39,227 nt of DNA from a virus: positions 1 to 39,227 of the IMG/VR virus record IMGVR_UViG_3300020473_000058. One strand, given 5' to 3'. Positions 1 through 39,227 of the stretch are shown here, one piece after another. The notes under the pieces are model-generated. The model saw nothing but the letters and a program-made list of their open reading frames with translations, searched no databases and was not told the origin of the DNA. The position numbers and the translations under genes were made by a program. The first letter of the stretch is position 1. Each line of letters starts with the position of its first letter.

Positions 1-56
1 AACAACTCACTGTTTCCTTCCTTGATCTTCTTGACGAAATCGGTTCCAGAAAGCAT
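1..56 (-). CDS. Partial CDS, N-terminus of unknown protein
   Basis: The 5' end of a minus-strand gene that runs off the left edge. It starts at the ATG at 54-56 and reads MLSGTDFVKKIKEGNSEL before the window ends. A late-promoter-like CTAAATA (81-87 on the plus strand as TATTTAG) lies 24 nt upstream, and the region between is A/T-rich, as ahead of other late genes here. Eighteen residues are too few to name a family. The context suggests another late structural or accessory gene. Confidence 0.55.
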   Translation of the reverse strand, partial: MLSGTDFVKKIKEGNSEL

Positions 57-79
57 TTTTAATTTACCTATCTACGTTG

Positions 80-601
80 TTATTTAGTATAAATGAAAAA
101 ATATCGAAGATGACCCTGTGAAACATGCTCTTCTTCAAACTTCTTCACGTTATATTTATACTGGTTTGCAATGGCATATATTTTCTCTTTAGTCCAAGGA
201 TACCACTGGATTCCTTGTATGTCTGCTACGTCTGCCCAGTCATGTGGTATACCAGGATTCACCCTAAAGATTGCTTCTTTTCGGAATAAAACATGTATCA
301 ATGACATTTGATAATCAATATTTTCTTCGTCACCAAAGTTAATAGAACCTAAAGCAAGCACAATATCATATGATGGACATGGATAAAAATCTTCTAGAGA
401 TGTTTTTATATCAGCAGAATCATTATATGGATCTATACCAGTAAGTCTTTTTATTTTTCCTTTGAATCTATTATATCCACATCCAATATCTAAGACACTA
501 GAAGGTGCTTGGTCATTAACATAATTGACCAACTGATAGCCAGAATGCTGAAGACGTTTAAAATTTTGGTCTTGCCAAACACCGCTAAAATAAGATTCCA
601 T
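80..601 (-). CDS. SAM-dependent class I methyltransferase
   Basis: A 173-aa protein with a Rossmann-type methyltransferase core. Motif I is VLDIGCGYN at residues 36-44, an acidic motif II-like GIDPYN is at 55-60, and DIVLALGSINFG (79-90) fits motif IV. It would transfer a methyl group from S-adenosylmethionine, but the substrate is not readable. At 173 aa it is a minimal single-domain enzyme with no obvious target-recognition domain, so a DNA methylase is unlikely. Its start overlaps the end of the upstream P-loop gene by 17 nt, so the two are co-transcribed. Placed beside two sulfotransferase-like genes, a small-molecule or glycan substrate is a reasonable inference. Confidence 0.85.
   Translation of the reverse strand: MESYFSGVWQDQNFKRLQHSGYQLVNYVNDQAPSSVLDIGCGYNRFKGKIKRLTGIDPYNDSADIKTSLEDFYPCPSYDIVLALGSINFGDEENIDYQMSLIHVLFRKEAIFRVNPGIPHDWADVADIQGIQWYPWTKEKIYAIANQYKYNVKKFEEEHVSQGHLRYFFIYTK
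81..87 (-). promoter_or_regulatory. Late-promoter-like CTAAATA
   Basis: CTAAATA on the minus strand, inside the C-terminal codons of the methyltransferase gene and 24 nt ahead of the ATG at 54-56. It resembles the T4-like late -10 element (TATAAATA in T4; CTAAATA-like in cyanophages). It is short and AT-rich, so chance occurrence is possible. Its repeated position ahead of genes is the main support. Confidence 0.45.
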
Positions 602-1358
602 TACAATTATATAAGCAAAAAGAAGTATCCCAAGAAGGTGATATTATCAAACTGTTACTAACAGCATAGTTTTTTATATATGCAGCATACTCCATATTAC
701 CTTCTTTATCCCAATTCATACCCATCTTATCTAATGTATGTCTTGTTGGTGCTACTATAATAGTAGGTTTACTAGACTTTCTAATAAAAGATCTAATAGC
801 AAGATCATGTCTATGATTAGTATCTTTCATAAATTGTTCATTCTCTAATCTATGTTTACCTGGTTCCTCATCAGGATCATCAACCACCTGCCATGCAGTA
901 TATTTTGGATAATGTTTAGCAAATGTCATGGTAGATAACCACCTATCATCACAGTATTCTTTAGGTCTTAGTACAAAAACCATTTTATTATTAGGGAAGT
1001 TATTTTCTAACCATTCTAAATTATGCTTCTCTGCAAAGAAATGAGATTTGACAAAATAATTGTCATACTCATTGATATCAGTATATGGTCCTAAACATTG
1101 TTCTATAAAAGAATCTATAGTATGGTTTCTAAGATCGTCAAACCCTTCACCAAACTCCATACCAGGATCCCAAAAAGCACCCTTATGCTCTCTATATAAA
1201 CGGTTATTACCATATGATTCCCAACGTCCTTCATAATCAGATTTATTTGCTTTGAATTTACTACAACACCTCAATAAATTATCCATTTTTGACCACCCAG
1301 AACCAGGCAATCCAATCATGAATATGAGTTGTTCATGCCTCAATTTTGAATAAATCAT
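585..1358 (-). CDS. Sulfotransferase-like P-loop protein, paralogue A
   Basis: A 257-aa protein when started at the ATG at 1356-1358. A longer reading frame to 1388 only adds residues inside the preceding gene; a TTG at 1341-1343 is another possible start. The nucleotide-binding loop is GLPGSGWSK near residues 16-24. Further segments shared with the upstream neighbour are KGAFWDP, FGxGFDD, a KSHFFAE..NLEWL stretch and a FVLRPKE segment. The P-loop plus the later Arg-rich strand fits PAPS-dependent sulfotransferases (5'-phosphosulfate and 3'-phosphate sites), which move sulfate onto hydroxyls of sugars or other acceptors. A generic kinase-like P-loop protein cannot be excluded. The start overlaps the neighbour's end by 26 nt, indicating tandem duplication and translational coupling. 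Confidence 0.7.
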   Translation of the reverse strand: MIYSKLRHEQLIFMIGLPGSGWSKMDNLLRCCSKFKANKSDYEGRWESYGNNRLYREHKGAFWDPGMEFGEGFDDLRNHTIDSFIEQCLGPYTDINEYDNYFVKSHFFAEKHNLEWLENNFPNNKMVFVLRPKEYCDDRWLSTMTFAKHYPKYTAWQVVDDPDEEPGKHRLENEQFMKDTNHRHDLAIRSFIRKSSKPTIIVAPTRHTLDKMGMNWDKEGNMEYAAYIKNYAVSNSLIISPSWDTSFCLYNCNGILF

Positions 1359-2082
1359 CGCAATTATAAAATACAAAAGGTGCATCAAACATAGGCACTT
1401 GTGACATAAAAAATTGATGTGTCATAATCAATTTCATATATTCTTCATGCCCTTCCTCATCCCACACATATCCTAATTTATTAATAAAACTTTTATTAGG
1501 TTGAATAATATAACACTCATTATCTCTTACAAATTCTCTTATCATCGTATCATGCTTAACAATCAAATTCCATAACTTTTCATAGTTTGTTTTATGATCA
1601 TCAATAAAGGTAATATTCATCCATGCTTTATAATTTGGATAATGACCTGTAAATGTCATACCATTAGTCCAACCCTCAAAACATAATTCCTTTTCTCTTA
1701 GAACAAATATTAATTTATTATTAGGAAAATTAGTAGTTAACCATTCTAAATTTTTAGATTCTGCAAAGAAATGAGATCTAATCAAATAATTCTGATCGTT
1801 TATATTGTCAAATGGTTTCAAACATTCTTCTATGAATGTTTCTTTAGTGTAGTTTGCACCTATATCATCAAACCCATTACCAAATTCTCTCATAGGATCC
1901 CAGAAAGCACCCTTATGAAAGACTACACCACAATCTCCTTGTTTACCTCTCTCTTCTCTATCTGGTCTTCTATCAGATTTGTTTAGATTTAACTTAGCAC
2001 AACAACCTAATAGTAAGGACAACTTTGCCCAACCACTACCAGGTACAGCGATATAAAAAATTAATTGTTCATCACGAACCAT
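1333..2082 (-). CDS. Sulfotransferase-like P-loop protein, paralogue B
   Basis: A 249-aa protein starting at ATG 2080-2082. The N-terminal P-loop AVPGSGWAK lies at residues 12-20. KGAFWDP (57-63), RSHFFAESKNLEWL (102-115) and FVLREKELC (126-134) match the same positions in the gene that follows it. Both proteins end in a similar aromatic tail (FVFYNCDD and FCLYNC). They are clear tandem paralogues that have diverged to roughly half identity by eye. The motif layout suggests a PAPS-dependent sulfotransferase; the acceptor is unknown. The gene sits directly downstream of the coiled-coil protein and the tail-fibre gene, hinting at a link with virion or host-surface glycans. Confidence 0.7.
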   Translation of the reverse strand: MVRDEQLIFYIAVPGSGWAKLSLLLGCCAKLNLNKSDRRPDREERGKQGDCGVVFHKGAFWDPMREFGNGFDDIGANYTKETFIEECLKPFDNINDQNYLIRSHFFAESKNLEWLTTNFPNNKLIFVLREKELCFEGWTNGMTFTGHYPNYKAWMNITFIDDHKTNYEKLWNLIVKHDTMIREFVRDNECYIIQPNKSFINKLGYVWDEEGHEEYMKLIMTHQFFMSQVPMFDAPFVFYNCDDLFKIEA

Positions 2083-2090
2083 GATCTAAA

Positions 2091-2309
2091 TTATTTTTTT
2101 GATCTCCTTGGTGGTGTTGCTTTTACAGGAGCAGGTTCTGGTACAGAAGCAGATTCAAATCCTCCTGCATCAGCAGGTGGTTGCTGCATAAGTTGAATCT
2201 GCGAACGCAGAACTAAAACTTGAGATTCAAGCTGTATGTTCTGTGCTTGCAGATTCGTTACTTTCTGTTGATAAACTTGTAATAGAGCATTCACTTCAGC
2301 AGTGTCCAT
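2091..2309 (-). CDS. Small coiled-coil protein, unknown function
   Basis: A 72-aa protein. Residues 1-42 form a heptad-like, Gln/Leu-rich helix (repeated V/L at a and d positions, such as VTNLQAQNIQLESQVLVL). A Pro/Ala linker follows, and the C-terminus is basic (PPRRSKK). The shape suggests a short oligomerising or adaptor protein. It lies between the tail-fibre gene and the sulfotransferase pair, with a CTAAATA late-type promoter 24 nt upstream (2334-2340). Small proteins of this look are common beside cyanophage fibre genes; I assign no function. Confidence 0.75.
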   Translation of the reverse strand: MDTAEVNALLQVYQQKVTNLQAQNIQLESQVLVLRSQIQLMQQPPADAGGFESASVPEPAPVKATPPRRSKK

Positions 2310-2333
2310 AATGTCATAATTATAGTAGTGCTC

Positions 2334-2340
2334 TATTTAG
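2334..2340 (-). promoter_or_regulatory. Late-promoter-like CTAAATA
   Basis: CTAAATA on the minus strand in the 34-nt gap between the tail-fibre stop and the coiled-coil gene start, 24 nt ahead of the ATG. This is the spacing expected of a T4-like late promoter giving a short leader. Confidence 0.5.
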
Positions 2341-2343
2341 TCA

Positions 2344-5300
2344 TCAAAATGTTCCCCCATCAATCGTTATATTATCCAATGAACGAGTAGTTCCAGAACA
2401 AGAAATTACTTGTGATGTACCTGCACAATCATTCAAGTATAGAGATCCAATTTCAAAACCACCAGCAGTTGAATTAGTTAGAACTCCAGCACTTTCAGTA
2501 GCAACAGCAGAAACAACAAACCTTCCAGCACTATCATCCCAGTAGAATGCTGCTTTCTTAGCAGATCCACTGTAGTAGTTCATTACAATACCAACGTCCT
2601 TGTTAGTATCTGCACTTAGAGCACCACCATCGACTACCTGAAGATCAAGTAAAGTATCTTCTATAGTAGTGTTTACTGTGTTTACAGATGAAGTTGTACC
2701 ATTGACAGTAAGGTTTCCACTAACTGTAAGGTTACTTGAAACTGTAGCAGCACCAGTAACAGCAAGAGTAGAACCATCAAATGTTAGATTGTTACTATCT
2801 TCAAGAGCACCAGCAGAACCTGCAATAACAACTCTGTTGTCTGTTAGGTCACTAACTGTAGCAGATGATAGAGTTGTCTCTCCACCAGTAAGTGTAGCAC
2901 CACTATTAGATGTTATGTTGCCAGTTACAGCAAGGGTAGAACCGTTAAATGTAAGGTTACCACTGTCCTCTAGTTCTCCAGATGTACCAGCAATAACAAC
3001 ACGATTATCTGTAAGGTCAGAAATCTTAGCAGTAGAAGCAACTAGACCAGCACCACCAGAAATATTAGCACCACCGTTACCATCTATAATACCACCAACT
3101 GTAGTAATACCAGTTACATTGACAGCAGCAAATGTAGCACCACCAGAACCACCTAAAACAGCGTCAGAAATAGTTTCAAATGTTACCTTACGGTTTGTAC
3201 CACCTGCACCGTCATCAACAATGAACAAGTCAGCGTCAGCAAGAGTAGTTGTTGCTGTACCACCGTCTATATCAAGAGTTGTGATTGGTGTAGTTCCTGC
3301 GGTTAATCCAGAACCAGATCCTGAGAAGGATGTGGCAGATAAAGCACCTGAACTTGAGTTGAATGTTAGATTAGTACCACTCTTTGCTCCAAGATTTCCA
3401 CTTGCAGCAGTTGCAAATAGTGGAAAACACGTTGTATCTGATGATTCATCAGCAACTGTAATTGTTGTACCAACTGTTGCTGTTGCTGCATTACCACTTG
3501 TATCCTGAGTACCAGATGCATTGACACCTGGTAGGTTGATATTAGCAGTACCATCAAAACTTACACCACCTATAGTTCTAGCATTTTGAAGTGCAGTTGC
3601 CGTTCCTGCATTACCACTTGCATTACCAGTAACGTTACCAGTAAGGTTACCAATAACACCACCTGTTGCTGTTGTTACACCCGTTACAGTTAAATCAGAA
3701 GTAGTTTGTAAAGATCCAACACTAACAACATTACCAAGTGACTTGAATGCCACCATTTCAAGTTCATCACCTACAGTTGCACCTGATGCAAGAGTAACAG
3801 TGTTAGCATTTGTTTGAACGTAGTCAGTACCTGTAATCAAACGAGAACCGTTTAGATAACAGTCCATGAAGCCGTTTGTGTAACCAGCACTAAAGGTAAA
3901 CGCTGTTTGACCTTGAGTAGCAGTTACGGTCTGAGATGTTGTAAAGGTTGTACCAGCAACACCAGTTAGTGCTATCTGTGCAACACCACTAGCTACTGAG
4001 AATGAATCAAGACCAGTACCAGTGAACTTGAATGCAGTAACAAGACCAGCATGTCCAGATGCTTGAATTGCACCTACTTGTGCTATAACACCACCATCAG
4101 AATTTCTTACATCACCTGCAGTAACTGTTCCACCACCAATATTAAGAGCACTTGCTGAAAGAACAGCAGAGTTATTGATCTTCAATACCTTACCCGAAGC
4201 AAGGTTAATGTTCTCAGAAGATCCCCAGTTGTCTCCAGTTGCTTCAAAGTTCCATGTTTTGTCTCCGTCTCCAGAGTCAACGGTTAAACCTGCTCCATTG
4301 GCAGCAGCGTCATCTGCAGCTCCAGTAGCAACTTGGAAGTTTTTGTCAGCAATAGTAACTGTAGTAGAATTGACTGTATTGGTTGTACCATTTACAGTTA
4401 AGTTTCCACTTATAATTGTGTTATCTGCAATAGTTGTAGTACCACCTGCAGAGTCTATTGTAAGGTTTCCTGATGATGTAGTAACAGTGTTTGCGTCAAT
4501 TGATACATTATCAATAGCAGCAGCACCTGTAACTGTGAGTGTTGTACCATTAAATGTAAGATTACCAGAATCTTCAATCTCTCCAGCAGTACCTGCAAGT
4601 ACAACTCTTCCAGATGTTAGATCAGATACTTTAGCAGAAGCAAGTGTTGCTGAATCAATAGAAGCAGCATCTATATTAGCAGTACCATCAATATATAAAT
4701 CTTTGAACTCAAGACCAGATGCACCTAAGTCAACAGCATTATCTGTTGATGGTACAATATCACCATCAAATCTACCTGTTGGTGTAATAGTATCAGAAGT
4801 AGCATTACCTAAGTCTACGTTACCATTTGCAGCAAAAACTCCAGATACATTAACATTACCAGTAAATGTGGATATACCAGATACTTTTAAAGTTGAGGCA
4901 TCTGCCTGGCTAACTGTACTGATACCAGTTACATTAATACTATTGAAGTTAGCACCTGCACCACCACCAAGGAAGTAATCCTTTAGAACTGAAGCAGTTA
5001 CTTTTCTATTTGTACCATTAGCACCATCATCAATGACCATTAGGTCAGCATCTGCAACCGTAGTTGTTGCTGTACCACCATCAATATCAACTGCAGCAAG
5101 TGGAAGAGTTCCAGCAGTAGCACCAGCAACTGAACCGTTGAAAGAACCTGTTGCTAGAGTCAATCCAGCAGCAGCAAATGTTGAATGAGTAGATCCATCA
5201 ATTGTAACTACTGCAGTTCCAGTACCACTGTCACTAACTGCAATGTTAGTGTTGGCTTGTGCAATAGTTGTTTGGTCAATTGCTGTAGTAGATGTGTTTG

Positions 5301-5940
5301 TAATTCTACCTTTAGCATCTACCGTAATGATAGGGATAGCTGTACTTGATCCAACTGTAGCTGCAGTTACTCCTGAGTCTGCTAGAGTAATTGCTCCACT
5401 ATCACTAGCAGTAGCATCTCCAGATGCAGAAGACCAAATATATTTCTTTACCCTACTAGCAGCACTCTTTCTATTAGTACCACCAGCACCATCATCAACT
5501 ATTATTAGGTCTGCATCAACTATGTCAGCACCTATATCTGTACCACCGTCTATATCTAATGTGCTAATTGCACTATTACCAGAACTACCTGGGTTAGTAT
5601 CCCAAGTTAAATTACCACTACCATCAGATTTCAAAAATCCGTTGTTAGTTGCAGCAGCAGGTAATGTATAGACCTGATCAGATCCTATAGTAGCTGGTGC
5701 TTTTAGTGTTAGTTTATTTGATCCGTTATTGGTTCCTTCTACAAGGTTCACTCCAGAACCAGCTGTAGTAGTTTCTCTTGTCCAATATCTATGAGAACCA
5801 ATAAGTTTGTTTGCACCTGTGGTGGAATCTATACCAACATAAAGGTCAAACTTATCTAATGTTAACGCAGGTTCACCTGCTTGCAGTCCAGGGAGGTTTC
5901 CAAAATTACCTCTCTTAAACTGAAGAATTGGGCTTGCCAT
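2344..5940 (-). CDS. Tail-fibre-like structural protein with internal repeats
   Basis: A 1198-aa, Thr/Ser/Gly/Ala-rich, Cys-poor protein typical of phage fibres. The N-terminus (MASPILQFKRGNFGNLPGL..GEPALTLD) is the attachment-type start seen on many marine myovirus fibres. The shaft is built from repeated beta-rich units. LDIDGGT...DADL..(V/I)DDGA.GTNRK occurs three times (about residues 122-162, 283-322 and 885-920). (V/I)SDLT..RVV(L/I)AG.(A/S)G..EDS.NLTF(N/D)G(T/S)TL also occurs three times. SGNLTVNGTT(N/S)(T/S)VN occurs twice. It probably forms a trimeric fibre or baseplate-attached adhesin that contacts the host surface. There is no recognisable chaperone domain at the C-terminus. Confidence 0.8.
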   Translation of the reverse strand: MASPILQFKRGNFGNLPGLQAGEPALTLDKFDLYVGIDSTTGANKLIGSHRYWTRETTTAGSGVNLVEGTNNGSNKLTLKAPATIGSDQVYTLPAAATNNGFLKSDGSGNLTWDTNPGSSGNSAISTLDIDGGTDIGADIVDADLIIVDDGAGGTNRKSAASRVKKYIWSSASGDATASDSGAITLADSGVTAATVGSSTAIPIITVDAKGRITNTSTTAIDQTTIAQANTNIAVSDSGTGTAVVTIDGSTHSTFAAAGLTLATGSFNGSVAGATAGTLPLAAVDIDGGTATTTVADADLMVIDDGANGTNRKVTASVLKDYFLGGGAGANFNSINVTGISTVSQADASTLKVSGISTFTGNVNVSGVFAANGNVDLGNATSDTITPTGRFDGDIVPSTDNAVDLGASGLEFKDLYIDGTANIDAASIDSATLASAKVSDLTSGRVVLAGTAGEIEDSGNLTFNGTTLTVTGAAAIDNVSIDANTVTTSSGNLTIDSAGGTTTIADNTIISGNLTVNGTTNTVNSTTVTIADKNFQVATGAADDAAANGAGLTVDSGDGDKTWNFEATGDNWGSSENINLASGKVLKINNSAVLSASALNIGGGTVTAGDVRNSDGGVIAQVGAIQASGHAGLVTAFKFTGTGLDSFSVASGVAQIALTGVAGTTFTTSQTVTATQGQTAFTFSAGYTNGFMDCYLNGSRLITGTDYVQTNANTVTLASGATVGDELEMVAFKSLGNVVSVGSLQTTSDLTVTGVTTATGGVIGNLTGNVTGNASGNAGTATALQNARTIGGVSFDGTANINLPGVNASGTQDTSGNAATATVGTTITVADESSDTTCFPLFATAASGNLGAKSGTNLTFNSSSGALSATSFSGSGSGLTAGTTPITTLDIDGGTATTTLADADLFIVDDGAGGTNRKVTFETISDAVLGGSGGATFAAVNVTGITTVGGIIDGNGGANISGGAGLVASTAKISDLTDNRVVIAGTSGELEDSGNLTFNGSTLAVTGNITSNSGATLTGGETTLSSATVSDLTDNRVVIAGSAGALEDSNNLTFDGSTLAVTGAATVSSNLTVSGNLTVNGTTSSVNTVNTTIEDTLLDLQVVDGGALSADTNKDVGIVMNYYSGSAKKAAFYWDDSAGRFVVSAVATESAGVLTNSTAGGFEIGSLYLNDCAGTSQVISCSGTTRSLDNITIDGGTF

Positions 5941-6016
5941 TCGACTGTATTCTTCTTATGTTTATATCACAGACTCATCTTCGGTATATACCGCAAATGA
6001 CTGTATATACAGTCGA
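5941..6016 (-). promoter_or_regulatory. Nested palindromes in the leader of the tail-fibre gene
   Basis: The gap before the fibre start contains two exact palindromes with a shared GTATATAC core: CGGTATATACCG (5982-5993) and GACTGTATATACAGTC (5999-6014). In addition, TCGACTGTAT (5941-5950) is an exact inverted copy of ATACAGTCGA (6007-6016). In the transcript the first hairpin (6014-5999) and a long-range helix that reaches the base next to the start codon are mutually exclusive. A TATAAATA-like late promoter sequence lies just upstream, at about 6018-6027. It may be an operator, an attenuator or an RNA switch. Confidence 0.55.
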
Positions 6017-6028
6017 GATTATTTATAT

Positions 6029-6370
6029 TTAAAACGTTCCTGCGTCTAAATCTATCTTGTCGTCTAATGCTTGATCTAAGTAATCTACAGCAGCAGTTGA
6101 TAGTCCAACACTAGATGCTTGAGCAACTGGAGTAACGTTAGCAGCAGCATTTACTACTTCATCAGGATCTACAAATTTATATGCATTTGATGCAGAATCA
6201 TATACTAATACCCATCTGTCAGATTGACCTGATGTATTGACATCTTGTAAATTTGCTAGGTCACCCACGCCAGTACCTCCACCTGCTAAAAGAACTTTAA
6301 AATCATCAGTACTACCTGTAAGTCTTACTGAAAATGAACTATTACTACCTAGAGATACATTGTAAGACAT
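6029..6370 (-). CDS. Small structural/fibre-associated protein
   Basis: A 113-aa acidic protein. The beta-rich N-terminal half (SLGSNSSFSVRLTG) is followed by a segment beginning LANLQDVNTSGQSD.WVLVYDS that resembles phage fibre modules. The C-terminus (DDKIDLDAGTF) ends in the same G-T-F tail as the 1198-aa fibre protein (DGGTF). It is directly adjacent to the 112-aa gene, whose stop touches its start, so it is part of the fibre operon. I infer a virion or fibre accessory role; no enzyme motif is seen. Confidence 0.7.
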   Translation of the reverse strand: MSYNVSLGSNSSFSVRLTGSTDDFKVLLAGGGTGVGDLANLQDVNTSGQSDRWVLVYDSASNAYKFVDPDEVVNAAANVTPVAQASSVGLSTAAVDYLDQALDDKIDLDAGTF

Positions 6371-6708
6371 TATGATACTGTTGGATTAACTAGGCATTGT
6401 CCAGTTATTACCTTTTCCTTCTTACCACTGACATCATTTGTAACTATAACATCGTAATTATATCTACCAGCAGTTACAATACCACTTTGAACATCTGTCA
6501 AAGATATAGTAATTGAACCTTGGGTTGGATACGCACCAAAAGTAACACCAAAACCTATTGATCCAGCAGAACCTGACCATTTTCTCATCTTTGCAGATAG
6601 AGATCTATTAGTTAGATTCAATGCTGAACCATCAGCGTTAGTAACATTGAACTGAGCTTCAAAATCAGTTCCCTGTTCAACTTGAATATTTACTGCTGGA
6701 ACTGCCAT
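6370..6708 (-). CDS. Small beta-sandwich virion-type protein
   Basis: A 112-aa protein with a run of predicted beta strands: VEQGTDFEAQFNVTNADGS, LSAKMRKW, GSITISLTD, AGRYNYDVIVT. This pattern is reminiscent of the immunoglobulin-like N-terminal domain of phage baseplate upper proteins (BppU-type). It would act as a connector or spacer in the tail. The gene runs straight into the 113-aa gene and is preceded by an A/T-rich ATAAATAA-like element. The fold call is by eye only. Confidence 0.65.
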   Translation of the reverse strand: MAVPAVNIQVEQGTDFEAQFNVTNADGSALNLTNRSLSAKMRKWSGSAGSIGFGVTFGAYPTQGSITISLTDVQSGIVTAGRYNYDVIVTNDVSGKKEKVITGQCLVNPTVS

Positions 6709-6722
6709 GAACGTATATTACA

Positions 6723-6923
6723 CTATGATTTATTTATTATTAGAGACTTTAGTAACTCTATCTCAGCCCTCAATCCATCTATCTCATCTTTTTGCTTCAT
6801 ACGAACTTGTTTATCGTTCATATATCTCTCATAAGCAGTAGCATCTGTGTTTACTATTGCCCTTGTGTTTAGATCTCTTTCTAAGGAAATATGATTTTCT
6901 ACCTTTGCTCTTTTCTTTTTCAT
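6723..6923 (-). CDS. Small charged helical protein, unknown function
   Basis: A 66-aa, Lys/Glu/Arg-rich protein with a basic start (MKKKRAK) and a probable coiled coil over residues 38-62 (VRMKQKDEIDGLRAEIELLKSL). Its ATG overlaps the stop of the upstream 105-aa gene by four bases, showing translational coupling. The family is not recognised. Its position between the DUF4815-like protein and the fibre genes suggests a minor structural or assembly role. Confidence 0.65.
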   Translation of the reverse strand: MKKKRAKVENHISLERDLNTRAIVNTDATAYERYMNDKQVRMKQKDEIDGLRAEIELLKSLIINKS

Positions 6924-7237
6924 TTATATGAATATCCTTTAGATGTATCTAATTTTTCTATTTTACCTGGATTAGGTTCAAAAGATCTCCAAGTTTTAGG
7001 GTTATTCTTAAAATAAAGCTTCACTTCTGGTTCATTAAGATATTGTTTTTTTAATTTTTCTCGTCCTTTTATATCATCCATAATATCATTAGGATACCTA
7101 TTACCACTTGGTAAACCATGAATCGGTGGTCCGTGATGACCATAAGACCATTTACCTGGTGTGGGTTCTTTACCCGATCCATAAGGTACAACAGGAATCT
7201 TTTTTATTTGTTCTGAGAATTGATTAAATGTTTTCAT
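6920..7237 (-). CDS. Conserved-looking small phage protein (MKTFNQF start)
   Basis: A 105-aa basic protein, rich in Pro, Gly and Lys, with the segment GKEPTPGKWSYGHHGPPIHG and little hydrophobic core. Its N-terminus MKTFNQFSEQ resembles the MKTF.(Q/E)F start seen on many unrelated proteins of marine T4-like phages, possibly a targeting or processing tag (from memory, not verified). Its start overlaps the stop of the 2362-aa gene. I infer a virion-associated protein; the function is unknown. Confidence 0.65.
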   Translation of the reverse strand: MKTFNQFSEQIKKIPVVPYGSGKEPTPGKWSYGHHGPPIHGLPSGNRYPNDIMDDIKGREKLKKQYLNEPEVKLYFKNNPKTWRSFEPNPGKIEKLDTSKGYSYK

Positions 7238-10200
7238 TAGGCTACTGCTATTGCTCTAAAGTCCAGTAATTCAGGATCTTCTGCTTGGTTAGAAGAAGAG
7301 AAATCAACTTTGATTTGGAATCCTGTGAACTGTGGTAAATCATCTACACTAAACTCATACTCTACAAACTGACCATCAAGACTTGCAGAAGTCTTCTTAT
7401 CAGATTGTCCAGTATTGTTCTTAGTATTTATGACAAATCCAGCAGAATCTAAGTTTGGATAACCAGGGAACAATTCAAATATCTTATCAGTTTCTCCACC
7501 ACCATCAACTCTTTGAAGTCTATAAAGAACTCTAACATCAGCAGCACCAGGTCTATCTGCTGCAAAGAGAACTTTCAGGCTAGTAGCAGGGTTCTCTAAT
7601 TTAATTACCTTAGTTAGATATGATAGATCATGTGGATCATCAAGCGTATTTGATCTTCTATCAGTAATATAGTCAGTAACTGGTTTATTGATTCTAGAAG
7701 ATCTAGTGTTTATAGAACTCTTGAATACATCAATTACTGGAGATACATTAGAATCAGCAGTTGCTATATTCAAATCTAAAGTAAATGATTTAGATCCAGG
7801 TAATGATAATACACCTGTTTGTCCTGTTTCATTATCACGAGAAGCAATCATTCTAGGTTCAGTAAACTTTGTAGGTTTATTGAGTGATATTGACTCATAA
7901 CCCTTATCAACGAATGATGTTTCATTACCACCAATACTTGTAGCAGACAAAGTTCTTACAGTAGCATCTACAGTTGTACCTTCAGGTGAACTGAATGCTA
8001 TAGCAGGATCAAGAACTTCAAATTGAATATTTGATGATGCAGAAGCTTTATCTCCACCACCATGCTTATCCTTAATAAATTGACCTGCACCAAGTTTTAC
8101 ATGATAACTATCAAGAGTTACTTTATCTTCAAAAGTATTTGTTACATCAACTAAATCATGAGACTTATTGATTCTTCTTAGAGATACACCAGATAATTCA
8201 TACTTTTGAACAGGGTCATCTACCTGATGTGTTCTAGCAAATGAACCATCAACTGCTCTAGTAATAGTACCACTTAGTATATTAGTACCAACTGAAGTGT
8301 AGCTAATAATTTCATCTGAGATTAAAGCATATCCAGGATTTGCTCCACTAACTTGAGCACCCTCAAACCAGTTGAATCCTGTACTACTACCAACACTGAT
8401 CGCACCAGTAGCACTTACTGCATATCCAACTGTTAGTTTTGTTGGAACACTATCACCACTTACACCAGCAATAGTTGTCTTATTATTAGCAGCATGTAAT
8501 CCGTGATTTGGATGAGTTACTTTGAAATGAGTTCCATCATATTGATCATTATTTACTGTTACAGAAGAAGGAACAATAGGAGAAATTGTTACTCCATATC
8601 CAAGTGATGAATCATATCTCTGAATGAAGTTTGTAGTATCAAAATCTTGACCAGTTACATTAGTTAGAACCAATGCATTTACTCCAGTAGTAACACCAAC
8701 TGTTAGAACTAAATCTTGTCCAAGACCTTTAGATCCAAGTGCAGCACTAATAGTATCACCAACTTGATATCCACTACCAGTTTGAACACCTTTTACTGTT
8801 GCTCCACTAATAGAATTTGAACCAACAGTAACAACACCAACAGCACCAGATCCTTTACCAGTTAGAGTAGTAAAGTTTACTGTACTGTATGTTCCATTTT
8901 CATAGTTAGTACCAGCATTTGTGATGGATAATGTATTTGCAGCAGTACCAAGATGAGATAACTTCTCAGCAACAAAACCACTTGCAGTTTTATTATCTTG
9001 CTTAATTTCTGTTCCAATATGAACAACAGAACCAGTAGTACCAAGTATAGAGGAATTCAATCCTACAGTTACTCTCTTAGAGAATACTTCGATTGGATTT
9101 TCTGGTAACTTATTTTTAGATCCATTTGTATTCAATTCAGGATTATACATCCTTACTGTACCAGTTTCAGTTGTAAACTCTGCTTTGTATGCGTTATACT
9201 TCAGATCTTCTAACTGAGATGGTGTCCATGTAGTACCATTCTGAGACTTGAATAATGAACCTTGAGTTGGTTGCTTAGATACAACTACTCTACCCAATTC
9301 TGGATTATCTGCAGTAGCAATATCTACTTCACCGATTTGACATATCCATGCTTGATAATCAGCATCAGCAGATCCAATAACCCAAGCATACTCACCTTTT
9401 GTAAGTAATACAGGATGTTCAAACTTAAAGTTTGTTGGATCAGTACCATCAGTAGATACATTTACTTGATCTGGGTTCAATATAGATCTAGCACCTTTTA
9501 CTACTTTATTAGTTGGAATACCATTTTCAACAGATACAATACGAACATCAACAGGTAATGTTTCTGATTTTGTAAAGAAGAAGAAATCAACTGAAGTCAA
9601 GAAAATACCAGCATCCTCTTCAACAAAGAAACTCTGTGCTAATGGATCATCATCTTGAGGAGGTTGTACATGAACTCTTTCTATTATTGTAGTAGTTCTC
9701 TCAATAATCTCAGTATGATGAATAATAACTGGAGGTGGTATAACAGGAGGAGCAGGTTCTACTCTTTCTAAAGTAGTCTCTGTAATTTGGAATCCTTCTG
9801 AGAAGTGATCAGCACCTGTTCTTGTATAGTTTTGACCTATAATAAGATCTTGTGGTTTAACACTAGTAAGAGATGCTGTGTTTGTTCCATTCTGGAATGT
9901 ATTTGGTGGAATATAATAGCAACCAAGTACAGCACCTAATTCATCACTAATCAACCTAACATTGTTTATTTCAGCTTCTGCACCACTAGTTTCACCAACC
10001 AATCTCATACCAGTAGATACAAATCCAAAGAAATTAGCATCAGATTTCTGATTCAAACTAGCAACGTCTACATTAAGAACACTTGTAGTCTCAGTATATG
10101 CTGATGATAATCCTACCGAAGAATTATATGGGTTACTTGGGAATGTTATTGTTGGATTATTAAAAGGACCATCTTTATGATTTGGAGTTGCTAAACGGAA

Positions 10201-13200
10201 TCTAATATCAATACCTTGACTACCAGACTGATTAGATACTGCCAATCCACGAACTGCTTCACCAATTTGGAATGCACCCTGTATAGGTGTTACTTCCAAT
10301 AGTTTGGGTACTGTACGAACAGTATTCTCAATCATATCATCACCAGACCAATAACTGAATAAGTTTGTACCTGGCTTCAAACGAGTAGCAGTGAATTGAA
10401 CATTCTGCTCTCTCATCAAAGGAATAGGTTCTGTCTCAGAAATTACATCATTATGGAAACCTATGCCACCATCTTCAACTCTATATTGTCTATCAACATA
10501 TACATCAGAATCAGGATTGAGTGACATAACACCACCCCAGTCTCTGAAAGCATATGGGTTTACACTCTCAACTCTAGTTGCGAATGGTTGATTTCTTTCA
10601 AGAATTTCAGTATATTTTAGAGTGACTACATCACCACTCTTTTGTATATTTGGTGATCCTAAATCTGTAGCATACCTTGGATCAACTGTTGGATCAGGAG
10701 CACCATCAATACCTGCAACAGTATTAGATCCTAAAAGAAGATCAATACTATCAGTATACTTTCTGGCTACTAATTTACCATCATCAATATCATACTTAAG
10801 TGAATCTGTTGTCTTATCAGCAACACTAAAATTATCAAATGGATCAACAACAAATCCATTCTTAAATCTATCAAGACCTGTATCTGGATCTGTAATAACA
10901 AGACTATCTGTCTTTGCTTCTAATAATGATAATGAAGTATATTCTTCAAGGTTCTCAATACGATCCTCAAGTTTACCAATATCCTTCATCGTATAACGCT
11001 TATTAGCACGGAAGGTAATAGTTACATCCTTCTTAGCATCATAAACATATGGTTTATACTCAACTCTTGCTAATTCAAATGATCCAGAAACACGATCTGG
11101 TTCAACAGGTCTTTCAGCAGGTGTACCATTCTTAAGTGAGAAAGTACCATCTGGGTTTACATAAAGTCTATCAATTCTACCAAGATAATGATTATAATCA
11201 AATTGAACATTTTCATCAGATACTAATACATTTGGTAATGTCTGTCCACCACCACTGAAATCTCTTGAATCAAATTCAAATGGAGATCTAGTTCCAGAAT
11301 ATGCAGAAACTCTAGGTCTAGTATCAATAACATCAGTATTCCTTACATTTTCATAAGCAGGAACACTACTATACACTTCTTGAGTGTAACTACTTGCAGT
11401 TATTAGATCACCTGAATCCTGTGAGTTTATCACAAAATGATCAAAATAAATTTTCAACTGACCTTGTGGTTCTGGGAAGTTTTGTTTTCTTACAACCCTA
11501 CCAAAATCATAGTATTCAGATCTCTGTCCACTATCAATAGTATAATTCTTTCTAATATTTGGATCACCAGAAACTACAGCTGATAAATTAGCACTAACTC
11601 CACTTTCTTGGAAAGTTATCTCTTCAGTAGTTGTAAAGATATTATCATTAGTGAAGATAACATCTACTTTTGTACTACCATTTCTAGCCAAAACTTTTGC
11701 AGATGCACCAGAACTCTTACCTACACCAATTTCTCCAACAATAATATCACTATTATCTCCAGAAGGTCCGTTGAAAGATGCTAATGTTAAATTAGGAACA
11801 GTAGGAGCACCAGTACCAGATGATTCAAATATAGCATGAACTGCTACTACATCAGGTAAATCAAGTGAAATTTCTCTATCCTGTACACGCTTACCATAGG
11901 CATTACTTGGTGTTAAACCATCAGCAACAGATGTACTAACACCACTATAGGAACGACTAGAACCAGTAACAGTTACACTAGTACTCCTTGTAAGAGATTT
12001 CTGTTTTGATTTTACCTTACTCTTTTGATGGGTACTATGTACAACCACATTACCAGACTGACCAGCAGTAAGACCAGATAAAGTTACACCTTTACCACCA
12101 CCTGTCAATACAACTTGATCAGATGTAAGAGTTTCAATAGTACCATTTGTATAGAATACTGAATATCTTTCCTCATCAAATGGAGCATAAACATAGTCAG
12201 TACCAGTCAATGATGGTAAGGTCATCTGACCTGATCCATCTGTACTTTGACCAGTATCCTCTTTTCTAACAAATAAAGTAGAATCAGTTAGGTCAACAGA
12301 TTCCACATTAGGATGTGGTAATTCTGAATATAAGAATCCACTCTTAGAATTTCTAATCTTACTAGAAACAATCTTCAGATCACTAACCGTAACAGTAGAT
12401 CCTGGTAATGCTTTATGACAAATACCAGATATTGTATGTGGAGCAGCAACTAAAGTAATATTATTATTTGTGGCACTAATAGCATTTACTTTGTTATAAG
12501 TAACGTCTGTATTACCACCTTGCTTATATTGTACAATATCTCCTACTTTGAAATGTTTTACCCATCCACTAGTACCACTTGTTGTTACACCACCACTTGT
12601 TATACTAAATGAACGACCAGCAAAGTTTTTCTTTACTTCAAGTACAGTATCAGCAGCAAATGTTCTACTAGCAGCAGTAGATCTTACTGATTTTACATCA
12701 GACAAATCATACTCAACAACAGCAGTAATTGTTCTACCATTTGTCTCACCATTGATAATAACTTGTTCATCAAGCATAAATTGACCAGAAGTCTGACTCA
12801 ATGTTACTCCAGTTGAGTTTGATACTGCAGTTCTTAGATAACCTCTAGCACCACTTCTAGAACCTTCTATAACAGCAGGTAATGCTATAGTATGTGCTTG
12901 ATTAAGAGTTAATTGAGTATCTGTTTGTATATCAAATAGATATAAATCCCAAACAGTTGTATCTCCAGTATATCCAGCATTCTGTACTTTATAATCATAT
13001 ACTCTTGCTCTACCAATACTATTACCTGCAGCATTAGATTTTGTACTACTTAATCTTGCATCTCTAAGATCGACAAAATCAGAAATAGCAGCAGCTAATT
13101 TTATTTGAGCACCGTTTAGAGTATTATTAACTCTTAGTTTATTACCAGCTTCAAATGGTACAGCAGCACTTTCAATCTTTTGAGTAGTTCTTGGTTTTTT

Positions 13201-14325
13201 TACATCTAAGAATGAATGACCAGAAGTTTGAACTTCAAATCCTTTGACATATGCTTTACCAGGACCAACCCTAATATTCATTAGGTCTTTGGATGGTGTA
13301 TTACCTTCTTCTGTCTTCTGATTTGAAAAGTATGTACCTTGTTGAGAATATCTATCGTTCAAGGATTCTCTTGCTTCTAAATCAAACTTATTGACATAAT
13401 AGTCACCACTTTCATCAAATGTTCTTCTTGCAAATTCTTCACCAATTACATTGTAGACTGTTCTGTCTATAATTTTCTTTTGAACTCCTTGATCTGTTCT
13501 GAAAAGTTCAATAAAATTCTCATCTTGGAAATTATCTAACTCTTTCTTTGTAAGAGATAAACTAATCTTTAGTCTATCTGCACCAGGAGCAGTGTAGTTA
13601 GAGAATCCAGCAGCATTATCATATAAACTACCATCATCAACAGCAGTAACAATATCTTCCTTAACGAAAAATCCTACCCTATAAGATGGTTTATTCGAGT
13701 ATTGATCTAATATAAGAGTTTCTTTAGATACTTCTACAAATGCTCCACGAGCAAAGTAGATACCTCTATTCATAGTAAAGGAACTACCAGTACCACCAGA
13801 ATTAGAAATAAGGCAGGTAGCAAAGTCACTACCATCACTGATAGTAGTACTTCCGTAAGTAAAATCCTTTAATGTGACTAGGTTTTCACCATCTATAAAA
13901 TATTGTTTTTCTAAATCTTCTGATGTACTTTCATACTTAATATAAAGAGTAGTATCACCAGTAGTTGATTCACTTGAAGATAATACCTGTAAAACTTTTG
14001 CCTTGATGCCAGATGTCTTACCTTTTATCCTAAGACCAACTAATTTGTCGTAATACAATTCTACAGGAACACCAAAAAATGTAGATTCTATTTTGACAAA
14101 CGTATATTCTTCATCATAATTAAATTTACCAGGAATCACCATGGATCCCTCTTTGAACATATGCTTACCAAACTTCTCTATCTGACCTTGCAGAATAGAT
14201 TGTAGGGTAGTTAGTTCTCTAGCTTGTACTGGAGTGCCAGGTTTGAATAAGACTCTATTGAAATTCTTCGATGAGTCAAAATCGTCAAAGTATGGACTGA
14301 CATTTAAATTGGTGTTCTGTGGCAT
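7237..14325 (-). CDS. Very large virion structural protein (DUF4815-like)
   Basis: A 2362-aa protein. The N-terminus (LNVSPYFDDF..KNFNRVLFKPGTPVQARELT..Q) is the signature of the DUF4815-type phage proteins encoded beside baseplate genes in cyanomyoviruses. A Pro-rich linker at about residue 1530-1550 (PPVIPPPVI, then repeated IIERTTTIIERV) leads into a DPLAQSFFVEEDAGIFLTSV block. That block recurs in phage fibre/baseplate proteins and may attach the distal part. The C-terminal third is beta-rich. It sits directly after gp8 with a 4-nt gap. The likely role is in the baseplate periphery or proximal fibre, possibly replacing T4 gp10/gp11/gp12, for which no clear homologue is seen. Confidence 0.85.
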   Translation of the reverse strand: MPQNTNLNVSPYFDDFDSSKNFNRVLFKPGTPVQARELTTLQSILQGQIEKFGKHMFKEGSMVIPGKFNYDEEYTFVKIESTFFGVPVELYYDKLVGLRIKGKTSGIKAKVLQVLSSSESTTGDTTLYIKYESTSEDLEKQYFIDGENLVTLKDFTYGSTTISDGSDFATCLISNSGGTGSSFTMNRGIYFARGAFVEVSKETLILDQYSNKPSYRVGFFVKEDIVTAVDDGSLYDNAAGFSNYTAPGADRLKISLSLTKKELDNFQDENFIELFRTDQGVQKKIIDRTVYNVIGEEFARRTFDESGDYYVNKFDLEARESLNDRYSQQGTYFSNQKTEEGNTPSKDLMNIRVGPGKAYVKGFEVQTSGHSFLDVKKPRTTQKIESAAVPFEAGNKLRVNNTLNGAQIKLAAAISDFVDLRDARLSSTKSNAAGNSIGRARVYDYKVQNAGYTGDTTVWDLYLFDIQTDTQLTLNQAHTIALPAVIEGSRSGARGYLRTAVSNSTGVTLSQTSGQFMLDEQVIINGETNGRTITAVVEYDLSDVKSVRSTAASRTFAADTVLEVKKNFAGRSFSITSGGVTTSGTSGWVKHFKVGDIVQYKQGGNTDVTYNKVNAISATNNNITLVAAPHTISGICHKALPGSTVTVSDLKIVSSKIRNSKSGFLYSELPHPNVESVDLTDSTLFVRKEDTGQSTDGSGQMTLPSLTGTDYVYAPFDEERYSVFYTNGTIETLTSDQVVLTGGGKGVTLSGLTAGQSGNVVVHSTHQKSKVKSKQKSLTRSTSVTVTGSSRSYSGVSTSVADGLTPSNAYGKRVQDREISLDLPDVVAVHAIFESSGTGAPTVPNLTLASFNGPSGDNSDIIVGEIGVGKSSGASAKVLARNGSTKVDVIFTNDNIFTTTEEITFQESGVSANLSAVVSGDPNIRKNYTIDSGQRSEYYDFGRVVRKQNFPEPQGQLKIYFDHFVINSQDSGDLITASSYTQEVYSSVPAYENVRNTDVIDTRPRVSAYSGTRSPFEFDSRDFSGGGQTLPNVLVSDENVQFDYNHYLGRIDRLYVNPDGTFSLKNGTPAERPVEPDRVSGSFELARVEYKPYVYDAKKDVTITFRANKRYTMKDIGKLEDRIENLEEYTSLSLLEAKTDSLVITDPDTGLDRFKNGFVVDPFDNFSVADKTTDSLKYDIDDGKLVARKYTDSIDLLLGSNTVAGIDGAPDPTVDPRYATDLGSPNIQKSGDVVTLKYTEILERNQPFATRVESVNPYAFRDWGGVMSLNPDSDVYVDRQYRVEDGGIGFHNDVISETEPIPLMREQNVQFTATRLKPGTNLFSYWSGDDMIENTVRTVPKLLEVTPIQGAFQIGEAVRGLAVSNQSGSQGIDIRFRLATPNHKDGPFNNPTITFPSNPYNSSVGLSSAYTETTSVLNVDVASLNQKSDANFFGFVSTGMRLVGETSGAEAEINNVRLISDELGAVLGCYYIPPNTFQNGTNTASLTSVKPQDLIIGQNYTRTGADHFSEGFQITETTLERVEPAPPVIPPPVIIHHTEIIERTTTIIERVHVQPPQDDDPLAQSFFVEEDAGIFLTSVDFFFFTKSETLPVDVRIVSVENGIPTNKVVKGARSILNPDQVNVSTDGTDPTNFKFEHPVLLTKGEYAWVIGSADADYQAWICQIGEVDIATADNPELGRVVVSKQPTQGSLFKSQNGTTWTPSQLEDLKYNAYKAEFTTETGTVRMYNPELNTNGSKNKLPENPIEVFSKRVTVGLNSSILGTTGSVVHIGTEIKQDNKTASGFVAEKLSHLGTAANTLSITNAGTNYENGTYSTVNFTTLTGKGSGAVGVVTVGSNSISGATVKGVQTGSGYQVGDTISAALGSKGLGQDLVLTVGVTTGVNALVLTNVTGQDFDTTNFIQRYDSSLGYGVTISPIVPSSVTVNNDQYDGTHFKVTHPNHGLHAANNKTTIAGVSGDSVPTKLTVGYAVSATGAISVGSSTGFNWFEGAQVSGANPGYALISDEIISYTSVGTNILSGTITRAVDGSFARTHQVDDPVQKYELSGVSLRRINKSHDLVDVTNTFEDKVTLDSYHVKLGAGQFIKDKHGGGDKASASSNIQFEVLDPAIAFSSPEGTTVDATVRTLSATSIGGNETSFVDKGYESISLNKPTKFTEPRMIASRDNETGQTGVLSLPGSKSFTLDLNIATADSNVSPVIDVFKSSINTRSSRINKPVTDYITDRRSNTLDDPHDLSYLTKVIKLENPATSLKVLFAADRPGAADVRVLYRLQRVDGGGETDKIFELFPGYPNLDSAGFVINTKNNTGQSDKKTSASLDGQFVEYEFSVDDLPQFTGFQIKVDFSSSNQAEDPELLDFRAIAVA

Positions 14326-14329
14326 CAGA

Positions 14330-15868
14330 TTAGAACTCTAGGATGATTTTGATATCTTCACGTTGATTTGTTGCTCTTGTAACTTCTGGTCTATTATCAA
14401 TATAGATGATATCTCCAGAGTATTTTTTGATCTCAGGGTTGGCAAGACCATTTGTATAAGACTGACCAAAGTAGTACGTTCTACTATTTACTGTAGTAGA
14501 AACACCAGTGAATCCTGTTTCAATAGACAGAGTTTCGGTTCCAGTTGTAGTAGCAACAACAACGTTGGTATTACCACCTACACCTGGACTACTTGTAAAT
14601 TTATTTAGAGTGTATCCATAACGAGGAACTGAAGAACCAGCACCAATAGTAGCAAGAGATCTGTCTTGCCAATATTGCAAAGTTTGAGTAACTGAATCGT
14701 ATCCAATTACCTTACCAATAGCAGTTGTTCCAGTACTAACTGTTTGAGTAATATCACCATCAACCGCTACTGACATAGTAGTTGTAGCAGCACCAGCCAA
14801 ACGAATACCATAAACACCTGCTCCAGAAGAACCAGTGAAGACAGTAGTACTGTTCCAAACTTGAGGATCTTTTACAATACCTATTCTTGCAAATTGGTTA
14901 CCAGTAGGAAAGTCTGGGTTTGTTACGTCTGAGTTTTCAATACGTGAGTATATAAGAACTTTGTTAGATCCTAATTCTCTGTATATGTCAGAACCATGTC
15001 CACCTGGAGGAGGAACAATAACTGAGAATGATGCACCAGCACCAGTAACAACATCATCTAAGTCTAGTGTAGCAAATGAATATCCACTACCACCATTAGT
15101 TACCTGAACAGAAGATGGTTTACCATCAATAAATGTAACTGATGCTAAAGCACCAGATCCATCACCTCTAATAGGTACAGCGTTCTTAGTTCCAGCAAAC
15201 TGATAAGATGCATTTGCAACATCTTCAATAACAACAGTCTCAATCTTACCATCAACAGCGTTATTTCTAACATCTGCTACATCAGTATTAGTTGCCCAAT
15301 CAGAAGGTACAGGAATATACTCTGCACTGTCAAACTTTACGATATCGCTAGGTTTGATAGTATAAAGATACTTCCAAAGATATCCATCAGATTCCAATCT
15401 TGGTTCCAAATCAGTGTGAACTGGTTCGTCCAGCGAAACGATACCTTTTCCACTGTTAGATGGAGATGCACCATTATAAATGCACTCATAAACCCTAAAG
15501 TCTGAGTTCATCACATAGTAGTTGGCATTATATAAATTAGACGCACTTGTCTGTGGTGTTAGATTACTAACACTATAATCATGACGATACATCTCATAGA
15601 TGGTTCCACTTGTCCAAGTGATTTTTCTTATCACTCGTAAAACATCTGTTGAGTTTATCTTTTTAGCAGATATAAGAGTATCATATATGTTGTCATGCTG
15701 ATCAAAGTTGTCTGTAGGAGCTGGAGTACTTGTATTCCAGTCTGTAGCAACCTCGGTAGCATTTGGTAGACCAATAAAAACGTAAAAACTATTGCTGGCG
15801 TTTCCTATTCCGCTAACAAAATTTGACGCATTTAAGACTCTTATCTGATCAGTAATGATCGCTGGCAT
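14330..15868 (-). CDS. 8: Baseplate wedge protein gp8
   Basis: A 512-aa homologue of T4 gp8 (334 aa in T4), a wedge component that joins gp7, gp10 and gp6. The N-terminal region holds SNSFYVFIGLP and Y.TLISAKKI segments. An LEPRLESDGYLWKYLY..KPSD block corresponds to GDGYVWEYLFEIPP in T4 gp8. The C-terminus SGDIIYIDNRPEV.RA..Q.EDIKIILEF aligns with the T4 tail GEMIYMENRPPI..A.DQTEEINILFTF. The extra length is an inserted beta-rich segment of about 150 residues in the middle, usual for cyanophages. An ATAAATA late-type promoter is about 25 nt upstream of its ATG. Confidence 0.9.
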   Translation of the reverse strand: MPAIITDQIRVLNASNFVSGIGNASNSFYVFIGLPNATEVATDWNTSTPAPTDNFDQHDNIYDTLISAKKINSTDVLRVIRKITWTSGTIYEMYRHDYSVSNLTPQTSASNLYNANYYVMNSDFRVYECIYNGASPSNSGKGIVSLDEPVHTDLEPRLESDGYLWKYLYTIKPSDIVKFDSAEYIPVPSDWATNTDVADVRNNAVDGKIETVVIEDVANASYQFAGTKNAVPIRGDGSGALASVTFIDGKPSSVQVTNGGSGYSFATLDLDDVVTGAGASFSVIVPPPGGHGSDIYRELGSNKVLIYSRIENSDVTNPDFPTGNQFARIGIVKDPQVWNSTTVFTGSSGAGVYGIRLAGAATTTMSVAVDGDITQTVSTGTTAIGKVIGYDSVTQTLQYWQDRSLATIGAGSSVPRYGYTLNKFTSSPGVGGNTNVVVATTTGTETLSIETGFTGVSTTVNSRTYYFGQSYTNGLANPEIKKYSGDIIYIDNRPEVTRATNQREDIKIILEF

Positions 15869-15887
15869 TATACTTTGAGACTTTTGG

Positions 15888-15895
15888 TGTTATTT
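15888..15895 (-). promoter_or_regulatory. Late-promoter-like ATAAATAA
   Basis: The minus-strand sequence CATAAATAAC lies about 20-25 nt ahead of the gp8 start, overlapping the end of the 1048-aa gene. It resembles the T4 late -10 box TATAAATA. Confidence 0.45.
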
Positions 15896-18800
15896 ATGTA
15901 TAATCTAGAAGTAATTTATCTGTCCTTTGAACAATCGGTGCAGTTGAAAGTCCAGTTAGACCATTAGTAGTTGTACATCTAAAGGTAGTACCTATTGCAC
16001 CACCTGTTAATTTTGCCCAACTATATGATCCATAATAAGCACCTACACCTGATGTAAGACCTGTAAATACAAGTCCATGATTAGTTTCAACATTGACATG
16101 AACTCTCATAGTTTGACCTGCACCAATAGGTGCAATATGAGAAACTTGGTACACACCATCTAAACAAGTAGTTGCTATACCAACTGTTGTTGCTCTAGTT
16201 TGAGATAGAGCAGTTGCACCCGTTCCGACATTAGATCTACTAACAACAAAGTAATCACCAGTTGAAATACCTGTTTTTGTAGTATTACCATACTGGTTTT
16301 CTCTTATTGGAGAATTATCTGGTATATAGAATTCAAACTGTATAGCTTGAGCACTTACTCCAACTCCAACAATAGATCCCTCATCACCCGAAATATTCGC
16401 ATTAGATAGATCTTTGACTGGCATTGAGAACGTAGTAGTTCCAAAACCAGTATTTGCAGCATCCTCATCAATAATTCTTATATTGAAATCAGTAGCATTA
16501 GGAGCCTCAGTATATTTGAATGCTAAAGCACCACCATCAGTGTATATGTCAGTATGATTAGAAGCAAGATTTCTAATTATTCTTGTAATTGGAAATACTC
16601 TACCTTGATAAAGATCTCTAGACTTACTTACTACTACACCATCAATAAACTTATCATTTTGCTGTTTACTCCAAACAACAGGTCTTACTGGAGTTGGTGA
16701 TGCAGTTATACCCTGCCCTTTATAAACATTAGTTTGCAAAGTATCTCTTGCTATAGTTTCTCTGACAACTCTAGTATCTTGATCTAAGAATGTTGGGTTT
16801 GAAGGACTATTAAGTATCTTCAAATGGTCACCTCTCTTAATCAATTCAAGAGCAGTCAATGTAGCCATATCAGCATCAGTTCCTCTATAGAAAAGAATTT
16901 GCATAGAAGATCCTTTCTTAGGCGGTTCTGTAAATTTCAACTGAGTACCACCATTGAATGTATATGCTTTACCTGGTTTTTGTAAAACATCATCAATGAA
17001 TATCAAAAGAACTTGATCTAAATCAATCAGACTTCCTTCCAATGACTCAATACCCATTGGTTCTCCATCTTCTTTCAAGGTAAATACCTTTTTCTTATCA
17101 TCAAATTCTTCAGATAAATCATCTAAAATTTGTAATTTACCAAATATCCATCCAGCAAATTCATCATCCTGAACATCACCAACAGTCCATACAGCAGGTT
17201 GGAAATTACTACCAGCAGTACGATCTGTAGGTATACCAGCAATAGTAAGTTGCTCACCAGTAGTAAATCCATATCCAGGATTAGTTAGTGTAAATCTACT
17301 AATACTTTGACCAACACTAACACTTACTGATACAGATGCACCTATACCAGTACTATTAGCATGTGGTACTAATCTAAGATCATCATAAGCAACAGGTTCA
17401 TCAAACGCAAGAGAAGGTACACTAGTCCAAGTATATCCTACACCTGGAGTATTCATAATTACACTTTCTATATGTCCTTCTCTAACAGTAAATGTTCCTG
17501 CTGCTCCAGTAGTAGGATTACCACCCCTAACATAGACTTGATATGTAGAAGGTCCATTTGTATATCCAGTACCAGTATACCCCATAGAAACTGTAATAGT
17601 ACCTAATCCAGATACAACTGCTGTACCTATACCGTGAGTGGGTGCTTGATATCCAAAACCTTCACTATTTCCAATAGAAGCAATTATACCTCTTCTTGGT
17701 AATCTATTTTGGTTTACATCTACTGTACTATAAGACTCAGCAACATAATCTAGGTTAGCATTACCAGTAAATCTAACTGATGTTATACCAGGACTAGGAC
17801 TGCTAAGAAAATCATAATCTACATCTGGTTTTTGAAATATATTATTGATTAATAAAGCACCATAATCAGTAGTAATACCGATAGTATTAGCTCCATCACT
17901 CTTTAGAGTAAATGTCTTACCTATACCAGTAAAATTTTGGGATAAGTCATCAAAGATAACATTATCTCTATAGTCACTTCTAATAAATGATCTTCCTTGG
18001 AAAGAACTACCACTAACTACATCAGCTACTAATAAAGTGTGTGTACCAATACCAGTAGTTGTTAGTGTAATAGCATCATCAGTCAATGCTTTTGCTTTAG
18101 TTTCAGCAAATCTAAAACTGTTAGTTCCAAGCTGAATAATATAATAATCGTTGTTAGCAACTAATGGTGCAGGTGGATCTAATGCTCTTATTTTTACCTT
18201 AGTTCCTGTTTCAAAGAATTGAGTTAATGCAGCAAATCTATTAGCAGATACATCAACAGAATCGGATGACACTCCAACAGATTGTCTAGTTCCACCAAAA
18301 GGAACATCTACAAAGTGAATTTTATCTTGAACAATATTATAATCACCAAAAGTAAGTTCTACAGCAGTACCAGGTGTATGTGCTGTTTTTACACTACCTA
18401 ACCACTCACGATCAACTAACAAATTATTAGTTTGTCCACCATATCCAACAACCTGTATTCTCATATATTCATCATCTATTTTTATAATATCATACGCTTT
18501 TATTGGAGGATCAGTAACACTCCAAACATTTACTTGTCTATTTTGAACACTGACTACTGTAGTTGCTGCACCAACTCTTGTATATAATGGTGCTTGTATT
18601 ACATTATCAATAGAAAGTACTGCTTTTGTGTTTTTCTTAGTTGTAGAGAAAGAATGAGTTACACCTACACCAACAGTTGTTATTCCTATAGGAGTACCAG
18701 CTTTAGCTAATGCATAAGTTGCAGCAAGTTTTATCTTATTTTCATTTACCTTTATAACAAATACATTTTGAGGTAATGTAGTAGCAGCACCTACACCCGT

Positions 18801-19040
18801 ACTCGTATGATCAATACCTATAGCACTACCATCAGCATGATACACTACTTCTTCACCAGTAATATAAAAATGATTAGGAATTACTACAGTATCAGATCCT
18901 AAAAGAACCTTATTGACATCAGAAGCATCAAATTCTTTATAGTAAAGAGGATCACCCTCATGGGTTAAATTAAAACTCTTCTGGAAAGTTTCTGTTTCCG
19001 AGTTGAATATTTTGTTTACTGATCCTAATGTGAATGACAT
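15894..19040 (-). CDS. Large baseplate/tail structural protein, cyanophage type
   Basis: A 1048-aa protein, Gly/Thr/Val-rich with many short beta-strand repeats (forms such as TxxGIGTHTL and GxGYT.GP). There is no catalytic motif. It lies between the 2742-aa YHYH protein and gp8, in a row of baseplate genes, so it is most likely a wedge or peripheral baseplate subunit. Parts of its sequence (ADGSAIGIDHTSTG, NNDYYIIQLGTNSFRFAET) resemble units in the 2742-aa protein (DGEEVIYNTGGSDAIGIG, NSPYYVVKLNDSEIHLADS). This suggests a shared repeated domain. It starts at the ATG at 19038-19040, with CTAAATA at 19056-19062 upstream. Confidence 0.8.
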   Translation of the reverse strand: MSFTLGSVNKIFNSETETFQKSFNLTHEGDPLYYKEFDASDVNKVLLGSDTVVIPNHFYITGEEVVYHADGSAIGIDHTSTGVGAATTLPQNVFVIKVNENKIKLAATYALAKAGTPIGITTVGVGVTHSFSTTKKNTKAVLSIDNVIQAPLYTRVGAATTVVSVQNRQVNVWSVTDPPIKAYDIIKIDDEYMRIQVVGYGGQTNNLLVDREWLGSVKTAHTPGTAVELTFGDYNIVQDKIHFVDVPFGGTRQSVGVSSDSVDVSANRFAALTQFFETGTKVKIRALDPPAPLVANNDYYIIQLGTNSFRFAETKAKALTDDAITLTTTGIGTHTLLVADVVSGSSFQGRSFIRSDYRDNVIFDDLSQNFTGIGKTFTLKSDGANTIGITTDYGALLINNIFQKPDVDYDFLSSPSPGITSVRFTGNANLDYVAESYSTVDVNQNRLPRRGIIASIGNSEGFGYQAPTHGIGTAVVSGLGTITVSMGYTGTGYTNGPSTYQVYVRGGNPTTGAAGTFTVREGHIESVIMNTPGVGYTWTSVPSLAFDEPVAYDDLRLVPHANSTGIGASVSVSVSVGQSISRFTLTNPGYGFTTGEQLTIAGIPTDRTAGSNFQPAVWTVGDVQDDEFAGWIFGKLQILDDLSEEFDDKKKVFTLKEDGEPMGIESLEGSLIDLDQVLLIFIDDVLQKPGKAYTFNGGTQLKFTEPPKKGSSMQILFYRGTDADMATLTALELIKRGDHLKILNSPSNPTFLDQDTRVVRETIARDTLQTNVYKGQGITASPTPVRPVVWSKQQNDKFIDGVVVSKSRDLYQGRVFPITRIIRNLASNHTDIYTDGGALAFKYTEAPNATDFNIRIIDEDAANTGFGTTTFSMPVKDLSNANISGDEGSIVGVGVSAQAIQFEFYIPDNSPIRENQYGNTTKTGISTGDYFVVSRSNVGTGATALSQTRATTVGIATTCLDGVYQVSHIAPIGAGQTMRVHVNVETNHGLVFTGLTSGVGAYYGSYSWAKLTGGAIGTTFRCTTTNGLTGLSTAPIVQRTDKLLLDYT

Positions 19041-19055
19041 TATAGGGTTTTGAGA

Positions 19056-19062
19056 TATTTAG
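19056..19062 (-). promoter_or_regulatory. Late-promoter-like CTAAATA
   Basis: CTAAATA on the minus strand, 15 nt ahead of the 1048-aa gene, straddling the 3' end of the 2742-aa gene. It is the same heptamer as at 2334, 29598 and 30680. Confidence 0.5.
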
Positions 19063-22000
19063 ATTGTAATAACAACGTCATTAGCAACGTTATCTGGTTT
19101 GTCAATACGCAATTCGTATAATCTAACCACATATGCTTTATTAGCAGCAGGAGTAAATTCTACTACAACATTAGAAGCACTTAGAGTTATACTTGTATTG
19201 AGTATATCTCTTCGTTTATCTGCTGGAACAACATAGTTAGTAAGGTTATTATATTTACTGAAATTTGCATTACCAGCATAAGCGTTTACTACCATATCAA
19301 ATGATGAATACTTATTATCAGTTGTATTTTCAACTTCTACATGATATTTGATAGAAGTGTAATTGGTATATGGTTTGATAGCAACTATATTTGCAGCAGG
19401 TGATGCTGATGCAGTAATTGTCTTTTTAGATGCATTCAATTCAGTATCACCAACATCAATACTCATAATATTTCCACCAACCGATGCAACTGTAGTAGCA
19501 ACACCAACTAACGTAGATAATGTTTGAATAGTCACCCCAATTCCAGCTACAGGTGTATATTTGTAAGAAACAACATTACTTGAAGCATCCATAGTGAATA
19601 TACCCATTGTTGTACCAAATCCAACATTACCATAATCAGTAAATACAACATTATTAGCACCGTCAACTAACCAGTTATACTCTTCAAATTCTCTATTATT
19701 GATACCATTATGAACAAGAACTATTGAACCACTTTTGAACTTAGTTGTATCAACATCCTGAATTACTGTTGTAGCAGGTGATCCAGAAGGAGCAAAGTAA
19801 GAAGAAATTCCAGTCTTTTCAACATGTGCATATGAAGTTTGTCCTATAGCAACAGAATTACTAATAGACTCCTTATAGAAAGTAACATCATAAGTGTATG
19901 ATGAGTTATATGGAAAGAATGAAACTGCTACTAAACCATTTTCTAAACTACAAGTAAATTCACCCAAATCAAATGCATCAGATAAATCTGAATATTGGTT
20001 GATACGCACTTCATTATTATTGTGAATAACTACAAATTCACAATACTGTGTAGCGTTATAAGATATTCCTAATGAAGTATCCAATACAACTTGAGCAAAA
20101 TACTTGATTCCACTAAAGTTTCCTGCTGACCAAGTGTCAATTTCTACTGCACGTAATATATCTGGATCACTGTAGAATTGTGGTGAGATATCATCTATTT
20201 CCAATACTCTATTAGTTTTACAAACTAAAGAATCTCCAAATCTAGAATGAGAAAATACAACTTGATCACTAAAGGTTTCTGTACTATTTGGAATTTCATA
20301 AACTGTGTCATAATCATGTCTATCATATACTCTTGCACTATTATCAATTAGTACAACAGATGTTGTAGCACTACCAACTGTTTTTACAGTTGCAATGGTT
20401 CCTAAACCAACAGGTGCAGATGGTACAAGAAGATCAGAATGTTTCTTGAATCCACCAGGATGTGCTAATGCATCAACTGGTTCGCTCCAAGATGAAATAC
20501 CAACCAAACTCTTCAATGAATATGCAAAGTTTTGATAGTAATCACTATCTTGTGTTCTCTGATAGAATTCATTTAGTTTACCAGTATCCTTTTCCCAACC
20601 ATATGGTTTCTCTATAGAAACACCAGTATCAAAAGAACCAGAATATGAAACCATATCATCAATAGTTCCACCACCATTTGATACTTTTCCTACTATAGAA
20701 TCACCAGTATTGAATCCAACTAAACTATCAACACGTAATGCATTTCTAGTTTTACCTTCACCTGTAATAACTTGTGCTTCATTATTACCAGAATAGACTA
20801 TCTCATTATCAATAAATTGACTTTCAGTTAGAGTAAGATTGAATTGAGGAAGACTTTTCTTATTAATTACAGTACCATAAGCAGCATAATCATGAACACC
20901 TGGATCTGATGGAACATCATATGTAATAATTGCCTGATTCACAGTACCAGGATTAGTTGTAACACCAGTAAGAGTGAAGTATTGATAATTGTAATCAGCA
21001 GAATTATATCCAGTTCCTGTACTTACTCCAAGATTTTCTACAAAGACTTGATCACCAACAGTAAATGGAAGACTCATTGATCCAAATCCTGAAAGTGGAG
21101 TCTTTAGTCTTAAAGTAACTGTTGGATCAGAATAAGTTGCAGTAATAATTCCAACACCATTTGTATTATCAATAGCAATAAGTTGAGCATCACCTCTACT
21201 TAAATTTCCACCACTTCTAATAATCTTTACATTACCAACTCCACTACCTTCTAATTCAGCATTGAATACTGCATTGGGATTGACTAAATTTGTTTTTGAG
21301 TTATAAAGTATTAGATTAGGAGCACTTAGATAATTACTACCAGATGATGTAATTCCAACAGTATCTACAGCAAAGTTATCTCTTAAGAATATAACATTAG
21401 GAACTGTTGCTTGAGGTTTTAGAGTTTTATCTGAAGAATAATCATACCCAAATTCAACAATATCATTCTTACCTATAATTCCAATATTATCTCCTTCTGC
21501 TTTCAAAGAAGCAGTAGAACCTGTAGTAGAAGCAACTGAAACTAATGGAACATCAACATAGGAAGATCCTCCTGAAGTTAGTTCTACTTTACCTACAGGA
21601 CCAGTTGTATTTTTTGATGTTGTATTATATCTAATATCTGATGTAGTATCATATCCTACTCTTTCTGGTACTTCAAATATGTTATATTTGAAAGTATTTG
21701 CTGTTACAGTAACAATACCAGTTCTAGAATTGAATTTACTAGAACGTACATTAATTTTTGAATAATCTACAATATCATTATTAATCTCAATAATCTTACT
21801 TTGATTTGGTGAAGTAAATTTATAGTAAAGAACATCTGGAACATTTTCAGTAAAATGAACTATCTTCTTAGCAAGAGCGTTACCTGGTACACCAGTACTT
21901 GTTATTTCTAAAGCAGATTTTCCTGATCCTACAAATGACTTTTGATATTTCTGATCTAAGAAGAAATCTAATCTGAAATCTGATAATGTAGATGAAGATA

Positions 22001-25000
22001 GATCAAATTCTAACTTATCTCCAGTTGTAACATTGATTGGTGGATTTATTGATGCTCCAATACTTACATACCTATTACCAGTATCATAAGTAGCAACCAC
22101 AGAACTAGTAGCAGCAGATACTATACTCAAATCAATAGTATCATTTGCTCTCATTGTATGATTAGCAGCAGTTGCAACTGTTACATCTACAGACCTAAGA
22201 GAACCTGTTACATTACTTCGTTGTGAAGTGAAATAATGAGTATTTCCAATTCCAGTATTGGAATCAAACATTACTTGTTGTAGATCAGAACTAATACCAG
22301 CAAGAGTAGTAACTACACCAACTTTATTATTATCAATAACCTTAATATAAACATTTGGTGGTAAAGGACGCTTGAATGAAGAACTTACACGCTTCATAGC
22401 ATCAGTTTGATATGTTATAGAAGATCCAGCACCAGGACTATATGATACCTTTTCACCATCTCTAAATGAATGTCTTGGTAAGAATATTGTTCTTGTTGGT
22501 ATAAACTGATTACCAAAATCTTCAGTTGCTACAGTATATCCAATACCAACACCAAAGGTTAGACCAATACCAACATCATGATTATTATCAATTCCACCAC
22601 CTCTAAAGTATTGAGTTATTTCTGATTCGATAAAAGAATCTACTGATGGTGTAAATGTAAATTCTCTTTCTAATCTTACAATAGAAGCACCATTTGTATG
22701 TGCAGCAGCAATAGTACCATCATATTTTCTTATAAGATCTAACTGATTCTGTAAACCATCAAGTCCATAAATTTTGAATTTTTCTGCATCAATTTGTATT
22801 ATATCATTTACATTGAATTTGGTAACAGCATCTTGTATACGAACACTAGTAGTAACACCAACATTCAACATTGCAGTTCCAAGACCAGAACTTACTTCTC
22901 TTACCGCAATTTTATAATTACCTTCTAAACCTTTATATGTTGCATCAGATATACCAAATACACTAAGTTGAGTATCATTAGGAAGATTATGAGGTATAGT
23001 TGCAATACCAGTAGCTACTTTACCATCAAATGAAAACTTGACATTATTTTTAGTGGTTATTGTAGATGTAATTGAAGAAAGTTTAGGACCAACTATCTCA
23101 CTTACTTTACCTATAGCACCAAATCCCTTAGTATCAGTATTATCAAATACTAAACTATCACCAACATTATAATCATCACCAGATTCTACAATATTGACTT
23201 TATCAATAGAACCATCCTTTATACCAACAATTTTAGATTTGGTTTTAGTATTTTTGTTAGAATTTGGTATAAACTCGTAAGTATTAGTCTTATGAGCATC
23301 TGTATTTCTAATAAGATTCAATTTGACAGGATCTAATGCCTGATTAGAATCTAAAGCAAGGTTAAATGTTTCTAACTTTGAATTATAAGAATCTCCAATA
23401 ACATATGGAAAAGTAGGTTTCCTTACACCAAAGAAAGGACTACCAGAGTTTCCATCAATTGCATCCTCAACGGTAGTGTAATATGCATACACTCCATTTG
23501 GATATTCTGGAGTAACCGCAAATCTACCGTTATGAGGATCTAATTGACCCAAATTAGTAATATATTGATAATCTTCAACAAAGAACCCTGAAGGATACTG
23601 TGATGTTGGAGGACCATCAACTCTAGGTACAGTAGTATAACTAGATTTAATATACTCTAATCCACCACTACCATCATTACCTTTATATGCATAAGGTCCA
23701 TATATCGGATTTCCATCATACGCATAACCCAATATTGGTGAATGTTCTACTCCAGAATCACCAAAGAACGTTCTAAGATCTCTAGGAACAAAATAGTTGA
23801 CATATGGATTACCTATGAGAGTACTCTTAGATACCTCATAGAAACCATCATCTTGTAACATGTCACCAGATCTTGCATGTCTTGCAACCTGATTGACAGT
23901 CCAATTTTTAATATTACTTGAATATATTGCTCCGCTACCAGGTGTTTTTGCAGAAACTGTTGTTTTAGCTTGAGTATATCCTGCTCCTTTATCGATCATA
24001 GTAATATCAACGATCTGCCCATTAGATACAACTGCTTTCGCCTTTGCACCAACACCATCACCACTTATCTCAATATCTGGAGTACTAAAGAATTGTTCTC
24101 CACCATATTTGATTATAACTTGATCTATTTGACCATTTACAATAAATGGTTGTAAAAATGCTTTTGTACCAACAATAGTATCAATAAGAGGTTCAAAGTC
24201 GTCATTTATGACCGTAGAACCGAACTCATTACCAGACTTAGTAACATAAACTGAAGTAACACTTCCTCTAAGGACTGGGGTTGCTTTTGCGTTCGCAGTA
24301 CTAATACCTTGTCGTCCTTCGATGGAAATCGAAATAGGAGGATCTTGAAATATTTGTTCCCCACTACCTGAAGTTGTAAATTTGACATAATCTGTAAGGC
24401 TAGTAGAAATTGATACTCTAAACTCATCATCAGTAATCTTTACAACATAATATTCTTTATTGTTGGTCAAACCACCAATAACTGCAGTTTCAGCAGAGTA
24501 CTTTACTATATCACCAGAGTTAAATCCATGATCCTTTATTCTAATACTATCTGTAAATGAACTTACTCCAACAGTAGATTGCGTATTTGCATACCTATTC
24601 TTAAATAAACCAGGATTCTCTACTAAAATTTTATCAACCTTTGTTCTCCGAAGAGAAGTACTTAGCGTATGTTGACCACCACCATTACCTGATAATGGAA
24701 TTGTACCAATACCTAAAAGAGCATTTGTTTGAGAATCCGCTAAATGAATCTCACTATCATTCAATTTTACAACATAATACGGAGAATTATCTACAAGATT
24801 ACCAGGTGTTGTACCAATACCTATAGCATCAGAACCACCTGTATTGTAAATAACCTCTTCACCATCCTTCAATGCGTGTGGTGCTTTGAATACTAAGCGA
24901 TCAGTAGCGGTATTTACTACTCCTCCTGTACTAGAACTATCAAAAGTTACTACATGAGGAACAATCTTCATCTTTGGTTTCAAGATTGCGGTAGTATCAT

Positions 25001-27287
25001 TTCCACCAATTGCTCTTACTGTTGGTTCTTCTTCATAATCATCACCTTCAGTATCTACTAATACTTCAGTTATACTACCTTCCATATTAGCAATAACAGA
25101 AGCACCAATACCAGTATGACCTTCTTGAACAACAGCTAACCTTGGAGGATTGATAACATCATATCCAGATCCTTGGTTTAGAACTTCTACAGTTTCTAGA
25201 GGACCATAGAATACTTTATCCGTTGACTTGTAAGAATATATTTCTACACCATTCGCAAATAGACCAACTCCACCCTGAACCGTTTTAGTCTTAGATTCAC
25301 TAAACTCAGGTACTGGGAATTTTCTAAGTAACTTTTGAGCACCTATATCACTACCAAATACATTCTGAGGGGTCAGGAAGTGGGTACTAATACCACTTAG
25401 GTCAGATACTGCAACTGAAGTAATATACTGCCCTCTACGGACGTTTTCAGGGGTGTATGCTAGTGCTAATGTATTATCATCAATTCTCTTGACATAATAT
25501 GCTTGATTTTCTTGCAAATTATCAAGTTTATCTCCAAATTTAGAATTATATACAACTAGTTCACCATCATGATAATTATGGTCAGTAACAGTGAAAGTGG
25601 TCGAACTTGTTGTAAATCCAACAGTTGTAAATTCCCTAATTCTCTTTTGTGGGGAAATATTCCAATGAGGAAAACTATTAGATGATACATATACATCATT
25701 TCCATCAGAATAAGTATTCTGAACATCTGCTGCAATACCACGATTTGTTTTTAGTTTTCTACGAATGAAATATGTTTGAAGTAAATCAAGACGAGGAGAG
25801 TTTACCTCAATTCTTTTTGAAGTAGGAACATTAGTAATTGTAGCTTCAGTTATTAGACCATCTGGATTGATTATTTCTATCTCATCATTCAAATATAATA
25901 CATGCTCACCTACAAGATCAAATCTATATGTTTGAACTGCAGGTGGTGGTGTGATAACCTGATTTGGGTCTGTTAATGAATTAATTTCTAAAACATTATA
26001 TTTTGTAGCAGTATTAGAAATCCATGATGTCCATCTTAGGTCTTTCTGTTCTATACCTAAAGAAGTTATATCAACCGCACTATTCTTCTGTTGATTATTT
26101 GCAGTTCCTACAAACTTCTGAAGAACCCCCAGAATATTCATAGTTACAGGTTTTTTTACATCACCATCTTCATATGAATACGCAATAGTACCAGAAATTA
26201 CAGTAGATCCAATACCACAAGGTGCAGTAAGTGCTGTTAATCCAAGAAACTGCGTATAGTTCTTATCAGTATATGATAGTACACGATCTTCAAACCGCAA
26301 ATTACCAGCAGTTGAGAATCCAATAGTAGTATCAACATCAAGAATAGTTGTACTTATACCTGCAGATTTAGTAACAAATGTTTTTGAAGTTTGTACAAAT
26401 GTACCAACTTGCGTACCTTTAGATATACCAATCTTATAATATGACTTATTATCGATTACTGCACTCTCAACTCTGAAGATAGATCCGCTATTTTCTCCCT
26501 GTATAAGAGATTGACCTTCTAATTTTATAGGATTACCTGTTATTGCTTCACACAATACAATATCTGCTACGATATAATCCGCATCAGAAGGTTTCATCAT
26601 AAATTTAGAAGGTTGAATCATCTCAACCTTCTCACCATATAACCCACCGAATAATATTTTGAACGCTTCTTCTGTACCTTTTGACTTATAAAAATCTTTT
26701 GCCTGTCTAATAAAATTAGACTGATTTATTTGACTATTGAGTTTTCTTTCAGAAAAACCAGGTAATACTTGCTTCTTTAACTTCTTCAGATACTCATTTA
26801 GAAAAACATTACTTAGATTAGTAACCCTAGTCTCTGCTGCGTGAGTTGCTACACCAGTTTGAGTAAATGTAAGACTTTCTGGTTCATTAGTTTTACTATT
26901 ATTCTCAATACCACTAAACCCACGCACACATCCTATAATGGAAGTTGTGCCAATACCTGTATAAGTTATTATTTCATTATTGATCTTTATCAAACCCCAT
27001 TTTTGAGGCAACCCTTTTGTAGAATCTACGTATATTGTTTTTTGACTAGCGTTAGTATATGTTGTAAGTGATGTAAATCCTGTTAGATTTGTATTATTCA
27101 AAAAGTCAAGACTTTTATATTCATTTAAATTATCCGCAAGATCTACTACGCCACCTTGAAATTCCTGAGAGTAATAATACTGCTCTAAAAATTCTACAAA
27201 GTTTGGATTTTCTTCAGAAATAAACTCAGGTATCTGATCCTGAACAATTTCATTGATCTTGACTTTAGTTATTGAGGTTTCAATCAT
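19059..27287 (-). CDS. Giant baseplate protein with YHYH domain
   Basis: A 2742-aa protein. The N-terminal 230 residues contain a conserved-looking helical block (FIRQAKDFYKSKGTEEAFKI, about 190-210) followed by GGLYGEKVEMIQPSKFMMKP. A YHYH domain is recognisable at about residues 1179-1203 (ILGYAYDGNPIYGPYAY). Many beta-rich repeats of about 100 residues follow the pattern (D/N)G(E/D).V.Y....YYV.....D/N.....A. By position, immediately after gp6 and ahead of gp8, it occupies the place of T4 gp7, the wedge initiator (1032 aa). It is more than twice that size, and similarity to gp7 cannot be shown by eye. It is one of the largest proteins expected in such a phage. Confidence 0.85.
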   Translation of the reverse strand: MIETSITKVKINEIVQDQIPEFISEENPNFVEFLEQYYYSQEFQGGVVDLADNLNEYKSLDFLNNTNLTGFTSLTTYTNASQKTIYVDSTKGLPQKWGLIKINNEIITYTGIGTTSIIGCVRGFSGIENNSKTNEPESLTFTQTGVATHAAETRVTNLSNVFLNEYLKKLKKQVLPGFSERKLNSQINQSNFIRQAKDFYKSKGTEEAFKILFGGLYGEKVEMIQPSKFMMKPSDADYIVADIVLCEAITGNPIKLEGQSLIQGENSGSIFRVESAVIDNKSYYKIGISKGTQVGTFVQTSKTFVTKSAGISTTILDVDTTIGFSTAGNLRFEDRVLSYTDKNYTQFLGLTALTAPCGIGSTVISGTIAYSYEDGDVKKPVTMNILGVLQKFVGTANNQQKNSAVDITSLGIEQKDLRWTSWISNTATKYNVLEINSLTDPNQVITPPPAVQTYRFDLVGEHVLYLNDEIEIINPDGLITEATITNVPTSKRIEVNSPRLDLLQTYFIRRKLKTNRGIAADVQNTYSDGNDVYVSSNSFPHWNISPQKRIREFTTVGFTTSSTTFTVTDHNYHDGELVVYNSKFGDKLDNLQENQAYYVKRIDDNTLALAYTPENVRRGQYITSVAVSDLSGISTHFLTPQNVFGSDIGAQKLLRKFPVPEFSESKTKTVQGGVGLFANGVEIYSYKSTDKVFYGPLETVEVLNQGSGYDVINPPRLAVVQEGHTGIGASVIANMEGSITEVLVDTEGDDYEEEPTVRAIGGNDTTAILKPKMKIVPHVVTFDSSSTGGVVNTATDRLVFKAPHALKDGEEVIYNTGGSDAIGIGTTPGNLVDNSPYYVVKLNDSEIHLADSQTNALLGIGTIPLSGNGGGQHTLSTSLRRTKVDKILVENPGLFKNRYANTQSTVGVSSFTDSIRIKDHGFNSGDIVKYSAETAVIGGLTNNKEYYVVKITDDEFRVSISTSLTDYVKFTTSGSGEQIFQDPPISISIEGRQGISTANAKATPVLRGSVTSVYVTKSGNEFGSTVINDDFEPLIDTIVGTKAFLQPFIVNGQIDQVIIKYGGEQFFSTPDIEISGDGVGAKAKAVVSNGQIVDITMIDKGAGYTQAKTTVSAKTPGSGAIYSSNIKNWTVNQVARHARSGDMLQDDGFYEVSKSTLIGNPYVNYFVPRDLRTFFGDSGVEHSPILGYAYDGNPIYGPYAYKGNDGSGGLEYIKSSYTTVPRVDGPPTSQYPSGFFVEDYQYITNLGQLDPHNGRFAVTPEYPNGVYAYYTTVEDAIDGNSGSPFFGVRKPTFPYVIGDSYNSKLETFNLALDSNQALDPVKLNLIRNTDAHKTNTYEFIPNSNKNTKTKSKIVGIKDGSIDKVNIVESGDDYNVGDSLVFDNTDTKGFGAIGKVSEIVGPKLSSITSTITTKNNVKFSFDGKVATGIATIPHNLPNDTQLSVFGISDATYKGLEGNYKIAVREVSSGLGTAMLNVGVTTSVRIQDAVTKFNVNDIIQIDAEKFKIYGLDGLQNQLDLIRKYDGTIAAAHTNGASIVRLEREFTFTPSVDSFIESEITQYFRGGGIDNNHDVGIGLTFGVGIGYTVATEDFGNQFIPTRTIFLPRHSFRDGEKVSYSPGAGSSITYQTDAMKRVSSSFKRPLPPNVYIKVIDNNKVGVVTTLAGISSDLQQVMFDSNTGIGNTHYFTSQRSNVTGSLRSVDVTVATAANHTMRANDTIDLSIVSAATSSVVATYDTGNRYVSIGASINPPINVTTGDKLEFDLSSSTLSDFRLDFFLDQKYQKSFVGSGKSALEITSTGVPGNALAKKIVHFTENVPDVLYYKFTSPNQSKIIEINNDIVDYSKINVRSSKFNSRTGIVTVTANTFKYNIFEVPERVGYDTTSDIRYNTTSKNTTGPVGKVELTSGGSSYVDVPLVSVASTTGSTASLKAEGDNIGIIGKNDIVEFGYDYSSDKTLKPQATVPNVIFLRDNFAVDTVGITSSGSNYLSAPNLILYNSKTNLVNPNAVFNAELEGSGVGNVKIIRSGGNLSRGDAQLIAIDNTNGVGIITATYSDPTVTLRLKTPLSGFGSMSLPFTVGDQVFVENLGVSTGTGYNSADYNYQYFTLTGVTTNPGTVNQAIITYDVPSDPGVHDYAAYGTVINKKSLPQFNLTLTESQFIDNEIVYSGNNEAQVITGEGKTRNALRVDSLVGFNTGDSIVGKVSNGGGTIDDMVSYSGSFDTGVSIEKPYGWEKDTGKLNEFYQRTQDSDYYQNFAYSLKSLVGISSWSEPVDALAHPGGFKKHSDLLVPSAPVGLGTIATVKTVGSATTSVVLIDNSARVYDRHDYDTVYEIPNSTETFSDQVVFSHSRFGDSLVCKTNRVLEIDDISPQFYSDPDILRAVEIDTWSAGNFSGIKYFAQVVLDTSLGISYNATQYCEFVVIHNNNEVRINQYSDLSDAFDLGEFTCSLENGLVAVSFFPYNSSYTYDVTFYKESISNSVAIGQTSYAHVEKTGISSYFAPSGSPATTVIQDVDTTKFKSGSIVLVHNGINNREFEEYNWLVDGANNVVFTDYGNVGFGTTMGIFTMDASSNVVSYKYTPVAGIGVTIQTLSTLVGVATTVASVGGNIMSIDVGDTELNASKKTITASASPAANIVAIKPYTNYTSIKYHVEVENTTDNKYSSFDMVVNAYAGNANFSKYNNLTNYVVPADKRRDILNTSITLSASNVVVEFTPAANKAYVVRLYELRIDKPDNVANDVVITI

Positions 27288-29165
27288 TTATCGTGTCTTA
27301 CTACCGTTTTGGTAACTAGATTGTGGATTGTACCTTGTGCCAGATGTATTAGCACCAGATGCTATAGAGTCTTGTCTCATATAGAAATTACTCTTAGACA
27401 CATCAAATTGTAGATATAATTCCTTACGTGCTAATACATCATTAGACTCTGGAATTGCTTGAACTTCTACAAGGTTATCTGGTTGTGACGTTGAGGTAAT
27501 ATTCACAGTATCTATAATGATTTCACCCTTCTTATAATCAACACTACCAAAGGATTTAGAGATAATTTTTATATCCGAAGAAGATATAACTTGAAATAGG
27601 AATAGATTACCTTTATCACCACTAACATATTCATCTGAGAAGTAAACTGTTCCTTCTGTTCCTGATATAGTAAAACCAGTAGATTTTACGTTATACTTAG
27701 TATCTCCACGATAGAAAGTATTGTCAAAACACAATTCATACTGTGCAAATTGATTTATTTGAGCCTGTAAATCTCTTCTTATCCTTATAGTTGTAATATT
27801 CGATGTAATAGATGTATTTACACTATCAATCAGAGACAATATTTTACTATACTTGAATCTACCACCAAACTTATTCAATTCTGTACCACCAGCAAATGAA
27901 GTCAATGCAGATATTACATCAGATTTCAAGTTATCAGGATCACCTATAAAGTTTGAGTTATAGTAAACATAACTATCAATTTCAACATATAAGAATTTCA
28001 AATCTACAAATTCAGGAACGATACCTGCAACAGAATAACTCTTCAATGAAGATAAAATATCCTTCTTAGTAAAGTCTGAAAGGAAATTACCATTTCTAGG
28101 TTTTGCAGCAATAAAAACTTTTCCATACTGAGGAGGTTCTAAATCCTCTCCACCATAAGCACTTACCGTTTCAATATTAGGATAAACAGATGGAAGAATT
28201 GCTTCATAATCTGATGCTGTAACTGCCCTGTGTTGAGACGCATATCGCCTTGGAGCGTAATATTTGACACTCTGTAGGGATTCTATATTATCACCATTCT
28301 CAGATGGTTTATTAGTTACTAAGAATGGAACAAAATTACTAATTACAGCACCATCCTGATCTCGTATAGTACCAGCAAAATTGAAATCTCTAACACCATT
28401 ACCATCAGCTCCATCAGTGCGAATATATGAAACTTCAATTACATTTCCTGCATCTAATTTATTACCAAAAACACCATCTCCAAATAATAACTCATACTTC
28501 TCATCAGATGTCTCTTGTAAAAGATATATGTTAGATGTAGAAGTTATTCCTAAAATATTGTCTACTAACTTATATTCAGTTTCTGTTGATGAAGCAGCAT
28601 TTTCCCTAATTGAAACTCTTATAGTAGATGTATCAATGTGATCATTAGGAAGAACATATCTCTGATTATGAATACTTGAATCAACTTCAAATTGTCTTTC
28701 TAAAAACTGACCTTGGAATACTTCTAAGACACCTTCAGCAGTTCCATTTGATACTGTTCCAGTAAGTTTTTCGGGAATAGAAAAAATAAAATTTGTACTT
28801 GATACCCTACCATTGGATATTATACCTGGTTGGAATTCTATTGTAGTAGCAGTTGTTGAAATTCCTGTAATCGTATAATCTACTGTTGCTTTTGCTGCTC
28901 TTCTAGATCTAGGTACATATCCAATATTACGTGCTAAAGATACTACATTCTCTCTTATAGTAGCAGAATCAATAAAACCTTCATTGATTGCCATGTTCGT
29001 ATTGAACGCAGTCAAGTAAGTATTATATGCTAAAGTATTGACTATTACAGACAGGTTTGAACCTTCAAAGTCAAAATCAGAGAAATTACTGTTTTGTCTT
29101 AAATAATCCTTTATTGAGACCTTTATGTCCTCAAAATTCAGATTTGTGTATTGTTGTAGTGCCAT
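27288..29165 (-). CDS. 6: Baseplate wedge protein gp6
   Basis: A 625-aa protein, close to T4 gp6 (660 aa). gp6 forms the continuous ring of the baseplate inner wedge. The N-terminus (NLNFEDIKVSIKDYLRQNSNFSDFDFEGSN.S.I.NTLAYNTY) is typical of the gp6/baseplate-J group. A central PRRYASQHRAVTASDYEAI motif, shared with baseplate J-like proteins, lies near residues 301-319. The gene overlaps the gp25 stop and abuts the 2742-aa gene, so all are co-transcribed. Identification rests on these segments and on the gp25-gp6 order. Confidence 0.92.
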   Translation of the reverse strand: MALQQYTNLNFEDIKVSIKDYLRQNSNFSDFDFEGSNLSVIVNTLAYNTYLTAFNTNMAINEGFIDSATIRENVVSLARNIGYVPRSRRAAKATVDYTITGISTTATTIEFQPGIISNGRVSSTNFIFSIPEKLTGTVSNGTAEGVLEVFQGQFLERQFEVDSSIHNQRYVLPNDHIDTSTIRVSIRENAASSTETEYKLVDNILGITSTSNIYLLQETSDEKYELLFGDGVFGNKLDAGNVIEVSYIRTDGADGNGVRDFNFAGTIRDQDGAVISNFVPFLVTNKPSENGDNIESLQSVKYYAPRRYASQHRAVTASDYEAILPSVYPNIETVSAYGGEDLEPPQYGKVFIAAKPRNGNFLSDFTKKDILSSLKSYSVAGIVPEFVDLKFLYVEIDSYVYYNSNFIGDPDNLKSDVISALTSFAGGTELNKFGGRFKYSKILSLIDSVNTSITSNITTIRIRRDLQAQINQFAQYELCFDNTFYRGDTKYNVKSTGFTISGTEGTVYFSDEYVSGDKGNLFLFQVISSSDIKIISKSFGSVDYKKGEIIIDTVNITSTSQPDNLVEVQAIPESNDVLARKELYLQFDVSKSNFYMRQDSIASGANTSGTRYNPQSSYQNGSKTR

Positions 29166-29569
29166 TATAGCCTAGTTGGTTCTAAAATGAACGAAATATT
29201 TTGTGGTGGAGCAGATAATCCAATAATTAGATACCTAATAACAATATCCAAAGCATTACTATCTGGCCTCGAATTGACAGTAACTTTGTCTAATAGTACT
29301 CTAGGTTCAAAGTTAGTAATAACAGATTCAACTTCCATTTTAATTGGATTGGTAAAATCATCAGTTGATAATTCAAACAATGCATTAGATATCCTAGTGC
29401 CAATACGAGGATTGAAAAAAACTTCTCCAACTCTAGTACGTACTAAATTCTGAACAGAACGTTTTATTGCATCCTCATTTTTTAAAGGAAGAATATCATT
29501 AGTAATAGGATGTCGCTTGAAAGAAAGTGAAATATCCTTAAATCCTTGCGAAGTTTGTTGAACTGGCAC
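29165..29569 (-). CDS. 25: Baseplate wedge protein gp25 (gpW/gp25 family)
   Basis: A 134-aa protein matching the T4 gp25 family (132 aa in T4), a lysozyme-unrelated wedge core protein that binds gp6 and gp53 and initiates sheath assembly. Visible family features are an N-terminal DISLSF.RHP.TNDI..LKNEDAI, then NLV.TR.GEVFFNPRIGTRI, then a region ending in VNSRPDSNALDIVIRYLI. It is the first gene of the baseplate operon, preceded by tandem late-type promoters at 29590-29604 and a strong terminator for the upstream genes. Confidence 0.93.
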   Translation of the reverse strand: MPVQQTSQGFKDISLSFKRHPITNDILPLKNEDAIKRSVQNLVRTRVGEVFFNPRIGTRISNALFELSTDDFTNPIKMEVESVITNFEPRVLLDKVTVNSRPDSNALDIVIRYLIIGLSAPPQNISFILEPTRL

Positions 29570-29589
29570 TTTCTACTACAATCTCCGTA

Positions 29590-29604
29590 TATTTATCTAT
29601 TTAG
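29590..29604 (-). promoter_or_regulatory. Tandem late-type promoter elements ahead of gp25
   Basis: The minus strand reads CTAAATA (29598-29604) followed by ATAAATA (29590-29596), 21-35 nt ahead of the gp25 ATG. Together with the terminator just upstream this gives a clean start for the baseplate operon. Confidence 0.6.
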
Positions 29605-29609
29605 AGCAT

Positions 29610-29633
29610 AAAAAAGGGGGTCTTGCGACCCCC
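29610..29633 (-). terminator. Rho-independent terminator with GNRA loop
   Basis: On the minus strand GGGGGTC, loop GCAA, GACCCCC is followed by TTTTTT (29610-29615 on the plus strand as A6). This is a 7-bp G/C stem with a GCAA tetraloop and a U-tract, a textbook intrinsic terminator. It closes the SGNH/carbamoyltransferase/glycosyltransferase/57-aa gene run and insulates the gp25 promoter. Confidence 0.9.
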
Positions 29634-29691
29634 CCTTTATTGAACCAGAAGACTATAGAGATACTCCGTAGCCAGTTTGTCTGTCGGAATC

Positions 29692-29865
29692 CTATTCGTC
29701 CTCAATATCGTAGCCCAGATACTCAACTCGTACATCATCAGGATGGGGAGTTCCGACTTGATAGAATTCATCCGCAAAGTCTTGCGTGATATCTAACATT
29801 TCGTCTTCAGAAATTGAAGAATGAACTTTTTTATCCCCAACGTATATATCATACTTTTCTGCCAT
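29692..29865 (-). CDS. Small acidic protein, unknown function (57 aa)
   Basis: A 57-aa ORF starting MAEKYDIYVGDKKVHSSISE and ending VEYLGYDIEDE, with an acidic middle (DEMLDITQDFADEFYQ). It has a complete start and stop and fills a 300-nt gap between the glycosyltransferase and the terminator. Small proteins with an N-terminal (Y)DIYV.DK core followed by an S(I/L)(S/T)E helix occur repeatedly in cyanophages. The 51-aa protein at 34560 (MDYDVYLDKKIIFSHLTEEE) has the same layout, so the two may be distant paralogues. The function is unknown. Confidence 0.75.
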   Translation of the reverse strand: MAEKYDIYVGDKKVHSSISEDEMLDITQDFADEFYQVGTPHPDDVRVEYLGYDIEDE

Positions 29866-29895
29866 TGTAACAAAGCTTGATCATTTCTGACCTAT

Positions 29896-30648
29896 CTATA
29901 TAATTCTTGTTTTCTCATGTCCTACACGGCACTTAGGATCGCACCAAATTTCAAATCCTGCTTTGATAGCATCAAGACAGAAAGAAACATCTTCACCGCA
30001 CATATCCTGAACTTCACCCGATTCAAACACCTGCATTTGAGGTGCAAACCAAGGATACTTCATCTCTTCATGTTCAAATACACCTTTCTTGATTAGTAAC
30101 CAACCAAAACCAGAATAGTCAACAGTGAATGGTTTTCTTCTCTTCTGTATGCCATCTAACATCTCATGGTTCATAACTCCACCATTTTCTTTGAAGTCAT
30201 TCTCTTCTAACCAATGAGCAACAGATGTAGTCTTACCATCTTCAGTACAATACCAACCAGCAGCAATATCTTTTTGCATCCATAGGATTCTATAGAAGTT
30301 CTCTAGGTTGAATACAATATCACTATCAATCCATAACTGATAATCATACTGTAACTTACCATCCCAAGGTAATTGATCTGGTCCACGCAATACATTTGCA
30401 CCTAAACACTTACAACGGGCAAAATTGACCATTGATGAATAGTCTTGAGATATCTGTATACTAGCTCCATTTTGAACTAACTCAAAACACAACTGAACGA
30501 AATTCTTCAGAAAGATGTATGAAACTCCTCTGCCTGGTAAACAAAAGACTATGCTCTTGCCTTTTAGAAGTGGCTTTGCAGCCTCAATGCTAAAACCATC
30601 ATCACTTTTTGTGGGATTATTAGACACCACTTTAAATCCTTTTGCCAT
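29896..30648 (-). CDS. Glycosyltransferase (GT-A, family 2-like)
   Basis: A 250-aa protein from the ATG at 30646-30648; a TTG at 30664-30666 would add six residues. The GT-A nucleotide-sugar fold is suggested by the N-terminal strand (SIVFCLPGRG) and by the metal-binding DxD-type motif in LWIDSDIVF (Asp 108 and 110). A later GEDVSFCLDA (about 218-227) matches the acidic ED of the catalytic region, and a C-terminal VGH could be the metal-binding His. It would transfer a sugar from a nucleotide-sugar donor to an unknown acceptor. A late-type CTAAATA lies at 30680-30686. Glycosyltransferases of this look are common in cyanomyoviruses. Confidence 0.85.
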   Translation of the reverse strand: MAKGFKVVSNNPTKSDDGFSIEAAKPLLKGKSIVFCLPGRGVSYIFLKNFVQLCFELVQNGASIQISQDYSSMVNFARCKCLGANVLRGPDQLPWDGKLQYDYQLWIDSDIVFNLENFYRILWMQKDIAAGWYCTEDGKTTSVAHWLEENDFKENGGVMNHEMLDGIQKRRKPFTVDYSGFGWLLIKKGVFEHEEMKYPWFAPQMQVFESGEVQDMCGEDVSFCLDAIKAGFEIWCDPKCRVGHEKTRII

Positions 30649-30679
30649 ACCGAAAACACTTTTCAATATTATAACATCT

Positions 30680-30686
30680 TATTTAG
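30680..30686 (-). promoter_or_regulatory. Late-promoter-like CTAAATA
   Basis: CTAAATA on the minus strand overlaps the stop of the carbamoyltransferase gene, 31 nt ahead of the glycosyltransferase ATG. It would allow separate late expression of the glycosyltransferase and the 57-aa gene. Confidence 0.45.
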
Positions 30687-32068
30687 AATACGTCCACAGA
30701 GTACTTTTTAGAGAATAATTCTGCATCACTCCAGTCATTGACCATAGGTTTACCACGAACATTCAAAGATGTGTTCAGTAGCACTGGACAACCAGTACGT
30801 TCGTACCATGCCTCTAAGATTGGTCTGAGGATACTATTTGAGGTTTCTGGTACTGTTTGTACTCTTGCACTGTTGTCCACATGTAAACAGGCAGGTATAT
30901 CGTCTGAACGAGTGCATTGATAAGTATAAGACATATAGCGAGAATGGTCAGGCATATCAAAATAATCGTGACAATGCTCTTCCAGAATAGCAGGAGCAAA
31001 TGGTCTGAATTTCTGTCTTTGCTTGATATCGTTAACGAGGTCTTTGGTTTGAATTTCTCTTGGATCCGCAAGTAGACTTCTGTTACCAAGAGCCCTAGGA
31101 CCAAACTCTGCACGACCATTTGCAACACCAGCGATTTTATTTTTGAGTAAACAATCAACCACCTTTTTCGGATCGATCTTCCTACTGATGTTATACCCCA
31201 AATACGGGGTGAACTGTGTTTTTCCACCATAAGATAATAATGCTGCTCCTAAAGCACCTCCTGCATCGCCTGGGTTGGGCATAATCCAAAGATTGCACCT
31301 TTCCCTAAGTTTGGTGTTTACAACACAATTTAGGGCAACTCCACCTCCATAACAAATATTATCGCTATATTCCTTTGCTTTGTCAAATATTATCTCCAAT
31401 TCCTGTTGTAAAATTAGTTCTGCACTTTTTGCAACATCATATACTCCATGAGGAATATCCTCTTTACGAATACCCTTATGATTGTTTCTATGTAAGAAAC
31501 GCTCAACAATATTCATATAAACAGGTTTTCCAAACGCTGCCATACCCATGAAGATATATTCTTCGTCTAAGGGTTTTAGACCTGCCCATTTGGTCAATGC
31601 ACTGTACCAAAGACCAATAGAGTTAGGATAACGTCTAGACCATACCTTTTTGTATTCTGCCTTACCATCGACCATTTTAGCAGTCCAAATAGAAGAACAA
31701 TCCCATTCTCCTATACTATCAACAACTACACATGCTGCTTCATCAAATACTGATGTTTGAAACGCTGCTGCAGCGTGAGATTTGTGATGATCGTGATATT
31801 CAGTTGGATCTAGTGTTAAAAGTCTTTCTGTTCTTACAGTTTCGTATTGTCCAGCAAATAACTGTCTAGTTTTCTTCAACCATGGTTTTTCATAGAATGC
31901 AATCGTATCTCCACGATTTTCTAATCTAGCATGAGTGATAGCAGTTACATCTAAGTCTCTATCATGCTTCTTCTTTGAATAACGTTCTGAGTGGGTTGCA
32001 AATGCAATTTTATCGTCATTGACGACTGCAATAGCAGCATCATGAAACCCTTCGCTAAAACCAATCAT
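30683..32068 (-). CDS. Carbamoyltransferase (NodU/CmcH/TobZ family)
   Basis: A 461-aa enzyme expected to move a carbamoyl group from carbamoyl phosphate via carbamoyl-AMP onto a hydroxyl, often of a sugar. The Kae1-like N-terminal domain has FHDAAIAVV (8-16), HHKSHAAAAF (94-103), in which the His residues fit the metal site, and NICYGGGVALNCVVNTKL (237-254). The C-terminal YrdC-like or carbamoyltransferase domain has GRAEFGPRALGNRSLLADPR (318-337), RPFAPAIL (355-362) and TGCPVLLNTSLNVRGKP (425-441). It is shorter than NodU (about 560 aa) but all core motifs are present. Its start overlaps the SGNH gene stop as ATGA. Confidence 0.93.
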   Translation of the reverse strand: MIGFSEGFHDAAIAVVNDDKIAFATHSERYSKKKHDRDLDVTAITHARLENRGDTIAFYEKPWLKKTRQLFAGQYETVRTERLLTLDPTEYHDHHKSHAAAAFQTSVFDEAACVVVDSIGEWDCSSIWTAKMVDGKAEYKKVWSRRYPNSIGLWYSALTKWAGLKPLDEEYIFMGMAAFGKPVYMNIVERFLHRNNHKGIRKEDIPHGVYDVAKSAELILQQELEIIFDKAKEYSDNICYGGGVALNCVVNTKLRERCNLWIMPNPGDAGGALGAALLSYGGKTQFTPYLGYNISRKIDPKKVVDCLLKNKIAGVANGRAEFGPRALGNRSLLADPREIQTKDLVNDIKQRQKFRPFAPAILEEHCHDYFDMPDHSRYMSYTYQCTRSDDIPACLHVDNSARVQTVPETSNSILRPILEAWYERTGCPVLLNTSLNVRGKPMVNDWSDAELFSKKYSVDVF

Positions 32069-32766
32069 AATAGTTTCAGTATATCATTACAGATCAATAT
32101 ATGACCTAATCTACTCGGATGTCCACCTGGTGAAATTCTACCGTTTGCTCTTGGATATTTCATTTGATTGAGTTGTAAATCTATCGGCAATTCGCATTTA
32201 GGATCTATCGAAGTCATTACGTGAGGAATATTTAGAAGTTTTAATTTGTTCTTGATAAGATAAAAGAATAACTTTTCATCACTTTTACCAAATTCATCTT
32301 GATATATGTCTTCATAATAAGCATCCCACCAATCAACATCATCACACATTATACCACTAATAGACTTGATTCTACCAATCATACCAAACAAAACTCTTTC
32401 CCACTTTGGACTTATATCAGGATTTACTAATTGTTTTTGAATATATGGTGGTATTTCTTCTCCATTCTCAATATAAGTATCTTTTACTTTTTTTATTTTC
32501 AATTTAGCAATGTTACCACCTTTATCAAAAAACTCAGTTCTCAAAGGATATGTAAATTGAACAAATACCCGATCAAATTGAGATAAATCTTGTTCCATGA
32601 AAATCCTAGCAATAGAATGATTACTACCACCTTCTATAGACAAATTTACTTCTTCAGCATTACATCTTCGTGACAAAAGAGAACTAAATCGATATTTTGA
32701 ATATTCAGTGTATTTTCCTGATTCAGTACCGTGTGTCCAACTATCACCTAGAAATAAAAATCTCAT
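32065..32766 (-). CDS. SGNH/GDSL hydrolase-like protein, paralogue 1
   Basis: A 233-aa protein. Block I is LFLGDSWTHG (residues 4-13) with the nucleophile-type Ser. The block II-like EGGSNHSI follows, then a FVQFTYPLRTEFF strand motif and a C-terminal GGHPSRLGHILI that carries the catalytic-type His. These are the positions of Ser, Gly/Asn and His in the SGNH family of esterases and lipases, which often remove or add acyl groups on glycans. The canonical Asp three residues before His is not present. The family-specific YYEDIYQDEFGKSDEK segment is shared with three other copies. Its start overlaps the end of paralogue 2. Confidence 0.75.
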   Translation of the reverse strand: MRFLFLGDSWTHGTESGKYTEYSKYRFSSLLSRRCNAEEVNLSIEGGSNHSIARIFMEQDLSQFDRVFVQFTYPLRTEFFDKGGNIAKLKIKKVKDTYIENGEEIPPYIQKQLVNPDISPKWERVLFGMIGRIKSISGIMCDDVDWWDAYYEDIYQDEFGKSDEKLFFYLIKNKLKLLNIPHVMTSIDPKCELPIDLQLNQMKYPRANGRISPGGHPSRLGHILICNDILKLL

Positions 32767-33283
32767 AAATCCTCTTTGCTATCATTTTATGACCTTCATC
32801 TGTTGGATGACGGGTATTATCTAATGGAAAGTCAATATCCCATAGATTTAGATCAAATTTCTTCGATTTAGTGTATTTTTCTGCTGTTACCATTATACAT
32901 GGAATATTTGCAACTGAGAAATGATCTCGGATTCCAGTAAGTGCAAAGTCTTCATGTAATTGACCATATTCATCAGAATACACTTCACCATACCAAGTTT
33001 GCCAAAGTTTTTTTATCCATCCAGTAATATTCTTGTGATTGAGTTGTGGAGACACTTCTATCCATTTTCTACCATTAAAAAACTCAGTCCTGGAGGGTGA
33101 TGTCAGTTGTACAATTGCAAGATCGTAATTTTTGGGATTTTCTTCTAATGTTGTCCTCCAAATCGATCTATTACTATATCCTGGTCGAGATATGTTTGTA
33201 TATTCTTTTGTGTCGAATAATTTTGCCAAATGGTCGGGATATGACCCGAATGCAAAAGAAGAACCATTAAAAAATATTTTCAT
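32744..33283 (-). CDS. SGNH/GDSL hydrolase-like protein, paralogue 2
   Basis: A 179-aa protein, the shortest of five. IFFNGSSFAFG (3-13) is block I, with GSS replacing GDS. GYSNRSIWRTT is block II, DLAIVQLTSPSRTEFF the central motif, and DNTRHPTDEGHKMIA the C-terminal His block. Alignment with paralogue 5 places Asn where that copy has the Asp of the DxxH pair, so the catalytic charge relay may be altered. WYGEVYSDEYG matches the shared middle segment. The gene overlaps both neighbours by about 20 nt, so the copies are translated as a coupled set. Confidence 0.72.
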   Translation of the reverse strand: MKIFFNGSSFAFGSYPDHLAKLFDTKEYTNISRPGYSNRSIWRTTLEENPKNYDLAIVQLTSPSRTEFFNGRKWIEVSPQLNHKNITGWIKKLWQTWYGEVYSDEYGQLHEDFALTGIRDHFSVANIPCIMVTAEKYTKSKKFDLNLWDIDFPLDNTRHPTDEGHKMIAKRIYEIFISR

Positions 33284-33908
33284 TGATATGATCTGCTATA
33301 ATTCGATGACCTTGTTCATTTGGATGACCTCCACTCTGTTTATCATCGTTTTTATACCTTTCTTGACAATAATATTGTGGAAACTTGTGTTTATCACCAA
33401 CTAAACGTCTCAAAGATACAATCGGAGTCTTATCCATCATATTATACCATGAAGAATTAGTTTTAGTTCCTTCTAAATCACGATATCTTTCTAAATTGAC
33501 AAAATAGTATTTGATACCTTTTAATTTGAAATAATTTTCCAATAAGAATTTATTCTTATGATAATTGGCAATATGTAAATTAGTGTTATGTAAATGTTCA
33601 TAATATATCTTCGACCTTTCTTTTACTGGTGGTGGTCCTTTGGTCATTGCACCTACACTGAGATAATAGTAATCATCAGTTCTTTCACAACGAAATTCTG
33701 TCCTAGAATATGCAGTAAATTGAATAACAGCAATATCTACAGTATTACTTTCACAAAACTGCATTGTAGTTCGTAAAATACCATCATTAGACTTACCACA
33801 CTGTCCAAGATTGACATGTGGTTTCCCTATAAGTGCTGAAAATCGATTTTCTTCGGGATTTGCAAGTTCATCACCATAAGTCCATGAACAACCGTCAAAT
33901 AGAATCAT
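33267..33908 (-). CDS. SGNH/GDSL hydrolase-like protein, paralogue 3
   Basis: A 213-aa protein and the most divergent copy. Block I is ILFDGCSWTYGDE (2-14), block II GKSNDGILRTTM, and the central motif DIAVIQFTAYSRTEF. The C-terminal block is KQSGGHPNEQGHRIIADHI. It lacks the Y...YxxEYG segment of the others and instead carries a longer His/Asn/Lys-rich middle (YYEHLHNTNLHIANYHKNKF). The Ser and His positions are kept. The likely activity, if any, is acyl-ester hydrolysis or transfer; no signal peptide is visible, so it would act in the cytoplasm or on the virion. Confidence 0.7.
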   Translation of the reverse strand: MILFDGCSWTYGDELANPEENRFSALIGKPHVNLGQCGKSNDGILRTTMQFCESNTVDIAVIQFTAYSRTEFRCERTDDYYYLSVGAMTKGPPPVKERSKIYYEHLHNTNLHIANYHKNKFLLENYFKLKGIKYYFVNLERYRDLEGTKTNSSWYNMMDKTPIVSLRRLVGDKHKFPQYYCQERYKNDDKQSGGHPNEQGHRIIADHINENIF

Positions 33909-34560
33909 AATTTCGTTCTTTTATCAGTTTTACTACATCAGAAGCAATCATTACTTGACCTTTTTCATCAGGATGCCAATGTATCCTACTATGAGGGTAT
34001 GTATCATTAGTAATCATAATATCATACTTCAATTTTGTCTCTGGATAACATGACAATAGTATAACTGGCTTATTTTTTGCTTTACAAGTATTTTTTATTG
34101 ACTCATAAACCATTTTTTCATTAGTTTCACCATATTCCTTTTCATAAACTTCAAAATAGTAATTTTGCCAAAACTCTTCAAGTGATCTAGTCATCCATTT
34201 CTTAATTTTGTTATTGTTAATATTATTAGTGACAGGAAGAAATCTTTTTTCGCTTTTACCGTAAAATTCTGTTCTATTTGGAAATGTAAGTTGTATAATT
34301 ATAAGATCACAATCTTCAATAGTATATTTGTTATCATTTAGACGTTTATAGTTTTGAGGTGACTGTCTAACAAGTATATCATCGGGTTTTGTAGTTAGTT
34401 GCCTCAACATACGAATATTACATCCACCACTTCTCGAATAATTAACTTCTTCTGCACCTATTGTATCACAAACTAACTTACTCCACCTTAGATTTTCATA
34501 ATTATCACCCAAATACCCCTTTCCATGAGTATTTGAACATCCATCAAAATAAATTCTCAT
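33895..34560 (-). CDS. SGNH/GDSL hydrolase-like protein, paralogue 4
   Basis: A 221-aa protein from the ATG at 34558-34560; the frame can be extended one codon to a TTG but the ATG is better. Block I is IYFDGCSNTHG (3-13), block II SGGCNIRML, central motif DLIIIQLTFPNRTEFYG, and shared segment YYFEVYEKEYGETNEK. The C-terminal block reads HWHPDEKGQVMIA, with Gln replacing the second His of HP..GH. A roughly 25-residue insertion (LVRQSPQNYKRLNDNKY) precedes the central motif. The ATG overlaps the stop of the 51-aa gene by one base. Confidence 0.7.
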   Translation of the reverse strand: MRIYFDGCSNTHGKGYLGDNYENLRWSKLVCDTIGAEEVNYSRSGGCNIRMLRQLTTKPDDILVRQSPQNYKRLNDNKYTIEDCDLIIIQLTFPNRTEFYGKSEKRFLPVTNNINNNKIKKWMTRSLEEFWQNYYFEVYEKEYGETNEKMVYESIKNTCKAKNKPVILLSCYPETKLKYDIMITNDTYPHSRIHWHPDEKGQVMIASDVVKLIKERNYDSI

Positions 34561-34715
34561 CAAGAATGTGCTTTTACCTTAATATCATCTACATTATAGC
34601 ACGTTTTTATCCCTGCGAATATCATTCGACGCATTTGAGTCTGTTTTTCCTTCGCTTCTTCTTCAGTAAGGTGAGAAAAAATGATTTTCTTGTCTAGGTA
34701 AACGTCATAGTCCAT
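34560..34715 (-). CDS. Small protein, unknown function (51 aa)
   Basis: A 51-aa ORF, MDYDVYLDKKIIFSHLTEEE at the start and YNVDDIKVKAHS at the end, with a basic/acidic helical middle (AKEKQTQMRRMIF). Its ATG lies inside the last codons of the HNH gene (11-nt overlap) and its TGA overlaps the next ATG, so it is firmly embedded in the operon. The N-terminal layout resembles the 57-aa protein at 29692. The function is unknown. Confidence 0.7.
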   Translation of the reverse strand: MDYDVYLDKKIIFSHLTEEEAKEKQTQMRRMIFAGIKTCYNVDDIKVKAHS

Positions 34716-35103
34716 TGGTAACCATAATTCGGGTCTTCATACCGTTAGAACCCCGTATTAGTCGCTTTCTTGGACCTTCAGACTTGACTCTTTGCCACTC
34801 TTTGATCCTATCATAGCGATCTTGAGAGAAAAAGTACTTATTAATGTACCATTCTTCCCAATTTTGGTGTCCTTTGTCTTTGTTACACTCTACACAGGCA
34901 CATAAGACGTTTGTAACTTCACTATTTCCACCCATTGCTTTCGCATGAATGTGATCTAGTGACATTTGGTCTTTATGTTCTCCACAATATGCACAAACAT
35001 GGTTCCATTTTTCCTTTATTGCCTCTTTCCACTTACGTCTTGCCTCTGATCTCGTTTGTGCCTTCATCTGATACAGGTATTCCTGTGGAGAAGCGAGTAA
35101 CAT
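34705..35103 (-). CDS. HNH homing-type endonuclease
   Basis: A 132-aa HNH nuclease. A CAYCG zinc knuckle (37-41) and CACVECNKDKG (68-78) supply the four Cys ligands. LDHIHAKAMGGNSEVTNV (49-66) carries the DH pair and the central Asn of the beta-beta-alpha-metal active site. A basic N-terminal helix (QTRSEARRKWKEAIKEKW) and basic C-terminus may contact DNA. Free-standing HNH genes of this size are frequent in cyanophages and behave as mobile elements. This one splits the SGNH paralogue array between copies 4 and 5. It makes a DNA nick or break; the target is unknown. Confidence 0.9.
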   Translation of the reverse strand: MLLASPQEYLYQMKAQTRSEARRKWKEAIKEKWNHVCAYCGEHKDQMSLDHIHAKAMGGNSEVTNVLCACVECNKDKGHQNWEEWYINKYFFSQDRYDRIKEWQRVKSEGPRKRLIRGSNGMKTRIMVTNGL

Positions 35104-35136
35104 ACACTAATTTAGGTGTGATATATTATATATGTC

Positions 35137-35181
35137 TTATTCCTCATAAATGTATGGATCTTCCCGACGTAATTTCCACAT
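35137..35181 (-). CDS. Possible tiny ORF (14 aa)
   Basis: MWKLRREDPYIYEE with ATG and TAA, two nucleotides after the stop of SGNH paralogue 5 and before the HNH start. The short W-(K/R)-x-R-(K/R)-(E/D)-DP-(Y/F)-IYE pattern seems familiar from tiny ORFs of marine T4-like phages, but that is from memory. No Shine-Dalgarno sequence is evident. It could be a chance ORF. Confidence 0.35.
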   Translation of the reverse strand: MWKLRREDPYIYEE

Positions 35182-35182
35182 C

Positions 35183-35734
35183 TTATACTTGAATTTTACC
35201 CATTTTACTAATTTTTTCATAAATTTTCTCTGAAATGATGTAATGACCTTCTTCAGTCGGGTGTTTTGTGTCACCTAAAGGGATGTCAGGAGTATTTAGG
35301 AGGAAATCGTAAGGGTAAGTTGAGTTTTTTGCACTTGTACAGAGCAATAATTCAACATTTTTTGCTTGAAAATGAGAAATTAGTGCTTGACGATAGATAA
35401 ATTCGTCACTTTCTCCATATTCTTCACTATAATACTTTTCGTAATACTCTAAAAACTTCTTTCCTCTACCTCTTCCTGGATTTATTTTCTCCCATTGCCC
35501 ATCTAAGAAGAATTCTGTTCTGTTTTTGAATGTCAGAGAGACGATTGCAAGGTCGTATTGACTTACATCATGATTAAAGGTTCTTCTTATAATACTTCTA
35601 TTACTACAACCATGATCAGATATATCAGTAAACGTCGCATTGAGTTTATTTGATAATAAAACTGGATATCTTTTACTTCTGTCTTCTAAATTGAATCCCC
35701 AAGTAAAACTATCACCATTAAATAATATGTTCAT
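35183..35734 (-). CDS. SGNH/GDSL hydrolase-like protein, paralogue 5
   Basis: A 183-aa protein and the most canonical copy. Block I is ILFNGDSFTWG (3-13), block II HGCSNRSIIRRT, central motif DLAIVSLTFKNRTEFF, and shared segment YYEKYYSEEYGESDE. C-terminal GDTKHPTEEGHYII keeps a true DxxH pair. All features of an SGNH esterase catalytic triad are therefore present here. It is the first gene of the leftward operon, with CTAAATA at 35797-35803 63 nt upstream of its ATG. It is separated from its paralogues by the HNH gene. Confidence 0.8.
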   Translation of the reverse strand: MNILFNGDSFTWGFNLEDRSKRYPVLLSNKLNATFTDISDHGCSNRSIIRRTFNHDVSQYDLAIVSLTFKNRTEFFLDGQWEKINPGRGRGKKFLEYYEKYYSEEYGESDEFIYRQALISHFQAKNVELLLCTSAKNSTYPYDFLLNTPDIPLGDTKHPTEEGHYIISEKIYEKISKMGKIQV

Positions 35735-35897
35735 AAATCAAATAATCAATCCCTTTATAGTATAATTAAAGGAGGTCTCTTGGACAGTTACACTGTTATT
35801 TAGAATTCTCTAATTTCCAAAAACCCCAACAATAAATTTTATTTCGATATGGTAAATAGAACAAATTTCGTAATTGAATTGGAGTTATCTTAAGATA
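35735..35897. promoter_or_regulatory. Divergent intergenic region between SGNH 5 and sulfotransferase
   Basis: A 163-nt AT-rich gap between two divergently transcribed genes. It contains CTAAATA facing left (35797-35803), a GTAAATA facing right (35852-35858, 40 nt before the plus-strand ATG) and an exact 12-bp palindrome TATCTTAAGATA (35886-35897) that ends on the base before the ATG. An AAAGGAGGT sequence at about 35768-35776 looks like a plus-strand Shine-Dalgarno, but it leads only to a seven-codon frame. Bidirectional late promoters are the simplest reading. Confidence 0.5.
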
Positions 35898-36689
35898 ATG
35901 AAATCGTTACTGATCAACGCAGGGTTTGGATGGTGTGCCACTACACCACTTTTTCGTACATTATGCAGAACCAATGATTATTGTATCAAAAAGAAGACAA
36001 GTGAAGGTGGTTTTCCCAAGGAACCACACTTACTTCTAAAAATACTGGAGAGACACACGGATGACCGTGCCATAAGAGATGCTTGGAATATCATAGATGC
36101 TGAGAGATTTGCGACCATAGAGGGTTACGTCGAGTATATCAATAATTTACCTGGAGAGAGGGTTACCGACTTCTCTAATACTAATGCAGATTTGCCCGAA
36201 GAGTTTATAGATGCAATTGCACCGACACTTCTAAATCACTTTGATGTAAAAGTGACAATGATTGTTAGAGATCCCGTGAGAAGATACTACTCATTGTGTA
36301 ATCATCTCTATAAGAAAGACATACGTAATCGAATACATGGAGATATAATACAATACTTTCGACATATGCTACAACATTGTAGTCATTCCTATGTTAGAAC
36401 ATATCGAATGTATAGTAAATGGTTTCCAACTTATTCGATAGTTATGGAAGACCTGTGGAAAAACCCAGAGAAAGAACTACCAAAGTTATCTGAGTTCCTT
36501 GAATATCCATTGAAAAAGTTACATCCGAATGTCTACCATGATGGTGTCAAGCACGATAAACTAAAAGACCAATGGACTGATGATATACCACTAAGTCCTA
36601 TTGGTTATCAGATGGCTAGAAAGGAACTACAATGGGTGTATGATGAGTGGATGTCTGAGTTTGGTAACATTCCTTCATCATGGTGTTGA
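35898..36689 (+). CDS. Sulfotransferase
   Basis: A 263-aa protein from the ATG at 35898-35900; a TTG 24 nt upstream is less likely. The 5'-phosphosulfate-binding-type loop is GFGWCATTPLFRTL (9-22). The 3'-phosphate-binding motif is MIVRDPVRRYYS (121-132), a close fit to the RDP..R.YS signature. A downstream IVMEDLWKNPEKELPKLSEFL matches the sulfotransferase 'ExL..dP..L..FLG' region. It would use PAPS to sulfate a sugar or other hydroxyl acceptor. It differs from the two P-loop paralogues at the left edge and is closer to bacterial Stf/NodH-type enzymes. It is transcribed opposite to the SGNH genes. Confidence 0.85.
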   Translation: MKSLLINAGFGWCATTPLFRTLCRTNDYCIKKKTSEGGFPKEPHLLLKILERHTDDRAIRDAWNIIDAERFATIEGYVEYINNLPGERVTDFSNTNADLPEEFIDAIAPTLLNHFDVKVTMIVRDPVRRYYSLCNHLYKKDIRNRIHGDIIQYFRHMLQHCSHSYVRTYRMYSKWFPTYSIVMEDLWKNPEKELPKLSEFLEYPLKKLHPNVYHDGVKHDKLKDQWTDDIPLSPIGYQMARKELQWVYDEWMSEFGNIPSSWC

Positions 36690-36714
36690 CAGGATATAGA
36701 GAACAGGTTATAAT
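36686..36714 (+). promoter_or_regulatory. Consensus sigma70 promoter for ncRNA and tRNA-Asp
   Basis: TTGACA (36686-36691), exactly 17 nt, then TATAAT (36709-36714): a perfect match to the housekeeping sigma70 promoter with optimal spacing. The -35 box overlaps the TGA stop of the sulfotransferase. The expected start is near 36721, exactly where a 6-bp hairpin begins. It should be used by host RNA polymerase without a phage activator, so early or constitutive expression is inferred. Confidence 0.9.
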
Positions 36715-36720
36715 ATGTAC

Positions 36721-36925
36721 ATCGAAGCGACGGTTTCGATACGGGGATGACTGAATAATCTTTCTGGCATTTGGCTGGATAAGGTGATGAGACACAGGTG
36801 GTGCTGCTGTGGTTTTCCACAGAACCGATCAACCAATCGGGTCTCAGGCAGAGGCGAATCTTACTAACTGTAGTAATGCCCTCCTCTTGTTGGTAATAAC
36901 AGCAATCCAACTCCCCACCCTTTTT
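36721..36925 (+). ncRNA. Unclassified structured RNA, about 205 nt
   Basis: This stretch has no credible reading frame downstream of a perfect promoter. The elements visible by eye are as follows. ATCGAA/TTCGAT hairpin at 36721-36740. GGGGA (36743-36747) pairing with TCCCC (36912-36916) to close the molecule. TGAGAC/GTCTCA (36788-36793, 36841-36846) enclosing CTGTGG-TTTT-CCACAG (36807-36822) and CCGAT-CAACCA-ATCGG (36825-36840). AGAGG/CCTCT around a TTACTA-ACTG-TAGTAA hairpin. GTTGG/CCAAC near the 3' end. A T5 tract at 36921-36925 follows. It does not match 6S, RNase P RNA or tmRNA as I know them. Confidence 0.65.
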
Positions 36926-36927
36926 CA

Positions 36928-37001
36928 GGGATAGTAGTTCAGTGGTTTAGAACGCTGCCCTGTCACGGCAGAGGTCGTCGGTTCAAATCCGATCTGTCCC
37001 G
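36928..37001 (+). tRNA. tRNA-Asp (GTC)
   Basis: A 74-nt cloverleaf. The acceptor stem GGGATAG pairs with CTGTCCC (one G-T pair), with discriminator G. The D stem is GTTC/GAAC, the anticodon arm CTGCC-CTGTCAC-GGCAG with anticodon GTC, and the T arm GTCGG-TTCAAAT-CCGAT. No 3' CCA is encoded. It lies downstream of the structured RNA in the same orientation, two bases after a T-tract, so it is probably co-transcribed and processed. Confidence 0.95.
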
Positions 37002-37025
37002 TTTTCCACAGAGGTTGTGGAAAAC
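37001..37025 (+). repeat. Perfect 10-bp inverted repeat after the tRNA
   Basis: GTTTTCCACA, loop GAGGT, TGTGGAAAAC. It starts on the tRNA discriminator base. Each arm carries TTTTCCACA, the 9-mer known as the cyanobacterial DnaA box. There is no U-tract after it, so it is more likely a processing signal, a protein-binding site, or both, than a strong terminator. Confidence 0.7.
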
Positions 37026-37041
37026 TTATAGTACATATGTT

Positions 37042-37605
37042 ATGTCTTTAAAGGATTACATCCATATCTCACATATTGGTGATGATTTTATAAAAGATAA
37101 AGAGTTACTTATTTCTAAACTTATTATACAACATAAATGGAGTGATAAGTTCTATAAGGCATTACAATCATCTGTATTGACTCCTGCTCCAACTACTTAC
37201 CCACTCTTTGAACCTGTCTTTGAGAAAACATATGCAGAATATAAAAGAATATATCAAGATAATACTGAGATAGATGATGATATCACAAAAATTCAATCAT
37301 ATTACCTAACTCAGAATAAAGATTGTAATGCCTATAACTGGCATCATCATATACCTAAAGTATATAATACTACTCACTTATGTGACGAAAATTCTGGAAT
37401 CCTTATAAGTGCTGTTTATTACTTACGTCTACCAGAAGGTAGTGGTGGTATCAAATTCAAAGATGACTTTGAGGAAATAGAACTCATGCCCTCTGAGGGC
37501 GATCTCTTTTTCTTTCCTTATAATATGTGGCATACGCCATCACTGAATACTTGTACTGATTATAGAATATCCTTCAATATTAATATTTTTCCGAAAAATT
37601 TATAG
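37042..37605 (+). CDS. 2-oxoglutarate/Fe(II)-dependent oxygenase-like protein
   Basis: A 187-aa protein from the ATG at 37042-37044; the longer TTG start at 37015 would begin inside the inverted repeat. The jelly-roll core motifs are YNWHHHIP (97-104), with the metal-binding His, SAVYYLRLP (123-131), PSEGDLFFFPYNMWHTPS (150-167), with the distal His, and RISFNINIF (175-183), with the Arg that binds 2-oxoglutarate. The layout is that of the phage 'SGVYYL...FP...H.V...R.SISFN' family. It would hydroxylate an unknown substrate. It is a common accessory gene of cyanomyoviruses. Confidence 0.82.
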   Translation: MSLKDYIHISHIGDDFIKDKELLISKLIIQHKWSDKFYKALQSSVLTPAPTTYPLFEPVFEKTYAEYKRIYQDNTEIDDDITKIQSYYLTQNKDCNAYNWHHHIPKVYNTTHLCDENSGILISAVYYLRLPEGSGGIKFKDDFEEIELMPSEGDLFFFPYNMWHTPSLNTCTDYRISFNINIFPKNL

Positions 37606-37758
37606 GGCGATTTTTTTATTTGGAAAAAAATTTTTGATTTCCATAGGTCGCTCGTTGGTAAACGTTTGTAGGTTAGAAAGAAGGTACTTTTTTAGCCACC
37701 GCCCCCACTAATTAACATATAAGGGGGCAAATACACTGTCAATTACTGATAATTCACC

Positions 37759-37787
37759 TTGACAAATTGGCGGCACTATGTTATAAC
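37759..37787 (+). promoter_or_regulatory. Sigma70-like promoter, TTGACA-N17-TATAAC
   Basis: TTGACA (37759-37764) and TATAAC (37782-37787), separated by 17 nt, only one base from consensus. A start near 37794 would give a transcript with no long ORF, only a seven-codon MKNAPSE after an unsupported ATG. It would run antisense into the terminator and 3' end of the 53-aa gene. A small or antisense RNA is inferred. Confidence 0.6.
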
Positions 37788-37822
37788 AACTGTGTGTGCC
37801 ACTAAGTGTTAATTATAAACAT

Positions 37823-37854
37823 GAAAAATGCCCCCAGTGAGTAACACTGAGAGC
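37823..37854 (-). terminator. Intrinsic terminator of the small-gene operon
   Basis: On the minus strand GCTCTCAGTG, loop TTACT, CACTGGGGGC then ATTTTTC. The 10-bp RNA stem includes G-U pairs that become C-A mismatches on the other strand, so the hairpin is specific to leftward transcription. It lies 58 nt after the stop of the 53-aa gene. Confidence 0.75.
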
Positions 37855-37911
37855 ACTGTAATTACAATGACAAACTAATAAGAATTGACTGTCAATTTGA
37901 CTGTAATTCTT

Positions 37912-38073
37912 TTACCATTCACCCCTGTAATACTTGTACAAAATGTGACGAACTGCACGAGAAGTTTGTGCTGCTTCGAGTTCACTTAGTGCCTGTGATT
38001 TTGGCATAATTGTTGTTAAGAACGAATGGACGATTTGACTGTCTTTGTTGTTATAAACGGTGGGCGAAGTCAT
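37912..38073 (-). CDS. Small protein, unknown function (53 aa)
   Basis: A 53-codon ORF from ATG 38071-38073 to TAA 37912-37914. The N-terminal part (MTSPTVYNNKDSQIVHSF) is polar. The C-terminal part (SQALSELEAAQTSRAVRHIL, then YKYYRGEW) looks like a basic amphipathic helix with an aromatic tail. An internal ATG at codon 23 could start a 31-aa form. Codon choice and amino-acid order look protein-like, and it sits between a leftward gene run and a leftward terminator. It is not recognised as a known family; a host-takeover or nucleic-acid-binding peptide is only a guess. Confidence 0.7.
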   Translation of the reverse strand: MTSPTVYNNKDSQIVHSFLTTIMPKSQALSELEAAQTSRAVRHILYKYYRGEW

Positions 38074-38276
38074 TCCACGAAATTAACACTTATTGACGAA
38101 ATATTGCAGTTCGGTTAGTAACACTTGACATCTGATAATCTGCTCGCTAAGGTAACAATAACTGTGAGGTATTCTGTCAACGATTGTTATCAACAATTCA
38201 AAGACGATTTATCCACAGTTTATAATACTTTTTACACAAGTCTGTGGAAAAGTATAAAGAACTCAGATACATTTTA
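38074..38276. other. 203-nt spacer with DnaA-box-like sites
   Basis: Between two leftward small genes. It contains TTATCCACA (38209-38217, the E. coli-type DnaA box), TGTGGAAAA (38243-38251, TTTTCCACA on the minus strand), a one-mismatch TTATCAACA (38187-38195) and an A/T-rich core with TATAAT. A 24-codon frame starting 4 nt after the 51-aa gene stop spans the two boxes (MYLSSLYFSTDLCKKYYK...); I do not call it as a gene. Confidence 0.5.
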
Positions 38277-38432
38277 TTAGACATTCTTTACATTTTGCGT
38301 GTTGCAATTTACCTTGAATAAAATAGCATCTTCTCTATGTAATTTGAACAGTTCGTTGTAAACAATAGATGGCATACTTTTGTCAGTGTTTGTAATACTT
38401 TTGGCAACACGATTAGGGTTAGTTGTTATCAT
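38277..38432 (-). CDS. Small protein, unknown function (51 aa)
   Basis: A 51-aa ORF, MITTNPNRVAKSITNTDKSM at the start, then PSIVYNELFKLHREDAILFK and VNCNTQNVKNV. Its ATG overlaps the TGA of the upstream 62-aa gene as ATGA, the same coupling used at the other junctions in this operon, which is strong support for a real gene. It is basic with a likely central helix. The family is not recognised. Confidence 0.75.
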   Translation of the reverse strand: MITTNPNRVAKSITNTDKSMPSIVYNELFKLHREDAILFKVNCNTQNVKNV

Positions 38433-38617
38433 TTGCGTGTCCTGCGGAAACTATCAATAATTGCCTCAGATTCACGAGATAAACTATCAACAATGTTATG
38501 TGAATCTAACTGATGAAAAATATCATTTTCATCTACATAATTGTCTTGGTTGTAATCAAAATCTGCTTGGTAATCCTCGTCAGATTGTTGATAGTTAGTG
38601 AAGGAAGAATAGGTCAT
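38429..38617 (-). CDS. Small acidic protein, unknown function (62 aa)
   Basis: A 62-aa protein with an Asp/Tyr/Gln-rich N-terminal half (MTYSSFTNYQQSDEDYQADF, then DYNQDNYVDENDIFHQL) and a basic C-terminus (SFRRTRK). The DYNQDNYVDENDI segment has the spacing of an EF-hand or dockerin-like Ca-binding loop (D-x-N-x-D-x-Y-V-D-x-x-D), but only one loop is present. Its stop overlaps the next start. It is part of the small early-type gene run; the function is unknown. Confidence 0.7.
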   Translation of the reverse strand: MTYSSFTNYQQSDEDYQADFDYNQDNYVDENDIFHQLDSHNIVDSLSRESEAIIDSFRRTRK

Positions 38618-38622
38618 GGAAA

Positions 38623-38961
38623 CTAATAACGAGATGGGATAGATTTGTAAGGGTTTGTTGTATCTAATTGCTCTGTAATTTCATTGATCTGAATGTTATC
38701 AACTAACTCGTAATATAGATCATCTGAGTAACAATCAATTTCCTCTTTTAGTTCATGTTGTGATAACTTAGAGAAGTAATCTGTCAACTGTTCTTGTGCA
38801 TAACACACTAAAGTTTTCATGTCCATACTATCAACAACTAACTCAACATACTGTTCAATAACTTCATCTAACTGTGCCGAATTTAGTTGCTTATGTGTTA
38901 TTATCTGTTTGGCATCTAATTCACTATTAGTGGGATCAGGATTTGCTTTGATTGTTGTCAT
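38623..38961 (-). CDS. Small acidic helical protein, paralogue of the 71-aa neighbour
   Basis: A 112-aa protein, strongly acidic. Residues 26-93 line up with the upstream 71-aa protein: Q-L-(D/S)-(x)-(V/T)-(I/V)-x-x-Y-x-E, then M/L...L(V)x(F/Y)...(L)..YLS/KLS..EL(E/K)E(E/R)I. The all-helical pattern suggests a small bundle. The ribosome binding site GGAGGT lies inside the last codons of the upstream gene, 7 nt before the ATG. The function is unknown; it probably belongs to the rapidly evolving early genes of the phage. Confidence 0.75.
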   Translation of the reverse strand: MTTIKANPDPTNSELDAKQIITHKQLNSAQLDEVIEQYVELVVDSMDMKTLVCYAQEQLTDYFSKLSQHELKEEIDCYSDDLYYELVDNIQINEITEQLDTTNPYKSIPSRY

Positions 38962-39173
38962 TTTGTGACCTCCTTATTTGCGAGAGTTGTGAATAAATTG
39001 TAATCATATTTCTTGGCAATTCTTTCCTCTAACTCTTCTTCTGATAAGTATAACAAACTGTGTAGCATATTAGATGATATAAATTGCACTAAATCTTCTC
39101 TTCTCAAATTGTTAGTTAGTGCCTCAGTATATGCAGTAACAGTGTTACTTAGTTGAGTTGCAGTTAGTTTCAT
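38958..39173 (-). CDS. Small helical protein, unknown function (71 aa)
   Basis: A 71-aa protein (MKLTATQLSNTVTAYTEALT at the start, YLSEEELEERIAKKYDYNLF near the end), probably three helices. It shares its core pattern with the following 112-aa protein, so they are likely a duplicated pair. The stop overlaps the next ATG as AAATGA, with the GAGGTC ribosome binding site built into the Glu-Val codons. It is preceded by the same GAGGTCGC..AAATGA arrangement at the junction with the gene upstream. Confidence 0.75.
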   Translation of the reverse strand: MKLTATQLSNTVTAYTEALTNNLRREDLVQFISSNMLHSLLYLSEEELEERIAKKYDYNLFTTLANKEVTK

Positions 39174-39227
39174 TTAGCGACCTCAATATACTTCATGTAA
39201 GATGAAAAGAATTGTGGTAAATGAAAG
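39170..39227 (-). CDS. Partial CDS, C-terminus of unknown protein
   Basis: The 3' end of a leftward gene that enters from the right edge. It reads FHLPQFFSSYMKYIEVAK then TGA, with the TGA overlapping the ATG of the 71-aa gene. The overlap and the GAGGTC site inside its last codons mirror the next junction, supporting a genuine operon gene. The fragment is too short to classify. Confidence 0.6.
   Translation of the reverse strand, partial: FHLPQFFSSYMKYIEVAK

Follow-up and report, generated by a model that had tools for sequence, protein, structure and literature searches.

The manA motif was described by Weinberg et al. (2010) from marine metagenomes, T4-like cyanophages and two gamma-proteobacteria, and was rated as certainly an RNA, certainly cis-regulatory ('Y') and probably a riboswitch ('y') (PMC2864571). 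It has been an orphan riboswitch candidate since 2010. Rfam assigns RF01745 the type Cis-reg, and Zheng et al. (2023), who found manA in the cyanophage S-CREM1, labelled it cis-regulatory as well (PMC9964418). The CMCompare paper quotes Rfam on the frequent location of manA next to tRNAs and describes a weak cloverleaf-like link between the manA model and the tRNA model (PMC3692125). The R2R paper notes, without details, that certain manA RNAs contain modular structures (PMC3023696), and manA is among the families for which CaCoFold gave an improved structure (PMC7657543). Two riboswitch reviews from 2022 contain no mention of manA.

The window analysed here is the whole of the 39 kb virus record IMGVR_UViG_3300020473_000058, with positions numbered 1–39,227. 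It is a fragment of a T4-like cyanophage, and the T4-like baseplate genes gp6 and gp25 are present. A covariance-model search with Rfam matched positions 36723–36921 to manA (RF01745) at 174.3 bits and an E-value of 5.5e-47; the gathering threshold is 55.2 bits, and the match spans the entire model. Our own covariance model R1, which was built from 36 diverse manA copies and from which copy coordinates were taken, scored the same RNA at 192.9 bits. It is certain that the window RNA belongs to manA. An earlier sequence-only reading had pointed to a structured RNA at this site and considered its class not recognised; with a clear match to a known family (174 bits against a 55-bit threshold), an outcome set beforehand as refuting unclassified status, that part of the claim was abandoned. 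The RNA folds at −67.4 kcal/mol and is more stable than shuffled sequences (z −2.4). The features of the locus are as follows.

36686–36714, plus strand: sigma70 consensus promoter (−35 TTGACA at 36686–36691, spacer of 17, −10 TATAAT at 36709–36714)
36721–36740, plus strand: P1 hairpin, ATCGAAGC-GACG-GTTTCGAT
36723–36921, plus strand: complete manA RNA, Rfam RF01745, model positions 1–192 of 192
36743–36747, plus strand: 5' strand of the closing helix, GGGGA, partner TCCCC at 36912–36916
36868–36871, plus strand: CTGT in a hairpin loop, proposed loop-loop (kissing) contact with ACAG at 36899–36902
36899–36902, plus strand: ACAG, 3' partner in the proposed loop-loop contact, pairing with CTGT at 36868–36871
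36912–36916, plus strand: 3' strand of the closing helix, TCCCC, partner GGGGA at 36743–36747
36921–36925, plus strand: T5 tract in the gap between manA and the tRNA
36928–37001, plus strand: tRNA-Asp(GTC), closely 3' of manA

The upstream neighbour of manA in the window is a sulfotransferase-like ORF, the stop codon of which (36687–36689) is overlapped by the −35 element. An ORF for a 2OG-Fe(II) oxygenase is located downstream of tRNA-Asp. No long sense ORF was found inside the window manA, where frames reach 32–41 aa only, in line with the ORF-free span noticed earlier. At the 3' end of tRNA-Asp a perfect 9-bp inverted repeat, GTTTTCCAC-AGAGGTT-GTGGAAAAC, occupies 37001–37025 and carries no T-run. 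Elsewhere in the window, five adjacent minus-strand ORFs (32065–35734) share, by eye, a start resembling MxxxFxGxSxTxG and an end with HPxxxGH, which suggests a tandem family of SGNH-hydrolase-like proteins.

Relatives were collected by scanning IMG/VR with a conserved-core pattern, a looser pattern and a further two designed to catch neighbouring tRNAs, and isolate and single-cell phage records were added. The resulting set holds at least 165 complete manA copies, 116 of them nonredundant at 85% with flanks included, and a subset of 111 copies was not selected for tRNAs. The set samples the family without enumerating it. Because core patterns found the copies and two scans targeted tRNAs, the frequencies given here are not population estimates. 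Outside these records, the 22-base manA core pattern matched 2 of 84,980 species genomes. One match adjoins gp46-like phage genes and the other, in a MAG, a phage-structural-like ORF (both by eye). No host copy of manA with the exact 22-base pattern was thus found in these genomes, and the idea of manA as a host gene was rejected on this basis. Short hypothetical proteins (PHM2_011/012, SSSM5_127, PSSM4_169.1) have been annotated within manA in isolate records (L123:3071–3245, L130:3008–3214, L132:3041–3214), and the records of P-HM2, P-SSM4 and S-SSM5 have hypothetical proteins drawn across it. The hypothetical proteins inside manA are probably not genes. In the main text of the P-HM2 transcriptome paper (PMC5082946), no mention of the genes annotated inside manA was found.

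The fold was assessed with two alignments. In alignment A1, both bases vary in 39 of 55 pairs compared with 22.2 after shuffling, and the covariation score was 0.307 versus 0.131 for shuffled sequences; the signal was lost once pairing partners were slid. In alignment A2, 97.3% of cells are paired, a value biased toward the model because the alignment was fitted to it, and the 8-bp P1 hairpin covaries at all pairs. The GGGGA/TCCCC helix picked out by the sequence-only reading is the one that closes the structure in the manA model. Most relatives have GGGAG/CTCCC at this place, so two closing-helix pairs are compensated in the window. The stems recur in relatives with covariation, and so do the promoter and the position of the hairpin, which places these features beyond chance. 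Pairing between the CUGU and ACAG loops is possible in 36/36 diverse sequences, with covariation at three of the four pairs, and many unpaired bases within this complex fold are invariant. Two loops of the four-way junction, UGGU (36799–36802) and ACCA (36832–36835), are invariant and complementary. By analogy, a contact between them could mirror the D-loop/T-loop contact of tRNA; since both loops are invariant, covariation provides no evidence for it. Many manA copies terminate with CCTCCCTCCTTT, which resembles the 16S 3' end. Anti-Shine-Dalgarno mimicry was rejected as a general function, because the window (which has CTCCCCACCCTTTTT) and other clades lack the matching end and the CUCCC strand is paired.

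The 5' end of manA was examined in the window and across the set. TTGACA-N17-TATAAT at 36686–36714 is the sole perfect match in the window, where 0.11 were expected from shuffles, and it is also the only 12/12 site within the scanned 9.2 kb. The first paired base of P1 is 36721, 6 nt past the −10 element, and transcription is predicted from the sequence to start at about this position. Both the perfect promoter and the coincidence of the predicted start with the first hairpin base, as proposed earlier, were borne out. In aligned upstream regions a sigma70 promoter lies right before P1 in nearly all copies: at least 10 of the 12 consensus bases were present in 154/165 sampled copies, with TATAAA allowed as a −10 variant (9 copies), and TTGACA was exact in 144. 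Under a stricter rule, which was the same for copies and controls, 133/152 copies were positive compared with 1.2% of control windows. In the nonredundant set, 108/116 have a promoter. Pairing in P1 typically begins 5 nt after the −10 element (86/133) and 3–6 nt after it in most other copies. The host-type promoter, which had been called notable for a T4-like phage, is a conserved part of the manA gene.

In each of the 11 promoterless copies, a tRNA ends 0–1 nt before the model start or the first hairpin. These tRNAs are of the types Thr, Arg and Leu as identified by ARAGORN; the ones upstream of L054 and L254 were missed by ARAGORN alone and detected by cmscan. The frequency of promoterless copies is inflated, because most of the 11 come from the scan requiring an upstream tRNA. 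No copy in the whole set of 165 was without both a promoter and an abutting upstream tRNA, and the 5' end of manA is therefore always defined by one or the other. As the tRNA ends 0–1 nt before P1, initiation at a promoter and 3' processing of a tRNA would yield nearly the same 5' end. A promoter of its own with the start at the RNA 5' end, as an autonomous gene should have, is thus found at the level of sequence. In 45 of the 108 nonredundant promoters the −35 element sits within an intrinsic-terminator hairpin (background 1%), and the T-run of the terminator is part of the promoter spacer. One piece of DNA would here stop the upstream transcript and start manA. In L128, L130, L127 and L129, TTGACA lies in the loop of the intrinsic terminator (GAGGGTGCTTGACACCCTCTTTTTTT), and about 40% of the nonredundant manA promoters are alike.

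The 3' side is more varied. In the window, the T5 tract seen by the sequence-only reading does precede the tRNA gene. A tRNA follows within 0–14 nt in 37/165 sampled copies (Asn 28, Gly 4, Asp 3, Ala 2). In the set not chosen for tRNAs a downstream tRNA was present in 7/111 copies, and 101/111 were without an adjacent one. The suggestion that the RNA is a tRNA leader can stand for this minority (7/111), and for the same reason it cannot describe the general function. At the manA 3' end, 48/165 copies carry a run of at least five T (background 3%), and terminators within 110 nt were found for 16/116 nonredundant copies. Where present, these terminators begin no earlier than the model 3' end and leave the conserved pairs free. 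A hairpin of nearly constant sequence, GACCTAAGATGCAAC...GGGCAGATGGTC, was located at no fewer than 116 places in IMG/VR, 115 of them at most 60 nt 3' of manA (for example L013:3491–3530, L046, L011 and L084). At the sole place with no manA before it, the contig end cuts the region off. Five or more T directly follow the hairpin in 65/117 cases; in the remainder the next sequence reads, by eye, as tRNA-Gly or the gp32 leader. This GACC...GGTC hairpin matches no Rfam family, and the window manA is without it. Judged by its distribution, it is a manA-specific conserved 3' module, kept whatever gene comes next. A discrete 3' end is thus marked by an adjacent tRNA, a T-run, a terminator or this module in a part of the copies and not in every one.

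The genomic contexts of manA differ between phages. Exactly one copy is present in each of the complete phage genomes having manA (17/17). A 4.8 kb contig (L068) contains two copies (114–315 and 3634–3836), unlike the complete isolates. Copies are situated after gp23, after pstS, after regA, before gp32, near talC and elsewhere, and the first genes downstream fall into 52 families, among which gp32 (23), talC (14) and also hsp20 recur. tRNAs flank manA on both sides in L255/L260 (Thr, Ala) and L254 (two tRNAs), and in the isolate S-CREM1 the order is tRNA-Leu, manA, tRNA-Asn with gaps of 0–1 nt. In a quick tree of manA, at least 11 changes in adjacency to tRNAs fall on branches with good support.

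We favour the reading that manA is an autonomous, trans-acting phage RNA gene over the published riboswitch reading, with a probability of roughly 0.7, because a cis-regulator has to act on its downstream neighbour, and the downstream content varies without limit and includes tRNAs, while the upstream boundary is fixed as either a start site or the end of a tRNA. Such a pattern fits an RNA for which its own ends are important. In all probability manA stands free and is not an on/off switch of the neighbouring gene, and its autonomy is well supported by the genomics. In the window, host RNA polymerase with a sigma70-type factor would start at about 36721 from the perfect promoter; by comparison with the early genes of T4-like phages, this would happen early in infection. 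The transcript would continue through manA into tRNA-Asp. Judging from the position of the tRNA, a cut by RNase P at 36927/36928 would set the manA 3' end and yield an RNA of about 200 nt (about 36721–36925/36927) and a tRNA-Asp precursor. The fold of the RNA would comprise P1, a cloverleaf-like four-way junction enclosed by the closing helix, and a pair of 3' hairpins with a loop-loop contact, and once released the RNA may act in trans as a stable structured RNA. In general, the ends of manA would be set by the promoter, by tRNA processing or by terminators. The fuller statement, in which manA is no riboswitch but a single-copy, free-standing RNA of about 200–250 nt that is made by the host polymerase or cut from tRNA precursors, has a trans-acting role in infection, perhaps in translation, and could have a UGGU/ACCA contact in its cloverleaf-like four-way junction, seems to us somewhat better than an even bet.

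The published alternative places manA in the 5' UTR of a downstream gene as a cis-regulatory element and possibly a riboswitch, here in the transcript of tRNA-Asp and the 2OG-Fe(II) oxygenase. Its complex covarying structure with numerous invariant unpaired bases is consistent with this assignment, which is that of the original annotation (PMC2864571) and of Rfam, and so is the recurrence of gp32, talC and hsp20 downstream. Many copies indeed precede genes, and read-through with an effect in cis is possible, which is a counter-point to autonomy, as is the low number of nonredundant copies with a terminator within 110 nt (16/116). However, a riboswitch should precede protein genes with a coherent function, whereas the first feature after manA is a tRNA in the window and any of 52 gene families or a tRNA elsewhere, with copies directly before tRNAs or between two of them. 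A single copy per genome also argues against it, as may the terminators that, where present, start at or after the model 3' end and spare the conserved pairs, and we regard cis-regulation as unlikely. The position at the extreme 5' end of the transcript, with P1 at the predicted start, and the diversity of the genes and tRNAs that come after it would suit a 5' module for stabilisation or processing, which would protect or insulate the downstream tRNA or mRNA like a cap and have no target in trans. A simple cap would have no need of a conserved loop-loop contact or of so many unpaired bases that never vary, and in L255, L254 and S-CREM1 manA is internal in a tRNA array; this explanation is improbable. 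The role put forward by the sequence-only reading, a 6S-like RNA binding RNA polymerase or an RNA sponge, draws on a similar length and the host-type promoter. The fold is a multibranched junction, unlike the long rod with a single open bulge of 6S RNA, and the Rfam 6S models gave no match to the window RNA even at E up to 5. 6S RNA was rejected, and we give this role as a whole very little credence.

If manA is autonomous, ligand searches led by its downstream genes have been misdirected, the Rfam type 'Cis-reg' misleads phage annotation, and manA is one more entry on the short list of conserved, structured, free-standing phage RNAs. Autonomy can be tested in cultured phage-host pairs. The 5'-end rule, the overlap of promoter and terminator, and the conserved 3' hairpin module are new, with the reservation that the module may have been seen before, since the R2R paper mentions modular structures (PMC3023696). 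The adjacency to tRNAs is not new, as it is already given in the CMCompare paper (PMC3692125), and the loop-loop contact may not be wholly new because CaCoFold improves the manA structure (PMC7657543).

Among known systems, GOLLD and ROOL resemble manA as structured non-coding phage RNAs that are often near tRNA islands (PMC12286853). Both exceed manA several-fold in length and assemble into RNA cages, and the window RNA has no sequence or family match to either. The cultured cyanophage S-CREM1 (PMC9964418; OP535465) is close to the window in having a tRNA 3' of manA, tRNA-Asn, with tRNA-Leu on the 5' side; its manA differs from the window copy in being more divergent (96.6 bits) and in having no promoter of its own. 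Of the manA motif as first described (RF01745, PMC2864571) the window RNA is a full-length member, with the same helices, conserved loops and distribution in cyanophages. The published motif is a candidate cis-regulator or riboswitch of a 5' UTR, whereas across the 165 copies a promoter or an abutting tRNA sets the 5' end, and the manA of the window has a promoter of its own and a tRNA after it.
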